Positions 1 through 64,000 of a stretch of 64,000 bases of DNA are shown piece by piece (the stretch's first letter is position 1; every line of letters starts with the position of its first letter). Origin of the DNA: Chloracidobacterium validum (lineage in GTDB: Bacteria; Acidobacteriota; Blastocatellia; Chloracidobacteriales; Chloracidobacteriaceae). The notes under the pieces were generated by a model. The model saw nothing but the letters and a program-made list of their open reading frames with translations. It did not search any database and was not told where the DNA came from. The DNA is taken from the NCBI RefSeq assembly GCF_018304825.1, contig NZ_CP072648.1:169501-233500 (forward strand), read 5' to 3'. The position numbers were made by a program, and so were the translations under genes.

Positions 1-1167
1 GGCATGCGTCCGGTCATCAACGCAACCGGCGTTATCCTACATACCAATCTGGGACGTGCTCCCCTAGCGCGTGCGGCGCTCGAAGCACTGACAATGATTG
101 CTGGCGGCTACTGCAACCTTGAGTACGACTTGGCTACGGGCCGACGCGACCGGCGCGACCGGCATGGCGAAGCTCACTGGCAGATGCTGCTGGGCTGTGA
201 GGCGGCACTGGTGGTCAACAACTGCGCCGCGGCCGTCTGGCTGGTGCTCGATACCTTTGGCCGTGGGCAGACGGCGCTCATCTCGCGGGGTGAGTTAGTC
301 GAAATCGGCGGTGGGTTTCGGATTCCCGACATCATGGCCAAAAGCGGCGTGACGCTGTGCGAAGTCGGGACGACGAATCGTACCCGCCTGGCAGACTACG
401 CAGCCGCCTTGGAAACACTTTCCGATGCACGGCTCATCGTGCGCGTTCACCAGTCAAACTTCCGCCTACTGGGCTTTACCGAACGCCCGTCCCTAGCGGC
501 GCTGGCCGTGCTGGCACGCCAGCGCGGCCTCCTGCTTTTTGATGATATTGGCAGCGGACAACTGACTGACTTGAGTGCCTATGGCGTGTTGGATGAGCCA
601 TCCCCAGCGCGGTCGTTGGCGGACGGCGCCGATCTCGTTACCTTCAGCGCCGACAAGCTCCTGGGCGGACCCCAGGCCGGCGTCATTGCCGGTCGCCGTG
701 ACCTCATTGAACAGCTCCGCCGCAACCCGCTTCTGCGCGCGCTGCGTGCCGATAAACTGACCTACGCGGCGCTCGAAGCCACGCTCAAGCTGTACTGCAC
801 CCGTGCGCCGGAGGCAATTCCGACCGTGGCCATGATTCGGCAAACCCCGGATGCCATCCGGCGGCGTGCCCGGCGATTGCGCCTTCAAATCCAACGCCGG
901 TGTCCGGCTGAAACCCTGGCGGTACACCTGTCGCCAGGGCATTCCGTCATTGGCGGCGGCTGTGCCCCACAGGTACAACTGCCGACAACGCTTGTCCGGC
1001 TGACCTCGACCACCGTCGCCGCCGATGAACTGGCCACCCGGCTGCGGCAGCGGTCGCCGGCCATTGTGACACGCATCGAAAATGGTTGTGTCGTGCTTGA
1101 TCCGCGGACGATTCTACCGGCACAAGAGCGCGCTCTGCTCCAGGGTATTGTCGAAAGCCTGGCATGA
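1..1167 (+). CDS. selA: L-seryl-tRNA(Sec) selenium transferase, 5'-truncated by the window edge
   Basis: SelA is a PLP enzyme that converts seryl-tRNA(Sec) to selenocysteinyl-tRNA(Sec) with selenophosphate. The frame is open to base 1, and the first visible residues form the SelA-typical INATGVILHTNLGRAPL block. That block normally lies some 75-80 residues into the protein, so the N-terminal tRNA-binding part lies outside the window. The PLP lysine sits in FSADKLLGGPQAG (about residue 218 of the visible part). The visible 388 residues cover the whole aminotransferase-like fold to the natural C-terminus. It implies that the organism makes selenoproteins; selB, selD and selC are not in this window. 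Its 3' end is followed by an 87-bp gap and an MFS transporter on the same strand. Confidence 0.93.
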   Translation, partial: GMRPVINATGVILHTNLGRAPLARAALEALTMIAGGYCNLEYDLATGRRDRRDRHGEAHWQMLLGCEAALVVNNCAAAVWLVLDTFGRGQTALISRGELVEIGGGFRIPDIMAKSGVTLCEVGTTNRTRLADYAAALETLSDARLIVRVHQSNFRLLGFTERPSLAALAVLARQRGLLLFDDIGSGQLTDLSAYGVLDEPSPARSLADGADLVTFSADKLLGGPQAGVIAGRRDLIEQLRRNPLLRALRADKLTYAALEATLKLYCTRAPEAIPTVAMIRQTPDAIRRRARRLRLQIQRRCPAETLAVHLSPGHSVIGGGCAPQVQLPTTLVRLTSTTVAADELATRLRQRSPAIVTRIENGCVVLDPRTILPAQERALLQGIVESLA

Positions 1168-1254
1168 AGCGCCAGCGCGGGCTATCCACGGCGACGGCCA
1201 AGCCCATTTCGGCTATGCTCGCCACACCATCAAATTGTCCCGCTGTGACTTGCC

Positions 1255-2526
1255 ATGCGCCTCGTTTTACCCGAACGCTTTGCGCCACTTTTCTCGTCCA
1301 CGGTGATTGTCTCGGCCCTTGGCTACTTCGTGGATATTTATGACCTGCTGCTCTTTGGCATTGTGCGCGTGCCGAGCTTGCAGGCCCTTGGGCTGACCGG
1401 ACAACGCCTGCTGGACGATGGCATCTTGCTGCTCGATGTTCAGATGGTCGGACTGCTCCTGGGTGGGATTCTGTGGGGCATCATCGGCGATAAGCGCGGG
1501 CGACGTTCGGTGCTGTTTGGCTCGATTCTGCTCTACTCCACGGCCAATTTTGCCAATGCCTTCATCATCGAACTGGCTGCCCTGCTGCCCGGCGGCGTCA
1601 CCCCTTTTCAGCTGTATGTCATCCTGCGGTTTCTGGCCGGCGTCGGGCTGGCCGGCGAACTCGGCGCAGCCGTGACACTCGTCAGCGAAAGCCTTCCCAA
1701 GGAACTGCGCGGCTACGGAACGGCCATCGTCGCCGGGGTTGGCGTGTCGGGCGCGGTCGTCGCGGCGACGGTCGGTAAGTACTTCTCGTGGCAGGTGGCT
1801 TACATGACCGGCGGCATCCTGGGATTTTTGCTCCTGGCGACCCGCGCAACGCTGCTAGAGTCACGCATGTTCCACGCCCTTGAGCGCCAGGATGTTTCCC
1901 GTGGCAACTTCTTCGCGCTGTTCACCAACGGCGACCGTTTTCGGCGGTTTTTGTGTTCGATTCTCATTGGCGTACCGCTGTGGTTTGCCATTGGTATTCT
2001 CATCACCCTCTCGCCGGAGCTGACCCGTGAACTGGGGATTCCAGGGATTACGGCCGGCGAGTCCATCAAGTATGCCTACGCCGGGTTGGTGGTTGGCGAT
2101 CTAGCAAGCGGAATCCTCAGTCAGTACCTGCGCAGTCGGCGGCGAGTCGTGTTTGCCTTTCAGACCATGACGCTCATCTTGACGTTCGTGTATGTCAGCG
2201 CGCGGGGCATCTCGCCGACGTATTTTTACGTCCTCTGCTTCCTGCTCGGTGTTGCCGCCGGATACTGGGCGGTGTTCATTACGATTGCGGCTGAGCAGTT
2301 CGGGACGAACCTGCGGGCCACCGTGGCGACCAGCGCACCGAATTTTGTCCGGGCCTCGGTTGTGCCGCTGACGCTGGCGCTCCAGTGGCTGACGCATCAC
2401 ACGGCGCTTGGGCTACTCTACAGCGCGCTTGCCGTGGGGATTGGCTGCACCGTGCTGGCCTATCTTGCCCTAGCGCTCCTGGAGGAATCCCACGGCAAGG
2501 CCTTAGATTTTGTTGAGGCGACGTAA
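1255..2526 (+). CDS. MFS transporter
   Basis: A 423-residue integral membrane protein of the major facilitator superfamily, with about twelve hydrophobic segments. The loop after the second segment carries GDKRGRRSVL, the MFS loop 2-3 signature (G-D-[RK]-x-G-R-[RK]). Substrate cannot be read from the sequence; general similarity is to the metabolite:H+ symporter (sugar/organic acid) branch. The stop codon at 2524-2526 directly abuts the trpS start at 2527, so the two genes are probably co-transcribed and translationally coupled. The start ATG at 1255 gives a normal short cytoplasmic N-terminus. Confidence 0.85.
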   Translation: MRLVLPERFAPLFSSTVIVSALGYFVDIYDLLLFGIVRVPSLQALGLTGQRLLDDGILLLDVQMVGLLLGGILWGIIGDKRGRRSVLFGSILLYSTANFANAFIIELAALLPGGVTPFQLYVILRFLAGVGLAGELGAAVTLVSESLPKELRGYGTAIVAGVGVSGAVVAATVGKYFSWQVAYMTGGILGFLLLATRATLLESRMFHALERQDVSRGNFFALFTNGDRFRRFLCSILIGVPLWFAIGILITLSPELTRELGIPGITAGESIKYAYAGLVVGDLASGILSQYLRSRRRVVFAFQTMTLILTFVYVSARGISPTYFYVLCFLLGVAAGYWAVFITIAAEQFGTNLRATVATSAPNFVRASVVPLTLALQWLTHHTALGLLYSALAVGIGCTVLAYLALALLEESHGKALDFVEAT

Positions 2527-3501
2527 ATGACCAAACCAAAACGTTTTCTTTCGGGGATTCAACCGTCGGGCAAGCTGCACTTGGGGAATTATTTTGGCGC
2601 GATTGCCCAGCACATCGCGCTTCAGGAGGAAGGCGAAGCCTTTTACTTCATAGCTAACTACCATGCGCTGACGACCATCAACGACGCAACCCGCCTGCGC
2701 GAACTCACACGCGAGGTGGCGGCAACCTATTTGGCGCTGGGTCTCGATCCACAGCGCGCTGTGCTGTTTCGCCAGTCGGATATTCCTGAGTTGCATGAAC
2801 TGGCCTGGCTACTGGCAACCGTTACCGGGATGGGCCTTCTGGAACGCGCCCATGCTTACAAAGACAAGGTGGCGCGTGGCCTTGCCCCGAAGGTTGGGCT
2901 GTTTTACTACCCGGTACTGATGGCGGCCGACATTCTCGCCTATCAGTCGGACGTCGTTCCGGTTGGGGCCGACCAAGCGCAGCACGTCGAAATGACACGC
3001 GACATGGCCGGTTTCTTCAACCACACCTATGGTGAGGTGTTTGTCTTGCCGGAAGCGCGCGTCAGTGAAGCGGCCGGCCTCGTGCCAGGAACCGATGGGC
3101 AAAAGATGAGCAAGTCGTATGGGAATGTCATCGAGCTGTTTGCCGACGACGCTACGCTCAAAAAAGCCGTCATGGGGATTGTGACCGATTCCGCGCCGGT
3201 TGAAGCTCCCAAGGACCCAGAACGGAACACCATCTTTCAGCTCTATGCCCTTGTGGCTTCACCTGAAGAAAAGGCAGCGATGGCAGAGGCTTTTCGGGCC
3301 GGCGGGTTTGGCTATGGAGAAGCCAAGAAGTTGCTTCTGGCCAAGTTGAAGACGCAGTTTGGGCCGGCGCGAGAGCGCTACCTCGCGCTGCTGGCGCGCC
3401 CCGACGAGATCGAGGATGTGCTTTTAGCCGGCGCGAAGCGTGCCCGCGCCGAGGCGCTGGCCACGATTCAGGCGGCGCGCACCGCCTGCGGACTGGCATG
3501 A
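2527..3501 (+). CDS. trpS: Tryptophan--tRNA ligase
   Basis: Class Ic aminoacyl-tRNA synthetase that charges tRNA-Trp. At 324 residues it has the normal bacterial TrpRS length. The HIGH-type ATP motif appears as PSGKLHLGNYFGA near residue 15, preceded by FLSGIQ, and the KMSKS loop as GQKMSKSYGN near residue 195. The DQAQHVEMTRD segment typical of TrpRS is present. It starts immediately after the MFS transporter stop and overlaps the next gene by 4 bp (ATGA), suggesting a three-gene transcript. Confidence 0.96.
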   Translation: MTKPKRFLSGIQPSGKLHLGNYFGAIAQHIALQEEGEAFYFIANYHALTTINDATRLRELTREVAATYLALGLDPQRAVLFRQSDIPELHELAWLLATVTGMGLLERAHAYKDKVARGLAPKVGLFYYPVLMAADILAYQSDVVPVGADQAQHVEMTRDMAGFFNHTYGEVFVLPEARVSEAAGLVPGTDGQKMSKSYGNVIELFADDATLKKAVMGIVTDSAPVEAPKDPERNTIFQLYALVASPEEKAAMAEAFRAGGFGYGEAKKLLLAKLKTQFGPARERYLALLARPDEIEDVLLAGAKRARAEALATIQAARTACGLA

Positions 3502-4079
3502 CACACCCGGCACCACCGGCGGCAACGTTGGCGGCCAAGTGGCAGGGACGCGCCCAGCGTCTGCGCGTTCCGCTCGGGTTCGTCACGGCCACGCTGTTTT
3601 TGGTCCTGGCGCGCCCAACACCGCTTGGCCTGACGGTCGGCGCCGGCATCAGCCTGCTTGGTCTTGGCTGGCGGGCGTGGGCGGCCGGCCATATCCGCAA
3701 GGATGAAGTACTGACGGTGCTTGGCCCCTATCGCCTGACGCGCAACCCGCTGTACTTAGGAAGCGCACTCATGATGCTCGGCTGTTTGGTCGCTGGTGCG
3801 CCCTGGCCGGCCGCATTGGCGCTTGCCACCTTGTTTGTCGGCATTTACTGGCCCGTCATGCAGGCTGAAGCCAAGCATCTAGCCAAGCTCTTCCCTGATG
3901 ATTACCCGGCTTATGCGGCACAAACACCCCTTTTCGTGCCGGACTTGCGGCGATTTGGCGCGGCCTGGCGCGACGGTTTTGACTGGACTCGCTACCGACA
4001 TCACCGTGAGTACCAAGCCGCGCTCGGATTACTGATGGTGTTTGTCCTCCTGGCGGTCAAGCTCTGGCGACAGGGCTGA
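3498..4079 (+). CDS. Isoprenylcysteine carboxyl methyltransferase-family membrane protein
   Basis: A 193-residue protein with four or five hydrophobic segments. The signature GPYRLTRNPLYLGSALMMLG (residues about 77-96) is the RNPxYxG motif of the ICMT/PEMT-like (phospholipid or isoprenyl-type methyltransferase) superfamily, where it forms part of the SAM site. The C-terminal half holds the conserved acidic segment EAKHLAKLFPDDYPAYAAQT, equivalent to E..L...fG..Y..Y in this family. True ICMT action on prenylated proteins is unlikely in bacteria; methylation of a lipid or small hydrophobic substrate is more plausible but unproven. The start overlaps the trpS stop by 4 bp. Confidence 0.75.
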   Translation: MTHPAPPAATLAAKWQGRAQRLRVPLGFVTATLFLVLARPTPLGLTVGAGISLLGLGWRAWAAGHIRKDEVLTVLGPYRLTRNPLYLGSALMMLGCLVAGAPWPAALALATLFVGIYWPVMQAEAKHLAKLFPDDYPAYAAQTPLFVPDLRRFGAAWRDGFDWTRYRHHREYQAALGLLMVFVLLAVKLWRQG

Positions 4080-4277
4080 AGGGGAAGGTTGGCGGGTATT
4101 CGGGCGCAAAACCATCAATCGAGTTCTGGGCAATTGGGTTCCGGGCGTCCAGATGATGGAAAGAAAAAACGAGCCGAGAACAAAGAATAGGCCGTAGTGA
4201 CCAAGGCCTGGCGCGCCAATGGCGTATCCGCAGATGCCACCGTATGCGCGCAAACCAAGTGTGCTACTTTCCCACTG

Positions 4278-5288
4278 ATGACCGACGCCGCCCACCACAA
4301 CGCTTACGACCAGGCGTTCAAGTATCTCGCCGACGCCGATCCCTATGCCCTCCTCGTCTTGCTTGGCGTGCTCCCGGTCAATGTCCCAGCCACCATCACC
4401 CCGCTTGCCAAGGAACTCATCACCTCAACCCGTATCCCGGACGAAATCTACCTGATTGAATCCGGCCAGGACCGCTGGATTGCCCACATCGAGGTCCAAA
4501 CCCGCTATGACCCGGAAATGCCGCGGCGGTTGGTGGATTACGCCGACCGGCTGCGAATCGTCCACGACGACTTGCCGGTGCGGGCCTTTCTGGTGTTGCT
4601 GACGGCGCGGGGCGCGCCAGACCCGGTGCCAACGGAAGCGACGCTGGAGCTTGGGCGGCTGCGGTTGAGCTTTGGGTACACGGTGGTGAAGTTGTGGGAG
4701 TTGGCGGCGGAGGCGGCGTTGGCGACAGAGCAGGTGGCGTTGCTGCCGCTGGTGCCGCTGATGCGTGGGGAGCGGTCGGCATTGGCACAGGCCGCAGAGC
4801 GATTGCAGGCAGTTTCAGACGAAGCGCAGCGACAGGAGCTACAGTTGCACTTTTTGGTGTTAGGTGGACTTCGGTATGATGTTGGAGAGTTGATTGGGGC
4901 GTTGGGAGGAACGGCAATGATTCGATTGGAGCAGCTTCGGGAGTCGAGCGTGTATCAGATGATTTGGCAAGAGGGTCAAGCCAAAGGACTGGCCCAAGGG
5001 TTAGAGCAAGGGTTAGAGCAAGGGTTAGAGCAGGGTTTGGAGCAGGGTTTGGAGCAGGGGTTAGAGCAGGGGTTAGAGCAGGGGTTAGAACAAGGCCTGG
5101 AGCGCGGGCTGGAGCATGAACGCCTATTGATGACGCGCTTGTTGCAGCGCAAGTTTGGCGTTTTGCCACCAGAAGTCATAGCTCGCGTGCAGACGCTGGG
5201 GTGGGAAGCACTCGAACAGCTAGCCGACGCTCTTTTTGACCTTGCCGATCCGAATGCCCTCACGGCTTGGCTCAACCGCACTGAATAG
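4278..5288 (+). CDS. Rpn/PD-(D/E)XK nuclease-family protein with DUF4351 tail
   Basis: A 336-residue protein. The first ~120 residues match Rpn-type putative transposases/recombination-promoting nucleases: YDQAFKYL at the start, then DEIYLIESGQDRWIAHIEVQ with the D...ExQ arrangement of PD-(D/E)XK nucleases. The C-terminal ~50 residues (LLQRKFGVLPPEVIARVQTL onward) look like DUF4351. Between them lie ten GLE(Q/R/H) units encoded by a 12-bp tandem repeat. The frame is open upstream to 4197, but ATG 4278 is chosen because homology starts there. Such genes are often multicopy and mobile; no transposon ends are visible here. Confidence 0.75.
   Translation: MTDAAHHNAYDQAFKYLADADPYALLVLLGVLPVNVPATITPLAKELITSTRIPDEIYLIESGQDRWIAHIEVQTRYDPEMPRRLVDYADRLRIVHDDLPVRAFLVLLTARGAPDPVPTEATLELGRLRLSFGYTVVKLWELAAEAALATEQVALLPLVPLMRGERSALAQAAERLQAVSDEAQRQELQLHFLVLGGLRYDVGELIGALGGTAMIRLEQLRESSVYQMIWQEGQAKGLAQGLEQGLEQGLEQGLEQGLEQGLEQGLEQGLEQGLERGLEHERLLMTRLLQRKFGVLPPEVIARVQTLGWEALEQLADALFDLADPNALTAWLNRTE
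4998..5117 (+). repeat. Ten tandem 12-bp units encoding GLEQ
   Basis: Units of the form gggttagagcaR (with variants using ttg or ctg for Leu) are repeated ten times in frame inside the Rpn-like gene, giving eight GLEQ, then GLER and GLEH. TTA leucine codons dominate here, unlike the GC-rich surroundings. The repeat would form an amphipathic helical spacer and can expand or contract without frameshift. Confidence 0.95.
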
Positions 5289-5457
5289 GTTGCCAATGAC
5301 GCGGTGCATGTGGAGCGCCGCCAACTGTCAGGGCTTGAAGCGGGTAGTTCCGGGGGTCAGGACTTTTCAGATGCGCACTCGGAAAGGACCAACTCGAATA
5401 GGTCGCTCGGCTGTCGCACGCATCTTCCGGCCCGTCCTGTATAAGTTCTGGGGCTGA

Positions 5458-6027
5458 TTAGCGTGGGGCTAGAAGATCAATGCCATTGGCTTGGGTGTAT
5501 TCGCGCAACGCCACCGGCCCTTGCTGGGTCAGCACGAAGCTTTCGTATTCCGTCAGCGGAATGACGTAAAGGAGCTTGATCGAGCCATCCACGTCTTCAA
5601 GCGTATCGGGGTCGTCATCGGCAAACGCCGGATGCAACCATACTTCCTGGCAGCGGGCAAAACCGGGGACGCCCGCTGCCACTTGCGCGCGCGTTTGCCA
5701 GTCGAAGGCCGCGGCCGGCTGCGCGGCAGCGGCGGCCAACTCAGCTAAAAACGCAGCGGCCAGGGCCTGTTCGCCGGTGGAGAGCGCTTGCTTGACCAAC
5801 CAGTGGAGTTCAAAGGGGCGTCCGTCGGCCGCGCGGGCAACCTCCGACAACCCAAGAGTGTTGAACGCCGTGGCTCCGCCGGCTGGGTCTTCCCAAACGG
5901 CAACGTGCAGCGCCGCCTGGACGTGCGCCGGTGCCGCCACGCGGGTCGGTGTCCCCCACCGCTCGGTAAGCTTGAAAAACAACCGGCGCATCCGGGGCGT
6001 TGGGCTGTTGGGCGTAGCAGGCGACAT
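5458..6027 (-). CDS. Suppressor-of-fused (SUFU)-like domain protein
   Basis: A 189-residue soluble protein. The second half resembles the bacterial SUFU fold: a GVPGFARCQEVWLHPAFA strand segment, then IKLLYVIPLTEYESFVLTQQ, then GPVALREYTQANGIDLLAPR, matching the family pattern (surface-exposed W/HP segment, PLT.aE.ef....G...L...l......d...R). Bacterial SUFU proteins are mostly of unknown role, often immunity or regulatory partners. It starts 6 bp after the stop of the membrane-protein gene at 6034-6531, so the two probably form an operon transcribed away from the sprT-like gene. Confidence 0.65.
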   Translation of the reverse strand: MSPATPNSPTPRMRRLFFKLTERWGTPTRVAAPAHVQAALHVAVWEDPAGGATAFNTLGLSEVARAADGRPFELHWLVKQALSTGEQALAAAFLAELAAAAAQPAAAFDWQTRAQVAAGVPGFARCQEVWLHPAFADDDPDTLEDVDGSIKLLYVIPLTEYESFVLTQQGPVALREYTQANGIDLLAPR

Positions 6028-6033
6028 CAGGCG

Positions 6034-6531
6034 TTATGACTTCGGTTGGGGCAGGACGGCTTCAACGACGCCACTCCGAATGACGACCGAGCAGGTGGCG
6101 CCAATGCGAAATTGCGAAAACAGGTCGGCTGAGACAGAATGCTCATACACTTTGGCACTTTTGGACGACCGAACGCGCACGACATAGCGTTCGGTGCGCT
6201 TGCCGGCACGGTAGTCCGGCCCAGGTGGTAGTTCGGGCCAGCGCGGGTTTGGCGTCGCATCGGCTTCAGTCAGTTCACGGACCGCCACCCACCGTTCACC
6301 GGTTTCACCGGGCAGCAGCGGTTGGCGTTGTTCAAGCTGAATCGTTCGCTCCCATTCAAGGCCAACGACCGTCATGGGCATGGTCTGTGGGCGCGTAGCG
6401 TAATAGAGCAGGCCGGAAAAGACGACGACAATCAGCAATGTCACGCCGCCCACGGCGAGCAGGAATGACTTGAGTGGAAAACCGGCATCGGTTTGGGCTA
6501 CCGGCGGCAGGGTTGAATCAGGTTGTGTCAT
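6034..6531 (-). CDS. Unknown single-pass membrane protein
   Basis: A 165-residue protein starting at MTQPDST; the frame extends further upstream, but this ATG gives a short cytoplasmic tail followed by one strong transmembrane segment (about residues 23-44, FLLAVGGVTLLIVVVFSGLL). The remaining ~120 residues are hydrophilic and would face the periplasm. They include VVGLEWERTIQLEQ, a WER-containing segment seen in other membrane-anchored hypothetical proteins, and a C-terminal beta-rich part. Function is not recognised. It sits 6 bp upstream of the SUFU-like gene and diverges from the SprT-like gene across ~190 bp. Confidence 0.6.
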   Translation of the reverse strand: MTQPDSTLPPVAQTDAGFPLKSFLLAVGGVTLLIVVVFSGLLYYATRPQTMPMTVVGLEWERTIQLEQRQPLLPGETGERWVAVRELTEADATPNPRWPELPPGPDYRAGKRTERYVVRVRSSKSAKVYEHSVSADLFSQFRIGATCSVVIRSGVVEAVLPQPKS

Positions 6532-6722
6532 GAGTCGTTTTTTGGTCAATGTCCACATCTGCCGAGGTCCACGGTTGACGTTCTGACAGAGCAGGCGCTT
6601 TCGATTTTGTGTGAACATGGTGTCCTAGGTCAAAAGCCGCTCCCTCACCTTGCCGAACGGCGCGTTGACGCTGACGGCTGGGGCGGACTATCGTCCGGTG
6701 TAGCGTTGCGTTTTTTGGTTTT

Positions 6723-7508
6723 ATGGCTCATCCAGCACAGCGACTCCATCAGCTTACACACCACGAACTCGTTGAGATTTTCACACGCTGGCAGCAGTTC
6801 ATTGCGCCGCGCGCGCGGCTGCCACGTGCCATTCAGGTGGTGTTTTACCCTTACGTGGGGATCAACAACACCATTCGTCTGCGGGATGGCGTGATGCACG
6901 TCCGGCTGTCGGACATGCTCACCCAGGCGCCAACACCGATTATCGAAGCGGTTGCCGGCATCCTGCTGGCGCGCTTGTTTCGCAAAGCCGTCCCGGCGCG
7001 CTGCACTGAGCTGTTCCGCGAGTACGTGCGCTCAAAGCCCGTGATGCGCATGGCAGAACAGCGCCGCCGTGAACGGGGTTTCAAGTTGGTTTCTGGCGCG
7101 CGTGGGCGGCACTATGACCTCGAACGGCTGTTTCAGTATCTCAACCGGCGTTACTTCGACGGACGCTTGGCGCACCCGGCGCTGACGTGGAGCCAACGCC
7201 GCACGCGCCGGACATTTGGCCATTACGACGCCGCGCATCACACCATTGTCATCAGTCGGACGCTTGATGACGGGCGTGTACCCCAGATGGTCGTTGAATA
7301 TGTGCTGTATCACGAGATGCTTCACATCAAGCACGGCGTCACCCACATCAACGGACGGCGCTGTGTTCACACCCCGGCCTTTCAGGAAGATGAACGGCAG
7401 TTTGAAAGCTATGATCTGGCGTCAGCCTGGTTATGCAGATTGGCGGAGGCGTTGAGCGTCACCCGCCGCTCGTCCAAACCAAGAACGCGCAGCCGCCTCC
7501 CAGACTAG
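6723..7508 (+). CDS. SprT-like/YgjP-type zinc metalloprotease domain protein
   Basis: A 261-residue soluble protein. The zinc site is visible as YHEMLHIKHG (about residues 198-207; HExxH), followed by H.......H...F...E..F, where downstream histidines can supply the third ligand. This layout is that of SprT/WLM-type metallopeptidases. The central part has the SprT-like block FQYLNRRYFDGRLAHPALTW. There is no signal peptide, so it acts in the cytoplasm, perhaps in protein quality control or DNA-protein crosslink repair; that role is inference from the family. The downstream Trm112-like gene follows after 39 bp. Confidence 0.75.
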   Translation: MAHPAQRLHQLTHHELVEIFTRWQQFIAPRARLPRAIQVVFYPYVGINNTIRLRDGVMHVRLSDMLTQAPTPIIEAVAGILLARLFRKAVPARCTELFREYVRSKPVMRMAEQRRRERGFKLVSGARGRHYDLERLFQYLNRRYFDGRLAHPALTWSQRRTRRTFGHYDAAHHTIVISRTLDDGRVPQMVVEYVLYHEMLHIKHGVTHINGRRCVHTPAFQEDERQFESYDLASAWLCRLAEALSVTRRSSKPRTRSRLPD

Positions 7509-7547
7509 CATCTGCCCTGAGTCTGGCGGTCGCCCTGAGAAGGAACG

Positions 7548-7784
7548 ATGATGACTGTGGACGAAAACGTAACTGGCGATAATGGACTGCTGTCAATGAT
7601 CGGTTTGCTCTGCTGCGTGGTGTGTCGGGTTCAAGTTGGCTTGACGCCCGACCGGCAAGGGGTTCAGTGTCGGCGCTGCGACCGGGTGTACCCGATTGAG
7701 GATGGAATTCCCCAAATGCTCATCGAAAAGGCCAAGCTGATTGCTGAAGCGGCGACCGATGGGACGCCGCCCGCAACCACCTAA
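7548..7784 (+). CDS. Trm112/UPF0434-like small zinc-ribbon protein
   Basis: A 78-residue protein with the Trm112-type pattern: a CxxC pair (CCVVCRVQ), then VQCRRCDRVYPIEDGIPQML, whose YPI.dGIP.ml ending is diagnostic. Trm112 proteins activate methyltransferases in eukaryotes and archaea; the bacterial relatives are less well characterised. It is preceded by AGAAGGAACG as a likely ribosome site. It lies between the SprT-like protease and the cystathionine gene, on the same strand. Confidence 0.8.
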   Translation: MMTVDENVTGDNGLLSMIGLLCCVVCRVQVGLTPDRQGVQCRRCDRVYPIEDGIPQMLIEKAKLIAEAATDGTPPATT

Positions 7785-7843
7785 CACGCCCCGCGCCTGA
7801 TGGGCGTCAACGCATCCTGGAGTGCAAGCGAGGAGGTTAGACC

Positions 7844-8986
7844 ATGGGATTCGCCACAGACGTTATTCACGCCGGTCAAGCTCCGGACCCGTCCACCGGC
7901 GCGGTCACCGTGCCGATTTACCAAACCTCGACCTACGTCCAGGATGGGCTGGGGCGCCACAAAGGGTATGAATACGCGCGCACCCACAATCCGACACGCG
8001 CCGCGCTTGAAGCCAACTTGGCGGTTTTGGAAGGTGGCGTTGCTGGGTTTGCCTTCGCCTCAGGCATGGCGGCCATTCACGCTGTCATGACCGCGTGCTT
8101 GAAGGCTGGTGATCACGTTGTCGTCTCTGACAACACCTACGGAGGTACCTACCGGCTTTTCGAGCGGGTTCTGACGGATTTCGGCTTGACGTTCGATTAT
8201 GTGGACGCCAGTGAACCGGCCCAGGTCACGGCGGCACTGCGTCCGACGACGCGCATGGTGTTTCTCGAAACCCCAACCAATCCCGTCATGCGCCTGTGCG
8301 ACATCGCAGCCATTGCACAGGTCGCGCGACCGCGCGGCATCCATGTGGTGGTGGACAACACCTTCATGTCGCCTTACTTTCAGCGTCCGCTGGCGTTGGG
8401 CGCCAACATCGTCGTTCACTCGACGACGAAGTACCTCAACGGCCACAGCGATAGCGTCGGCGGGGTGGTGGTCGTCACGGAACCGGCACTGGCCGAGCGG
8501 CTGGCTTTCGTCCAAAATGCGGCTGGCGCGATTCTGTCGCCCATGGATGCGTGGCTGACCTTACGCGGCATCAAGACGCTCGTCGTCAGAATGCAGGCCC
8601 ATGACGCCAACGGACGCGCCATTGCCCAGTTCCTGCAAGAGCACCCTCGCGTTGAGCGCGTTTACTACCCTGGCTTGGCCGAACATCCCCACCATGCGCT
8701 AGCAAAGCGCCAGATGTCTGGCTTTGGTGGTATGCTGGCCTTTGACGTCGGCCGGCTTGAGGCAGCCCGCAAAGTGCTTGAAACGTTGAGCATATTTGCT
8801 CTGGCCGAGTCATTGGGCGGCGTGGAAAGTTTAGCCTGCCACCCAGCGACGATGACTCACGCCAGCGTTCCGCCGGATGAGCGGCAGCGCTTGGGGATTA
8901 CCGATGGGCTTGTCCGCTTGTCCGTGGGCATTGAGGACCTAACGGACCTGCTTGCCGATGTTGATCGCGCACTGGCGCAAGTGTGA
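7844..8986 (+). CDS. Cystathionine gamma-synthase / gamma-lyase family PLP enzyme
   Basis: A 380-residue Cys/Met-metabolism PLP enzyme of normal length. Family features: FATDVIHAGQ at the N-terminus, the YEYARTHNPTR phosphate/active-site segment near residue 45, DNTFMSPYFQRPL with the PLP-binding Asp, and the PLP lysine in HSTTKYLNGHSD near residue 195. The C-terminal SLGGVESLACHPATMTHA is the conserved substrate-carboxylate region. Sequence alone does not separate synthase (MetB), gamma-lyase and beta-lyase activity, so no symbol is given. AGCGAGGAGG upstream is a strong ribosome site. Confidence 0.9.
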   Translation: MGFATDVIHAGQAPDPSTGAVTVPIYQTSTYVQDGLGRHKGYEYARTHNPTRAALEANLAVLEGGVAGFAFASGMAAIHAVMTACLKAGDHVVVSDNTYGGTYRLFERVLTDFGLTFDYVDASEPAQVTAALRPTTRMVFLETPTNPVMRLCDIAAIAQVARPRGIHVVVDNTFMSPYFQRPLALGANIVVHSTTKYLNGHSDSVGGVVVVTEPALAERLAFVQNAAGAILSPMDAWLTLRGIKTLVVRMQAHDANGRAIAQFLQEHPRVERVYYPGLAEHPHHALAKRQMSGFGGMLAFDVGRLEAARKVLETLSIFALAESLGGVESLACHPATMTHASVPPDERQRLGITDGLVRLSVGIEDLTDLLADVDRALAQV

Positions 8987-9370
8987 ACCCTGCCCAGTCC
9001 GCCCCAAGCCACGGACAGACGTCGTCTAGACTCGTTTGTTACGTGGATTTACCCCCTAGTCGCCCTGCCCAGGTTAACTTATACTGCTGTATCCGTTCTT
9101 GCGATGAGCAAAACTATTTGGACTGACCGAGCCTATGTCGTCAGCTCGTACCGCAGGCTTACAACGTCGCCAATGGATAGTCACTGGCAGAGGCCGGCAT
9201 CACGTTCTTGGCGTTGCCCTGGTGTCGGTGGCAACTTATGCTTGCGGCACGCGCTGGAAAGAAATGGTTGTGATTGAGACGATGATGACTCATGCGTTAC
9301 GGTTCGGCGCCTACACTTTATGGAAACGATCCATTACGGGAATGAAAAATCCTTGTCACATCACGATGCT
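8987..9370. other. Non-coding gap upstream of the PP2C gene
   Basis: No convincing gene here. A 79-codon open frame at 9135-9374 has poor codon character and no recognisable sequence. A TATACT hexamer near 9079 lacks a matching -35. The region presumably holds the PP2C promoter, which cannot be located with confidence. Confidence 0.4.
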
Positions 9371-10732
9371 ATGACCACTGCGACGACCGCCAATGGCTTG
9401 AGAAGAATCGAAGTCTATGCGCTAACCGATGTTGGTGTGGTGCGCCCGCACAACGAAGACAACTTTTTGATTGTCAATCTAGAAGATGGGCAGAGCTGGA
9501 CGGCCGAAAGCCAGTTGCCAGACCATCCGTTGGTCGTGGAATTACGCCCACCTGATCAGGGTGTGCTCCTGGCAGTCTCAGATGGTATGGGGGGCGCGCT
9601 GGCGGGCGAAGTGGCCAGTCACCTGGCGGTGACGCAAGTTTGCGATAGCATGATGCGTCTTCAGAAAGCCGAGGAGTTCAAGCGCTTCGGTTTCCATGAG
9701 CACCTGCGCTTTGCCATCGAACGCGCCAATTTGTTTATCAATAGCCAGAGTCAGCGCAGTCCAGAATATGCCGGCATGGGCGCGACCTTCACGGGTGCTG
9801 GTTTGGATGGCACCATGCTGTACTTGGCTCAAGTGGGGGATTCACGCGCTTATCTATTCCGCCATGACCTCGCCGTCCAAATCACGACTGACCAGTCGCT
9901 CGTTGAGCAGTTGATTCAATCCGGGCACATTACCCGCGAGGAAGCGGAAACCCATCCCTACAAAAACGTCATCCTTCAGGCGCTGGGCGCCACGCCCAGT
10001 GTGACGGTCACGGTTGATAGCCTCCCGGTGTGCCGGGATGACGTCTTGCTACTCTGTAGCGACGGCCTATCTGGAAAGATCAATAGTGAAGACATGCGCA
10101 ATATCCTGGCCGCCGCGGAGGGCAACCTGCGCGCTGCCTGTCAGCGCATGGTAGAACTTGCCAATGAACGGGGCGGTGAGGACAACATCACGGTTGTGCT
10201 ACTGCGATTCACGGGCGATGGCTTCCCGGCACGCGGTGAAGTCGCGGGCGATGATCGTATCACCCCAATTGACCGGGACGATGAACTGCCCCACCCAACC
10301 GAGAGTAGTCTTGGGCTGGGTGACGAGCCAACCCAGGATGAGCCGGAGTCTTCGCCCACCATGGAACTTACGTCGGAAGGTGAGCCGGCTCGGGGGCCAA
10401 CCCCAGCCGAACTCGCCATTACGGGGGGACTTGGGCTGACTCGTCAATTTTCGGCTGTCAGTTCACCACCAGCGGACTCGCCCGCGTTGTCTATTTCCAA
10501 CGGGACCCCCACTGTCCCGCCGTCCCAATCCCCCACGGCGCACTGGTCTGGCGGCGGGACATCTGACGATGGGTTACGCACGTACCGCTTGGTCGCGGCG
10601 AGCCTGCTCGTAATTTTGTCAGTTTGCGCGCTCATTTGGACATTCTTCAATCGCAAGGCTGGCGTGCCGCCTGACGGGCCGGATCCGCCGCGCAACCAAA
10701 CCCACGTCGCCGCCCGTCCTCCCTCCTGCTAG
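9371..10732 (+). CDS. PP2C-type Ser/Thr protein phosphatase with C-terminal membrane anchor
   Basis: A 453-residue protein. Residues ~10-270 form a PP2C (PPM) domain: TDVGVVRPHNEDNF (metal Asp/Glu), VSDGMGGALAGEVAS, GMGATFTGA, QVGDSRAYLFR, LLLCSDGLSG and GGEDNITVVLLRF, i.e. the full set of acidic metal ligands. A Pro/Ser/Thr-rich linker follows, then one transmembrane segment near residues 410-432 (LVAASLLVILSVCALIW) and a short tail. The phosphatase therefore sits on the cytoplasmic face of the membrane and probably opposes Hanks-type kinases. The frame is open to 9320 upstream; ATG 9371 is preferred because it sits just before the domain, but neither start has a clear ribosome site. Confidence 0.88.
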   Translation: MTTATTANGLRRIEVYALTDVGVVRPHNEDNFLIVNLEDGQSWTAESQLPDHPLVVELRPPDQGVLLAVSDGMGGALAGEVASHLAVTQVCDSMMRLQKAEEFKRFGFHEHLRFAIERANLFINSQSQRSPEYAGMGATFTGAGLDGTMLYLAQVGDSRAYLFRHDLAVQITTDQSLVEQLIQSGHITREEAETHPYKNVILQALGATPSVTVTVDSLPVCRDDVLLLCSDGLSGKINSEDMRNILAAAEGNLRAACQRMVELANERGGEDNITVVLLRFTGDGFPARGEVAGDDRITPIDRDDELPHPTESSLGLGDEPTQDEPESSPTMELTSEGEPARGPTPAELAITGGLGLTRQFSAVSSPPADSPALSISNGTPTVPPSQSPTAHWSGGGTSDDGLRTYRLVAASLLVILSVCALIWTFFNRKAGVPPDGPDPPRNQTHVAARPPSC

Positions 10733-10757
10733 ACTTTGCCTAAATCTGCTGCCGTTC

Positions 10758-11936
10758 ATGTCCACTGCTTCACCCGAAGCTTCTACTACCGAACTCACGA
10801 TTGTCATGCCGTGCCTCAACGAGGCCGAAACGCTTGAAACCTGTATTCGCAAGGCCCAGGGGTTTCTCGAACGATACGGCATTGCTGGTGAAGTCATCGT
10901 TGGAGATAACGGCTCAACTGATGGTTCACAGGCAATTGCCCAGCGGCTTGGTGCGCGCGTCGTCAACATCCCGACCCGTGGCTATGGCGCGGCCTTGTAT
11001 GGGGCCACGCTGGCAGCACGTGGGCGCTACGTCATTATGGGTGACTCGGACGACAGCTATGATTTCTCCAATTTGATGCCTTTTCTTGAGAAGCTTCGGG
11101 CCGGTTATGACCTTGTCATGGGCAACCGCTTTCGGGGCGGTATTCGACCGGGCGCAATGCCCTGGAAAAATCGCTACATTGGCAATCCGGTGCTGACTGG
11201 AATTGGGCGCTTGCTATTTCGGTGTCCGGCTGGTGACTTTCACTGTGGTTTGCGTGGCTATTCGCTGACTGCCTTCAGGCGTCTGGACCTGCGGACGACG
11301 GGCATGGAATTTGCCTCTGAGATGGTCATCAAAGCCACGTTGATGGGGCTGCGAATTACGGAAGTTCCAACCACATTGTCGCCCGATGGGCGGTCGCGTC
11401 CGCCACACCTTCGGCCGTGGCGTGACGGTTGGCGGCATCTCCGGTTCATGCTGCTGTACAGCCCGCGGTGGCTTTTTCTCTATCCGGGCTTGCTGTTGAT
11501 GGCGATTGGGTTGGTCGTCGGGGCGTGGCTCCTGCCCGGCCCACAGCGTTTGGCGGGCATCGTCTTTGACATCCACACCTTGCTTTATGCGGCGCTGGCC
11601 GTCCTGATTGGTTTTCAGTGCGTGACGTTTGCCCTGCTGGCGAAAGTGTTTGCCATCAACGAGGGTTTGCTACCTGAGGACTCGCGCCTCAATCACCTGT
11701 TTCGCTACGTCACGCTTGAAACCGGACTCGTTCTAGGCACACTTTTGGTACTGGGCGGGCTGGTTGGGTCTATCGTGGCGGTGGCTTCCTGGAATGAAGT
11801 GGACTATGGCCCACTCGATGCCAGCCGGACGCTTCGCTTGGTGATTCCCGCCATGCTGTGCCTGATGCTTGGCTGCGAAACTATCCTGGCCAGTCTTTTT
11901 CTGAGTATTCTCGGCTTGCGGATACGGCGGATGTGA
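10758..11936 (+). CDS. Family-2 glycosyltransferase with C-terminal membrane domain
   Basis: A 392-residue protein. The N-terminal ~230 residues are a GT-A fold family 2 transferase: IVMPCLNEAETLETC, GDNGSTDGS and the metal-binding GDSDDSYDF. The C-terminal third has about four hydrophobic segments. This resembles dolichol/polyprenyl-phosphate mannose or glucose synthases (DPM1/GtrB type) that load a lipid carrier. The methyltransferase that follows after 18 bp is probably co-transcribed, suggesting a common role in glycan or lipid modification. Sugar and acceptor are not deducible. Confidence 0.88.
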   Translation: MSTASPEASTTELTIVMPCLNEAETLETCIRKAQGFLERYGIAGEVIVGDNGSTDGSQAIAQRLGARVVNIPTRGYGAALYGATLAARGRYVIMGDSDDSYDFSNLMPFLEKLRAGYDLVMGNRFRGGIRPGAMPWKNRYIGNPVLTGIGRLLFRCPAGDFHCGLRGYSLTAFRRLDLRTTGMEFASEMVIKATLMGLRITEVPTTLSPDGRSRPPHLRPWRDGWRHLRFMLLYSPRWLFLYPGLLLMAIGLVVGAWLLPGPQRLAGIVFDIHTLLYAALAVLIGFQCVTFALLAKVFAINEGLLPEDSRLNHLFRYVTLETGLVLGTLLVLGGLVGSIVAVASWNEVDYGPLDASRTLRLVIPAMLCLMLGCETILASLFLSILGLRIRRM

Positions 11937-11954
11937 ACACTTTTTGGCTGCGCA

Positions 11955-12503
11955 ATGAAACCCCTTGACTACCATCTCCAAAACTGGCGCATTGCCGTCG
12001 TGCGCCCGCATCTTTCCGCCACGGATCGTATCCTCGACATTGGCGCATTCGATGGCGCGCTGGCACGGCAGGTGCGGGAGTTCAGGGCGTATGTTGGGAT
12101 TGATCCGGAGGCCGACCCGGCGCAGTCCACGGCGCGGATGCATTTCGTGCGAGGTCGCTTTCCACAGGATTTGCCGCCCAGTGAAGAGCCTTTTGACGCC
12201 GTGACCCTGCTGGCGCTGCTAGAGCATATCCCGGACACCGAGCTGGGCGCGTTTGCACGGGCATGCGCCGACGCCTTACGACCCGGTGGAAAGCTGCTCA
12301 TCACCGTGCCGCATCCGTTCGTTGACCGTATTCTTGACATCCTGATGGCATTGCGCCTACTCGATGGCATGGAAACCGACGCGCACCACGGCTTCGACGT
12401 GGCACGCACCCGCGACATCTTTGAGCAGGCCGGGTTTGAACTCACCCTGCATCGCCGCTTCCAGCTTGGCCTCAACAACTTCTTTGCCTTCCGCAAAATC
12501 TGA
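11955..12503 (+). CDS. Class I SAM-dependent methyltransferase
   Basis: A 182-residue soluble protein. Motif I reads ILDIGAFDGALARQV, followed by the acidic YVGIDPEAD strand, FDAVTLLALLEHIPD, and LRPGGKLLITVPHPF. This is a complete Rossmann-like methyltransferase core of the Methyltransf_11 type. Substrate is unknown. Its position directly after the glycosyltransferase gene suggests it acts on the same glycoconjugate or lipid. Confidence 0.83.
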   Translation: MKPLDYHLQNWRIAVVRPHLSATDRILDIGAFDGALARQVREFRAYVGIDPEADPAQSTARMHFVRGRFPQDLPPSEEPFDAVTLLALLEHIPDTELGAFARACADALRPGGKLLITVPHPFVDRILDILMALRLLDGMETDAHHGFDVARTRDIFEQAGFELTLHRRFQLGLNNFFAFRKI

Positions 12504-12628
12504 CCTTGCATTCTGCAAAACCTGACGCACAGCGGCGATGGTCGTCGGATTTTTTCGTCGTGCTTGGGCGCGGCCCGATATAGGCTAGTCTAGTAGTATT
12601 TGTAACTTTTCACACGGTTGACGCTCGC

Positions 12629-13594
12629 ATGAATCTGACCGTTCCCACTACTCGACTCGATGCCGATCTCATCATTGGTTCCCGTGGCAGTGCTCTGGCG
12701 CTTTGGCAGTCTGAATGGGTGAAATCCCAGCTTGAGCAGGCGGTACCAACCCGCCGCGTCGCCATTCAGATCATCAAAACCACGGGTGACGCCATACTTG
12801 ACGCGCCACTCTCCAAGATTGGCGGCAAGGGCGTTTTTACCAAGGAAATTGAAGAAGCGCTGCTGGCTGGTGTTGTGGATTTGGCCGTTCATAGTTTGAA
12901 GGACCTCCCGACGCGCCTTCCAGCGGGGCTAACCCTGGGATGTGTCACCCGCCGGGAGGACGTGCGGGATGCCCTGGTCGCGCGCGAGGGGGTTCAATCA
13001 CTGGACGATCTCCCACCCAAGGCCGTGATTGGGACGAGCAGTCTTCGGCGGCAGGCGCAGCTTCTGGCGCGGCGTCCTGACCTCGAACTTGCCGACTTGC
13101 GCGGCAACGTTGGCACCCGGCTGCAGCGCGTTGCCGAAGGCCGCTATGACGCCATCATTCTGGCCTCGGCTGGACTGGTTCGCCTGGGCTTTGAGTCGCG
13201 GATCGCGCAGCGCATCCCGACCGACGTCCTGCTGCCGGCCGTTGGGCAGGGGGCGCTTGGGATTGAGATTCGGGAACACGATTCGGCAACGCAGGAAGCC
13301 GTACAAGTCATGGCTCACCAGACGACCTGGCGTGCCTGCGAAGCTGAACGAGCGTTTCTGCACGGGTTGGGCGGTGGTTGTCAGGTGCCGATTGCGGCCC
13401 ATGCCGTGGTGGATAACGAAGGTCGCTTGCGGTTGCGCGGCCTCGTGGCCCGTACGGATGGGACGCGCATCATTCAAGACGAACTGACCGGTGACGCGCG
13501 CTTTGCTGAGGATATTGGCAAGGAACTCGCCGAGCAGGTGCTTGGGCAGGGCGCGGACGAACTTTTGGCGGAACTCGACGCCCACCCGCACTGA
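12629..13594 (+). CDS. hemC: Porphobilinogen deaminase (hydroxymethylbilane synthase)
   Basis: Condenses four porphobilinogens into hydroxymethylbilane in tetrapyrrole synthesis. At 321 residues it is of normal length. It begins the domain with IIGSRGSALALWQSEWV. The catalytic aspartate lies in VDLAVHSLKDLPT (about residue 93), and the dipyrromethane cofactor cysteine in GLGGGCQVPIAAHA (about residue 253). TSSLRRQAQL and LRGNVGTRLQ substrate-binding segments are present. No other hem gene is adjacent. In a phototroph it would also feed (bacterio)chlorophyll synthesis. Confidence 0.96.
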   Translation: MNLTVPTTRLDADLIIGSRGSALALWQSEWVKSQLEQAVPTRRVAIQIIKTTGDAILDAPLSKIGGKGVFTKEIEEALLAGVVDLAVHSLKDLPTRLPAGLTLGCVTRREDVRDALVAREGVQSLDDLPPKAVIGTSSLRRQAQLLARRPDLELADLRGNVGTRLQRVAEGRYDAIILASAGLVRLGFESRIAQRIPTDVLLPAVGQGALGIEIREHDSATQEAVQVMAHQTTWRACEAERAFLHGLGGGCQVPIAAHAVVDNEGRLRLRGLVARTDGTRIIQDELTGDARFAEDIGKELAEQVLGQGADELLAELDAHPH

Positions 13595-13723
13595 AAATCT
13601 GCCCTAAAACAGTAACGCCGTTTCGTTGTTGTCCAGCAACGCTTGACGGAGGCGCGCGGCCTTTCGCACGATACTGGCCTGGGCGGTCGTTCAAGCCGCT
13701 CGATGGAAGGAGTGTTCACTATC

Positions 13724-14308
13724 ATGCACCTGTGCCGCCATGTTTTCTGGGCAAGCAGCTTGTTAAGCGCCTGCCTTGCGCTTTCATCCACGCCTGGCTG
13801 GGCGCAGACTGGAGCTGGTACGCCCAAGTCGGTCAAATCCAGGCCGGCGAAAAAACCAGCCAAAACCCCCTCGTCCACGGCTGCGGAGACCCCCACGCCG
13901 ATCAACCCAAATGAGCTGCCGCTCGGTGTTCAGGACAATCTCGCTGAAGCCAAGCGGTTGCAGGAACAATATCAGCGTGAGGCGGCGGCGCGGCGGCGCG
14001 CGGAAGCTGAAGCTCGCAAGAAGGGGTTGCCCTGGCCGCCGCCAGAGGAAGTGAACCCAGAAAACCAGTCGCCACCAGCCGCGCCGGCGAGTTTACCAGC
14101 GTCGCAGCCAGCACCACCGCCTCAAGACACTTCGCCGCCACCGGCTGACCCACCAATGGAAAGTCAAACAGGAACACCCCGAAACACCTCAACTGGTGAG
14201 AATACTCAACCTGTAACTGAGCCGCCGCCTCCCCCGGCTGGTGGAAAAACAATCATTCGGACGTGGCCACAGGCGAAGAAGCCCAACCAGTCAAAATCGC
14301 CACAGTAA
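13724..14308 (+). CDS. Proline-rich secreted protein, paralogue A
   Basis: A 194-residue protein of unknown function. ATG 13724 gives a signal peptide (FWASSLLSACLALSSTPGWAQ), with GGAAGGAGTG upstream. The mature part has a short Lys/Pro/Thr-rich stretch, a motif LPLGVQDNLAEAKRLQEQYQ, a charged Ala/Arg/Glu helix, and a long Pro/Ala/Ser/Thr tail. The LPxGVQxxLxxAKRxQE motif recurs in the next gene at the same relative place. It follows hemC but probably has its own promoter. Possibly a periplasmic or cell-wall spacer protein, but nothing proves this. Confidence 0.65.
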   Translation: MHLCRHVFWASSLLSACLALSSTPGWAQTGAGTPKSVKSRPAKKPAKTPSSTAAETPTPINPNELPLGVQDNLAEAKRLQEQYQREAAARRRAEAEARKKGLPWPPPEEVNPENQSPPAAPASLPASQPAPPPQDTSPPPADPPMESQTGTPRNTSTGENTQPVTEPPPPPAGGKTIIRTWPQAKKPNQSKSPQ

Positions 14309-14420
14309 ACAGTCCTGTAATACCCCGCGCGTATAACTGTGTAGCTCGGTTATCGGCGAGGCTACGGCGCGTCGCCACCAAGATGAATGGGCTTTGAACG
14401 ATGGAAAAAGGAGTACGACC

Positions 14421-15107
14421 ATGAGAGCTTTGAAGTATGGCATTTGGGGGTTCACCTTTGGCGCATGCCTGGTGTTCACCACGACCGATGGCCTGGCGCA
14501 ACGGTTGCGGGTCGGACAGCAGCCTTCAAGCCGTGTCACCCCGTCCGCGAGCGCGCCAAAGCCGGCACCAACGGATGTCAGCGACTTGCCGATTGGCGTG
14601 CAGCAGGGGTTGTCTGATGCCAAGCGTTATCAGGAACTGCTCCAGCAAGCGCTCCGCCAAGGCCAGGCACCGCCGCCATTGCCTTATGCAATGCCACCTG
14701 TCCTCCCGCTGATGGTTCCCGGCTATCCACCACCGCAAGCGTCGGGTTCACCGGCGGGTGCGGCCCAGCCCTGGCTCATCTTGCCGCCAGGTGCCCCGTT
14801 TCCGGCAGAGACGCCACAGCCAATGCAACCGCTTCAGTCACCAACCTCTGGCCCGGTCAGCTCAAGCCTTACCCTCCGTCAGGTATCCCCGCCGCCACAA
14901 ACTCCGGCATTGTCACCGTCCCTTCGGCAGCTACAAGAGTTGCAGCAGTACTTGGATGCACTGATGAATGGGCATGCCGACAGTGGCATGTGTGGAGATG
15001 GACAAGTGGTGGTGCCGAGCCAGCCCCTGCAACAGCCGCCACAGGGCGGAGGCATTCGGATGTCACCTCCAGCGCCGCAAGGGGTTCGACTTGGCACCCG
15101 TCCATAA
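14421..15107 (+). CDS. Proline-rich secreted protein, paralogue B
   Basis: A 228-residue protein starting at ATG 14421, with an excellent AAAGGAG ribosome site at 14406-14412. A signal peptide is visible (LKYGIWGFTFGACLVFTTTDGLAQ). About 40 residues in, it has LPIGVQQGLSDAKRYQELLQ, matching paralogue A. The rest is rich in Pro and Gln, with runs such as PPPLPYAMPPVLPLMVPGYP. A late segment resembles a short coiled coil (LRQLQELQQYLDALMNG). The two genes probably arose by tandem duplication and then diverged outside the motif. Function unknown. Confidence 0.65.
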   Translation: MRALKYGIWGFTFGACLVFTTTDGLAQRLRVGQQPSSRVTPSASAPKPAPTDVSDLPIGVQQGLSDAKRYQELLQQALRQGQAPPPLPYAMPPVLPLMVPGYPPPQASGSPAGAAQPWLILPPGAPFPAETPQPMQPLQSPTSGPVSSSLTLRQVSPPPQTPALSPSLRQLQELQQYLDALMNGHADSGMCGDGQVVVPSQPLQQPPQGGGIRMSPPAPQGVRLGTRP

Positions 15108-15136
15108 TGTTTTTAGACATAGATAGGGCACAAGTT

Positions 15137-15165
15137 TTGGGAGCGTGGGTATGCTACCCGCGCTC
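15137..15165. terminator. Hairpin between convergent genes
   Basis: A 13-bp stem (15137-15149 with 15153-15165, one G-U pair) around a 3-nt loop lies between the converging ends of the proline-rich protein gene and the metalloprotease gene. No strong T-run follows on either strand, so it is either a weak bidirectional terminator or a 3'-end-protecting hairpin. Confidence 0.5.
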
Positions 15166-15188
15166 CCAGGCATTATGGCCGAAAAACC

Positions 15189-18100
15189 TTATGGCACGGA
15201 GACCGGCGGCGGTTTGGGTTGCCCATCCCAGTTCCCGATCAACGGCACATCTCCAGGCACGCCGTAGTTCACGCGAATGTCCGGCGGTCCGCTCGTGTTC
15301 GATGTCCGCAACTGGAACTGAATCGTCCCGTTCAGGTTCACCACCACCCCGACCGCCGCGAAACCCTGCCGCGTCCAATCTCCAGCTACCGGACGCACCA
15401 CTGTCCCACTCGTTGTCACCGTGAAGGTCGCATCCGCTGGGCCGCTCACGTTGGCATTCTTCAGGAAAAACTGCCCCGTCCCCGGACGGTACAACCCTAG
15501 CCCGGTCACGTTGCTCGATACCGTCCACTGCCCGGCAATCGGCACGTCCATCGCCTGCGCACCCGTGATCACCACCGTCAGGTCGGGATTCCCCGCCGTG
15601 TTCGTGTTTCGCAGGAAAAACGTCTGCGCGCTCGGACGATACACCCCGCACGTCACCGTCCCGTTCCCGTCCCAGTCTCCCGCAATCGGCACATCCCCGA
15701 CCCCACCAAACGCGAATGACACATCCGCGAACCCGCCCGTGTTGTTGTTGATGAGGAAAAACGTCATCGTTCCATTGACATTCCGGTAAATCCCCGGTGT
15801 GTCAACCCCGTCGCCGTTCCAGTCACCAGCAATCGGCGTATCCCCGGCCAGCCCATAAAAGAAGTCGTTGTCCGCGAAGTCTGAAATCAGCCGATTTTTC
15901 AGGTACATATACCCGTTCGACGGTCGAAACATCGCCATCGTCGAGCCGATGGGCGCACCCGGCCCGCTCGACCCAGCCTGCGTCACCGTCACGAACTGCC
16001 CGGCGACGAAGAACGTCCCCGCGCGTGGCGTCGCGCCGGGATTGCGCCCTACAGCAAAGGTTAACGTCGCATTGCCGATTCCAGAAATCGCCAGCCGTCG
16101 CGCTTCATCGCCAAGGTTGGCAACCATCCGGGGCGTGATGACTTGTCCACTGGCCAGTTGAGCAGAAATGAGCTTGATCCACGGCGCGTCAATGTTGCGG
16201 ACGCGCGCCTCCCAAGCGCAGGTTGGGCCAGTTGTAATCGTCAAGGTTGCATTTGAAACGGCATCCCCACCAACGTTGATGCTGGTCGGTGTCACGGTAA
16301 AGGCACAAGCGCCTGCCTGAACCGTCACGGTCAGCGTTTGATTGGCAACGCCGGTGCCGTTGGTGGCTTGAATGGAGAGCAAAAACACGCCGGTCGTTCC
16401 GGCTGGTGGTGTCCCCACGAGCACCGCGCTGCCATCGCCACCGGTGAAGGTGATACCTGGCGGCAGTGTTCCCCCAACCAACGTGATAGTTGGGGTCGGC
16501 ACGCCGCTGGCCGTAATCAAGAAGCTGGAGGGCTGCCCAGGCGTGAGTGTGACGTTTGGCGAACTGGTAATCGTCGGAGCCACATCGGCTGATCCGCTCT
16601 GCGTGATCGTGAACGTGTTGCCGCCAGGACTGAGCGTCAGCGTCGCCGTACGCTGTGCGCCCGGGTTCGCCGCCACCTGAAAACTCACTGTCGTCAATAA
16701 GTTGCCGGCTGCTGGAAAGCCCGTCACCCAATCGGGAATCCCCGATACTGTCCACGCCCCGGTTGCATTGATGGTAACGGACTGTGGCATGCCGGAGCCA
16801 CTGGCCGGTAGGCCTACCCCTGGAGCTGAGAAAATCGGGTTGACCGTCCAACCGATGTCACGAAAGAGATTGAGCGTAAGGTCTTGCGTTCGCGGCAGGC
16901 GCGGCGTAATAGCCGGTTCCATGAGCAGCCGCGGTCGCACGGTGCTATCCCAGTGCGACACTGATGACCCCGCCTGGCGTGGATTCGGCGCAAACATCCG
17001 AATCCGCCCGTTGGTGGTGCCGGCCGGGCGCGTCGGATCAAGCAATAGCGTTGCCGTCACGCTTCCACTTGATAAAAAGTTGCGCAGTGTTGCGCCATCC
17101 GCCTGCGAAATGCCGACCACCGGAATGGTGATGTTGGGCGCCGTGCCACCTGGACTGAAGCCACCGGCGATGTTGTTGGCAATGATGAGACCTTGCGCGC
17201 CGGCCTGTTGCGCATTGGCGGCTTTGTCCACGAATGGGCAATCGCCCCGATCCACCAACGCGAAGTTCGTATTGACCGCGCCCGGATTGGATAGCGGCCC
17301 ACAGGCCAGTGGCGGTTGGGCCGCCACGAGCGGGCGCGTCAATCCGCCTAGCGTAATCGCCCCCCCAAAGCTTGCCTGGTTGACTGCAATGAACTCCGGC
17401 GGCGTGCGCTCGACGCGCAGTACCGGGGCCGGGTCCAGGGTAAGCGGCAGTGCGCTCTGGGTCGTTGACCCGGTCCAGGTGAGGTTGCCGGTGTTGATAG
17501 CCGACGCTTGTCGCTGGTCGGCAGTCATTTGATTCCAGTTCAGGTTGAGATTTTCATCCCGTAGCAGGCGCGCATAGCAATCCGTAAAGCCACCGTTTGG
17601 GTCGGTGTCGGATGCGCCGTTGTTCCGTCCGTTGGCCGTATTGACAAAGGTGCTGAAGCCTAAGCCGTGGGAGAACTCATGCAGGACGACGGTCAACAAA
17701 TCTACCTGGTCGGGCGGGGCATTGTTGTCCAAGCCAAGGTAAAAATTGGAGTTTGTGCTGAAGTTGGTGTTGATCTGCGAACGCGGAGGGTCTTGTACGG
17801 ATAAATCCTGGCTCGCCAGTGCATTGGCGAGCGCATAGTGATACCACGTGTCCGTGAAGGGGGCATTGGGAAAGTTCCTGAAAATCACCGTTGTTCCGGC
17901 CGAACCAAGCACACCGCTGGGCAGCGACGTAAATTGACCGGCAATCACAATCGGCACATTGCTCCGCAGGGTAGCGCCCCAAATTTCAGCCGCGCGCTGA
18001 AAGACATTGAGCCGCTGCTGTCCAAGCGTTGTCCCGGGGTTGCCGCCGACCGGCGCAGTCGGTGTGGGATCGTTGAATCCGACACCGGGTTCGTTGGTGT

Positions 18101-18614
18101 TGCGAATGACAAAGGTCGAACCCTGGGCGTTCTCGCGGCTGGCGGCTGGGCCGGTGGCAGCGCCGACCTGCATGCGGTCCGGTGGCAGGACGAGGTCACG
18201 ACCAGGGGACAGCTCCCGGTCAAAGGGATGGTCATGGTCAGCCGGATCGTCATGGGTTCCGTTACGTTCACCGCGCAAGAAGGCCTCCGCTTCGGGCAAG
18301 CTTCCAACGCAAGCGACCGTCACGCGACCATCTGGTTCCGTCCGCGCCAGCGCCACGTGCTGAAAACCATCTCCCAAATCCATCATCACCGTTCCATTTT
18401 TGAGTTGGCGAATGGGCTGGCCGTCTGCCTGCCGCCGCGTCACGTGCGCCACGAAGTCAAGCGTTTCACGGTATGGGTCGTCAGTGCGGCCGGCTGTGGC
18501 CTGGGTTGTCCCAAATGAAAAGGCTGAAGGCAGCCCACAGAGGGTCAGGAGACCAATCACAAAGAACACCCCAATCCGTGGGGCACGCGATGGCGTATGG
18601 GATTGCTGACGCAT
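15189..18614 (-). CDS. Secreted multidomain zinc metalloprotease with PA, BACON-like and FG-GAP-like repeats
   Basis: A 1141-residue secreted protein. ATG 18614 is chosen, with GGAG 7 nt upstream; a signal peptide follows (VFFVIGLLTLCGLPSAFS). The zincin site VLHEFSHGLGFS is near residues 308-319. A protease-associated (PA) domain (DRGDCPFVDKAANAQQAG, about 410-520) is inserted, followed by GSSVSHWD and LLMEPAI as in related bacterial PA-zincins. Then come a BACON-like domain, a putative Ig domain (PPGITFTGG), a second BACON-like domain, and about five ~48-residue repeats with PIAGDWxGxG and GxYRPxxxxFFLxNxN motifs (FG-GAP/VCBS-like). It likely degrades extracellular protein. No sorting tail is evident. 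Confidence 0.82.
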   Translation of the reverse strand: MRQQSHTPSRAPRIGVFFVIGLLTLCGLPSAFSFGTTQATAGRTDDPYRETLDFVAHVTRRQADGQPIRQLKNGTVMMDLGDGFQHVALARTEPDGRVTVACVGSLPEAEAFLRGERNGTHDDPADHDHPFDRELSPGRDLVLPPDRMQVGAATGPAASRENAQGSTFVIRNTNEPGVGFNDPTPTAPVGGNPGTTLGQQRLNVFQRAAEIWGATLRSNVPIVIAGQFTSLPSGVLGSAGTTVIFRNFPNAPFTDTWYHYALANALASQDLSVQDPPRSQINTNFSTNSNFYLGLDNNAPPDQVDLLTVVLHEFSHGLGFSTFVNTANGRNNGASDTDPNGGFTDCYARLLRDENLNLNWNQMTADQRQASAINTGNLTWTGSTTQSALPLTLDPAPVLRVERTPPEFIAVNQASFGGAITLGGLTRPLVAAQPPLACGPLSNPGAVNTNFALVDRGDCPFVDKAANAQQAGAQGLIIANNIAGGFSPGGTAPNITIPVVGISQADGATLRNFLSSGSVTATLLLDPTRPAGTTNGRIRMFAPNPRQAGSSVSHWDSTVRPRLLMEPAITPRLPRTQDLTLNLFRDIGWTVNPIFSAPGVGLPASGSGMPQSVTINATGAWTVSGIPDWVTGFPAAGNLLTTVSFQVAANPGAQRTATLTLSPGGNTFTITQSGSADVAPTITSSPNVTLTPGQPSSFLITASGVPTPTITLVGGTLPPGITFTGGDGSAVLVGTPPAGTTGVFLLSIQATNGTGVANQTLTVTVQAGACAFTVTPTSINVGGDAVSNATLTITTGPTCAWEARVRNIDAPWIKLISAQLASGQVITPRMVANLGDEARRLAISGIGNATLTFAVGRNPGATPRAGTFFVAGQFVTVTQAGSSGPGAPIGSTMAMFRPSNGYMYLKNRLISDFADNDFFYGLAGDTPIAGDWNGDGVDTPGIYRNVNGTMTFFLINNNTGGFADVSFAFGGVGDVPIAGDWDGNGTVTCGVYRPSAQTFFLRNTNTAGNPDLTVVITGAQAMDVPIAGQWTVSSNVTGLGLYRPGTGQFFLKNANVSGPADATFTVTTSGTVVRPVAGDWTRQGFAAVGVVVNLNGTIQFQLRTSNTSGPPDIRVNYGVPGDVPLIGNWDGQPKPPPVSVP

Positions 18615-18634
18615 AATAGACTCCAGCGATGTCA

Positions 18635-18655
18635 AACCATCAGACGTTGATGGTT
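18635..18655. promoter_or_regulatory. Perfect 8-bp inverted repeat upstream of the metalloprotease
   Basis: AACCATCA and TGATGGTT flank a gacgt centre, 21-41 bp upstream of the metalloprotease ATG. It could be an operator or a 5'-UTR hairpin. The core GACGTTGAxGG also occurs in the palindrome at 34280-34306. Confidence 0.5.
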
Positions 18656-18786
18656 AGCCATGGTGATGCAAAGGCTCAATCAGAGGCATAACATAATGAG
18701 ACCAAGCCATTTCAACAAGTGCGTCCGTGGACGAAAGAACGCCATTGCAGTCAAGTGAAGTCAGGTTCAAGCCAAAGTCCAGAGGC

Positions 18787-18816
18787 TTGACAGAAACCCC
18801 TGCTCGTCACTAGACT
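18787..18816 (+). promoter_or_regulatory. Candidate sigma-70 promoter for rplU-rpmA
   Basis: TTGACA at 18787-18792 is a perfect -35 hexamer. TAGACT at 18811-18816, 18 bp further, is a 4/6 match to the -10 consensus. It sits 80 bp upstream of the rplU start in the divergent region shared with the metalloprotease gene, where a ribosomal-protein promoter is expected. Confidence 0.55.
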
Positions 18817-18895
18817 CCGGGCTTTGCCTAAAAGGTCGGGACTTCCGTGTTTGTCGGCGACGATTATAGGTTTATTGGAAAGCAGGAGATATGTC

Positions 18896-19213
18896 ATGCC
18901 TTACGCCATTGTGACTACAGGTGGGAAGCAGTTTCGGGTTGCTGAAGGGGATGTCGTCCAAGTGCCAAGCTTGGAGGCTGAACCTGGGAAAACGGTAAGC
19001 CTCGAAGTGCTCGCCATGCACACCGGTTCGGAATTCAAAGTGGGCGCGCCCCGCTTGACAGGGGCAAGCGTGACAGCCTCGGTCATCGGGCATGGACGCG
19101 CCAAAAAAATCATCGTCTTCAAGTTCAAGCGGCGGAAGCAATACCGACGCAAGCGTGGCCATCGCCAGAACTTCACGGCGTTGCACATTCAGAAAATTGA
19201 ACTGGCTGCCTAG
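18896..19213 (+). CDS. rplU: 50S ribosomal protein L21
   Basis: A 105-residue large-subunit protein. It starts MPYAIVTTGGKQFRVAEGD, the standard L21 N-terminus, and carries the KFKRRKQYRRKRGHRQ rRNA-binding tail. The frame is open to 18824, but ATG 18896 matches the family start and has AGGAG 8 nt upstream. Followed by rpmA after 39 bp, then obg: the common rplU-rpmA-obg order. Confidence 0.97.
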   Translation: MPYAIVTTGGKQFRVAEGDVVQVPSLEAEPGKTVSLEVLAMHTGSEFKVGAPRLTGASVTASVIGHGRAKKIIVFKFKRRKQYRRKRGHRQNFTALHIQKIELAA

Positions 19214-19252
19214 TGGCGTCTCAATCGAATTTATACGCGAGGTTAACGGGTC

Positions 19253-19540
19253 ATGGCTCATAAGAAAGGCGTTGGGAGTTCTCGGAATGGACGCGATTCA
19301 CACTCAAAGCGACTGGGCGTCAAGCGCTTTGGCAATCAGTTTGTCAAGGCGGGGGAAATTCTCGTTCGGCAGCGCGGCACACGCTTCAAGCCCGGCCAGA
19401 ATGTTGGCATCGGGCGGGACCATACGCTCTTTGCCTTGAAGTCAGGTCACTTGCGTTTCCGTGACCGTGGGCAGCTTGGTCGTTACATAGAGGTCATTCC
19501 GGTGGAAGCGCCGGTTTCCGCAGCCACGGCCGCGGCCTAG
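19253..19540 (+). CDS. rpmA: 50S ribosomal protein L27
   Basis: A 95-residue ribosomal protein that lies near the peptidyl transferase centre. It begins [20 protein letters not shown], i.e. the direct MAHKKG start of Gram-negative-type L27 without the cleavable N-terminal extension found in Firmicutes. GNVGIGRD-type sequence appears as [13 protein letters not shown]. It is followed 55 bp later by a strong terminator. Confidence 0.97.
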
Positions 19541-19594
19541 GCCGTAGTTAGCAACCGGATACAGTTCGGCTTCACGGCGGTGATACGTCGTTCC

Positions 19595-19630
19595 AAAGCC
19601 CAAGGTCGGTGGCCTTGGGCTTTGTGTTTT
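19595..19630 (+). terminator. Rho-independent terminator/attenuator between rpmA and obg
   Basis: A perfect 11-bp stem (19595-19605 with 19613-19623) around a 7-nt loop, followed by gtgtttt. The stem ends only 11 nt before the obg start codon, so it would terminate most rplU-rpmA transcripts and occupies the place where the obg ribosome site should be. Confidence 0.85.
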
Positions 19631-19634
19631 GCCT

Positions 19635-20633
19635 ATGTTTGTTGATGAAGCCATCATTTACGTCGCTGGTGGTCAGGGCGGCAATGGGTGTATGGCGTTT
19701 CGCCGTGAAAAATTCGTGCCACGGGGTGGCCCGTCCGGCGGCGATGGCGGCGATGGCGGCACGGTCTATCTGCGGGCGAGCCATCACCTGAACACGCTGC
19801 TGGCGTTTCGTTACAACCCGCGCTATGCCGCCGAACGCGGCGGCCATGGTGAAGGCAGCAATCGCCACGGCCGCAATGGCGCGGATTGCACGGTTGACGT
19901 TCCGGTGGGGACGCTCGTCTATGATGCCGCCACCGGCGAGCCACTTGCCGACCTCACCACGCACGGGCAAACCGTCGCCGTTGCCCGCGGTGGACGCGGC
20001 GGGCGCGGCAACGCGCGTTTTGCCAGTTCGGTCAACCGTGCGCCGCGTCGCCACGAGCCAGGCCGTCCCGGCGAACAGCGCACGCTGCGCCTCGAACTCA
20101 AACTCCTCGCGGATGTCGGCCTGCTTGGCTACCCTAATGCGGGCAAGTCCACATTGATTTCAGCCGTCTCGGCCGCGCGTCCCAAGATCGCTGACTATCC
20201 GTTCACAACGCTTGTGCCGAACCTGGGCGTCGTTGGGCTGGACGACTACCGGAGCTTTGTGGTGGCCGACATTCCCGGCATCATCGAGGGGGCGCATGAG
20301 GGGCGCGGCCTTGGCTTGCAGTTCCTGCGGCATGTTGAACGCACGCGCTTGTTGCTTCACTTGGTGGATGTTTCAGTCCTTGCTGAACGCGACCCGGTTG
20401 CTGCTTATGACGCAATCGAGCGTGAGCTGGCGCTCTACGACCCGGAGCTGGCGGCGCGTCCCCGTCTCGCCGTTGCCACCAAGCAGGATGTCGCCGACCC
20501 CGACCGCGCGGCCGCACTCACTGCCCACTGCGCGCGGCTGGGCGTGGACTGTTTTCCGGTTTCGTCCGTCACCGGCGAAGGCCTCAAACCGCTCATTCGG
20601 CGCATTGCTCAACTGTTGTTCGACGAGCCATGA
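19635..20633 (+). CDS. obg: Obg/CgtA GTPase
   Basis: A 332-residue ribosome-assembly and stress GTPase. The glycine-rich Obg fold comes first ([35 protein letters not shown]), then the G domain: [15 protein letters not shown] (G1), FTTLVPNLG (G2), [16 protein letters not shown] (G3), and ATKQDVAD in place of the usual NKxD (G4). It ends after the G domain, with no TGS/OCT extension. ATG 19635 is the family start; no clear Shine-Dalgarno precedes it because a terminator hairpin lies there. Its 3' end overlaps the convergent flavoprotein gene by 25 bp. Confidence 0.95.
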
Positions 20634-21883
20634 GCTGTGTCCGCAAGCACCGCCTGCGCCGCTGCCACGCCGGCGACGTAGCCGCTGGACCAGGCCCATT
20701 GAAAATTGAAGCCGCCGATGCGGCCGTCCACGTCGCAGATTTCCCCGCACAGGTACAGTCCCGGACAGCGCCGTGAGGCCATGCGCGCCAAGTCAAGCTC
20801 GCGCAGCGGAACACCGCCGGCCGTCGTCTCCGCGTAGGTAAATCCACGGTCGCCGATGACCGGCGCAACCCACTGCGTCAAGACACTGACAAGGGCCCGG
20901 CGTTCAGCGCGGGTGAGCTGCGCTCCGGTTCGGGTCGGCATGACTTCCGCCAGCAAAAGGAGGCTTCGCGCCAGACGTTCCGGGAGGCGCTCACTCAAAA
21001 AGCGCAGCACCGTTGACCGCCCCAGCGTCTGGAGCGACTGCTCCACATCGGCGTCTGGCAGAGCCGGTAGCCAGTTGATGACCAAATGCGCGGCTGGATC
21101 CGCGAGGCGTGCTGCCAGCCAGTGGCGACTCATATCGAGCGCGACCGGACCGGATAGCCCGAAGTGGGTACACAGCAGCGAGCCGGTCGCCGACGCCAGC
21201 GTTTTGCCCGGTCCAGACCTGACCCGTAGCGTGGCTGGTGTGGTGATACCGCCGAGTGCGCACAGGGGATGGTCTGGCGGCAGGACGAGCGGAACCAACG
21301 CCGGAAAGGTGGACGTTACGGTATGCCCCAAGGCTGCTGCCAGCCGGTAGCCGTGGCCATCCGAGCCGGACTTCGGCAGGCTTTTCCCACCCGTCGCCAG
21401 GATGACGTGCCGGGCCGTGAGCGCGCCCCAGTTGCCACACACGAGAAAACCATCGTCGGCACGCCGGATGGCTTCAACACGGCGTGGATGGGAGCAATCC
21501 ACACCAGCGTCAGCCGCAGCTTTCAGCAGGGCATCGCGGATGGTGCGCGCTTGGTCGGTCGCTGGAAACAGCTTGCCGCTGGCTTCGCGTTTGAGCCGTA
21601 CGCCCAGCGCCTCGAAAAAGGCAACGACCGCTGCTACATCAAAGCGCCTCAGCACGCGGCGAATGGCTTCCGGAGGCGAGCCGGCAAAATCCGTGGCCGT
21701 TACCCGTTCGTGAGTCACGTTGCAGCGCCCCCCACCGGCAACCAGAATCTTCGCGCCAAGGCGCTGGGCGCCATCGAGGGCGACAATCCGGGTGCGTGGT
21801 GCCGTTCGTCCGGCCCAGATGCCGGCCATGAGTCCGGCCGCGCCGGCCCCGACAATCACAATGTCGGCATCCCACCTTGCCAT
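20609..21883 (-). CDS. HI0933/BaiN-family FAD-dependent oxidoreductase
   Basis: A 424-residue flavoprotein. The N-terminal dinucleotide fold reads [19 protein letters not shown], followed by the family signature [37 protein letters not shown] and the C-terminal [27 protein letters not shown] (FAD-binding) complete the pattern of the HI0933 family. The reaction is unknown in most members; some are annotated as aminoacetone oxidase or as bile-acid reductases. It starts 6 bp after lspA and forms the end of a three-gene minus-strand operon that converges on obg. Confidence 0.88.
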
Positions 21884-21889
21884 GGTGAG

Positions 21890-22408
21890 CTACGTATCCA
21901 TCCGGGGCGCGGGCCGCAGGTCACGCAGCGTGTCCAGGGCCAGCAGGATGGCCCCCAGCGTGATGCAGCTATCCGCGAGGTTGAACGTTGGGAAGTGCCA
22001 GCTCCCCCAGTGGAAATCGAGAAAGTCAACTACCGCGCCGTGAACGACCCGGTCAACCGCGTTGCCCACGATCCCGCCAAGCAGGCAGACCAGCGTGAGG
22101 CGCAGGAGGCGGCGCTCGCCGGGTGTCCACCACAGATACAGCCCGACGCCCAGTGCGGCGCACAGGGCAATTGCCAGCAATGTGAGTCGCATTGTGGGCG
22201 TGCCACTGTCGAACAGGCTGAAGGCAATGCCGGGGTTTTCAGCGTAGCGCAAATGAAAAAAACCCGGCAGGACACGCACCACCGTGTCTTCTGGCCGCAG
22301 CGCCCAGTAAACCCACCACTTGCTCAACTGATCGAGTAGAACCAGCCCACCGGCTGCCAGAAAATCGCGGTAGGGCGGCCTGGCACCGCGTGCCGAAGGG
22401 GTCGTCAC
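21890..22408 (-). CDS. lspA: Lipoprotein signal peptidase (signal peptidase II)
   Basis: A 172-residue inner-membrane aspartyl protease that removes lipoprotein signal peptides. Four transmembrane segments are visible. The conserved blocks are NPGIAFSLF, GGIVGNAVDRVVHGAVVDFLDF (first catalytic Asp in GNAVDR) and FPTFNLADSCITLG (second catalytic Asp in NLAD). It starts at GTG 22408, overlapping the upstream gene's stop by 4 bp (GTGA), so it is translationally coupled. Confidence 0.95.
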   Translation of the reverse strand: MTTPSARGARPPYRDFLAAGGLVLLDQLSKWWVYWALRPEDTVVRVLPGFFHLRYAENPGIAFSLFDSGTPTMRLTLLAIALCAALGVGLYLWWTPGERRLLRLTLVCLLGGIVGNAVDRVVHGAVVDFLDFHWGSWHFPTFNLADSCITLGAILLALDTLRDLRPAPRMDT

Positions 22409-22782
22409 GCCACCCGGCGCTTGTAGTAGTAGTCATCCAGCGCCCGAACCGTAAAGTTCAGAATTTGGGCAACGTTGCCGTCTTCACGTCCGCCTTCCTT
22501 CGGATCGGTGTTGAGGGTTGCCACGATTTCGCCTTGGTCATTGGCCTGGCAGTCCACATTACCCAGCTTGGTTTTGACTTCAACCAGCGCCCCAAGCACA
22601 TCCTGGTTGACGACGACAACACAGTCGAGATTTCCGAAGGCGTAAACAAGTTCGTCCCCGGCGCGGGTCGGGGAGGTTCGGTGTTCTTGCCACAGACGCT
22701 CGATGAGTTTGTAAAGCTGTTCGAGCACTTGGGCATGTTCGCCGCCAAACCGGCAGCTCGCAGCAGATTCAACGACAGGCAC
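22405..22782 (-). CDS. Unknown small protein upstream of lspA
   Basis: A 125-residue soluble protein, GTG start at 22782 with AAGGAG about 11 nt upstream. No family recognised. It has an amphipathic N-terminal helix (QVLEQLYKLIERLWQEHR), a beta segment (DCVVVVNQDVLGALVEVKTK), an acidic Gly-rich loop with three Asp/Glu-rich turns, and a basic Tyr-rich C-terminus (LDDYYYKRR). It is coupled by a 4-bp overlap to lspA, which supports real expression. Confidence 0.6.
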   Translation of the reverse strand: MPVVESAASCRFGGEHAQVLEQLYKLIERLWQEHRTSPTRAGDELVYAFGNLDCVVVVNQDVLGALVEVKTKLGNVDCQANDQGEIVATLNTDPKEGGREDGNVAQILNFTVRALDDYYYKRRVA

Positions 22783-22945
22783 GATGGCTTAGGCTCCTTG
22801 CAAGACAAGCATTCCACATCGGTTCGGGATTATGGGAAGCCCTCGGCTTCACGACAAGGCCGGAATGGCGGCTCAGTCCGTTTTGGATCAGTGAAGCCAG
22901 TCAATCGGCAGGCTGAACACGCGCTACCCCACGCGCCAACGAGAC

Positions 22946-22980
22946 AAAAAAAACGGTCGGACTCGCTCAAGTCCGACCGT
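22946..22980 (-). terminator. Rho-independent terminator of the large subtilase gene
   Basis: On the minus strand, a perfect 10-bp GC-rich stem (22970-22979 with 22954-22963, 6-nt loop) is followed by eight T residues. It lies 80 bp beyond the stop of the 23060-28012 gene, the expected position and orientation. Confidence 0.93.
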
Positions 22981-23003
22981 GAGGTTGTGGATGATGCGGT
23001 TGT

Positions 23004-23035
23004 GGATCAGATGCTCCAGGCGGAGCATCTGATCC
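23004..23035. repeat. Perfect 14-bp inverted repeat
   Basis: GGATCAGATGCTCC and its exact complement flank a 4-nt loop, lying between the subtilase stop and its terminator. There is no T-run. It would form a very stable hairpin in the 3'-UTR of the subtilase mRNA. Confidence 0.9.
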
Positions 23036-23059
23036 GTGTGGCGTTTGCCAGGCGAAGCT

Positions 23060-26000
23060 TTAGCGCCGGCCTGGGCCGGTCGCTCCGCGCGGCTTGGCTG
23101 CCGTATCCGGTTTGACGCGCGGCGCTTTTGGCTGGGCTGGGTCGAGTTCGAGTTCCAGCGGCTGCATCGCCAGGGCCGGCGTTTGCTTCGTCATCACTTC
23201 TGAGCCGCCGGTAACGCAGCCCAGAACGTTGACGAAGAAGCGGAAGCGCCGGACCGATGGCATGGCAATGCGGAAGGTGACATTGATGCTCTGGCCAGGC
23301 GTCAGGATGACGCTTTGCGGCAACGACTGGACAGAACCAACCAAGCCACCGCTGGTGCAGGTTGCCCCATCGGCGGTGAGGAGCCGGAATGGCACCGGTG
23401 GCACCGGCCCGCCCGATTCCTGCAATTCAGCGACCTGGAAGCCTGCCAACGACACCGTCTGCGTGCTGATGTTTTGGAACACCGCATTGATGAGGAAGTC
23501 GTTGGCGTAGCCTTCGGGCGCGCAGCTTGGCGCAACCACCGTGCTCGACGTGACATTGAGCGACACGCTGGAGTTGATGACCGCCGGCGTGCAGGCCGGT
23601 GTCGCCGTGCCGCAGATGACAAACGGCAGGTCCACCGGCAAGCCGGCTCCGGTATCCACCACGGTTGCCCACGCTGTGCCATTGCGCTGGCGCGCGTTTT
23701 CCGTGCCGTTGAAGACCGCGCGCGGTGGATAGAAGAGGCTGCCAGATGGTGGTGTCAGCGACCATTCGAGCCAGTACGTCCCTGGCGCGAGCGTGGCCGG
23801 GAAGGACGCCGGCCAGTTCGCCGTGACGGCAAAAAGCGGGCGTTGATTGTTGGTTGGCGTTGACTCCAACACCCGATAGACGCCGCTGAAGACGTTGGTT
23901 GTGATGGTCGCCGGCGTCAGCGCGGCAATCACGTTCCCACCCGCGCCGGGCGGGCCATCCCAAAGCTGGAGGCTTACGGCGCTAATGGGCGAGATCATAA
24001 TCCCGGAGTTGGTTTGATAGGCATAGAGTGTGACCGCCGAGGGCGTCCAGGTCGAGCCACCAGGAACCGTGAAGTTGTCTGCCAGCGAGAAGGTGGGCGC
24101 TGTGACCGTAAAGCCAAAGACCGAGAATGGCGGTGCCAGCACGCTAATCGGCGCGCCGCCAAAGCCACCGGTGGGCAGGCTTTCGATTCCACCGTTTGTG
24201 AAGATTGGGGTCGTACAGGCCTGCGGCGGCACCGGCGGCACTGCGCCGGCAATGACCTGAATCACGTAGCTCCGGTCGGTAATGCAGCCACCGGCATCGG
24301 TGACCCGAACCGTGAAGCTATACAGCCCCAAAGCGGTTGGCGTGCCGGAAATGACGCCTGTGGTTGGATTCAGTGTCAGTCCTGGCGGGAGCAGGCCGGT
24401 TGTGACCGCAAACGTGTAGGGCCCGGTTGTCCCACTGGCGCTAATCGTTTGGGTGTAAGCCGAACCGATGACCGCGTTGGCCACCGTCGGTGGGTTCACG
24501 GTTGGATTCGTACAGCAGCAGACAAAACCATTGTCGGTGGTGGTCGTAATCGCCAGCGACCAACCGCCGGCAATCGTGCCACTGTCGCCGCCCACAAAGT
24601 CCTGAACAAACAGTTCCCAGGTGCCGTTCGGACTGGTGCCGTTGAACGTGGTCAGGAGGCTGTTGTACGGCGGCGCCGGCAGACTCGTGAAGGCGCGGGT
24701 TCCACCGTTATTGTTCGGCCGATAGGTGCCACTCGGTGGGAAGCCGGTCGTCGGCAGTACCGTCGGGGCATCCTGGTCAAAGGTGTAGGTGCGTCCCGTC
24801 ACGCCGCCAGAGCCGCCAATGGCGGCGTTGAACAAGACGCAAATCTGCCCGCCTGGTCCGCGCAGCAGCACGCCGACATCGCTGGGCCAGGTATGGCTGA
24901 AGTTGTTGATGGTCACCGTTACTTTCGTGATCGTTCCGGTCAAGCCGGATACGGCGACGTTGGATGGATACGGTGTCGCGGTGCCCGAAGCCGGAATGGA
25001 GATACTGGCTGGATTGCTAAAGGTGGGCGGGTTGAAGAGGCCGAGGCGGAAGGTGTATGGGATTGGCCCATAGGTATTCACACCATCGGTCAGCGTCAGG
25101 TTGAGGGTGAGCAGATCGCCACAGCTTGCCGAAACGGTGAAGCTGAAATCAACCGTGCCGGTGCCACCCGGCGCAATCGAAGGCACGCTCTGGCTGGATG
25201 GCGTAATGCCTGTGGCGCCGCTGCTGGTCAGTGTCGCTGTGAGCGCTCCCGACGCTGCGCCACCACCGTTTTCAACAACGAACCGCACGGTCGCCGTTTC
25301 ACCTGGGACCAGAATACCGTTGGCTGGCGTGCAGCTTTCCGCCAAAATCGTCGCGCCGCCGTTGCCGAGGATAGGCACCCCGGCTGTCGTCGTCGCATTG
25401 TAGATAACCAGCGCGTAATCCTGGTCGAGCGGGTCACTGTCACCCGGCACGCCGTCACCGGCGATGTTGAAAGCCCGGACCTGAATTGTCACCGGTGTGC
25501 CAGGCGGGTAGGTGCCGGCCGGAATGAAGACACTTTCCGCATTGTTGAGGCGATCAAAGGAACCGCCGGTAGTCGAGTTGGCGCCGGAGAAGTTATTGCC
25601 ACGGTAGATGTCGCTCACCGCGGCCACCTGCAAGTCAAGGTCATTGACCAAACGCGGTCCGCTACCGGTGGTCGCGCCGGGTACATCAGTCCAGGCAAGG
25701 GTGACACGCAACGGCCCGGAAGCCGGGAACGCCACCGTTTGCACTCGAATCTGCCCGCTGGCCGTGAACTTGTCGGCAGGAACCTGGTCGCGGAGCACCC
25801 GCGGCGCGCTGTCAAACGCCCGGTTGAGCGCCATCCGTCCCATGCCTTGGTTGTTTGACCAGAGGGTATCGCCCGCGCCCGTGCCGGTCATGTACTGGGC
25901 GGAGTTCATCAAATAGGCCTTGGTCATGGCCGGGCTGGGCGCCGTGCCGTTGAAAGGCGCGCCCGTGTTGTCGAGGAAGTATTGACGCAACAGCGCCGCG

Positions 26001-28012
26001 CCGCCCGATACGGCCGGGCAAGCAAAGCTCGTCCCGGTGGAGGAGCGGTAGTAGCCGGTTGTCCCAGCCAGGAGTGGGCTGGTCACACACGGGTCGGCGC
26101 TGCCCGGTCCGGTTGGATTTGGCGTGCCAATCTGAAGTACGCCACCGGAGACGGATGTCGCTGGAGCCAGGACTTCCGGTTTCCGTCGCCCATCGGCGCA
26201 CGGTCCGCGACTGGAGCTGCCATACATGTTTTCGGCGTTTTCACCACCAATGCGGGTGTTTTGGTTGCCGCCAACGCAGATGACATTTTTGCCGCTGGCC
26301 GGTGCGCCAACCGTGCCGGCGCCAGGCCCACTGTTGCCGGCTGCAAAGACAATCACCATTTCCTGATTGCCAGGGGTGGGAAAGACGGAGGTGGCGCTTT
26401 GGGCATCGCGCACGAGGAAGTCATAGGCTTGGGCATCCGGCGTGTAGGCGCCGCTCACCGGCGCGCCCCAACTGTTTGAGCTGATGCGTGCGCCATATTG
26501 ATAGGACCGCGCCAGCATGTCGTTATAATTCGGGTTGGTAAAACCACTGGTCACGCCGTTGTTACCGAAAATAGCGGAGCTACCAATCCGCACGAAGGGC
26601 GCGACCCCCAAGCCGTAATAAAAGTTAGGTGACGCGCTTTCCGCATGGGGTAGCGCGCGTGACAGCGACGACGGCACGTTGCCGCCGATGATGTGGGCGC
26701 AGAGCGTCCCGTGACCGATGCGGCAGCCGCGTACGTCAACCGCCAGCGGCGTTGGGAAGGTGGTACTTTCCCACTTGGCATAGACCAAACGGCTTGGTTG
26801 GAGGATGTCACCGGCGCGGTAGAGCGCAAAGTGCGTCGTGTTGAGTCCGCTGTTGGTATGGTTGGGCGGCCCACCTGGCGGCGCCGTGGTTGAGCCGGCA
26901 ACGGTGTTGCCGATGTCCACCATTTCATCGCCGACATCCACGACGAAGTCCGAGGTAAATGTTGAGTTGAGCGCCGGGAAGCCGGCCGCCGTCAAAAACG
27001 TTGCATAGGGCGTCGAGAGGTTCGGAATGCCCCCGGTCAGGCTGTTGATGAGAATTTGGTTTTGCCGTTCATCGAGCAGTGTCGGCTCGGTGTAGGGCAT
27101 GATCGAAATGACGTCTTCCTGTGCCGCCAACGTCTGCAATGCACTGGGGGGGAGTTCGACGATGAAGTTCACAAAGTCGGCAATCTGGTATTTCTGGACG
27201 GCCGGTTTGCGGCTAAAGCTTTCAGCTAGCGACACCGTCGCATCATTCGTTCCGGGGTCGGCGACAAGCTGCACGGCATAGCGCTGGGATGGTTTGTCCG
27301 CTACATCGGCCGTGCTTGGGTCAAGCTTGAACGCGCCAAGATAAGGACCGTCCCACTGCTTGAAGCTACCGCTGCCGGTCGTGGTGTCCGCCGTCTGGGG
27401 TGTGTCTTGTCCAAGCCGGCTCACGCGCTCGATAACCGTGGCATCGCCATAAACGAGATAGGCGTTGTTCGGTAGGTAGTTGATAACCCGAACGCCCGTG
27501 CGCTGTAGAGCCTCAAACCATTCACGCCGCACCGGCCCGGCAAACTGGACGACATGCAAATGTTTGCCACTTCCGCGCAGGCGTTGCTGGGCAAGCTCCC
27601 GCGCGCCACGCGAGGTCGTGTTGATTGGAACATTCAAGTGGACGACGTTGAAATCGTCGGCCAGTTCGAGTCCATCAACCTTGGTCAATGCCGAAACGTC
27701 GGAACGGTTCGTACTGTAGAGCCGAAAGGTGCCGTAGTCGGCCACCAACGTCGCCCCGAGTCGCTCGGCTTCCTGGTGTGCACCGGTAGTGCGGGTGATG
27801 AACTTGTGACCATGGGTATCAGTGGCGAAGTCATACGGCGCGGCAAGTTGGAAGCGCCGTCCTTTGTCAGTTTCAGTCGAGCGGTTACCGCCGGCTTGCA
27901 CCAACGGTAGCGCCGTGAGTCCGGCTAGCGCCGTTGTGGCGACCAGTCCGGCCAGCCAACGCGTGCGCCTGGGACGCCGTGGTGGAACTGAGGCAGGTGA
28001 AGGTAAGGACAT
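23060..28012 (-). CDS. Giant secreted subtilisin-like serine protease with P domain and Ig-like domain
   Basis: A 1650-residue exported S8 protease. ATG 28012 is chosen, with GGAG 8 nt upstream. A basic n-region (RRPRRTRW) and hydrophobic core form the signal peptide. Catalytic residues: Asp near 357 (FVVDVGDEMVDIG), His near 433 (GHGTLCAHIIGG), Asn in VFAAGNSGPG, Ser near 659 (GTSFACPAVSGGAALL). The ~300 residues before the Asp form a long propeptide-like region. After the catalytic domain come a CARDB/beta-sandwich region, a proprotein-convertase P domain (FSNPASISIPASG, NNFSHTWPSDVGVLLRGPGG), a putative Ig domain (LPPGLTLNPTTGVISGTP), and further beta-rich regions. It ends in a basic Lys/Pro/Arg tail. 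Probably an extracellular nutrient-acquisition protease. Confidence 0.88.
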   Translation of the reverse strand: MSLPSPASVPPRRPRRTRWLAGLVATTALAGLTALPLVQAGGNRSTETDKGRRFQLAAPYDFATDTHGHKFITRTTGAHQEAERLGATLVADYGTFRLYSTNRSDVSALTKVDGLELADDFNVVHLNVPINTTSRGARELAQQRLRGSGKHLHVVQFAGPVRREWFEALQRTGVRVINYLPNNAYLVYGDATVIERVSRLGQDTPQTADTTTGSGSFKQWDGPYLGAFKLDPSTADVADKPSQRYAVQLVADPGTNDATVSLAESFSRKPAVQKYQIADFVNFIVELPPSALQTLAAQEDVISIMPYTEPTLLDERQNQILINSLTGGIPNLSTPYATFLTAAGFPALNSTFTSDFVVDVGDEMVDIGNTVAGSTTAPPGGPPNHTNSGLNTTHFALYRAGDILQPSRLVYAKWESTTFPTPLAVDVRGCRIGHGTLCAHIIGGNVPSSLSRALPHAESASPNFYYGLGVAPFVRIGSSAIFGNNGVTSGFTNPNYNDMLARSYQYGARISSNSWGAPVSGAYTPDAQAYDFLVRDAQSATSVFPTPGNQEMVIVFAAGNSGPGAGTVGAPASGKNVICVGGNQNTRIGGENAENMYGSSSRGPCADGRRKPEVLAPATSVSGGVLQIGTPNPTGPGSADPCVTSPLLAGTTGYYRSSTGTSFACPAVSGGAALLRQYFLDNTGAPFNGTAPSPAMTKAYLMNSAQYMTGTGAGDTLWSNNQGMGRMALNRAFDSAPRVLRDQVPADKFTASGQIRVQTVAFPASGPLRVTLAWTDVPGATTGSGPRLVNDLDLQVAAVSDIYRGNNFSGANSTTGGSFDRLNNAESVFIPAGTYPPGTPVTIQVRAFNIAGDGVPGDSDPLDQDYALVIYNATTTAGVPILGNGGATILAESCTPANGILVPGETATVRFVVENGGGAASGALTATLTSSGATGITPSSQSVPSIAPGGTGTVDFSFTVSASCGDLLTLNLTLTDGVNTYGPIPYTFRLGLFNPPTFSNPASISIPASGTATPYPSNVAVSGLTGTITKVTVTINNFSHTWPSDVGVLLRGPGGQICVLFNAAIGGSGGVTGRTYTFDQDAPTVLPTTGFPPSGTYRPNNNGGTRAFTSLPAPPYNSLLTTFNGTSPNGTWELFVQDFVGGDSGTIAGGWSLAITTTTDNGFVCCCTNPTVNPPTVANAVIGSAYTQTISASGTTGPYTFAVTTGLLPPGLTLNPTTGVISGTPTALGLYSFTVRVTDAGGCITDRSYVIQVIAGAVPPVPPQACTTPIFTNGGIESLPTGGFGGAPISVLAPPFSVFGFTVTAPTFSLADNFTVPGGSTWTPSAVTLYAYQTNSGIMISPISAVSLQLWDGPPGAGGNVIAALTPATITTNVFSGVYRVLESTPTNNQRPLFAVTANWPASFPATLAPGTYWLEWSLTPPSGSLFYPPRAVFNGTENARQRNGTAWATVVDTGAGLPVDLPFVICGTATPACTPAVINSSVSLNVTSSTVVAPSCAPEGYANDFLINAVFQNISTQTVSLAGFQVAELQESGGPVPPVPFRLLTADGATCTSGGLVGSVQSLPQSVILTPGQSINVTFRIAMPSVRRFRFFVNVLGCVTGGSEVMTKQTPALAMQPLELELDPAQPKAPRVKPDTAAKPRGATGPGRR

Positions 28013-28337
28013 GTTTGATGCTCCATAAAAGTGATTGGGTTGAGGGTTGGTCCGCCACGCATCGCTTGAACTCGGCGACAAGGGGCAGCGGTAAAACCAG
28101 GTCTGTTTCCACGATTTCACCAAGTCGCTGACGCGCCGTGACAGGGGTGTAATGCGAAACTCAGGTAGAAATGAACTTGATGGTTCAGACCAGACTATTG
28201 AAACAAAGCTTTATTGTTCATGCAACTGACTGGGCTGTAAAATCAAAGGTAGCACAGGCATTCCGGCCTGTAGCACGCTGGTGTCATACCCAAGGGGTAG
28301 CACAGGCATTCCTGCCTGTGGTGCGCCGTGGGGTTGG
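28013..28337. other. Non-coding region upstream of the subtilase gene
   Basis: No gene is visible. It must contain the promoter of the minus-strand subtilase gene and the 3' end region of the VOC gene's neighbour side; its left-hand half is more AT-rich around 28180-28240. The right end holds the two palindromic repeat copies listed separately. Confidence 0.5.
28248..28324. repeat. Two copies of a palindromic ggtagcacaggcattcc repeat
   Basis: Copy 1 (28248-28274) and copy 2 (28296-28322) share ggtagcacaggcattcc followed by GGCCTGT or TGCCTGT. In each, ACAGGC pairs with GCCTGT around a 6-nt loop, giving a short hairpin. They are 48 bp apart, intergenic and in the same orientation. Confidence 0.85.
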
Positions 28338-28697
28338 CTAGACGCCTAGGCGGCTAGCAAAGCGTAACCGATTACCGTCAGGGTCGGTGATAACCATCTC
28401 GCGCATGCCCCACGGCATGGCTTCCGGCGGGCAGGTGGTGATACCGTTTGCCGTGAAGCTCCGGTAGCAAGCGTCAACATCGGCGACCTGGAAGTACACT
28501 GCCCCGCCGACTTGGCAGTCGTCGGCGTGCTCGGTGAGAAAGATGGTTTGTCCGTCACGGGTGAGTTGGCAAAACAGCGGGGAGCCCGGCTCAAACTGAT
28601 GCTGCCAGTCAATCTGGAAGCCCAGCCCCTGCGTGTAAAACAGAAGCGACCGCTGGGCGCTCAGCATACGAAGTTGTGGAATGACCGTTTGTGTCAT
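28338..28697 (-). CDS. VOC-superfamily (glyoxalase/bleomycin-resistance-like) protein
   Basis: A 119-residue single-module VOC protein. It shows the paired beta-alpha-beta-beta-beta arrangement: VIPQLRMLSAQRSLLFYTQGLGFQIDW at the start, AVYFQVADVDACYRSFTANG in the middle, and GMREMVITDPDGNRLRFAS at the end. The DPDGN turn before the last strand is typical. Substrate unknown; likely a small metabolite binder or resistance protein. AGAGG upstream of ATG 28697 fits a ribosome site. Confidence 0.85.
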   Translation of the reverse strand: MTQTVIPQLRMLSAQRSLLFYTQGLGFQIDWQHQFEPGSPLFCQLTRDGQTIFLTEHADDCQVGGAVYFQVADVDACYRSFTANGITTCPPEAMPWGMREMVITDPDGNRLRFASRLGV

Positions 28698-29074
28698 CTG
28701 GATGCCTCTTGACTAGATGCCTTTTGATCTGGACGCCACCTGAGTGTGACCGGCAGGCGAGTGCCTGAAACGCCGCGCGGGAACAAACGCTTACAGGTAC
28801 TACCTGACACGAACGGCGGCCGGTGAGTTTCCACTCGACCGGATCGCTGTGGCCGACGGCACAGGTAACGGTTGCCCAAGTCCACACCACCGCGTTTTGT
28901 CAGCGCGGTGAGTATCGCCTTGAGCCAAGCTGTACCAGTACGCATTGGGGCTGAATTTTTGCTACACTCTCTTTGCAGGTTGCGAAGTGAGTGTAGTTGT
29001 CACGCTGCGCGGTTTGGCGCACAATAGGACGCTCTCCCGCACAAGCTAGAGCAGTTTCGTGGAGACACCAGACC
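28698..29074. other. Divergent intergenic region, VOC gene to kinase gene
   Basis: No supported gene. Minus-strand frames of 83-93 codons here are Arg-rich and recognisably non-coding in character. The region should contain the promoters for both flanking genes; a TACACT hexamer near 28961 is -10-like but has no clear -35. Confidence 0.4.
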
Positions 29075-31219
<2,145 letters not shown>

Positions 31220-31255
31220 TCTTCCCCTACCCTGAGAGATAAGGCTGGCTTGTGT

Positions 31256-34240
31256 TCACCAGTTGATGAGTTTGGCGTTGTCGCCATCCAGTTCACGGGT
31301 GAACTCTTTTTCGAGTCCGTAGCGGCGGCGCTTGAGGATGAGTCCCTGCCGGGTGAGGCCTAGTTCGCGCGCGGCATGGGTGACGTTACCGTGGTGGCGC
31401 TCGAGGGCGCGGCTGATCATCTTGCGCTCAAGGGCTTCTACTGCTTCGGAGAGCGTCTGTCCGGCAGCAGCCGGCGGCTCCGGCATCGGGGCCACGGCAC
31501 GGTGGCTTCCGCTTGGCATTGGCGGCGCGGAAAGCCACAACTCTGGTGAGAAGTGATCCGGGGTCAGGATGTCGTTCGGTTCGGCCAACGCCACCGCCCG
31601 CTCGACTTCGTTTTTGAGCTGCCGGACGTTGCCCGGCCACGGCAGCCGACTGAGGCGCTCAAGCGCTGCTTCAGAAAGGGAGACCGTCTTCCCTTCGCGC
31701 TTGGCGCACTCCCGGAGCAGGTGGCGGGTCAGGGCCGCGATGTCTTCCCGCCGTGCGCGGAGTGGTGGGACGTGCAACCGGACGACGTTGAGTCGGTGGA
31801 ACAAGTCTTCCCGAAATCGGCCGTGGGCAACTTCGGCTTCGAGATCGCGGTTGGTCGCCGCAATCACCCGAACGTCCACGCGGATGGGCTGTTCGTCCCC
31901 AACGGGGTGAATCTCACGCTCCTGTAAAAACCGCAGGAGCTTGGGTTGAACGTGTAGGGCAAGCTCGCCAATCTCATCCAGAAACAGTGTGCCTCCGGCC
32001 GCTGCGCGAATGATGCCCAGGGCGTTTTTGTTCGCCCCGGTGAACGCGCCTTGGCGGTGTCCAAACAGTCGGCTCTCGACCAGTTCAACCGGAATGGCCG
32101 CGCAGTTGAACGGCAAAAAGACCCGGTCGCGGCGGCGGCTGGTGGTGTGCAGGGCGCGCGCCACCAATTCCTTGCCAACCCCCGATTCACCGGTGATGAG
32201 CACGGTGACATCCGATGAGCGAATTTTTTCGATGCGCTCCAGCACGGCCAGCATCGCCGGTGATTCCGCCACCAATCCGAGGTGGGCAAACCGATTGGTG
32301 GCTGAGTCGCTACTGACGACCGACCGTGTGGCACGCACCGTATTTCGCAGGCGGTGGTTCTCGAGGATGAACTCCACGACGTGGACGAGCGCCTCGAGGG
32401 TGGTGACCACATTGGGCGGCATCCGGCCCGCAACACAGAGAAAAAAGCGCCGCATGGGGGACAGTTCCGCACCGGGGCGCACGTCGTTGAACAGGCGCAC
32501 CGTCAGGTCGTCTGGGAAGGAGCGCTCGTCATGCAGGCTGCTTTCCAGCGCGCGCCGCATCCGTTCTGCCTGGGGCGCGCTGCCGGCGTGCAGCCGGATG
32601 CCATCGGGCGTCTGCTCGAAAATCGCGGCGCTCAGGCGCAGCTCATCGCGGAGTAGAATCGCCAACTCGCGCAGAAGTAAGTCTGGCGAGCTGGACGCGG
32701 CAACCAGGCTCTCGATGAGCAGGGCATCCAGGCTGGGCGCTGCCGATGGAGAGGCAAGTGCGGCCGCAACCGGTGGGGTTTCAGCGAGGAGCTTTGCCGC
32801 CTGCGCTTCCCACCGCGCCGCACCAAGCTCGGCAAAGATCCGCTGTGCTGACTCCAGGTGCATCCGCGCCCGCGTTCCATTGGCCAGGGCCAAAAATGCC
32901 CGTCCTGCCCCCAGGTGACTACAGGCGGCATCATAGACGAATCCGGCGGACTCGAAGATGGACAAGCTTTGGGTGAAAGCCGCCACCGCTTCACTTGGGT
33001 TGTTGCGGGTGAGGTGCAGTTCACCGTCCAGCCGGCAAGCAAAACCCGTGGCATGCAGCTTGGGTGAATCGCCAAAGAGTTCGCGCGCGCGGCGCAGGTG
33101 TGCTTCGGCGCGGGTGGCATCGCCGGCTGCCAGGCAGGCTTCGGCCAGACGCAAGTGGCTGACCGGCAAGCGCGCAATCCGATTGATCTTGGCATTGATC
33201 CGCGTGGACTGCTCAAAGAGTGAGATGGCCTCCTCACTGCGCCCCTGCGCGAGCAGCACTTCGGCTAACGCCTCCCAGCCACCGGCCTCGGCTGCCGGCC
33301 GCCCGGCTGCCAAGGCCCGCTCAATAGCCAGCCGCGCCTGCCGTTCGGCTGCCTCGAGGTCGCCTTGCCAAAGGCGGAGCCGGCTCGCGGTGCGCCGCAC
33401 CAGGCTTTCCGCTGCTTGGTCGGCCGCGACCAGGGACATGGCTTGCCCCAGGGCCTCTTGCGCTTCCCGCCACTTGCCGGCATACATCCGCACGTCGGCC
33501 ACCAAGTCATAGGCGCGGCCCAACGCCAGTTTGTCTTCGGTTTGCGCCCAGTGCGCGATGGCTTTTTCCAACAGCGTCAAAGCTGCTGCCAGCTCACCTG
33601 ACTCAAAGGCGACGAACGCCTGATGGTCAAGCAACTGTCCGATGAGTCCAATTGTTTGGGCTGGCAATCCACCGGGGAGGGCTTCCAGCAGCGCCAGGGC
33701 CTGCGCCGCCGCTTCGCGTGACTCAACGCCGCGCCCTTCGTGCTGGTTGATGACCGCAAGCTGCCAGTGACATTCGGCGACCCCGTGGATGTCACGCAGG
33801 CGTTCGAGCCGGCGCAAGCCCCGCCCTAAATGCTCACGGGCGATAGCGTACTCATCAATTGCGGCATAGATGCGCCCCAGTAGGGCTTCAGCCCGACCCA
33901 TCAGGGCATCCGAACCCCGTGACTCCCCCAGCTTGAGCGCCAGGTTGGCTTCGTGGATGGCGCGTGGGATGTTGTGTTGTCGAAGGCACAGGTCTCCCCG
34001 TTGGAGGTTCACTCGCCCCACCAACTCAGTCTCCGGGGCGCGTTCCACGATGGCGTCCAGCACCTGCGCCGCTTCCTCAAAGCGTTGGTTATCGGCCAGC
34101 ACCTCGGCCAACTCGAAGCGCCGTTCGAGTGCAAGCGGCGAACCCTGTTGGTCAAGCGCCTTGATTTCAAGCTGAAGTCGCGTCGCCAGCCACTCCTGGC
34201 GACCAAGGTGGGATGGCTTCACCGGGGTAAAATCAGGCAT
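31256..34240 (-). CDS. Sigma-54-dependent activator with N-terminal TPR repeats
   Basis: A 994-residue transcription regulator. Residues ~20-500 are helical TPR-like repeats (e.g. ALLGRIYAAIDEYAIAREHL), the likely sensing or partner-binding part; a GAF-like region follows. The AAA+ domain has Walker A GESGVGKELV near 683, the sigma-54 contact loop GAFTGA near 728, and Walker B GGTLFLDEIGEL. The C-terminal Fis-type HTH is NVTHAARELGLTRQGLILKR. There is no receiver domain, so it is not a classical response regulator. Its divergent neighbour is a secreted subtilase preceded by a sigma-54-like promoter. rpoN is not in the window. Confidence 0.92.
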   Translation of the reverse strand: MPDFTPVKPSHLGRQEWLATRLQLEIKALDQQGSPLALERRFELAEVLADNQRFEEAAQVLDAIVERAPETELVGRVNLQRGDLCLRQHNIPRAIHEANLALKLGESRGSDALMGRAEALLGRIYAAIDEYAIAREHLGRGLRRLERLRDIHGVAECHWQLAVINQHEGRGVESREAAAQALALLEALPGGLPAQTIGLIGQLLDHQAFVAFESGELAAALTLLEKAIAHWAQTEDKLALGRAYDLVADVRMYAGKWREAQEALGQAMSLVAADQAAESLVRRTASRLRLWQGDLEAAERQARLAIERALAAGRPAAEAGGWEALAEVLLAQGRSEEAISLFEQSTRINAKINRIARLPVSHLRLAEACLAAGDATRAEAHLRRARELFGDSPKLHATGFACRLDGELHLTRNNPSEAVAAFTQSLSIFESAGFVYDAACSHLGAGRAFLALANGTRARMHLESAQRIFAELGAARWEAQAAKLLAETPPVAAALASPSAAPSLDALLIESLVAASSSPDLLLRELAILLRDELRLSAAIFEQTPDGIRLHAGSAPQAERMRRALESSLHDERSFPDDLTVRLFNDVRPGAELSPMRRFFLCVAGRMPPNVVTTLEALVHVVEFILENHRLRNTVRATRSVVSSDSATNRFAHLGLVAESPAMLAVLERIEKIRSSDVTVLITGESGVGKELVARALHTTSRRRDRVFLPFNCAAIPVELVESRLFGHRQGAFTGANKNALGIIRAAAGGTLFLDEIGELALHVQPKLLRFLQEREIHPVGDEQPIRVDVRVIAATNRDLEAEVAHGRFREDLFHRLNVVRLHVPPLRARREDIAALTRHLLRECAKREGKTVSLSEAALERLSRLPWPGNVRQLKNEVERAVALAEPNDILTPDHFSPELWLSAPPMPSGSHRAVAPMPEPPAAAGQTLSEAVEALERKMISRALERHHGNVTHAARELGLTRQGLILKRRRYGLEKEFTRELDGDNAKLINW

Positions 34241-34279
34241 CGCGGCGACAGGGCAGCCTCCGAAACCATTGTGAAGATA

Positions 34280-34306
34280 CTTGCTGTCAATGACGTTGAC
34301 GGCAAG
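34280..34306. promoter_or_regulatory. Palindromic candidate enhancer/operator
   Basis: CTTGCTGTCAA, a 5-nt centre, then TTGACGGCAAG: arms complementary at 10 of 11 positions. It lies 40 bp upstream of the activator start and ~210-230 bp upstream of the sigma-54-like element, a normal distance for an activator-binding enhancer. Two more TTGAC half-sites follow at 34311 and 34329. Confidence 0.55.
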
Positions 34307-34513
34307 TCGTTTGACACGTTAGTGGCCATTGACGGGTTGGCGTGAGAGCGTATGAAGGTAATGTTAAGTCGCTTTTTTCTCAAGCCCGCGCCTCGTCCAT
34401 TCCCATCGGGCCGGAGAAAATCTTTGAAAACACAAGGGTTCCGTTTGGTCGTGGATGCCCTGCGCGACGCTTGGCGGCACGGTTGGCAGGCGCTGCGCCG
34501 AGAAACGTCAGGT

Positions 34514-34530
34514 TTGGCACGCAACTTGTC
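34514..34530 (+). promoter_or_regulatory. Sigma-54-like -24/-12 promoter of the secreted subtilase
   Basis: TTGGCACGCAACTTGTC matches TTGGCACRNNNNTTGCW in the whole -24 block and in TTG of the -12 block; the -12 GC is GT. It is 84 nt upstream of the subtilase GTG and lies in the 373-bp gene-free region (34241-34613) divergent from the activator. Confidence 0.6.
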
Positions 34531-34613
34531 TTAGGGTCAGAATGCGCACAGTGCATTCATCCACCTGCGCACCACAGATATTTCCGCTCAAATCATACGG
34601 AGGAATCCCGGTC

Positions 34614-36077
34614 GTGAAGAAGTCTCTCGTTTATGCGTTTGCCCTACTGTTTGCTGGAAGCTTGACGGCGACCACCTTTAGCCAAATCAACCGGCCACTG
34701 CCCCCTTCGGCAGGTGGCAGCACTGGCGATGAGTATCCGGTAGATGTGGAAGGCGAGCCGCGCTATGTCGCCAATCAAATCATCGTTCAATACTATGAAG
34801 ATGCTGATGAGCGCAGCCGGATGCAGGTGCGGGCCTTGGTTGGCGCATCGCGGGCAAACACGCTGCTTTCGGCTGAGAATCGCCGCACGCTCGAAGCCGG
34901 GACGCCGCTGCGTAACGGCGGGCGCGCGGCTGGTGAAGTTGAACTCGACACCTTGCCACCAGGCCTGAGTGTCAAAAAGGCCTGTGAAATCCTCAAAGAC
35001 AACCCGGCTGTCAAATCGGTTGAACCAAACTGGATTTACACGAAGCTGCAAGCGGCGCGCCCGAACGATCCCCTGTTTTTGAACGGTTCACTGTGGGGCA
35101 TGTACGGCTTCAACACTGGCTCGGGCACGAGCAACCAGTTTGGCAGCGAAGCGGCGGCCGTCTGGTCAACCTCCGTTACGAACGGCACCGGCTCGCGCAA
35201 TATCTTCATTGGCGTGATTGATGAAGGCATCCAGGTCAATCACCCAGACCTACAGGCCAACATGTGGGTCAACCCGTTTGATCCGGTTGACGGGCGTGAC
35301 AACGATGGCAACGGCTACGTGGATGACACGCATGGCTGGGACTTCGCCAACAACGACCGGACGGTTTATGACGGCCCGGCCTCTGGTTCAACCAACGTTG
35401 ACTCGCATGGGACGCACGTTGCCGGCACCATTGGCGCCGTTGGCAACAACGGGATTGGCGTGGTTGGCGTCAACTGGCGTGTGACGATGATTTCCGGCAA
35501 GTTCCTTGGCACGCAAGGTGGTACCACGGCCAATGCGATTCGCGCCATTGACTACTTTACCGACCTGCGCGTGCGGCACGGCCTCGACATCGTTGCCACG
35601 AACAACTCCTGGGGCGGTGGCGGCTATTCACAGGCGCTGTTTGATGCGATTTCGCGGGCGCAGGCGCGGAACATTCTGTTCGTCGCCGCGGCCGGCAACT
35701 CATCGAATAACAATGACACCCGCCCGTCGTATCCGGCCAGCTACTCGCACAGCCACATTATCGCTGTAGCCTCGATTACGAGCACCGGTGCGCTGTCATC
35801 CTTCTCGAACTACGGTCGCACCAGTGTTGATCTGGGTGCGCCAGGCTCCAACATTCAATCCACGCTGCCGGCCAGCCGTTACGGCTCACTGAGCGGCACA
35901 TCAATGGCAACCCCGCACGTCACAGGCGTCGTGGCGCTTTACGCGGCTCGGCGTTCAGCCCGTGGCTTGACCATCAAAAACAACATCATGAGCAGCGTCT
36001 ATCGGATTTCCTCGCTCAACGGGCGTTGCGTGAGCAATGGGACGCTGGACGCCAACGCGCTGTTTCGCAACTTCTAA
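34614..36077 (+). CDS. Secreted subtilisin-like serine protease (S8)
   Basis: A 487-residue exported protease. The start is GTG 34614, with GGAGGA 9 nt upstream; a signal peptide follows (SLVYAFALLFAGSLTATTFS). An I9-like propeptide region spans roughly residues 45-140 (RYVANQIIVQYY ... KSVEPNWIYTKL). Catalytic triad: Asp near 203 (GVIDEGIQVNHPDL), His near 264 (DSHGTHVAGTIG), Ser near 428 (GTSMATPHVTG); oxyanion Asn in VAAAGNSSNNND. The segment DPVDGRDNDGNGYVDDTHGW is calcium-site-like. It lacks C-terminal extra domains. Promoter context suggests sigma-54 control by the divergent activator. Confidence 0.93.
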   Translation: MKKSLVYAFALLFAGSLTATTFSQINRPLPPSAGGSTGDEYPVDVEGEPRYVANQIIVQYYEDADERSRMQVRALVGASRANTLLSAENRRTLEAGTPLRNGGRAAGEVELDTLPPGLSVKKACEILKDNPAVKSVEPNWIYTKLQAARPNDPLFLNGSLWGMYGFNTGSGTSNQFGSEAAAVWSTSVTNGTGSRNIFIGVIDEGIQVNHPDLQANMWVNPFDPVDGRDNDGNGYVDDTHGWDFANNDRTVYDGPASGSTNVDSHGTHVAGTIGAVGNNGIGVVGVNWRVTMISGKFLGTQGGTTANAIRAIDYFTDLRVRHGLDIVATNNSWGGGGYSQALFDAISRAQARNILFVAAAGNSSNNNDTRPSYPASYSHSHIIAVASITSTGALSSFSNYGRTSVDLGAPGSNIQSTLPASRYGSLSGTSMATPHVTGVVALYAARRSARGLTIKNNIMSSVYRISSLNGRCVSNGTLDANALFRNF

Positions 36078-36126
36078 ACCAGCTTGTTCTAGACAAGCCG
36101 ACGCATAAGCGCACTTCACGTAAGGC

Positions 36127-36156
36127 AACGAGGCGGACAAGCCTGTCCGCCTCGTT
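36127..36156 (+). terminator. Rho-independent terminator after the subtilase gene
   Basis: A perfect 13-bp GC-rich stem (36127-36139 with 36144-36156) with a 4-nt loop, followed by tcgttttgctttg. It is 50 bp past the protease stop and separates it from the convergent tRNA-Gly gene. Confidence 0.92.
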
Positions 36157-36190
36157 TCGTTTTGCTTTGACTTTTCAGATTGGCTCGATG

Positions 36191-36265
36191 TGGAGCGGGC
36201 GATGGGACTCGAACCCACAACACCCAGCTTGGGAAGCTGGTACTCTACCATTGAGCTACGCCCGC
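36191..36265 (-). tRNA. tRNA-Gly (anticodon CCC)
   Basis: Reading the minus strand from 36265, the acceptor arm GCGGGCG pairs with CGCCCGC, the D arm has AGCTCAATGGTAGAG, the anticodon stem CCAGC/GCTGG encloses TTCCCAA, and the T arm has GGTTCGAGTCC. Anticodon CCC reads GGG codons. The discriminator base is U, as in bacterial tRNA-Gly, and CCA is encoded (36193-36191). Confidence 0.97.
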
Positions 36266-36322
36266 GCAGCCTTGTTGGACAGAGCAGAACATACGCTGCC
36301 ATCCACCGCCTGTCAACGCCGT

Positions 36323-36736
36323 TCACAGGTCGTAGAGAAACTCGACCTTCGCCTCGATGTCGGGATGCAGGCTGTGGTGGACCGGGCAGGTCAGGGCCGC
36401 CCGTTCGAGCTTTGGACGGGCTGCAGTCGGGATGTGTCCCGGCAAGTGGAACGTAATCGGCAGGGCCGCCACTCGGCGCGGTGAAGTGGTTTGCATGTGC
36501 TTGACAACGCGGAAGTGCGCGCCGGAAAGATCAAGGCTGTCGCGCTGGGCGACAATGCCCATCAGGGTCATCATGCACGAGCCAAGGGCTGCGGCCACCA
36601 AGTCGGTGGGCGAAAAGCTGCTTCCATCGCCCTGGTTATCCGTTGGGGCAACGGTTTGAAGCACGGCTCCCGACGGTCCGTGGGTCATTTCGACGCGCAG
36701 TGCGCCAAGGTATTTGCCGGTGATTTCAACAGACAT
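36323..36736 (-). CDS. OsmC/Ohr-family protein
   Basis: A 137-residue cytoplasmic protein. The two family cysteines are visible: one in AALGSCMMT (about residue 54) and one in LTCPVHHSLHP (about residue 117), with a FSPTDLVAAALGSC helix lead. OsmC-family proteins reduce organic or lipid hydroperoxides through this cysteine pair. The YhfA-like variant fits best, but subfamily assignment is uncertain. GGAGAG precedes ATG 36736. Confidence 0.87.
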   Translation of the reverse strand: MSVEITGKYLGALRVEMTHGPSGAVLQTVAPTDNQGDGSSFSPTDLVAAALGSCMMTLMGIVAQRDSLDLSGAHFRVVKHMQTTSPRRVAALPITFHLPGHIPTAARPKLERAALTCPVHHSLHPDIEAKVEFLYDL

Positions 36737-36901
36737 GAACGCTCTCCTCTATACAACGAATTCATCAGTCAATGCGACAAGCAACACCAAGCTTGGCCCG
36801 CCAATCGCCTGGTAGTCGGCAACCAATTCCCAATCGGGGGAAGGACTGGTATCGTGCCGCCCAATACCTAGTTTTGCACACAAGGGACTGCTTCAAAGGA
36901 T

Positions 36902-37321
36902 ATGCCTCTCACACTTGACATCGTTACGCCCGAACGGGCCTTCCCCTCGCAGGTGGTGGACGAAGTTGTATTACCTGCCCTGGATGGTGAAATCGGCGTC
37001 CTCCCCGGTCATGCGGCGCTGATGTCGCAACTTGGCGTGGCCGGTTTGTTGACGTACCGGCAGCAGGGCAAGGAAACGCTGGCCTTTGTCGCCCAGGGAT
37101 TTGTCGAAGTCTTGAGCGACCGGGTGACGGTGCTGACCGAACGGGCCGAACTTGCCGAAGACATTGACATCGAAGATGCCCGCGCGCACTTGCGGGAAGC
37201 CGAGTTGGCGCTCAAGCAGGCTGAGTCGGAGCGTCCCAATGAAGACCTTTCGCGCCTGCGCGCCGAACTTGAATCTGCGCTGGTGCGGGTCAAAACGGCT
37301 GAGCGTTACCTGTCGCGTTAG
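36902..37321 (+). CDS. atpC: ATP synthase F1 epsilon subunit
   Basis: A 139-residue subunit of the F1 rotor. The N-terminal beta-sandwich (LTLDIVTPERAFPSQVVDEVVLPALDGEIGVLPGHAALMSQL) and the C-terminal two-helix part (DARAHLREAELALKQAESE) are complete. AAAGGAT lies upstream of ATG 36902. No atpD precedes it: the left neighbour is osmC on the other strand, so atpC is detached from the rest of the synthase operon. It is followed 15 bp later by the Lgt-like gene. Confidence 0.92.
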   Translation: MPLTLDIVTPERAFPSQVVDEVVLPALDGEIGVLPGHAALMSQLGVAGLLTYRQQGKETLAFVAQGFVEVLSDRVTVLTERAELAEDIDIEDARAHLREAELALKQAESERPNEDLSRLRAELESALVRVKTAERYLSR

Positions 37322-37336
37322 CCTGAATGACGCCCC

Positions 37337-38125
37337 ATGAGCTTCCCTTACGACATTCGGTTGCCGTGGGGCACCATCCCAATCCACCTTGTCTTTGAAC
37401 TGTTGGCCTACGCCATTGGGTTTCGGCTGTACCTGCGCGCGCGTCGTCGCGCGCCGAGCGAGCTGACGACCGAGCAAGCGGTTTGGATCCTGGTGGGCTG
37501 TCTGGCCGGCGCCTGGCTTGGCTCAAAGCTGGTGGCCTGGTTGGAGCTGCCGACGCTGTACTGGCGCTTCCGTGCCGAGCCGCTGGTGTGGTTGCAGGGA
37601 AAATCCATCGTGGGTGGGCTGCTGGGCGGGTGGGTTGGCGTCGAGGTGGCGAAGACCCTGACCGGCGTTCGGCAGGCAACCGGCGATGCCTATGTCGTGC
37701 CGCTCATCGTCGGCATGGCCATCGGACGCCTTGGCTGTTTCTTCACCGGACTACCCGACGGCACCTGCGGCATTGCCACCAGCCTGCCGTGGGGCGTGGA
37801 TTTCGGCGACGGGCTGCGCCGCCATCCGACGCAGCTCTACGAGATTGCCTATCTTGTCTTGCTGGGCCTCGCGCTCGAACATCACCCATCGCGCCCAGCG
37901 CCGGCCGGCGCACGTTTTCGCTGGTTTTTGCTGGGTTATTTGGCCTTTCGGTTCGTCGTAGAGTTCATCAAGCCCCGGCCGTTCCTGTATCCCTTTGGAC
38001 TGACAGGAATCCAGACCGTGGCGTTGATGGGGATGGCGGCGGCAGCCGTCAGCCTGTGGCGGCAACCGCATCGTGCTCAGGCCACGCCGACTGTGGCCGT
38101 CGAAGGAGGCTCACCCCGTGGCTGA
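37337..38125 (+). CDS. Lgt-like membrane protein (divergent prolipoprotein diacylglyceryl transferase homologue)
   Basis: A 262-residue protein with about seven hydrophobic segments. Lgt landmarks are recognisable: GGLLGGWVGVEV, GMAIGRLGCFFTGLPDG, RRHPTQLYE and FRFVVEFIKPRP (the conserved Arg and Glu of the last segment). But the residue matching E. coli Lgt His103 in the HGG motif is Val (SIVGGLLG), and the Asn of GRxGNF is Cys (GRLGCFF). Both are required or strongly conserved in genuine Lgt. The protein may thus carry out a different lipid reaction. It is coupled (8-bp overlap) to the Tes-like radical SAM gene. Confidence 0.75.
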   Translation: MSFPYDIRLPWGTIPIHLVFELLAYAIGFRLYLRARRRAPSELTTEQAVWILVGCLAGAWLGSKLVAWLELPTLYWRFRAEPLVWLQGKSIVGGLLGGWVGVEVAKTLTGVRQATGDAYVVPLIVGMAIGRLGCFFTGLPDGTCGIATSLPWGVDFGDGLRRHPTQLYEIAYLVLLGLALEHHPSRPAPAGARFRWFLLGYLAFRFVVEFIKPRPFLYPFGLTGIQTVALMGMAAAAVSLWRQPHRAQATPTVAVEGGSPRG

Positions 38126-39560
38126 TCGTCCGTACCTGTTCTATGAACTGACCAACGCCATCTGCTCGACGTGCTACCGCAAGGTCGAAGCCAAGATTGT
38201 CATCGAAGGCGAGCGCGTCTTCATGCACAAGTTCTGTCCCACGCACGGACGCGAACGGGTGCTGATTTCAACCGACGCCGCCTTCTACAAGCAGCAGCGC
38301 CACTTTTTGAAACCCGGCCAGCTCGTCAAGCAGTTCAACACGCCGATTCGCTACGGCTGTCCCTACGACTGCGGCATCTGCCCCGACCACGAACAGCATG
38401 GCTGCCTGACGATTGTGGAGATCACCGACCACTGCAACTTGACCTGTCCGGTGTGCTATGCCGACTCCGGGCCGCACCGGCCGGCCTACCGCAGCCTGGA
38501 GCAGGTGGCGTTCATGCTCGATTGTGTCGTCCGCAACGAAGGCGAGCCGGACATCGTGCAAATCAGCGGCGGCGAGCCAACGCTCCACCCGGCGTTCTTT
38601 GAGATTCTCGATGCCGCCCGCCGCCGTCCCATCAAGCACCTGATGGTCAACACCAACGGCATTCGCCTCGCCCAGGATGAAGCCTTTGTCGAACGGCTGG
38701 CCGGCTACATGCCGGGTTTTGAGGTGTACTTGCAGTTCGACTCGCTGCGCCCAGAGGTCCTGCGTGACTTGCGCGGCATGGATTTGCGGACCGTCCATGA
38801 CCGCGCGCTCGAACGCCTCGACCGGTTCAACATTTCCACCACGCTGGTCGTCACGCTCAAAAAAGGCCTCAACGACGATGAAATCGGCGCGATCGTCAAC
38901 GTTGCCCTACAGTACAAGTGCGTCCGGGGCGTGACCTTGCAGCCCATCCAGGTTGCCGGGCGAACCGAACGGGTTGACCCAGCCCGCGACCGCCTCACGC
39001 TGGGCGAAGTGCGCCAGCAACTGCTCCGGCAGGTGCCGTGGCTCAAGCCGGCGGATGTCCTGCCCGTGCCGTGCCATCCTGACTGTCTGGCGATGGCCTA
39101 CGCGCTCAAGCTCGGCGGCGAAGTCATTCCGCTGACCGGCCTGATTGATCCCCAACTGCTGCTCGATGGCGAAGGCAACACGATTACCTACGAGCGCCAA
39201 CCGGCGTTTCGGGAGCACTTGTTCAAGACCTTCTCAACCGGGCATGCGCCGGCATCGCAGGCGCTTTCGCTGAAACAGTTGCTGTGCTGCCTGCCGTTGG
39301 TCGGCGTCCCGGAAACACTCACCTATGAAAATGTTTTCCGGTTGCTTATCGTGCAGTTCATGGATGCCTACAACCTCGACATCCGCTCGGTGAAGCGGTC
39401 GTGCGTCCACATCGTTCACCCGGACGGGCGGATCATCCCGTTCGATACCTTCAACCTGTTTTACCGCGATGAACGGGAAGCACGGCTGGTGGCGCTGCGC
39501 CGCGGCGTGCTTCCCGACGCGGCAGCACTGCCGGATACCCCATCAGCCGAATATGTCTAG
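38118..39560 (+). CDS. Radical SAM protein of the Tes/MJ0619 (lipid or pterin) type
   Basis: A 480-residue enzyme starting at GTG 38118, with AAGGAGG 8 nt upstream. An N-terminal Cys-rich region (CSTCYRKVEAK, CPTHG) precedes GCPYDCGICPDHEQHGC and the radical-SAM cluster CNLTCPVCYA near residue 105. QISGGEPTLHP follows. This Cys arrangement is that of archaeal tetraether-lipid synthase (Tes) and MJ0619-type proteins. Tes joins lipid tails by C-C bonds; acidobacteria make membrane-spanning iso-diabolic acids, so a similar role is possible, but the true substrate is not known. It is coupled to the Lgt-like gene and to the thioesterase gene. Confidence 0.85.
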   Translation: MADRPYLFYELTNAICSTCYRKVEAKIVIEGERVFMHKFCPTHGRERVLISTDAAFYKQQRHFLKPGQLVKQFNTPIRYGCPYDCGICPDHEQHGCLTIVEITDHCNLTCPVCYADSGPHRPAYRSLEQVAFMLDCVVRNEGEPDIVQISGGEPTLHPAFFEILDAARRRPIKHLMVNTNGIRLAQDEAFVERLAGYMPGFEVYLQFDSLRPEVLRDLRGMDLRTVHDRALERLDRFNISTTLVVTLKKGLNDDEIGAIVNVALQYKCVRGVTLQPIQVAGRTERVDPARDRLTLGEVRQQLLRQVPWLKPADVLPVPCHPDCLAMAYALKLGGEVIPLTGLIDPQLLLDGEGNTITYERQPAFREHLFKTFSTGHAPASQALSLKQLLCCLPLVGVPETLTYENVFRLLIVQFMDAYNLDIRSVKRSCVHIVHPDGRIIPFDTFNLFYRDEREARLVALRRGVLPDAAALPDTPSAEYV

Positions 39561-40014
39561 TGTCCGTGGCTTGCCGATGCCTGAAGACGCGGCGGCGGTC
39601 GTGTCGCCCGTTCGCGTCCGATACGCTGAAACCGACCAGATGGGCGTGGTCTATCACGCCAACTACTTGGTTTGGATGGAAATCGGTCGCACCGATTACT
39701 GCCGCGCCTGCGGAGCCGCCTACCGCGAGCTGGAAGCTGCCGGGTTGCGGCTCGTGGTCGCCGCAGCGCAGGTGCGCTACCACGCGCCCGCCCGCTACGA
39801 TGACGACCTCTGCGTTGTCACGCGCCTGGTGGCGCTGCGCTCGCGGCAGGTAACTTTTGCCTACGAAATTTGGCGAACTGCCGACGGCACGCGCCTGGTG
39901 ACAGGTGAAACCACGCACTTGCCAACCGATCCCCACGGACGCATCATCCGCTTGCCGCCAAGCGTGCAAGCCGCCTTGGCGTCCAAACTCGCGCCCGGCC
40001 ATGGAGGCGACTAG
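39553..40014 (+). CDS. 4HBT/YbgC-type acyl-CoA thioesterase
   Basis: A 153-residue hot-dog-fold protein. VRVRYAETDQMGVVYHANYLVWMEIGRTDYCR holds the catalytic Asp of the 4-hydroxybenzoyl-CoA thioesterase family (xxDxMGHxxNxxYxxWxExGR). The later half has RYHAPARYDDDLCVVTRL, also typical. The start at ATG 39553 overlaps the radical SAM stop by 8 bp; ATG 39574 is an alternative. Context suggests it serves the same acyl-lipid pathway. Confidence 0.87.
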   Translation: MSSVRGLPMPEDAAAVVSPVRVRYAETDQMGVVYHANYLVWMEIGRTDYCRACGAAYRELEAAGLRLVVAAAQVRYHAPARYDDDLCVVTRLVALRSRQVTFAYEIWRTADGTRLVTGETTHLPTDPHGRIIRLPPSVQAALASKLAPGHGGD

Positions 40015-40023
40015 TTTACTGCG

Positions 40024-40617
40024 ATGCTCAGCGAACGCTACGACGAAGCTCTCCTGTTTGCCCACCACCTTCACCGGCAACAGAAACGCAAAGGCGGCAC
40101 GACGCCGTACATTGCGCACCTGCTTTCGGTTTCGGCCCTTGTGCTGGAACACGGGGGAACGGAAGACCAGGCCATTGCCGCGCTGCTGCACGATGCCGTG
40201 GAAGACCAGGGCGGCGATGCGACCCGCCAGGAAATCCGGCGGCGCTTTGGCGCACAGGTGGCCGCCATCGTGGATGACTGCACCGACAGCGACCAAATCC
40301 CCAAGCCGCCGTGGCGCGCGCGCAAGGAAGCCTATCTGGCACACCTCCGTACTCGTCCGGCCACCTCACGCCTGGTGTCGCTAGCCGACAAGGTTCACAA
40401 CGCGCGCGCCATTCTGGCCGACTACCGGGTGGTCGGTGAAGCCCTGTGGTCGCGCTTTGAGGGACGGCGCGACGGCACGTTGTGGTACTACCGGACGCTG
40501 GTCGAAGTCTTTGCCGGCAGTCAGCCAGCGGCGCTGGTCAATGAACTCGAACGCACGGTCAGGGAACTGGAACATCTGGCATCGTCCACAGCGCCCCAAG
40601 CCGAACCTCGGCCCTGA
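40024..40617 (+). CDS. HD-domain protein similar to (p)ppGpp hydrolases (SpoT/Mesh1 type)
   Basis: A 197-residue protein. The HD pattern matches the hydrolase half of RelA/SpoT: FAHHLHRQQKRKGGTTPYIAHLLSVS, IAALLHDAVEDQGG (the HD pair), FGAQVAAIVDDCTDSD, and LVSLADKVHNARAI. There is no synthetase or TGS/ACT domain, so it is a stand-alone hydrolase-type protein of small alarmone hydrolase size. It starts 10 bp after the thioesterase and 10 bp before the carotenoid oxygenase, all on one strand. Confidence 0.85.
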   Translation: MLSERYDEALLFAHHLHRQQKRKGGTTPYIAHLLSVSALVLEHGGTEDQAIAALLHDAVEDQGGDATRQEIRRRFGAQVAAIVDDCTDSDQIPKPPWRARKEAYLAHLRTRPATSRLVSLADKVHNARAILADYRVVGEALWSRFEGRRDGTLWYYRTLVEVFAGSQPAALVNELERTVRELEHLASSTAPQAEPRP

Positions 40618-40626
40618 GAACACACC

Positions 40627-42096
40627 ATGGCTGCTCCCGCTCCACAACCAGAAACCCGGCGTTGGAACCGCGACGACTGGGTACGCGGCTACACGTCGCT
40701 CACCGAAGAACGCGATTACTGGATTGACGACATCGAAGGAACGCTGCCGCCTGATCTGCGCGGCACGCTCTACCGAAACGGCCCAGGACTGCTCGAACGG
40801 GGTGGACAGTCTGTCCAGCACCCTTTCGACGGCGACGGCATGGTCTGCGTGTTTGACTTCACCGGCGATGGGCGCGTGCGGTTTCGGAACCGGTACGTCC
40901 AGACCAAGGGTTTCGTTGCCGAGTCCAAGGCCGGACGGTTCTTGCAGCGGGGCGTGTTTGGGACGCAAAAACCCGGCGGCTGGCTGGCCAATGCGTTTGA
41001 CCTTCAGGCCAAAAACATTGCCAACACGAATGTCGCCTACGCGCCCAAAAAGCTGCTGGCGCTTTGGGAAGGCGGTAAGCCATACGCGCTGGATCCACAA
41101 ACCTTGGAGACGCTTGGTGAAGATGACTTGGGTGGTGCTCTGGCTGGCAGCGCCAACTTTGCGGCGCACCCACGCTACGACCGCCGAACGGGGCAGATGG
41201 TCAACTTTGGCATCCAGCCGGGGCTTTCTTCCACGGTGACGCTCTACACGCTCGATGCCGACCTGGAGGTGACGGCACAGCATCGGTGGGAAGTGCCGGG
41301 CTTTGCGTTCATCCACGATTTTGCGCTGACCGATGACTACGCCGTGTTTTTTCAGAACCCGGTCACGGTCAATCCCCTGCCGTACTGGTTCGGCTTCCGG
41401 GGCGCGGCTGAATGCCTGGTCTTTCAAGCCAGTCGCCCGACGAAGATTCACCTGCTGCCGCGCGCCGGCGGGCGGATGCGCACCTATGAAACCGACGCCT
41501 GTTTTGTGTTCCACCACGTCAACGCGCACCTGGCGGATGACATCCTGACCGTGGATTCGATTGCCTATGAAACCTTCCCGTCGCTTGAGCCGGGGACAAT
41601 GTATCGGCAGGTTGAGATTGAAAAGATCGCGGCTTCGCAGCTTTTCCGCTTCACAGTCAACCTGGCGACTGGTGAAACCAAGCGCGAACGTTTGATGGAA
41701 CGCGCCGTGGAGTTTCCGAGCGTCCATCCCAAGCGCGTGGGGCAGCCGCATCGGTGGGCCTTTATGGCCATGGCGGACGCGCCGACCGGCAATGCGCCGC
41801 TCCAGGGCGTTTTGGCCTACGACACGAAGACCGGCACAGCTCAGACCTACAGCTTTGCGCCGAAGGGGTATGTCGGCGAACCAGTCTTCGTCCCGAAGCC
41901 CGGCGTGGCGGAAGACCAAGTAGAAGAAAATGCCGGTTACTTGCTCCAGATGGTGTTCGATGCGCCGCGCGCGACCAGCAGCCTGGCCGTCTTCGATGCC
42001 CAGAACCTTGCCAACGGGCCGCTGGCGCGACTGCATCTGCGGGACATCGTCCCCTATGGCCTGCACGGTCAGTTTGTCCCGGCACGCAACCCCTGA
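40627..42096 (+). CDS. Carotenoid cleavage oxygenase (RPE65/CCD family)
   Basis: A 489-residue non-haem iron dioxygenase-like protein. The family start TLYRNGPGLLERGG and PFDGDGMVCVF are present, as are the four iron-binding His segments: FAAHPRYD, FAFIHDFALTDDY, CFVFHHVNAHL and YGLHGQFVP. Together these predict a seven-bladed propeller with intact iron site. It probably cleaves a carotenoid or apocarotenoid double bond to aldehydes; exact substrate is unknown. The gene ends 17 bp before the convergent sigma factor. Confidence 0.92.
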   Translation: MAAPAPQPETRRWNRDDWVRGYTSLTEERDYWIDDIEGTLPPDLRGTLYRNGPGLLERGGQSVQHPFDGDGMVCVFDFTGDGRVRFRNRYVQTKGFVAESKAGRFLQRGVFGTQKPGGWLANAFDLQAKNIANTNVAYAPKKLLALWEGGKPYALDPQTLETLGEDDLGGALAGSANFAAHPRYDRRTGQMVNFGIQPGLSSTVTLYTLDADLEVTAQHRWEVPGFAFIHDFALTDDYAVFFQNPVTVNPLPYWFGFRGAAECLVFQASRPTKIHLLPRAGGRMRTYETDACFVFHHVNAHLADDILTVDSIAYETFPSLEPGTMYRQVEIEKIAASQLFRFTVNLATGETKRERLMERAVEFPSVHPKRVGQPHRWAFMAMADAPTGNAPLQGVLAYDTKTGTAQTYSFAPKGYVGEPVFVPKPGVAEDQVEENAGYLLQMVFDAPRATSSLAVFDAQNLANGPLARLHLRDIVPYGLHGQFVPARNP

Positions 42097-42113
42097 CGAG
42101 TCCAGAACGACCG

Positions 42114-43700
42114 TCACGCTTCGTCGTCGCCCTCCAGGAACTGGCGTAGCGCGCGACTGCGAGCCGGGTGCCGTAGTTTGCGCATGGCGTCTGCCTCGAT
42201 GCGCCGGACGCTGTCCCGCGGGAGCGCAAAAAACTGGGCGACTTCTTCAAGGGTGTAAGCTCTCCCATCCCGGTCTAGCCCAAAGCGCATCCGCAGCACC
42301 TTTTCTTCACGGGCATTGAGGGATTGGAGCGCCGCGTCGAGGTCTTGCCGGAGCTGTCTCCGCGCCGCATCGTCGAGCGGATTGGCCGCATGGGCGTCCG
42401 CGATGAAATCGCCAAGGGTGGTCTCTTCCTCGTCGCCAACCGGTGTTTCAAGGCTCACCGGTGGCTGCGCCAGCCGAAGCAGAGACTGGACTTTTTCGAG
42501 CGAAAACCCCAGCGCCTGGGCCAGTTCGGTCTGGTTGGGTTCACGGTGAAGCTGGAGCGTCAAACGGTGCATGGCCTCCAGCATTTGGGTGAGTTCGGCG
42601 CGAACGGCGGCTGGCAAGCGGATGAGGCGCGGCTGTTCACTGAGCGCCTGCGCCATGGCGCGCCGAATCCACCAGGTGGCATAGGAAGCGAAGCGTTCAT
42701 TCCGTTGCCCGGTAAACCGCTCGGCCGCGCGCAACAGGCCCAGATTGCCCTCTTGAATCAAATCGGTCAGGTTCAATCCCCGGTGGTTATAGTGCCTGGC
42801 GACGGACACGACCAGCCGCAGGTTGGTTTCGACCAGCCGTTGGCGTGCCGCAGTTGCCCGGTCGAAGGCTTGCCGCGCGCCCTGCAACCACTGTCTGACG
42901 ACCTCTGGCGTTGCCGCGACGACCAACCAGGGGGAAGCGGCGCGGTGCGCTTGTTCAAGCTTTTCGAGCAGCGCAACGTAGCCCACGCGCGACAGGGGCA
43001 GCCGTTGAACCAGGCGCGCCAAGTCAATTCGCGCCCGCGCCAAGCGCCGCCGCTGCCAAGCCGCCGCCGCTGGAACGTCCTGCACGGCGGCCAAACTGGC
43101 GTGCTCCTGCTGTACGGTTTCAAGGGCTGCGCGAAGCTGCGCTACCGCGTCTGGCCAGGCCACGAGTGGCGCGGTTTCAGTTGCCGGCGCACTGTCGGTC
43201 TGTGAGTCCTTGTCAGTCGGCGGCGTCCGCGGATCAAACCACACGGACGCACTGCCCGTTGAATCCTCGGCTTCGGCTTGCTGGAGAACCTGTCCGGCCG
43301 CGGCGGGAATGCGCGTCAGAAGCTTGCGAAACCTGGCATCGGCGCGCTTCAGCCCGGCGAGCAGCGCCGCTTCGTCTTCGGCGGACAGCTTGGCAATGCG
43401 GCCCATGTCTTGCAGGTATGGGCGCAACGGGTCTTCAAAAAACGCCGTTGGCGAAGCCGGCCCAGGTGGCGCCGGCGGGGCTTCACGCGCCGGTGAGGCA
43501 GCGGTTCGTGATGGGCGTTCGTGTTCTTCTCCGACGCGGACGCCACGCTGTTCCAAGGTCGCCAGCAGGTCTTCAATCAGCGCCACATCGGTGATGCGCG
43601 GCGGCAAGAGCGCGTTGAGTTCATCGAACGATAGAAAGGCCTTGCCGCGCGCTGCCCCGGCGATCCGTGCCAGAATGTCGTCGGTGTTGCCGTCCATCAT
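42114..43700 (-). CDS. Sigma-70-family RNA polymerase sigma factor, RpoD-like but divergent
   Basis: A 528-residue sigma factor. Region 1.1-like sequence is present (FDELNALLPPRITDVALIED), then region 1.2 (DPLRPYLQDMGRIAKLSAEDEAALL), a ~150-residue spacer, region 2 (LVETNLRLVVSVARHYNHRG, YATWWIRRAMAQ), regions 3 and 4 (TLEEVAQFFALPRDSVRRIEAD, MRKLRHPARS). Compared with E. coli sigma-70, the -10 contacts Gln437 and Thr440 are Arg and Ala, and the -35 helix has TRERIRQIE changed to PRDSVRRIE. So this may not be the housekeeping factor, despite lying 4 bp overlapped behind dnaG as in the rpsU-dnaG-rpoD arrangement. Confidence 0.87.
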   Translation of the reverse strand: MMDGNTDDILARIAGAARGKAFLSFDELNALLPPRITDVALIEDLLATLEQRGVRVGEEHERPSRTAASPAREAPPAPPGPASPTAFFEDPLRPYLQDMGRIAKLSAEDEAALLAGLKRADARFRKLLTRIPAAAGQVLQQAEAEDSTGSASVWFDPRTPPTDKDSQTDSAPATETAPLVAWPDAVAQLRAALETVQQEHASLAAVQDVPAAAAWQRRRLARARIDLARLVQRLPLSRVGYVALLEKLEQAHRAASPWLVVAATPEVVRQWLQGARQAFDRATAARQRLVETNLRLVVSVARHYNHRGLNLTDLIQEGNLGLLRAAERFTGQRNERFASYATWWIRRAMAQALSEQPRLIRLPAAVRAELTQMLEAMHRLTLQLHREPNQTELAQALGFSLEKVQSLLRLAQPPVSLETPVGDEEETTLGDFIADAHAANPLDDAARRQLRQDLDAALQSLNAREEKVLRMRFGLDRDGRAYTLEEVAQFFALPRDSVRRIEADAMRKLRHPARSRALRQFLEGDDEA

Positions 43701-45589
43701 CTTTGCTGCCGCTCCCGGAAGGCCGCCAACTGCGCGCGCTTGAGCTGCAATCGCTCGTGGGCATGGCGCAGGGCCAAGTCTCCATCATTCGGTTCAGTCT
43801 CTCGGACGCGCTGGTGGAGCGCGGCGCTCTGTCGCTCGATGTGCTGCTGCCGAAGCATGAGCAGCCCATCGTCCAACACGGCCCGGTAGCGGGCGGCCCT
43901 TTCTTCATCTTCCGGCGGCTCGGCGCGCAAGAGCAGTTCCGCCACGTAGTTTTCCATCTCCAGGTCGAGCGGCGTGGCGACGGTTGGCCCATCGGCAAAA
44001 AAAACGAATTGCCCGTGCGGGTCGGCCTGGGTTTCGGCCCGCTGCCACCGGGCGACGGCCGTGGCCAGGGCGGCATAGGTGAACGGCTCGCCGCGCTGGT
44101 AAACTTCCCGCACCGCCCGAAAAAACACGCGCCCCGGCAAGCCATCTATCAAGTCATCGCTCAACGCCGCAAAGGCCACGGCGCACAGTGGTGGATGCGC
44201 CAGCACCGCGCACAGCACGTCACGTTCGATCAGGGTGAGTTTGCCGGTGACTTCGATGGTTTCGGGCTGGATTTCCGCCCGTCGCTCACGGGCCGAGCGC
44301 CGCAGTTCATCCCGAATCAGCGCGGCGTCGAGCCGCAGCCGATCTGCCAGCCGTTCTGCCGCTAGGTCGCGCTCGATGGCATCGTTGATTTTGCTGATGT
44401 AGGGCAGCACAGCGTTGACTGCCTGCGCCTGCCCGGCCGGACGTGACACATCGTACTCAAACCGCGCCAAGTCGGTCAGGTACTCGATGAGCGGCTGCGA
44501 CTGCTTGAGCCGTTCGCGGTATTCGTCCGCGCCACGCACGCGGATGAAATCGTCCGGGTCTTTGCCTTCAGGGAGATACAGCACGTTGACGCGAAAGCCT
44601 TGTTCCAGGAACAGCTCGAAGCTGCGGCGGGTCGCGGCCTGGCCAGCGCGGTCGCTGTCGAAGTTGATGACGACCTTGGGCGTTTCGAGATAGCGCCGCA
44701 ACTGGCGTACTTGGGCTTCGGTGAGCGCCGTGCCGAGGGTCGCCACGACGTTGCGCACGCCGGATTGATACAGCCGCAGGAAGTCCATGTAGCCTTCTAC
44801 GACGATGGCAAAACCGGCGCGCCGGATGGCTTCCTTGGTCAAGTGCAGCCCGAAGAGGTGCTTGCCTTTGACGTACAGCGGCGTTTCGGGCGAGTTGAGG
44901 TACTTTGGCTCGCCATCCCCAAGCACGCGACCGCCAAAGGCGATGATGCGTCCCTGGGCGTCGGCAATGGGGAACATGATCCGTCCACGGAAACGGTCAT
45001 AATGGCCGGGGCTACCTTCCTTGAGCGTGACGAGTCCGCTGCGTTCGAGGTCTCCGGTGGTGGCGCCGTGTTCGCGCAGGAACCGGCTGAGTGATTCCCA
45101 CCGATCAGGCGCGTAGCCGATGCCCAGGGCCGCAGTGGTGGATTCGTAAACCTCGCGCTGGGCAAGGTAGTCACGGGCGGCATAGTGCTCTGGCAAGGCG
45201 AGTTGGTTCTGGAAAAACTGGGCGGCCAGGTCGTGCAGGCGCAGCAACCGCTCCCGCTCTTCAGCCTCCCGCGCGGTATCCGGCGCGACGGCGCGGGCTT
45301 CCGGTGGCGGCAAGCCGCAGGCTTCGGCCACCAGGCGGACGGCTTCGGCGAAGCTGACGCTTTCCATGCGCATGACAAACGAAAACACGTTGCCTCCCAC
45401 GCCACACCCAAAGCACTTGAAGACCTGCTTGCCGGGATGCACGTTGAAGCTCGGCGTTTTTTCGTGATGAAATGGGCAGCAGGCCAGGTAGTTCGCACCG
45501 CGCTTGCGTAGCGTGACATAGTTCGAGATCACGCGCACGATGTCGGCTTGAGCGCGAATATCATCTACGGTTTGACGGTCGAGCGGCAT
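43697..45589 (-). CDS. dnaG: DNA primase
   Basis: A 630-residue primase. The N-terminal zinc ribbon is CPFHHEKTPSFNVHPGKQVFK then CFGCG (CxxH...CxxC). The TOPRIM core follows: IVVEGYMDFLRLYQSG, ATLGTAL, VVINFDSDRAGQAA. The rest is a helicase-interaction-type C-terminus. Starting at ATG 45589, it synthesises RNA primers for replication. Its stop overlaps the sigma factor start by 4 bp. Confidence 0.96.
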   Translation of the reverse strand: MPLDRQTVDDIRAQADIVRVISNYVTLRKRGANYLACCPFHHEKTPSFNVHPGKQVFKCFGCGVGGNVFSFVMRMESVSFAEAVRLVAEACGLPPPEARAVAPDTAREAEERERLLRLHDLAAQFFQNQLALPEHYAARDYLAQREVYESTTAALGIGYAPDRWESLSRFLREHGATTGDLERSGLVTLKEGSPGHYDRFRGRIMFPIADAQGRIIAFGGRVLGDGEPKYLNSPETPLYVKGKHLFGLHLTKEAIRRAGFAIVVEGYMDFLRLYQSGVRNVVATLGTALTEAQVRQLRRYLETPKVVINFDSDRAGQAATRRSFELFLEQGFRVNVLYLPEGKDPDDFIRVRGADEYRERLKQSQPLIEYLTDLARFEYDVSRPAGQAQAVNAVLPYISKINDAIERDLAAERLADRLRLDAALIRDELRRSARERRAEIQPETIEVTGKLTLIERDVLCAVLAHPPLCAVAFAALSDDLIDGLPGRVFFRAVREVYQRGEPFTYAALATAVARWQRAETQADPHGQFVFFADGPTVATPLDLEMENYVAELLLRAEPPEDEERAARYRAVLDDGLLMLRQQHIERQSAALHQRVRETEPNDGDLALRHAHERLQLKRAQLAAFRERQQR

Positions 45590-45749
45590 GGCAGTGCGAT
45601 CGGTTTGAGCTGCCCATGGCTACTCCGCCAGTGGCGGAGATGCAAGCCTCTCCGTCCGGTTCCGGCAACCGGTTGGTGGGCCGGATTGACCGGCGCGCGC
45701 GGGCTTGCCCTTGTCAGATGGATTGGGCTTGGCTACAAGGCACAACGTC

Positions 45750-46580
45750 ATGAAGGACCTCACGCTCACGGTCACTGAAAACCGCACTTTTGGCAGCTAT
45801 GGTCACTTGACACTGGTGACGGAGGAAAAAATTGCCTTTACGCCAGGGCAATTCGCCATGCTCAAGCCGGCCGGCGCGCTCGAACCTCTCTGGCGGCGCG
45901 CCATGGCCATCTATCGCGTCCGCGCAACGACCCAAGCTGCCGTGTCAGGCAGTCAACTCGAGTTCATGTACCAAGTTTTCGGGCGCGGCACGCAGTCCCT
46001 ACAACGCTTGCACGCCGGCGATGCGGTGCGCGCCCTGCTCCCGCTCGGCAAAGCGTTCGACACGGCGCCGGTGGCCGTCGGGGGACGCGAGGCCTTGCTG
46101 GTCGCCGGCGGTGTGGGCAGCGCCGCCTTGCTAGCCCTGGCCGAACGACTCAAGCGGGAACAGGTACCAACCCGGCTTTTTCTCGGTGGGCGCTCGCGGG
46201 TGGATTTGATCGGGCTGGAAGATTTCACGGCGCTGGGGGTGCCGGTTCATGTGGCGACGAATGACGGCTCGCAGGGCGTGACCGGGTTCGTCACCGTGCC
46301 GTTTGAGCGGTTTTTGCGCGAGCATCAGGCGGACGTTCGCGCCGGAAAGTTCGTGGTCTATGCCTGTGGACCGCATCCGATGTTGGCCCGGGTGGCAGCG
46401 CTGACGGCCGGGGCCTGCCTTCTCACCTACGTTTCCGTTGAAGAGCGGATGGCCTGTGGCTTTGGCGTCTGTGTTGGTTGCGTGGTGGCCGTGCAAAGCC
46501 AGGCGGGCGACGGCGATTACCGGCGGGCCTGTGTCGAGGGCCCGGTCTTTCGGGCCGATGAACTCAACTGGACGGCGTAG
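45750..46580 (+). CDS. PyrK-like FAD/[2Fe-2S] electron-transfer subunit
   Basis: A 276-residue flavodoxin-reductase-like protein starting at MKDLTL; the frame is open further upstream. FAD binding: FTPGQFAMLKP and RRAMAIYRV. NAD(P) fold: LLVAGGVGSAALLALAE and VVYACGPHPMLARVA. The C-terminal cluster cysteines are in MACGFGVCVGCVVAV and YRRACVEGPVF, as in dihydroorotate dehydrogenase electron-transfer subunits. No pyrD is adjacent, so the partner oxidoreductase cannot be named. Confidence 0.8.
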   Translation: MKDLTLTVTENRTFGSYGHLTLVTEEKIAFTPGQFAMLKPAGALEPLWRRAMAIYRVRATTQAAVSGSQLEFMYQVFGRGTQSLQRLHAGDAVRALLPLGKAFDTAPVAVGGREALLVAGGVGSAALLALAERLKREQVPTRLFLGGRSRVDLIGLEDFTALGVPVHVATNDGSQGVTGFVTVPFERFLREHQADVRAGKFVVYACGPHPMLARVAALTAGACLLTYVSVEERMACGFGVCVGCVVAVQSQAGDGDYRRACVEGPVFRADELNWTA

Positions 46581-46597
46581 GGCGTCCGCCTGGTGGC

Positions 46598-47524
46598 TTA
46601 CCCGGCGCGTTCATCCGGTCCTATGGTCTCCAAAAAGAGTGTCTCCAGCGATGGGCGTTGGACGCTTGCGCTGTGCACGCTCGCGCCCTGATTGACCAGC
46701 CAACGGATGATCTCCGGGACGCGGGACTCATCCGCAATCCGCATCCACACGTCGCGTTCGGTGGCATTGAGCACCGTTCCAAGGGTTGTCAGACCCTGGA
46801 TCAGGTCATCCGAGACGCCGTCGAGCGTGAGGCGTAACTCTGGGGCAACGCCATCACGCAGTGATGTTTCATGGATGACGCGGCCGCGCTTGAGAAAAAC
46901 GACCCGGTCGCAGACGGCTTCCACATCGCCCAGGATATGCGAGTTGAAGAAGACCGTGACGCCCTCGCTGCGGAGGCGCAAAATGAGGTCCCGCACGAGG
47001 ATGCGTCCGATTGGGTCAAGGCCCGAAGTCGGCTCATCAAGAAAAACCAGCTTCGGCCGGTGGATGAGCGCTTGCGCCAGGCCAAGCCGCTGTTGCATGC
47101 CCTTGCTGTAGGTATGCAGGGGGCGGTCGGCGGCATCGGTCAAATCGACGTCGGCAAGGAGCTGGGTCAGGCGCTGGGCGCGGGTTGGGGCGTCGAGGCC
47201 GTACAACTGGCCGTGAAAGTCGAGCAGCTCGCGGCCAGTCATCCACTCGTGAAAACGGAAGTGCTCGGGCAAAAACCCAACCTCCCGGCGCGACTCGCGT
47301 GAGCCGACCGGGTGGCCCATGACACGCCCCGATCCACCGGTCGGGTGGACAAGACCTAGAAGCATCTTCATGGAGGTGGTTTTGCCGGCTCCATTCGGTC
47401 CCAGGAAGCCAAACACCTCACCAGCGGCCACTTGGAGCGAAAGATCGGCGACGGCAACTTTGCTTCCAAAGGCCTTACGCAGCCCTTCGGTTTCGATGAC
47501 CCACGTGTCGTTCAAGCCACTCAC
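46598..47524 (-). CDS. ABC transporter ATP-binding protein
   Basis: A 308-residue ATPase. Walker A GPNGAGKTTSMKML, ABC signature YSKGMQQRLGLAQ, Walker B LVFLDEPTSGLDP. The C-terminal extension is of the type found in ABC-2 exporters (CcmA/DrrA class). No permease gene lies beside it; the upstream neighbour is the DUF4367-like gene at 47543. Confidence 0.93.
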   Translation of the reverse strand: MSGLNDTWVIETEGLRKAFGSKVAVADLSLQVAAGEVFGFLGPNGAGKTTSMKMLLGLVHPTGGSGRVMGHPVGSRESRREVGFLPEHFRFHEWMTGRELLDFHGQLYGLDAPTRAQRLTQLLADVDLTDAADRPLHTYSKGMQQRLGLAQALIHRPKLVFLDEPTSGLDPIGRILVRDLILRLRSEGVTVFFNSHILGDVEAVCDRVVFLKRGRVIHETSLRDGVAPELRLTLDGVSDDLIQGLTTLGTVLNATERDVWMRIADESRVPEIIRWLVNQGASVHSASVQRPSLETLFLETIGPDERAG

Positions 47525-47542
47525 GCACAGTCCGTTTGGACG

Positions 47543-48487
47543 CTACTGCAAGGCATTGGCAATGGCCAGGGCGTCCGACTCGGTCAGTCCACCAAGGAGG
47601 ATCAAGACCTGGTTGCCTTCGGTCCACATCACGTTGATGACTTCATCATCCGGCCGCCGGCGCCGTCCACGGCGCGGTTGCTCCTCGTCCGTACTCAGGG
47701 AACGCGCCGACGAGGAGAACAGGAAGCCAGGTTGGCCGCGCACGATGACCTGCCGGATTTGTTGCGCCTCCGCCGGAAAGGGAACGACTAGGGTCGAACG
47801 CCAGTCGGTCGTGGCAGCGATTTGGTGAGCCTGCGCCGTGTCGAGGCCCAACATTCGCAAGTAGGCGTAGCCAATGGGGGTCAGGGACGCGCCTTCCGGG
47901 AGGGTGACTTCGGGCAACTGCCCCTGTAACAGTAAAATACGGTGCTTCCCACGGGCGATGGACGTTTCCACGCGGCTGCCCAGCTTGACTGCCACCGTTT
48001 GGCCGTCCATGGAGGTGGGTAGCAGGGCATCGTGGAGTCCCAGAAAATCCAGCACTTGGTTGGCAAAAGCCACATTGGCCTTGAACTGCACGGCTCCGCC
48101 GTCCGCCTTGACGGTGAGGTGCTCGACCGTCGCGCCATCGGGCAGCCACGTCGGCGTGCGAACGTGCACGCCCGCCAGGCGCTCGGCCTCGCTCGACGAA
48201 GCAACCTTGACGGACTGCGCCGCCGATGCCTGGACGGTCACGTTTTCGCCGATGAGTGCCGCCAGATCGAACTTGGACTCTATCTGGTTGAGACGCGCGT
48301 GCAGCCCTGTGAGCTGCTGGTTAGTGAGTCCAATCGCCGTCACGCGGGGCGCCCGAAAAGCCTCGAGAAACGATTGACCAACGGCACGCACGGTTGGCGA
48401 GAAGAAAACGGTCGTGACCAGCAGTCCGCCGCCCAGTGCGGCGGCCAACCGGAGGCGGTGGCGGGCTGAAGGATTGGCTTCTGACAT
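47543..48487 (-). CDS. Membrane-anchored DUF4367-like protein
   Basis: A 314-residue protein with one N-terminal transmembrane segment (LAAALGGGLLVTTVFFSP) and a large outer domain. Near the end, VMWTEGNQVLILLGGLTESDALAIANAL resembles the DUF4367 pattern seen in anti-sigma-like proteins. A Arg-rich loop (PRRGRRRR) precedes it. Ends 18 bp before the ABC ATPase gene, suggesting a joint unit. Role unknown. Confidence 0.6.
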   Translation of the reverse strand: MSEANPSARHRLRLAAALGGGLLVTTVFFSPTVRAVGQSFLEAFRAPRVTAIGLTNQQLTGLHARLNQIESKFDLAALIGENVTVQASAAQSVKVASSSEAERLAGVHVRTPTWLPDGATVEHLTVKADGGAVQFKANVAFANQVLDFLGLHDALLPTSMDGQTVAVKLGSRVETSIARGKHRILLLQGQLPEVTLPEGASLTPIGYAYLRMLGLDTAQAHQIAATTDWRSTLVVPFPAEAQQIRQVIVRGQPGFLFSSSARSLSTDEEQPRRGRRRRPDDEVINVMWTEGNQVLILLGGLTESDALAIANALQ

Positions 48488-48576
48488 GGCTCAAAGGCTC
48501 CTGACGGCGCAGAGAATGGATAGAACTGCAAAAAATAATAAGGATTTATGACACAGCCTGCGCTTTGTGGCAAGCG

Positions 48577-49314
48577 TCAACCGGGCCGGCCGGTGAGCCG
48601 GGCAACGGCATCGGCATACAGGTCGCTGATGGACCGGCGCCCGCGCAGCGCCAGCGTGAAGCCTTCGCGCCGACGTTCCCAAACCGCTTCCCGTAAGGCG
48701 TCCATCCGTTCGGTGAGACGCGCTTGCAGGTGGTGGGTCAGGGTCGTGATGTCCCGCGCGGCCAGGTCACGCCCCGCCTCGCCCGCGCCAAAATCAAGGA
48801 ACACTTCCGGGCGCGGCTGGTCGTCAAACTCGTAGCGAATAGCTGCCGGAATGGCGATGCAGTCCGGCGCGCGCCGGACAACATGGGCGACACCGGGAAA
48901 GAAGGCGACCGGGCGCTTATCAGGGGGCACGATTGCTCCCTGGGGAAACATCCAAAGCGCCGTTGCCGGGCCGTCCAGCCGTTCGCTGGCATAGCGGATG
49001 GACTGCGCGACATCGCGGGCGTTGGTGCGGTCCACCGAAAAGCCCCCCATCCATCGAAAGAAGCGAAAGGTGCGCAGCGTCTTTTCCTCGCCCATCATGT
49101 AGCCATCCCGCTCCGTTCGCCGGACGACGAAGAAGGCGAGCAGTGGGTCCCACCATCCCGGATGATTGGCATAGATGAGCAGTGGGCGATGCGGTCGTGT
49201 GGTGAACGCCTCGATGCCGCGCCACCACACGGCATGGAAAGCGCGGCGCAACAGGCGTCCGTTGTAGTAGTGGGCTACCCGTTGAAACAGGGGCGATGGC
49301 TGCGCCGGAAGCAC
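48577..49314 (-). CDS. PlsC-type lysophospholipid acyltransferase family protein
   Basis: A 245-residue protein with the 1-acylglycerol-3-phosphate acyltransferase motifs: YANHPGWWDPLLAF (motif I, HxxxxD), GGFSVDR (motif II), and WMFPQGAIVPPDKR (motif III, FPQG in place of FPEG). Substrate is probably a lysophospholipid or related acceptor; general lipid synthesis is likely. panD follows upstream after 12 bp, so a shared transcript is possible but not functionally explained. Confidence 0.83.
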   Translation of the reverse strand: MLPAQPSPLFQRVAHYYNGRLLRRAFHAVWWRGIEAFTTRPHRPLLIYANHPGWWDPLLAFFVVRRTERDGYMMGEEKTLRTFRFFRWMGGFSVDRTNARDVAQSIRYASERLDGPATALWMFPQGAIVPPDKRPVAFFPGVAHVVRRAPDCIAIPAAIRYEFDDQPRPEVFLDFGAGEAGRDLAARDITTLTHHLQARLTERMDALREAVWERRREGFTLALRGRRSISDLYADAVARLTGRPG

Positions 49315-49326
49315 GACCGAAAGGAA

Positions 49327-49683
49327 CTATGCCTCGTTCAGCGGACGATTGGCAGCATCCACCTTGACCACCCTGGGCGTGAGACCGCGCGCTTCCTCGT
49401 CCGTGAACAACCCATAGGAAATGATGATGACCAGGTCGCCGGGCGTTCCCAGCCGGGCCGCCGCGCCGTTGAGGCAAATGACCCCCGACCCGCGCGGCCC
49501 GGAAATGGCATAGGTTTCAAACCGTGCGCCGGTATTGATGTTGACGACCGATACTTTCTCGTTGGGCAGGATGTCGGCCGCGTCGAGCAAATTCTGGTCA
49601 ACCGTCAAGCTGCCCGTATAGTTGAGATTGGCTTCCGTCACCGTTGCGCGGTGAATTTTCGATTTGTGCATCAAGCGAAACAT
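49327..49683 (-). CDS. panD: Aspartate 1-decarboxylase
   Basis: A 118-residue pyruvoyl enzyme making beta-alanine for pantothenate. The self-cleavage Gly-Ser lies in [10 protein letters not shown] (about residue 24/25). [14 protein letters not shown] and [12 protein letters not shown] are family blocks. ATG 49683 is preferred over the TTG 6 nt upstream. It lies 54 bp downstream of a secreted-protein gene and, beyond that, panC. Confidence 0.95.
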
Positions 49684-49737
49684 AGGCAATCACATCACTG
49701 AGCCGGCGTCCGCCCGGTCGCCGCTCGGCGTCAATGG

Positions 49738-50241
49738 TCAACGCAGGAAAATATCAACGTAATCGGTTGCTGTGTCGCAGGGGTTTTGCATTTGCTGGAG
49801 TCGCCAGTAGCGGCGCTTGCCGGTGATGGCAAAGGTCATGTCGCCCTCGCGCGTACAGGGGTTGCCGCCGTTGATGTAGCTGACACGAGTCACGATTTTC
49901 CCCTGAAAGTCAAAGGTTCGGTCTTCTACGCGGGTCACGATGCCGTCAATTTCGATGTAATCTCCGGTCTTGCGATCACTGTACGCTCCCTTGATGACGA
50001 GCTGTCCGGCTTGGTTGGTAACTGTCAAGTCCCCAAACGTTTTCCATTCACCCCAACTGATCCAGTGCAACTGAAACTTGTGACGCCCCAGGAGTTGTTG
50101 GTGGCCGACCGGACTGTTGACCACTGTGCGGCTGCGGTCGTCCACGGCTTGGGCGTAAGTCCCCGCTGCCAACAGCGCCGTGACCAGGAGCGCCGACGCG
50201 CCAAGTTTTGACCAAGCTGCCTGAAGTGCGGAGTTCGGCAT
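49738..50241 (-). CDS. Secreted protein of unknown function between panC and panD
   Basis: A 167-residue exported protein. ATG 50241 has AAAGG upstream, and a signal peptide is visible (LGASALLVTALLAAGTYAQA). The mature part is beta-rich: HKFQLHWISWGEWKTFGDL, GAYSDRKTGDYIEIDG, VTRVSYINGGNPC, then a second Cys in QNPCDTATDY, which could form a disulfide. It reads like a small lipocalin-like or ligand-binding sandwich, but no family is recognised. It is 4 bp downstream of panC. Confidence 0.7.
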   Translation of the reverse strand: MPNSALQAAWSKLGASALLVTALLAAGTYAQAVDDRSRTVVNSPVGHQQLLGRHKFQLHWISWGEWKTFGDLTVTNQAGQLVIKGAYSDRKTGDYIEIDGIVTRVEDRTFDFQGKIVTRVSYINGGNPCTREGDMTFAITGKRRYWRLQQMQNPCDTATDYVDIFLR

Positions 50242-50245
50242 CGTT

Positions 50246-51175
50246 TTACCTTTCGTGGTGGCCGGTGGTTCGATGTGGCACATCCGAAATATCGAGTGGC
50301 TCGGACGCGGGCGGTTCGGGCTCCGATTGGGGCGGGGTCAGTACGACGCTGTCAATGAGGCGCGTGTCGCCAAGCCGGGCCGCGATGGCGACCAGCGCCG
50401 GTTGAACGATGTCGGCAATCGGTTCGAGCGTTTGCGCGTCAACGACCTCGACGTATTCAATCGAAGCCAACGGCTCGCTGAGGAGACAGTCCCGCACACG
50501 CGCTTGAATGGCGGCCGGGTTCGTTTCTCCGGCGGCGAACTGTGCCTGCGCCAGCTCCAAGGCGCGCGGCAGGATGCTGGCGGCGCGGCGTTCCTCCGGG
50601 GAAAGCCGAACGTTACGTGAACTCATCGCCAGGCCATCGGCTTCCCGAACCGTGGGGCAAAACACCAAGTCGGGCGGAAAGTAGAGGTCACGCGCCATTT
50701 GCGCCACGACCCGGCACTGCTGGTAGTCCTTCAGCCCAAAGTACACCCGGCGCGGCAGCGTAATCATCAAGAGCTTGGCCACGACGGTCGCCACGCCGCG
50801 AAAGTGTCCGGGCCGGTTGCCGCCGCACAGCGGTTGGGAAACCCGCGTGACTTCAACGAAGGTCTGGGCGTCAGGCGGATACATGGCCGCGACACTCGGC
50901 ATGAAAAGGATGTCCACCCCAACGGAGCGGGCGATCTCCAGGTCGGCGGCTTCGTTGCGTGGGTAGCGTTCCAAATCCGCCGGGTCATTGAACTGGAGCG
51001 GATTGACGAACAACGACACCACGCACACATCGTTTTCGTGCTTGGCGCGGCGCATCAGGGAAACGTGACCGTCGTGGAACGCGCCCATGGTCGGCACGAG
51101 TCCGATCCGGATGGCTTTGTCTCGCAGCGTGAGCGCGGTCTGTTGCATTTCGTGTGGCTCACGAATGATTTTCAT
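50246..51175 (-). CDS. panC: Pantothenate synthetase
   Basis: A 309-residue ligase that joins pantoate and beta-alanine with ATP. ATP-binding HIGH-type motif: VPTMGAFHDGHVSLM; NPLQFNDPADLERYPR; FGLKDYQQC; MSSRNVRLSPEER (KMSKS-like). ATG 51175 is chosen; the longer frame adds nothing conserved. The C-terminus ends with an extra ~25-residue Pro/Glu-rich tail. The upstream region to the LITAF-like gene is 165 bp. Confidence 0.95.
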   Translation of the reverse strand: MKIIREPHEMQQTALTLRDKAIRIGLVPTMGAFHDGHVSLMRRAKHENDVCVVSLFVNPLQFNDPADLERYPRNEAADLEIARSVGVDILFMPSVAAMYPPDAQTFVEVTRVSQPLCGGNRPGHFRGVATVVAKLLMITLPRRVYFGLKDYQQCRVVAQMARDLYFPPDLVFCPTVREADGLAMSSRNVRLSPEERRAASILPRALELAQAQFAAGETNPAAIQARVRDCLLSEPLASIEYVEVVDAQTLEPIADIVQPALVAIAARLGDTRLIDSVVLTPPQSEPEPPASEPLDISDVPHRTTGHHER

Positions 51176-51340
51176 GCCTGACCAAACGCCTCCCAAGCCG
51201 TGACCTGCGCCAGGCGCGGCGCGTCCACGTTTCAAGGATAAAGGCGAGACATTACGCGCTGTGTCACGCCAGCGCAAATGTTTTCCACGTTGTTATCACC
51301 GAACCGACCTCAACGAAAAGCGTGACTTGGCTATGTTTGG

Positions 51341-51823
51341 CTATGTCAAGCGTTTGCCGCAATTGCTGCACCGCAAGTAGTCCTCACGAACCAGTAGTCC
51401 AATCCAAAACAGCGGCCAGCAAAGCAGCAACAGAATCGCCATAGTGATCCAGCCACCAGGAGCCACCCGGCTTCGCATGTGCGGCGGTGAGTTTGTCTGG
51501 CAATGGGGGCAGATGACGCTGCCGCCGACCCCCACTGTGGGGACAATCAACATAGGTTGTAGCACTACCGGCGGAGTGGCCTGGAAGGGCTGGGATAGCG
51601 GGTCAGTCGGTTGTGGAGTGTGTGCCGGCGGTGGCGCGGCGGGCGCTACCTGGGAAGGAGGGGGCACTTGAATGCGCGTCGGCGGATCAGTTGGCGGCGG
51701 GCTGACCGGCCGTGCATCTGACGGGTTGAGGTAACTCGGAAGCTCAAAAATGGATGCTCCGCAGCGCAGGCAGCGACTGGCCGCCGTTTCGTTCATCTGC
51801 CCGCAGTTGACACAAACAATCAT
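51341..51823 (-). CDS. Zinc-ribbon membrane protein with LITAF-like domain
   Basis: A 160-residue protein. An N-terminal zinc ribbon (CVNCGQ...CLRCGA) leads to a Pro/Thr-rich linker. The C-terminal 70 residues have CPHCQTNSP, a single hydrophobic stretch (ITMAILLLLCWPLFWIGLLV), then LRCSNCGKRL: two CxxC knuckles around a membrane-inserting helix, the arrangement of eukaryotic LITAF domains. Function in bacteria is unknown. Confidence 0.7.
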   Translation of the reverse strand: MIVCVNCGQMNETAASRCLRCGASIFELPSYLNPSDARPVSPPPTDPPTRIQVPPPSQVAPAAPPPAHTPQPTDPLSQPFQATPPVVLQPMLIVPTVGVGGSVICPHCQTNSPPHMRSRVAPGGWITMAILLLLCWPLFWIGLLVREDYLRCSNCGKRLT

Positions 51824-51855
51824 GCTCCCTCACCCCGTCAAGATGCGCGACCAGC

Positions 51856-53265
51856 TCACGATGCGGTGGATGCCGTCCGCAGTTCATCAAACGAAATCTT
51901 TGCGACGACAGCGCCGGAGGCGGGTTGTCCATTCCAGGCGAAGACAACTTCGGGAGACGCCTCGCGCACCATCCGCCGTCGTCGCTCCGGTGCTTCCTTG
52001 CCATCCGCCACCCCATCGCCTGGCTCAATGACGGCCAGCAGACGCAGCATGTCGTGGGTGTGACGCGGCGTATTGCCAAACTCCGTGGTCGCGTTGGGCG
52101 TCACGAGGCGCACCAGTGTCCCGGACTTCGCCAGCCGGGTAACCAGTGACGCTGCCTGCGCGACCCCGGCTTCAAACGCCGCGCGGTCATCGGCAGTAAG
52201 CTCCCGCCCCGGACACGGATCAAACCGAATCGTCACGCGCCGGTCATCTTCGCGCATGCGGTCCCGCACCATCAGCTTGCGGGTCTTCGCCGTGGCTTTC
52301 CAGTCAATGTCACGCCGCCGGTCGCCATCGCGGTACTGCCGAATGGCGTACAGGTCAGCGCCCAGTCCCCGCTGGTTCGTCTCGCGCGCGCCAAGCGCGT
52401 CGGAGAGTCCAGCCGGCAGCGGAACGGCGGCGTCCACGGCTGGATAGACCGTAATGACGCCCGACGCCGCGAAGCGGCGCGTCTTTTGCAGGAAACCAAA
52501 CGGGAACTTCGTCGTGATGGTAAAGCCGACAATATCGTACTGTCCACGCGCCGGAAAAGTATGCTCAACGGTCTGCCGGACCTTCGCCCGCGGCCCGGCA
52601 ATGACAAAGTGCGCGAGGTTGTCCAGCTTGCTTGGCGCGGCCTTGGGTTTGCCCCACCACCGGCGCTGCCCGCGCTTGTCCGTCGCGGCGACTGGCGCGC
52701 CGGCTTTTTGCGTCAGGCGCATGCCGACCGTCAGTGACATCGAAGGCACGAGGTACTTTTCATTGGCCACGCTCACATCGAGCAACGTTGCCTGTCCGGC
52801 GTAGATATGCTCCGGGAAGCGCAATCCGACGCTCAGGCCGCGCAGCATGCTTTCAGAGACAATGCCCGAAGCAACAATGACGCTGATGAGCACGGCAAAG
52901 ATCAGATAGAGCAGGTTGTTGCCGGTGTTGAAGGCCGACAGCGCCACGATGACCGTAATCAGGACGAAAAATGCCGTCTCCTGGGTTGGGGCGTAGCTAA
53001 TGTCCAGCCGGGATAGTTCCATGCGTACGCGGCGGGCAAGCTTTGGAACGATGTAGAGTCCGCCGAGCAGCGCCAACACCAGCGACGCAATGAAAAGTGC
53101 CTGCGCGATTTCGTAAACCCAGAGGAACTGAGCCGTGAAGGCCAGAAACAACGACAGGAACGAACCGCCGAACAGCAGGCTGGTGATGACAAAGGCAACC
53201 GCCGCCTGCTTGAGTTCGGCGCGAAAGCTTGGCGTAGCAAGACGGTCACGAAGTCGGTGCAACAT
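51856..53265 (-). CDS. DUF58-domain membrane protein
   Basis: A 469-residue protein. Three or four transmembrane segments lie in the first ~150 residues (FVITSLLFGGSFLSLFLAF, LFIASLVLALLGGLYIVP, ILFAVLISVIV). A DUF58 signature, REYRDGDRRRDIDWKATAKTRKLMV-like (YRDGDRRRDIDWKA), is in the middle. DUF58 proteins commonly accompany MoxR ATPases, which are not seen here. The start is uncertain: the frame is open to 53436 and no site has a good ribosome signal. Confidence 0.82.
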   Translation of the reverse strand: MLHRLRDRLATPSFRAELKQAAVAFVITSLLFGGSFLSLFLAFTAQFLWVYEIAQALFIASLVLALLGGLYIVPKLARRVRMELSRLDISYAPTQETAFFVLITVIVALSAFNTGNNLLYLIFAVLISVIVASGIVSESMLRGLSVGLRFPEHIYAGQATLLDVSVANEKYLVPSMSLTVGMRLTQKAGAPVAATDKRGQRRWWGKPKAAPSKLDNLAHFVIAGPRAKVRQTVEHTFPARGQYDIVGFTITTKFPFGFLQKTRRFAASGVITVYPAVDAAVPLPAGLSDALGARETNQRGLGADLYAIRQYRDGDRRRDIDWKATAKTRKLMVRDRMREDDRRVTIRFDPCPGRELTADDRAAFEAGVAQAASLVTRLAKSGTLVRLVTPNATTEFGNTPRHTHDMLRLLAVIEPGDGVADGKEAPERRRRMVREASPEVVFAWNGQPASGAVVAKISFDELRTASTAS

Positions 53266-53380
53266 GCGAGCGGGGATGCCTGACCGGCTGTCAATCACGG
53301 AAACCGTGGCGTTGAGCGGATTCACCGCCGCCACGCAACAATACGGGCGACCATAACCCTGCCGGCCCGGCGCCGGCGCG

Positions 53381-54535
53381 CTAGGCCGCCTGTGAGCCTC
53401 CAGCTTCTGGAAGCAGCGCGCGAATGGCCCGGACAACCCGCTGCACTTCGGCTTCGTCCTCGAACGCCAGCATCACGAGTTCATAGCCGGTGTAGATGCA
53501 CATCAGTCCATTGCCAAACAGCCAAACGGTTTCGAGGACCGGATTGCCGCCCAGCACGATGCTGATGGGAAAGCCAACGATGCGTCCGGGTGAAAGGATT
53601 TCCGCCCAGAGGGTCGCGCCCAAGGCGATGTTGAACGCGCCGAGCAACGGCGCGCCAACGTAGCGCGCGGCTTGGCGTTGGAACGTCACCCGCGCTTGGG
53701 CGGCTTCGTCGAGCTTACCTTCCGCCATCAACGATTCCTGCTCACGAAGGAACGCCACATAGTGTTCGGCCAGCCGCTTGGCCCCATAGGCGGCAAGCCC
53801 GCTGTGGAAGAGCCAGTGCCGTGATTGCCCCAGTACGATGCGGTCGAGTCCGGGAAAGGCCGCGCCCAGCCGGAAGCCCACCAGCGCCGAAAGCCCCATG
53901 AGCGCGGACGTGCCGGGATTGGCGAGCACCCAGGCGCGCGCCTTGCGGTAGCCGTCCCGGGTTTCCACCGTCGCGTGAAAGACGCGCGCGCCGAAGTCGT
54001 AGGCCTCCTCGGCGCGCGCATAGTACTCACGCGCCGTCTCCCGGACGGCCTCGAACGCCTCGCCGGCCCGCCCCACCACTTCCGAGGCTTTTTCACTGCC
54101 GCCACGAATGGCGTCCGACCCGACTTCGGCAACCTTGCCGGCGACCTTCTCGGCGGCCTGCTTGAGGTTTTCCGTGACGTGATGCTTTTCGTCGAGGTGC
54201 TTGAACTCATCGCGGACGGTCTCAACCACGTGGGAGACGGTGCTCGTCACCTCGCGCGCGTCCGGCAGCCGGTCGGTAACGTCCTCGATGACCTCCGTGA
54301 CTTCCTGGACAACCTCCCGTACCACGTCCGGCGTGCTTTCCGCCGCGCGCTGGACATTGGAAGATAGCCGGCTCGTCGTCCGGCGCACTTCCTCGGCGAG
54401 TTTTCCGGTTTGCTCAACGGTTTTCTCGACCGTCTTCTCGATGGTTTCGGATAGCCCCAACTGTTCGTCAACTTCCTGGGCTTTTTTCTGAATCTTGCGC
54501 CGCCACTCACTGAATCGGTCGAAATAATCTGCCAT
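53381..54535 (-). CDS. Amphipathic-helix-rich protein with C-terminal membrane domain
   Basis: A 384-residue protein. ATG 54535 has GGGAGG 6 nt upstream. The first ~190 residues are a long repetitive amphipathic helix (IEKTVEKTVEQTGKLAEEV, VVREVVQEVTEVIEDVTD), apolipoprotein-like. Residues ~210-384 hold several hydrophobic segments (ALMGLSALVGFRLGAAFPG, LGAFNIALGATLWAE) and end in a short acidic/basic tail. Family not recognised; a membrane-associated structural role is possible. It lies upstream of the DUF58 gene in the same direction. Confidence 0.6.
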   Translation of the reverse strand: MADYFDRFSEWRRKIQKKAQEVDEQLGLSETIEKTVEKTVEQTGKLAEEVRRTTSRLSSNVQRAAESTPDVVREVVQEVTEVIEDVTDRLPDAREVTSTVSHVVETVRDEFKHLDEKHHVTENLKQAAEKVAGKVAEVGSDAIRGGSEKASEVVGRAGEAFEAVRETAREYYARAEEAYDFGARVFHATVETRDGYRKARAWVLANPGTSALMGLSALVGFRLGAAFPGLDRIVLGQSRHWLFHSGLAAYGAKRLAEHYVAFLREQESLMAEGKLDEAAQARVTFQRQAARYVGAPLLGAFNIALGATLWAEILSPGRIVGFPISIVLGGNPVLETVWLFGNGLMCIYTGYELVMLAFEDEAEVQRVVRAIRALLPEAGGSQAA

Positions 54536-54578
54536 GACGCGCCTCCCTGAAACCTGCCTCGTGAAACGGTCGCCCCGG

Positions 54579-55226
54579 TCAGCGCCGGAACATGACGGCG
54601 GTGACTTGTAACGCCACGGCCTGATTTTCCGCGCCCCGCAACTCAACCTTGTCGTCGGTGATTTTGAGTGAAAATCCATTCGCTGCCGCGATGGTCATTT
54701 CGTTGCCGGCCGGCAGTCGAACGGTGAGCGAAGGCGTGCCCTCACAGCCAAACGTGCAGGCGAGCGTGTCGCCGCCCTTGGCGATGAGCGCCTTGCGGTC
54801 ACCGCAGGGCATGTCCAGCTTGTTCTTGCGATACTTGACGCGCGCTCGCGTCGGCTCGACGGTTGCCGTCAGGTCGTCGCGCAGCACTGGCTGAAAAGCC
54901 GTGTGGAAATACTTTTCCCGATAGTCGGAGTGGCTAAAAATGAGTTCAAAATTGCGTAGCTCGCGCCCAGCCGCCACTTGAATGGTGTAGTAGCCCTGGG
55001 CGTCGGTCAGGGTTTTGTAATTGTCATACTCGGTGCGCACATGGACTTGCACGTTGGTCAGCGGGCGTTTGGTTTGAGCTTCGAGCACCTGCCCGCGCAC
55101 GGTCATCGAACTGGCCGTGACCGAGAACTGCGCCTGCGCTTCTGGCGCGCCCAGACCGTCCACCCCTAACCCTAACCCAACCATCAAGCCAAAGCGGAGC
55201 ATCAAGCCAAAACGTGGGTGGTTCAT
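54579..55226 (-). CDS. Secreted carboxypeptidase-regulatory-like domain protein
   Basis: A 215-residue protein with a signal peptide (FGLMVGLGLGVDGLGAPEAQAQ). Residues ~40-105 resemble a carboxypeptidase regulatory (CarboxypepD_reg) domain: VRGQVLEAQTKRPLTNVQVHV and TDAQGYYTIQVAAG. The rest is beta-rich with two Cys pairs (DMPCGDR, LACTFGCEG). It starts 9 bp after the lipoprotein gene's stop, so they are likely co-transcribed. Role unknown. Confidence 0.7.
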   Translation of the reverse strand: MNHPRFGLMLRFGLMVGLGLGVDGLGAPEAQAQFSVTASSMTVRGQVLEAQTKRPLTNVQVHVRTEYDNYKTLTDAQGYYTIQVAAGRELRNFELIFSHSDYREKYFHTAFQPVLRDDLTATVEPTRARVKYRKNKLDMPCGDRKALIAKGGDTLACTFGCEGTPSLTVRLPAGNEMTIAAANGFSLKITDDKVELRGAENQAVALQVTAVMFRR

Positions 55227-55235
55227 AAAATCCAG

Positions 55236-55907
55236 TTACTCCTCCAGCGATGGGGACGTTACCATATCCGCTGCCGGCAGTTCGATGCGTGTGATGCGCC
55301 GTTGCCCGGTCAACCGGATGTCAACGTCGAGGGTCAGATCGCCCACCGGCTGACCCTGCCGGGCACGCGGTATCTCAAAAAAGAGAAATCCCTCCGCCTG
55401 CCCTCCGGCCGGCAGTCCGCCCGTCGTCGGAAAGCCTGAGCCATCGTAGCGCGCGCGGAACGTCCGGTAGCCATCCACGCTGTAGGCGCGGATGCCATAC
55501 GACTTCATCAACCGCTTTTCAGACTGCCGGACTGACAACTGCCGCCAAGGCTGCCCACTTCGATCGCGCAGCCGAAAGCGAACCAGCTTCAGGTCAATGG
55601 GGATGGCGCGGGCATCCAGCCACACATAGACCGGCAGCATGCCGGCCGTGAGATGGTTGGCGTCAAAGCGATCCACCAGCGCGTTGCCATCGCGCATGGC
55701 GCGGGCGCGCACTTCGTAGTCGGCTTCGGCCACCACACTGGCCGGCGCCGCCGACACCGGCGGATCGGTCTTGGGGCGAACCCGAAACGGCTCACGCGCG
55801 CAAGCCGCCAGCGCCAGCGCCAGGATGACCACCGCAGTCAGTCGGCGGCCGGCCGCGCCGGTTGTCGGCTGACTTGGTTCAGGGCTGAAACGTAACCCAA
55901 ACGCCAT
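55236..55907 (-). CDS. Predicted lipoprotein of unknown function
   Basis: A 223-residue protein starting at MAFGLRF. A lipobox follows a hydrophobic stretch: VILALALAACARE (LAAC, acylated Cys). The mature protein is soluble, with VYVWLDARAIPIDLKLVRFRLRD and GGQAEGFLFFEIPRA as beta segments. No family recognised. The start lies 29 nt inside the end of cobS, so they are probably in one transcript. Confidence 0.7.
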   Translation of the reverse strand: MAFGLRFSPEPSQPTTGAAGRRLTAVVILALALAACAREPFRVRPKTDPPVSAAPASVVAEADYEVRARAMRDGNALVDRFDANHLTAGMLPVYVWLDARAIPIDLKLVRFRLRDRSGQPWRQLSVRQSEKRLMKSYGIRAYSVDGYRTFRARYDGSGFPTTGGLPAGGQAEGFLFFEIPRARQGQPVGDLTLDVDIRLTGQRRITRIELPAADMVTSPSLEE

Positions 55908-56628
55908 AGGCCATAATCTCACAGGTCTGGCTGACCGCCCCCAGGGCATCGCCGGTGATGCCCCCAAGCTGCCGCCGAAAATACCATCCGGCCAGCAACG
56001 TCAGTGTCGCGGCGAGCGCCAGCAACAAACTACCGAGCCGGCCACCGATGCCCAGGACAATCGCGCTGCCGATGAGCGCCGCGCCGAGCACATGTCCACC
56101 GTGGAGAAACATCACGAACCGCCCCTTGCCGCCCTCTGCGCGGGCATAGGGCAGTTGCCAGGCCAACCACACGATGGTCAGGCGGGCCAGGCAAGGCGCG
56201 ACGATGAGCGCCCGGCACAGGGATTCAACCTGCTGAAAGCTTTTGAGCGCCACGAACTGTGCCAGCCCGGCAAGCACCAACGCCAGGACGCCGAACGTCC
56301 CGATATGCGGATCCTTCATGATTGCCAGGCGTTGCTCCCGCGACCAGCCGCCACCGAGCGCATCCACGGTATCGGCCAACCCATCGTAGTGCAGCGCGCC
56401 GGTGACGAGGACACTCGACGCGATGAGCAAGACGGCCAGCGCCTCCGGCGAAAGCAGCGGCCAGAGCGCCAGTGCGCAGCCGGCTTGTCCAAGCCCCAAC
56501 CCGGCTCCAACCAGCGGAAAGCACGCCATGGCCGCCGCCAGCGTCTTTGGATCGGGGTGCGCCCAGGCCGGCACGGGAAGGCGCGTGAGAAACGCCACCG
56601 CCGCCAGAAACAAGCGTAGTCCCATCAT
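55879..56628 (-). CDS. cobS: Adenosylcobinamide-GDP ribazoletransferase (cobalamin synthase)
   Basis: A 249-residue inner-membrane enzyme joining adenosylcobinamide-GDP and alpha-ribazole. Motifs: FLAAVAFLTRLPVP at the start, GALHYDGLADTVDALGGGWSREQRLAIMKDPHIGTFG (the metal-binding D-GxxD region), and several transmembrane segments. A late FRRQLGGITGDALGA segment is also typical. It overlaps mutS2 by 4 bp (ATGA). No other cob gene is nearby. Confidence 0.94.
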   Translation of the reverse strand: MMGLRLFLAAVAFLTRLPVPAWAHPDPKTLAAAMACFPLVGAGLGLGQAGCALALWPLLSPEALAVLLIASSVLVTGALHYDGLADTVDALGGGWSREQRLAIMKDPHIGTFGVLALVLAGLAQFVALKSFQQVESLCRALIVAPCLARLTIVWLAWQLPYARAEGGKGRFVMFLHGGHVLGAALIGSAIVLGIGGRLGSLLLALAATLTLLAGWYFRRQLGGITGDALGAVSQTCEIMAYGVWVTFQP

Positions 56629-59069
56629 GGATGCAAGCTCACGATGGTCGCGCCGTCCCCACCCTGTCGCCGGTCAGCTCGCGCAAACCGCTCGACATGC
56701 GGGTGATGGGTTAGGAACGCTTCTACGGCCTTGCGTAGCGCGCCGGTGCCAATGCCGTGGATGACGCGCACCTCGGTGAGTCCGGCGAGCGTCGCGCGGT
56801 CGAGGTAGCGGTCGAGGGCTTCGGTGGCTTCATCGGTTGTCAGTCCAATCAGGTTGATTTCAGGCGTGACGTGGGCGCTTGGCGCGACATCGTGCATGGC
56901 CACCAGGGTTTGCCGGGCGGGCGGCGCGGCTGGCGTGGCTTTCGACGGCGACGGCGGAAGCTTGCCGAGGGTCGTGGCATGCACCCTGAGCCGTAGCGCG
57001 CCACTGGTCACGGTCACTTCGTCGCCGGAAATGGCCTCGACCTGCCCCAGCGTGCCAAAACTCGTTCGCACGCGGTCCCCCGGACACAGCTCGGAAGCCG
57101 ATGTCACCGGCTGCGCGACAGCCGTCTCCGGGAGCGGCGCGCGACCGGACGACTTGGGCTTTGACGGACGTGATTCGGTCTGGGCTGGGGACACCGCGCG
57201 CTGAAGGTCGGCAGTTGCCGCAGCCAAGTCGCGCATGGCTTCCCGGCGGAGCCGTTCGCGGTTTTCGGTCAGCTCGATTCGTTCCAGCCGGGCCGACAGG
57301 CGCGCCTCGAAATCAGCCGCCAGTTGGCGCGCGCGCGCTTCAAAGTCAGCTTGCCGCGCCGCGTCGCGGGCCGCGAACTCCCGTTCAAGCTGGGCATAGC
57401 GGTGGGCCAGGGCCGCGCGCTCCTCGTCGAGCGCCGCGGCTGCGTCGCGGGCTTCGGTGACCCGCCGTTCGAGTTCGGCCACGTACCGCGCCAGCGCGAC
57501 GTCCCGTTCGCCGAGATATGCCTTGGCTTGCTCAATCAGTGACTCCGGCAACCCAAGCCGCCGGGCGATGACCAGGCCGCTGGAGCTTCCCATCGTGTCG
57601 AGGCAGAGCTGGTAGGTTGGGGTCAGGGTTTCCAGATCGAAGGACACCGCCGCGCTGACGACGCCTGGCGTCGTGTCGGCGTAAATTTTCAGCGCGTTGA
57701 AATGGGTCGTGGCCATGACGTAGGCCCCGCGCCCTCGAAAGTACTCGATGAGTGCCTGCGCCAGCGCCGCGCCTTCGTCCGGGTCGGTTCCCGTGCCGAC
57801 TTCGTCGAGCAGCACCAGCGCCGGCGGCGTCAACGTGGCGGCGATACCCGCCAGCTTGGTGATGTGGGAAGAAAAGGTCGAGAGGTTGGCGGCCAACGAC
57901 TGCTGATCGCCAATGTCGGCGCGGACTTGGGCCAGTGCGGGTAGTTCGGCGGCCTGAGCCGGAACGAGCAACCCCGCTTGCATCATCAGCACGCAGAGGC
58001 CGGCGGTTTTGAGCACGACCGTCTTGCCGCCCGCGTTCGCGCCACTGATGATGAGCGCCCGCCGCGCTTCATCGAGGGTGAAACTCAACGGAACAACCTC
58101 GCGCCCCTGTGCCTGAAGCGCGAGCATGAGCAGCGGATGGCGCGCGGCGACCAAGTGAAAGCGTCCCTGTTCGGAAACGATGGGTTCGACGGCCTGCAAC
58201 CGTTCGGCAAGGCGGGCTTTGGCGGCGACGAAGTCAAGCTCGGCAATGGCTGTGACTAGCCGCGTGATGGCTTCCCGTTGGTCGCGCAGGTAGCCCGAAG
58301 CCGTTTGCAGCAGGCGCGTGACTTCGGCCTCGGCCAGCTCTTGCAGCCGCGTGAGTTCATTGTTGAGCGGGATGGCTTCCAATGGCTCGACAAAAGCTGT
58401 CATGCCACTGCTGGAAAGCCCGTGCACGACGCCTGCGACCTTGCCCCGGTTGTCATCGCGCACCGGGACGACAAACCGGCCGTGGCGCTGGGTGACGATC
58501 TCATCGGAGAACGCGCCTTCCAGGTCGCGCCGTTGCAGCAGGCGTTCGAGCATCCGCCGCAAGCGGGCATGCTGGATGCGTTGTTCGGAGCGCAGCCGCT
58601 GTAGCTCTGGACTGGCGCTTTCGTCGAGCTGTCCATCCGGCGTGACGATGCGGCGTACCCGCGCCAGGGTATCCCGGAGGTCGGGCATGGCGTCGGCGAT
58701 CGCGCCAAGTCGTGGAAACCGCTCACGCTGCGGACGAAGCGTGGCACGAACGTGCAAGCCAGCGTCCAGCGTCCGGGCCAGCGCCTGGAGTTCGTCAACC
58801 GTAAGGGTGGCGTGCTCCGGCTTGAGGCGGTCGAGCAAGGGGCGCACATCGGGCAAGTCGCCAATCCCAAAGCCGCCCTGCTCGGTGAAAAACTGGCGGG
58901 TCTCGGTCGTTAGCCGCAGTCGCCGCCGAATCTCGGCCGGGTTGGCGCTGGGCAAGAGTTCGCTCGCCAACTCACGTCCATAGGGCGTGCGGGCTTCACG
59001 CGCCAGATGGGCGCGGATCGCGTCAAACTCCAGTGTCTCGAAATCAGCAACGAACGTCGGTTCAGGCAT
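56625..59069 (-). CDS. mutS2: Endonuclease MutS2 with Smr domain
   Basis: An 814-residue protein; ATG 59069 (MPEPTFVADFETLEFD) is chosen. The MutS-type ATPase has Walker A ISGANAGGKTVVLKTAG and Walker B LVLLDEVGTGTDPDEGAA. The clamp region includes a long coiled coil (DAAAALDEERAALAHRY). The C-terminal Smr nuclease domain is EINLIGLTTDEATEALDRYLD and VIHGIGTGALRKAVEAFL. In other bacteria it limits recombination and rescues collided ribosomes. Length is normal. Confidence 0.95.
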   Translation of the reverse strand: MPEPTFVADFETLEFDAIRAHLAREARTPYGRELASELLPSANPAEIRRRLRLTTETRQFFTEQGGFGIGDLPDVRPLLDRLKPEHATLTVDELQALARTLDAGLHVRATLRPQRERFPRLGAIADAMPDLRDTLARVRRIVTPDGQLDESASPELQRLRSEQRIQHARLRRMLERLLQRRDLEGAFSDEIVTQRHGRFVVPVRDDNRGKVAGVVHGLSSSGMTAFVEPLEAIPLNNELTRLQELAEAEVTRLLQTASGYLRDQREAITRLVTAIAELDFVAAKARLAERLQAVEPIVSEQGRFHLVAARHPLLMLALQAQGREVVPLSFTLDEARRALIISGANAGGKTVVLKTAGLCVLMMQAGLLVPAQAAELPALAQVRADIGDQQSLAANLSTFSSHITKLAGIAATLTPPALVLLDEVGTGTDPDEGAALAQALIEYFRGRGAYVMATTHFNALKIYADTTPGVVSAAVSFDLETLTPTYQLCLDTMGSSSGLVIARRLGLPESLIEQAKAYLGERDVALARYVAELERRVTEARDAAAALDEERAALAHRYAQLEREFAARDAARQADFEARARQLAADFEARLSARLERIELTENRERLRREAMRDLAAATADLQRAVSPAQTESRPSKPKSSGRAPLPETAVAQPVTSASELCPGDRVRTSFGTLGQVEAISGDEVTVTSGALRLRVHATTLGKLPPSPSKATPAAPPARQTLVAMHDVAPSAHVTPEINLIGLTTDEATEALDRYLDRATLAGLTEVRVIHGIGTGALRKAVEAFLTHHPHVERFARADRRQGGDGATIVSLHP

Positions 59070-59247
59070 CACGGTGAGGTTCTCACGGGCCAGGACTGGC
59101 GGCAATGCGACTTCTGACCAAACCAGGGCCGTCTGTCAACCGTTTGGCGTGAAAGCTGAAGGGACCGGGCGCGCTGCCGCGCGGCGAACACCCACTGGCG
59201 CGCCCAAAGCGGCGCGACCTGCCATGACCGAAACCCAGGAAGCGAAC

Positions 59248-60990
59248 TCAGGCGTTGAGGTAGGTCTCGGCGCAGGCCTCGACGGCGCGGGCCGTATCGA
59301 GCGTCAGCGCCCGTGCCACGAACTGTTCGGCGTCGCGTGCCGACAGTCGGCGCAACGTGGATTTGAAGCCCGGCAAGGCTGCCGGCGAGAGACTGAAGCG
59401 GCGAATTCCGAGTCCCAGAAGAGCAAAGGCGCAGGCCGGTTGAGCTGCCATCTCGCCACACATCGTCAGCGGCTTGTTGGCTGCGCCGGCCGCGGCGACG
59501 ATGACTTTCAAGCTTGCCAGCACGGCCGGATGGAGCGATTGCTGCAAATAACTCACCCGTTCGTTGCCCCGGTCGCTCGCCAGCAGGTATTGGACTAGGT
59601 CATTGCTCCCAATGGAGAGAAAGTCGCTTTCCCGCGCCAACCGGTCAGCAATGAAAACGGCCGCGGGGGTTTCGATCATGGCGCCAAGCTCGATGTGTTT
59701 GGTCGGCAGGCCGACCATGCCGAGCGACGCGAGCGCCTCGTCGAGGAGTTGGCGCGCGGCTTGCAGTTCGCTCAAGCAGGTCACGCGAGGGAGGAGAATT
59801 CGTACCCGCCCAGTTTCGGCTGCGCGGATGATGGCCCGCAGTTGGGTGCGGGCCGTTGCCTGATGAGCAAGCCACCACCGGACGCCATGCAAGCCCAGAG
59901 CCGGATTTGGCTCAACCTCCCGGATGTCACTTGGCAAGGTGTCGCTGCTGAAGTCAAAGGTTCGAATCGTAACGATGTGGTCTGGCGATGCCGCCATGAC
60001 TGCTTGGTACGCGGCGCATTGGGTGTCTTCATCCGGCAGGGCGTCGGCGTCGCTCGGCACGATGAATTCCGAGCGAAACAGCCCAATGCTCTGGGCCCCA
60101 CAGCGTTCGATGCCGGGCAGTTCCGATTGAATTTCGATGTTGGCGAGTAAGTGGCAGGTGACGCCGTCGCGCGTGACGGCCGGCAAGCGGGCCGCGGTCA
60201 GTCCGTCCCGGCGCAGGCGCTGCTCGACCGCGCGGCGGCCAAGGTAAATGGTTTGGGTTGCGCGCCGGGGGTTGAGAATGACCTCGCCCTGCGAGCCATC
60301 CACGATGCAGGGCGTTCCGGGAACGCCATGATCGAGCGCCTCGCGCGCGCCGAAGACGGCCGGAATGCCAAGGCTCCGGGCAATGATGGCCGCATGCGTC
60401 ATCACGCCGCCAGCATCCGTGACAATGCCGCTCAGGTTCGTCGGATCAAGCTCGGCCAGCATGGTCGGGAGCAAGTCCTCCGTAAAGAGGACGGATGGCA
60501 CATCGAGGCTTGGCATCCGCATTGGCTGACCCGATAGAATCCCGATCAAGCGTTGTCCGACATCCCGGATGTCATCCCGCCGCTGACGGAGATAGCCGTC
60601 CTGAACCTTTTCAAAAGAAGCGAGCAAGTCCTCCACGGCCCGTTTGACCGCCCATTCAGCGTTGATCCGGTGGTGGCGGATGTTGTCTTCAATCGCCTGC
60701 GTCAAAACTGCGTCATCGAGCATGAGAATGTAGGGATCGAGCAAGTAGGCCGAACTTTGGCCGGCTTGCTCCCGAAAGTGCTGCTTGACGCTTTCCAGAT
60801 GGCGCCTGGCGCGCTGCATGGCGCGCTTGACGCGCTCGATTTCCAGGGCGACCCGATGTGGTAAGACGTTGATAAAGAGCGGGGGACGATGCTGTGGCAC
60901 AAGCCGCGTGACTTGTCCAAAGCCGACGCCAGGCGCGGCCGGCGATCCCGTAAATTGGAGTTCGGCGTCAGTTAGCGGACTAGAAGACAT
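59248..60990 (-). CDS. ptsI: PTS enzyme I (phosphoenolpyruvate-protein phosphotransferase)
   Basis: A 580-residue cytoplasmic enzyme. The active-site His is in DAGGVMTHAAIIARSLGIPAV (about residue 180). The PEP-binding half has LYIGTN-like SIGSNDLVQYLLASDR, LPRVTCLSELQAARQLL, and the Cys in PLTMCGEMAAQP. ATG 60990 is chosen and overlaps HPr by 11 bp. It passes phosphate from PEP to HPr. Confidence 0.95.
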   Translation of the reverse strand: MSSSPLTDAELQFTGSPAAPGVGFGQVTRLVPQHRPPLFINVLPHRVALEIERVKRAMQRARRHLESVKQHFREQAGQSSAYLLDPYILMLDDAVLTQAIEDNIRHHRINAEWAVKRAVEDLLASFEKVQDGYLRQRRDDIRDVGQRLIGILSGQPMRMPSLDVPSVLFTEDLLPTMLAELDPTNLSGIVTDAGGVMTHAAIIARSLGIPAVFGAREALDHGVPGTPCIVDGSQGEVILNPRRATQTIYLGRRAVEQRLRRDGLTAARLPAVTRDGVTCHLLANIEIQSELPGIERCGAQSIGLFRSEFIVPSDADALPDEDTQCAAYQAVMAASPDHIVTIRTFDFSSDTLPSDIREVEPNPALGLHGVRWWLAHQATARTQLRAIIRAAETGRVRILLPRVTCLSELQAARQLLDEALASLGMVGLPTKHIELGAMIETPAAVFIADRLARESDFLSIGSNDLVQYLLASDRGNERVSYLQQSLHPAVLASLKVIVAAAGAANKPLTMCGEMAAQPACAFALLGLGIRRFSLSPAALPGFKSTLRRLSARDAEQFVARALTLDTARAVEACAETYLNA

Positions 60991-61264
60991 GGGATGACTC
61001 CTGGGTTTCCGTAAACAGCGCCACCACGGCCGCCAGCGCCGCCCGTTCATCTTCCCCTTCGGCGCGGATGACGAGCCGTGTTCCGTGGGACGCGGCCAGG
61101 AACATGACGCTCAGAATGCTACTGGCGTCCACAAACGACAGATCATCCATGCGCCGAATGAGGATGCGGCTTTTGAACTGACTGGCGACTGTCACGAGCC
61201 GGGCTGACGGACGCGCGTGCAGTCCAAGCGGATTGCTGACGGTGACAAGGCATTCGAGGGACAT
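60980..61264 (-). CDS. ptsH: HPr phosphocarrier protein
   Basis: A 94-residue protein. Phosphorylated His is in NPLGLHARPSARLV (about residue 15). The regulatory-Ser region DASSILSVMFLAASHGTRL resembles the KSIMGVMSLA segment of HPrs regulated by HPr kinase. ATG 61264 gives the standard start. It lies between ptsI and the EIIA gene. Confidence 0.93.
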   Translation of the reverse strand: MSLECLVTVSNPLGLHARPSARLVTVASQFKSRILIRRMDDLSFVDASSILSVMFLAASHGTRLVIRAEGEDERAALAAVVALFTETQESSHVF

Positions 61265-61343
61265 TGGGGCGATCCAGACGCGGCCGCAGGTGGGGACGCA
61301 ACGATGCAGGGAATGAAGTGGCAATCAACTGGCGAAGCGGAAC

Positions 61344-61757
61344 CTAGTTGGCCTGTGCCTTGACCAACTCACTCGCCAAGTGGATGTTTTTGCGTCCTTG
61401 TTCGGTGACGCAGCGGGCAATGTCGAGCAGCCCCCAGTCAGAGGGAGAGGTTGCCAGCTTGATCACCATCGGTAAGTTGACGCCGGTGACGATTTCGACC
61501 CGCGTCGCTCCGGTATAGGTCATGACCAAGTTCGTTGGCGTGCCGCCGAAAAGGTCGGTCAGCAGCAGCACTCCGCTGCCTTGGTCGGCTTCTGCAATGG
61601 CGCGTTCAATGACGCCGCGGGCCGTGTCAACGTCATCATGCCAGTCAATGGAAACGGCGCGGACGTGACTGATGTCGCCAACAATCATTTCCGCCGCGTG
61701 AAGCAGCTCGGTGGCGAGTTGTCCGTGGGTAATGATGACACCGCCGACACGGGGCAT
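61344..61757 (-). CDS. PTS EIIA, mannose family
   Basis: A 137-residue protein of the EIIA-Man fold. The phosphorylatable His is in VIITHGQLATELLHAAEMIVG (about residue 11). VLLLTDLFGGTPTNL and VEIVTGVNLPMVIKLA are the other family blocks. Together with HPr and EI it forms a complete phosphorelay upstream half, but no EIIB, C or D is seen, so it probably has a regulatory task. Confidence 0.92.
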   Translation of the reverse strand: MPRVGGVIITHGQLATELLHAAEMIVGDISHVRAVSIDWHDDVDTARGVIERAIAEADQGSGVLLLTDLFGGTPTNLVMTYTGATRVEIVTGVNLPMVIKLATSPSDWGLLDIARCVTEQGRKNIHLASELVKAQAN

Positions 61758-61917
61758 GGCAAAACCATCCTATGTTGTTCAGGAAATATCGCGGCCCGGA
61801 AAATAGCAGCCGGTAAAACCCATGACGCGGGCCACGCTCAGTAACGACGCGCCACGAAGAAGGCTTTATATAGCATAGCTTCACCGCCTTGACGAGTCCG
61901 TTGCCGTGTCGCTGGTT

Positions 61918-64000
61918 TCAAGGCAGGGTTTCTGGCATCGCGCGTAGGGCCTGCGCGGCGCGGTCGTCTGACTGGCGCTCCAGTCCCAGTCGGGCGGCCC
62001 GGCGCACGACTGGGGAGGCGTCACGGATGGCATCCAGTAACAGCGGCAACACATCCGGGTTGCCGTCTTCGCCAAGCCGCTGAAGCAACACGGCCCGGAC
62101 GGCCGCATCACTCCGCGTCACGGCCTGACGCAACAGGTTCCGGCCCGGATCGCCGCACGCCAGCAGCGCGTCGGCTAGCTCGTCCAGGGTGACGGTGAAC
62201 TCACCTGCCTGGCGCGCCAGCAGGGGCGCCAGCGCCGCGACATCGCCAAGTCGTCCAAGGGCTTCGACGGCGGCCGACCGCACCTGCGCGTCGGCATCGG
62301 CCAGCGCCTCACGTAAGACGGTTCGGCTTTCGGGATTGGGTGGCAGCCAACCCAGAACCCGCATGGCGTCCGCGCGCAGCCGGGGCTGCTTTGAGCGGGC
62401 GCGTTTCACGGCACTTTCCCGTGCCGTCTCGCCAAACGTGCCAATCGCGCGCGCCAGCCACCACCGGGCTGAAAAACGGTTTTCGCTGTCCAGTCGCCGC
62501 AAGAGCGCGTCAAGCGTTGGTTGATCCTGGTAAGCTGGCAGTAGCGCGGCCGCCAGGGCGCGCGCGCTGGGATCGGGCGCATCGAGCTGCCGGAGGAGTG
62601 CCTCGCGCGCCGCCTCTGGGGCTAGCTGCTGCAAGACCTCGTAGGCCCCATACCAACCGCGCGGCTCCCGCCGTTCAACCAGCCTCAGCAGCGCATCGGT
62701 TGGTGCGGCAGCCAACTTCAGGAGCGACTGCCGCGCATAAAACCGAACGAGTGCCGAGGCGTCCCGGAGCGCTAGGGCCAGCGCCGGTGGAATGCGTGCA
62801 TCATTGCAATCCCCAAGCGACCGGGCCGCCGCCGCCCTAACCCGCCAGTCCGGGTGCTCCAGCGTCGTCAGCAACGGTGCCATCGCCGCCGTTGACTGTG
62901 TCTTGGCCAGTGCGGTGACGACCTCGCTCACAAGCAGGGCATCCCGCTCACGGAGCAGCGGCAGCAGCGCGGCTGCCGCCCGTTCATCGCCAACCTCACC
63001 CAGCGCGGTCGCTGCTTGCAACCGCAGGGCCGGCTCCCGGTCTTGCAACAGTCCGGCCAGGAACGGCACCGCTTCCGCCCGACGCATTCGCCCCAGCGCT
63101 GCCGCGGCCGCCAACCGCACCACGAGCGGTTCGGTATGCCGGAGGCGGGCCGCCACCGGGTCCAGGGCCGAGGCATGGCCAAGGCGTCCCAAGAGGCGCA
63201 GGGACTCGACGCGCAGCCCGATGTTCGGCGAATCCAGGTTGGCCAGGAGTCGCGCCGGCGTTACCCCAAGGCGCTCCAGCGTGGTTGCCGCCGCCGCCTG
63301 GATGGATGGCGTATCGTCATCGAGCGCCTCAAAAAGCAGTTCGACGGCGCGCGCGTCGCCAAGTTGACCAAAAGCGGCCATGACGGCGTGCTGGGTTGGT
63401 TGGTCGCCGGAAGCAAACAACTGCCGCAGGGTTTCAAAGGCCTTGGCGTCGCCCAACTGTCCCAGCCGAAGCGCCACGTCCACCCGTGCCAGCGGACTGA
63501 GTCCGGGGTCAGCGAGCTGGGCGTTGAGCGCGTCGGTCGTCAGACCGAGTTTTTCCAGTGCTGGCTCGATGGCCGGGACGCGCGCCTGCCGTGCCGCCAA
63601 CAACAAGGGCGCGACCTGATCGCGGTCAAGCGACGCCAGAACCTCCACGTAGGCCGCCCGCGCAGCAGCCGGCGGGTCACCTTTCAGCCGCTCGATGATG
63701 GCTTCCACCGTTTCACGGGTTGGGCGCGCGCGCAGGGTCGCCGTGAAAAAGGGCTGAATTTCGGCATCCAGGAGCGGCAGCGCATCGAGGGTCTCTGCCA
63801 GTGGGGCCTGCGCACCATAGGCCGCCCAGGCCTCGGCTGCCGCCAGCCGGTGCAGCGGCGATGCCGACTGCACCATCGTCAGGAGAACGGCGCTTGCCCG
63901 CGTTTCTGGCACTTGTGCCCAGTCCTGCAAAAGCCGCAACTGCGTTGGCGCATCAAAGCGTGCGAAGTCTTCAATGACGCGCGCGCCAAACGACTGGTCG
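61918..64000 (-). CDS. HEAT-repeat protein, 5'-truncated by the window edge
   Basis: At least 693 residues, open to base 64000, so the N-terminus is missing. It is made of about twenty HEAT/PBS-lyase-like repeats of ~31 residues (e.g. DARAVELLFEALDDDTPSIQAAAATTLERLG; VRSAAVEALGRLGDVAALAPLL). Such solenoids bind proteins. No catalytic motif is present in the visible part. Orientation and 160-bp spacing leave it outside the PTS operon. Confidence 0.85.
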   Translation of the reverse strand, partial: DQSFGARVIEDFARFDAPTQLRLLQDWAQVPETRASAVLLTMVQSASPLHRLAAAEAWAAYGAQAPLAETLDALPLLDAEIQPFFTATLRARPTRETVEAIIERLKGDPPAAARAAYVEVLASLDRDQVAPLLLAARQARVPAIEPALEKLGLTTDALNAQLADPGLSPLARVDVALRLGQLGDAKAFETLRQLFASGDQPTQHAVMAAFGQLGDARAVELLFEALDDDTPSIQAAAATTLERLGVTPARLLANLDSPNIGLRVESLRLLGRLGHASALDPVAARLRHTEPLVVRLAAAAALGRMRRAEAVPFLAGLLQDREPALRLQAATALGEVGDERAAAALLPLLRERDALLVSEVVTALAKTQSTAAMAPLLTTLEHPDWRVRAAAARSLGDCNDARIPPALALALRDASALVRFYARQSLLKLAAAPTDALLRLVERREPRGWYGAYEVLQQLAPEAAREALLRQLDAPDPSARALAAALLPAYQDQPTLDALLRRLDSENRFSARWWLARAIGTFGETARESAVKRARSKQPRLRADAMRVLGWLPPNPESRTVLREALADADAQVRSAAVEALGRLGDVAALAPLLARQAGEFTVTLDELADALLACGDPGRNLLRQAVTRSDAAVRAVLLQRLGEDGNPDVLPLLLDAIRDASPVVRRAARLGLERQSDDRAAQALRAMPETLP

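Follow-up and report, generated by a model that had tools for sequence, protein, structure and literature searches.

An Lgt paralogue and a Tes/TrsS-fold radical SAM protein form a conserved gene pair, often next to a small Cys-bearing membrane protein

The locus in Chloracidobacterium validum

The window analysed here is a stretch of 64,000 nucleotides from Chloracidobacterium validum (contig NZ_CP072648.1, positions 169,501 to 233,500). Three genes lie on its forward strand between positions 37337 and 40014, and a preliminary description had presented them as a coupled module of an Lgt-like protein, a radical SAM (rSAM) protein and a thioesterase. The genes do overlap by exactly 8 bp at each junction, as stated there, and the rSAM reading frame begins with a GTG codon.

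37337..38125, + strand: Lgt-like protein (262 aa), a paralogue of prolipoprotein diacylglyceryl transferase (Lgt), with Val for His103
38118..38125, + strand: 8-bp overlap of the Lgt-like and rSAM genes (GTGGCTGA)
38118..39560, + strand: rSAM protein (480 aa) with the Tes/GDGT-MAS fold, outside the Tes clade, its C-terminal Cys set remodelled
39553..39560, + strand: 8-bp overlap of the rSAM and thioesterase genes (ATGTCTAG)
39553..40014, + strand: YbgC/FadM-type hot-dog thioesterase; the conserved module lacks it

The third gene had been correctly recognized as a hot-dog acyl thioesterase: its product scores 93.6 bits against TIGR00051 (cut-off 68.7), which places it within the YbgC/FadM acyl-CoA thioesterases (PDB 1Z54). 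However, this gene is not conserved with the other two. It occurs in 1 of the 80 rSAM loci examined (the best 80 of 583) and adjoins the rSAM gene in 6 of the 14 loci of clade A (L003, L007-L019), all from Chloracidobacterium, the only genus in which the two were seen as neighbours. It was consequently rejected as a core part and may be a local addition in Chloracidobacterium.

The Lgt-like and radical SAM proteins

The Lgt-like protein belongs to the Pfam LGT family (PF01790; 82.6 bits, gathering score 24.9) and its fold matches that of E. coli Lgt (PDB 5AZB; E 1.1e-7), whereas its 39.9 bits against the lgt equivalog (TIGR00544) lie far under the cut-off of 118.9. Equivalents of R143, R239, Y235, G154 and D129 are recognizable, the first four of them in all 52 Lgt-like rows of an alignment that represents a subset of the 73 pair loci described below. 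In Lgt, R143 and R239 were given a role in activating the donor, and the HGGL motif was put forward as the acceptor site (PMC4728403). Alignment to the E. coli enzyme bore out the Val (Val92) reported at the position of His103 and the retention of the late Arg205 (R239) and Glu209 (E243). The His103 position is aliphatic in 52 of 52 rows (V 46, I 3, L 2, M 1), which therefore carry neither His nor its reported substitutes Tyr, Trp and Phe (PMC13251419); by comparison, 35 other Lgts include 14 with His and 14 with Tyr. The Lgt-like proteins also differ from Lgt in having His or Glu at the position of Tyr26, an alignment-dependent assignment, and near-invariant residues of their own (Glu103, Lys106, Asp158, Arg162). 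In a tree built on about half of the aligned rows, they form a clade separated from the 35 other Lgts (98/93; 99% of 200 bootstrap trees); with a minimum length of 150 aa, 4 of 39 other Lgts (L130, L133, L140, L146) had fallen out of both alignment and tree.

The genome contains a second lgt, at C1:1596569, which scores better than the window gene, so that the case foreseen in the preliminary description, in which no other lgt would exist, does not arise. Similarly, another LGT match outscores the Lgt-like gene in 27 of the 27 pair-bearing genomes checked. A Cys at the position of Asn146 had also been singled out in the window protein. It is present (Cys134) but not special: the better-scoring Lgt of the same genome carries it, and a Cys at this position is already in print (PMC13251419). 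It was rejected as a mark of novelty and dropped as evidence because 17 of the 35 other Lgts have Cys there.

The rSAM protein had been credited with the Cys pattern of Tes, which holds for one part of the chain. Measured against the spacing given for Tes in PMC9433317, the N-terminal metal motifs (CX2CX20CX2H, and CX3CX2C plus a His) and the radical SAM motif (CX3CX2C) are Tes-like, and the Cys motifs of the rubredoxin-like site, the N-terminal cluster and the radical SAM cluster are invariant in 51 of 51 rSAM rows (a subset of the 80 loci, L081 having been dropped for a stop codon). The C-terminal Cys pattern of Tes, whose cluster-binding residues were assigned by alignment, is lost. The window protein has C319, C390, C391 and C429 in this region, with Asp443 where Tes has Cys470, a position held by Asp (40 rows) or Glu (11 rows) throughout. 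At the position of Met439 the rows have M (34), V (14), I (2) or L (1), that of Tyr459 is Ile432 in the window protein and mostly Ile elsewhere, and another C-terminal Cys position is occupied by Cys in 29 of 51 rows. In addition, a segment ahead of the C-terminal Cys that is present in Tes rows is missing from the rSAM rows.

The fold matches that of Tes, the tetraether synthase that couples lipids in archaea, across the greater part of the chain (7TOM, Z 42.9, rmsd 2.7, 404 residues; 7TOM/7TOL by Foldseek, E 1.8e-34), and the matches ranking below these (VIA-align, Z 19.1 and less) correspond to the common radical SAM core. The placement of C390 and C391 in the AF2 model was left unused because its confidence is low at residues 370-399. 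Scores against the Tes equivalog (NF045702; 272.1 bits, cut-off 450) and the TrsS equivalog (NF045646; 302.8 bits, cut-off 490, the best-scoring family model) both stay below threshold, and among the 25 of 41 family matches listed none exceeds its own cut-off. The phylogeny, to which the question of a relationship with Tes had been referred, places the rSAM proteins outside the Tes clade (99/98 split; about half of the rows, few and long-branched outgroup rows). They fall on the same side of the tree as L107, a homologue that adjoins a methyltransferase gene; L108, a second methyltransferase-linked homologue, sits on a long branch on the Tes side. The methyltransferase partner of TrsS, as read from L107 and L108, goes by the name TrsM, and in the literature searched TrsS appeared in a single table row. 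Unlike TrsS, the rSAM protein is partnered with an Lgt-like protein instead of a methyltransferase, and has Asp or Glu at the PFC cysteine.

A conserved pair and its small membrane partner

A scan for relatives retained the best 80 of 583 confirmed rSAM relatives, and the numbers it gives apply to close relatives only. An Lgt-like gene was found in 73 of these 80 closest loci, on the same strand in all 73 and no more than 150 bp from the rSAM gene in 57 of them. Judged by record titles, the pair loci are spread over at least eight phyla, including Bacillota, Cyanobacteria, Pseudomonadota, Bacteroidota, Planctomycetota and Acidobacteriota, with Paenibacillus and Chitinophaga among the carriers. 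In 59 genomes of one Paenibacillus family, both genes occur in the identical 14 and are adjacent in 14 of 14. Similarly, among 20 chosen Blastocatellia, the Lgt-like gene accompanies the rSAM gene in 10 of 10 cases and is absent from 9 of 9 genomes without it, the remaining genome having a divergent pair. The distance matrices of the two proteins are correlated (r 0.86, n=73; 0 of 2000 permutations as high), which shared descent alone could also produce. The survey of co-occurrence that had been proposed supports the three-gene module as far as the Lgt-like and rSAM genes are concerned, which travel together, and not for the thioesterase. The conserved unit is a widespread pairing of an Lgt paralogue with a Tes/TrsS-fold rSAM protein, each of which forms a separate clade. 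No published pair of lgt and radical SAM genes was found among the matches listed in a literature search.

The module has a third member in many loci. Under one fixed rule, 49 of 78 loci have a small membrane ORF, with a Cys in or near a helix, that adjoins the pair; L064 and L074, which stop too shortly after the rSAM gene, were left out. Counting downstream positions only, it is present in 41 of 78 loci against 7 of 365 control positions. The rule gave no such protein in the other 29 loci; some of these, L028, L035 and L039 among them, were missed through the choice of start codon alone, and a profile recovers the small protein there. A Cys of this kind is also present in 7 of the 10 small membrane ORFs that lie at control positions, so that the residue is informative only where an alignment shows it to be conserved. 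It is conserved in 39 of 40 profile-aligned proteins, the 40th being cut by a contig end, and in the aligned families it lies at the far end of a transmembrane helix, mostly 15-21 residues past a Lys or Arg. Beyond the helix and this Cys the small proteins share little sequence, no family model covers those tested, and the residues at -3 and -1 depart from the lipobox consensus. The Cys may have a structural role. In L017 and L073 the small gene is present in tandem copies, and in the divergent pair (34% identity for the rSAM protein, 31% for the Lgt-like protein) a small Cys-bearing membrane protein is encoded between the two genes.

The preliminary description had overlooked this partner, of which none was found in the window. 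A profile search of the C. validum genome returned nothing at E<=1, for proteins that are very divergent and with a search that had no positive control. Scanning the window and L115 for the pattern also gave nothing, a weak result because the same scan missed the protein of L114.

Possible functions of the module

Our best reading, which we hold tentatively and from sequence comparison, is that the Lgt-like enzyme lipidates the Cys of the small protein and the rSAM protein modifies the product. The Lgt-like protein would keep the site that binds phospholipid and donates diacylglyceryl, with a changed acceptor site, and may move a diacylglyceryl (or related lipid) group onto this Cys, whose position would imitate that of a lipobox Cys facing the periplasm, with the usual signal peptide missing. 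The rSAM protein might then alter this lipidated protein or the acyl chain that it carries, a target suggested by the rSAM fold. This acceptor was not found in Chloracidobacterium, which counts against the reading, as do the loci without a small protein and the poor fit to the lipobox. Phosphatidylglycerol, from which E. coli Lgt takes the diacylglyceryl group, is moreover described as scarce or absent in C. validum (PMC12816986). In its most specific form, which seems possible but doubtful, the module would be a new post-translational lipidation in which an Lgt paralogue targets an internal transmembrane Cys of a tiny polytopic protein, with no cleavage of a signal peptide, and a Tes/TrsS-type rSAM enzyme alters the lipid, possibly yielding a radically modified anchor, sporadically distributed in at least eight phyla.

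Somewhat unlikely, in our view, is a purely lipid-directed route. Here a small acceptor or head group would receive diacylglyceryl from the Lgt-like protein, or lose it to that protein, and the rSAM protein would change the acyl chain of this lipid (methylation, desaturation, sulfur insertion or coupling). The small protein would serve only as a scaffold, keeping the soluble rSAM protein at the membrane. The Tes-type fold, the retained donor-site residues and the failure to find the small protein in Chloracidobacterium all favour this route, as does the report that Tes accommodates two lipids in hydrophobic pockets, the head groups being bound non-specifically (PMC9433317). However, it leaves the conserved Cys at the membrane face unexplained, and the Tes C-terminal Cys pattern and the segment ahead of it are gone. 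Peptide-maturing systems usually have a small gene next to the one for the radical SAM enzyme, and the tandem small genes fit such a system too; the rSAM protein might accordingly modify a residue of a small protein that the Lgt-like protein anchors or presents. This is unlikely: the next fold matches do include SkfB, SuiB and anSME, alongside MoaA and viperin, but these matches span the common radical SAM core only, the small proteins have little in common, and no listed family match of the rSAM protein passes its cut-off.

The preliminary description had proposed instead that the rSAM protein couples acyl chain ends into membrane-spanning iso-diabolic lipids, as Mss or Tes would, with the Lgt-like protein presenting the lipid. 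To our knowledge, Paenibacillus, Chitinophaga and Cyanobacteria, which contain the module, are not known makers of such lipids. C. validum itself is reported to make iso-diabolic acid and iso-C15:0 (PMC12816986), Tes homologues have been proposed for these lipids in bacteria (PMC8941075), and Mss, the bacterial membrane-spanning lipid synthase, reportedly has the same catalytic architecture as Tes (PMC13274423). The Tes fold also speaks for this proposal, but the position outside Tes and the altered Cys470, Met439 and Tyr459 sites weaken it. Moreover, the window-type rSAM gene is present in 15 of 58 Blastocatellia, against 53 of 58 for another, Tes-side paralogue, a distribution that points to the latter as Mss. 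We consider membrane-spanning lipid synthesis improbable, and less likely than lipidation of the Cys. No more probable is a second general Lgt that modifies ordinary lipoproteins under some condition, with the rSAM gene a mere neighbour. The Pfam match and the fold would fit, as would the lipoprotein-like genes that sit between the pair genes in L099 and L102; the equivalog score, the separate clade, the altered His103 and (with an uncertain alignment) Tyr26 positions and the bond to the rSAM gene across phyla all argue against it.

Should the lipidation reading be correct, bacteria would be able to lipidate proteins by a route that bypasses the signal-peptide pathway. Action of the rSAM protein on lipid tails would mean that the Tes scaffold supports a second chemistry, one that is testable because the module is compact and present in culturable Chitinophaga and Paenibacillus. 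More generally, caution is warranted in taking every bacterial Tes homologue for a membrane-spanning lipid synthase. Lgt is generally regarded as one enzyme with one job. It has been proposed as an antibiotic target (PMC13251419), and a whole clade of its paralogues, LGT by Pfam, is linked to an rSAM protein and often to a small membrane protein that falls outside all family models tested.

Gene pair and its distribution

Chloracidobacterium validum BV2-C is described as a phototroph of the Blastocatellia (Acidobacteriota; PMC12816986). In the window, which spans C1:169501-233500, a check of the sequence confirmed the three genes, reading frames and both 8-bp overlaps of the preliminary description. 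The gene cluster lies downstream of atpC and is followed by two further genes:

37337-38125, +, Lgt-like gene (paralogue of prolipoprotein diacylglyceryl transferase)
38118-39560, +, rSAM gene (radical SAM protein, Tes/GDGT-MAS fold)
39553-40014, +, thioesterase gene
40024-40617, HD-domain gene, directly after the thioesterase gene
40627-42096, RPE65-type carotenoid/stilbene oxygenase gene, after the HD-domain gene

Successive gaps of some 10 bp separate the thioesterase gene and these last two genes, a spacing suggestive of a single transcription unit.

A scan of genome contigs gave at least 583 confirmed relatives of the rSAM protein, and the best 80 were used for locus counts. An Lgt-like BLASTP match was present in 73 of these best 80 loci (of at least 583 relatives), from at least eight phyla, going by record titles, and always on the same strand (73/73). 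The two genes are at most 150 bp apart in 57 of the 73; in the remainder, the Lgt-like gene lies 165 to 3208 bp upstream, with one downstream. In the seven loci without a match, the sequence either starts just before the rSAM gene (L089, L103, L104) or has room for the missing gene (L048, L064, L075, L088).

The coupling of these two genes that had been proposed is also borne out at the genome level. Among 59 genomes of one family, including the Paenibacillus that defined it and was picked because it bears the pair, rSAM was found in 14, exactly those that also have Lgt-like (E≤1e-45), and the two genes are neighbours in every one; five further genomes had weaker LGT-type matches only. Similarly, in 20 Blastocatellia genomes chosen from a survey of 58 relatives, Lgt-like (E≤1e-60) was present in 10/10 rSAM-bearing genomes and in none of nine rSAM-less ones (best E 1.9e-30), and one of the 20 carries a divergent pair. 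Between the two proteins, distances are correlated (r 0.856, n = 73, 0/2000 permutations as high), a result that shared descent alone could also produce. At L099 (7513-7989) and L102 (7228-7992), the Lgt-like and rSAM genes enclose sequence coding for ordinary-looking lipoprotein signal peptides, each at the start of a gene of its own.

The Lgt-like and radical SAM proteins

The Lgt-like protein scores above the Pfam LGT cut-off and far under the lgt equivalog cut-off; E. coli Lgt is a structural match to its AF2 model (pLDDT 92). The search for another lgt in the same genome did find one, with a higher score than the window copy. Each of 29 rSAM-bearing genomes searched has at least two LGT matches, and Lgt-like is outscored by another in 27/27 genomes whose locus contains the pair. 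In the tree, a branch with support 98/93 sets the 27 Lgt-like rows apart from 35 other Lgts, mostly taken from the same genomes. C. validum carries its two LGT-family genes despite the fact that phosphatidylglycerol, the E. coli Lgt donor, is given as undetected or trace for Chloracidobacterium (PMC12816986).

Equivalents of E. coli Arg143, Arg239, Tyr235 and Gly154 are retained in 52/52 Lgt-like rows, and the His103 position is aliphatic in all 52. In E. coli, donor activation has been ascribed to Arg143 and Arg239, and the HGGL motif, which includes His103, has been proposed as acceptor binder (PMC4728403). Since the two Arg are kept and His103 is replaced, the donor side appears to be kept and the acceptor side changed. 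In addition, His occupies the Tyr26 column in 51/52 rows (Tyr in 30/35 other Lgts), an uncertain column for which pairwise alignment gives Glu21. Cys at the Asn146 position, initially singled out as striking, proved to be common, as it also occurs in the genome's other Lgt and in 17/35 other Lgts. In two Paenibacillus-family genomes (G105:C1:1899458-1900205 and G119:C1:1577584-1578329), the Lgt-like gene consists of two adjacent reading frames, one per half.

Among family models, the rSAM protein scores best against TrsS (302.8 bits; cut-off 490) and Tes (272.1 bits; cut-off 450), in both cases under cut-off. Its AF2 model (pLDDT 84) shares a fold over 404 residues with archaeal Tes (Z 42.9), and all 51 rows keep the rubredoxin-like and cluster motifs at the N-terminus, as well as the radical SAM motif, without change. 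The divergence lies in the C-terminal part, where the residue aligned with Tes Cys470 is Asp in 40 rows and Glu in 11, a second Tes Cys position has Cys in just 29/51, Met439 corresponds to Met in 34/51, and Tyr459 aligns to an Ile column. C319, C390, C391 and C429 are invariant. Cysteines were assigned to the Tes C-terminal cluster from the alignment; in published Tes, the first lipid radical is held by a C-S bond at this cluster (PMC9433317). A placement with Tes was not recovered: the tree, whose branches are long and whose outgroup rows are few, sets the rSAM clade outside Tes at 99/98.

A small membrane protein with a cysteine

A profile built from 21 small downstream proteins has matches in 39 of the loci analysed. 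Forty sequences (E≤1e-5, 37 loci) have the common pattern G..Q..Y..P...G..I..fLlnaaC.g, and its Cys is present in 39/40 profile-aligned proteins, the remaining one being truncated by a contig end. Other groups have unrelated-looking small proteins of similar layout; among the small proteins tested there was no Pfam or NCBIfam match at or above cut-off.

Small proteins of other groups
Bacteroidota: ...GLSTCG, ...GFSVCT
Terriglobia: ...SIGLCG, between the Lgt-like and rSAM genes, often tandem
Some Paenibacillus and Saccharibacillus: ...LLAICGGM, upstream, zinc-ribbon start

In genome G017, the two genes of the divergent pair enclose one for a membrane protein of 160 aa with the C-terminal sequence ...LAGTCFAIVMAYQ, and Persicobacter has such a protein behind rSAM. 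Immediately upstream of the Lgt-like gene, the small proteins of L044 (6897-7166) and L057 (6784-7116) combine a B-box-like zinc ribbon (under cut-off) with an ICG motif in a C-terminal helix. A small membrane protein gene stands in three tandem copies at L017 (601-1571, -) and at L073 (7097-7871, +).

ORFs of 45-175 aa with at least two hydrophobic helices and Cys in or near one helix were found around the pair in 49/78 loci. The downstream zone alone accounts for 41/78 (39 with the control's start limits), versus 7/365 positions behind other genes. The control without the Cys condition gave 10/365; therefore, the Cys rule contributes little there, and the telling point is Cys conservation in alignments rather than the rule itself. 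The Cys mostly lies 15-21 residues past Lys/Arg; as a rule, it precedes the C-terminus by 6-13 residues or stands where the first helix ends, in a list that includes unrelated Cys too.

The window is an exception. Profile and pattern scans found no small Cys membrane protein within it, nor did a profile search of the genome, which had no positive control, and the thioesterase gene occupies the place of the small-protein gene. The thioesterase, which had been counted as part of the module, is matched in 1 of the best 80 loci (of at least 583 relatives) and in 6/14 nearer loci, all six from the window's genus, and this membership was not sustained.

Proposed pathway and other paralogues

Beyond the module, its distribution, separate clades and conserved residues, all directly observed, an Lgt donor site together with a dedicated small protein that carries a Cys at the membrane face would be the expected look of an acceptor pair, and rSAM would next act on their product. 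Our best reading, that Lgt-like lipidates the small-protein Cys and rSAM then acts on the product, is tentative as a whole chain, somewhat short of an even chance, and its weakest part is the rSAM step. A bolder form, in which an internal transmembrane Cys would be lipidated without signal peptide cleavage and the lipid then radically altered, seems rather unlikely. Bacterial Lgt paralogues (PMC13251419) and bacterial Tes homologues (PMC8941075) are already known, and no account of the Lgt-like/rSAM pairing was among the matches listed in the literature search. The component folds are known, and their association with a small Cys membrane protein seems not to have been described before.

The genome has two further paralogues of the rSAM protein, at loci L111 (contig C2) and L112 (contig C1):

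L111, 7020-8768, -, second Tes/TrsS-type rSAM gene
L111, 6211-7023, -, class I methyltransferase gene, directly adjoining
L112, 6018-8237, -, third, longer Tes-side paralogue

In 58 Blastocatellia relatives, counted from search rows, the L112-type paralogue is present in 53 (one member only placed in the tree) and the window rSAM clade in 15 (one a fragment). For iso-diabolic acid synthesis, this L112 type is the stronger candidate; the L112 gene itself lies near genes that by eye resemble nuo genes. The L111 layout recurs in Mycolicibacterium (L107) and Halorarius (L108), whose homologues fall on the rSAM clade's side and, with a long branch, on the Tes side of the tree, respectively.
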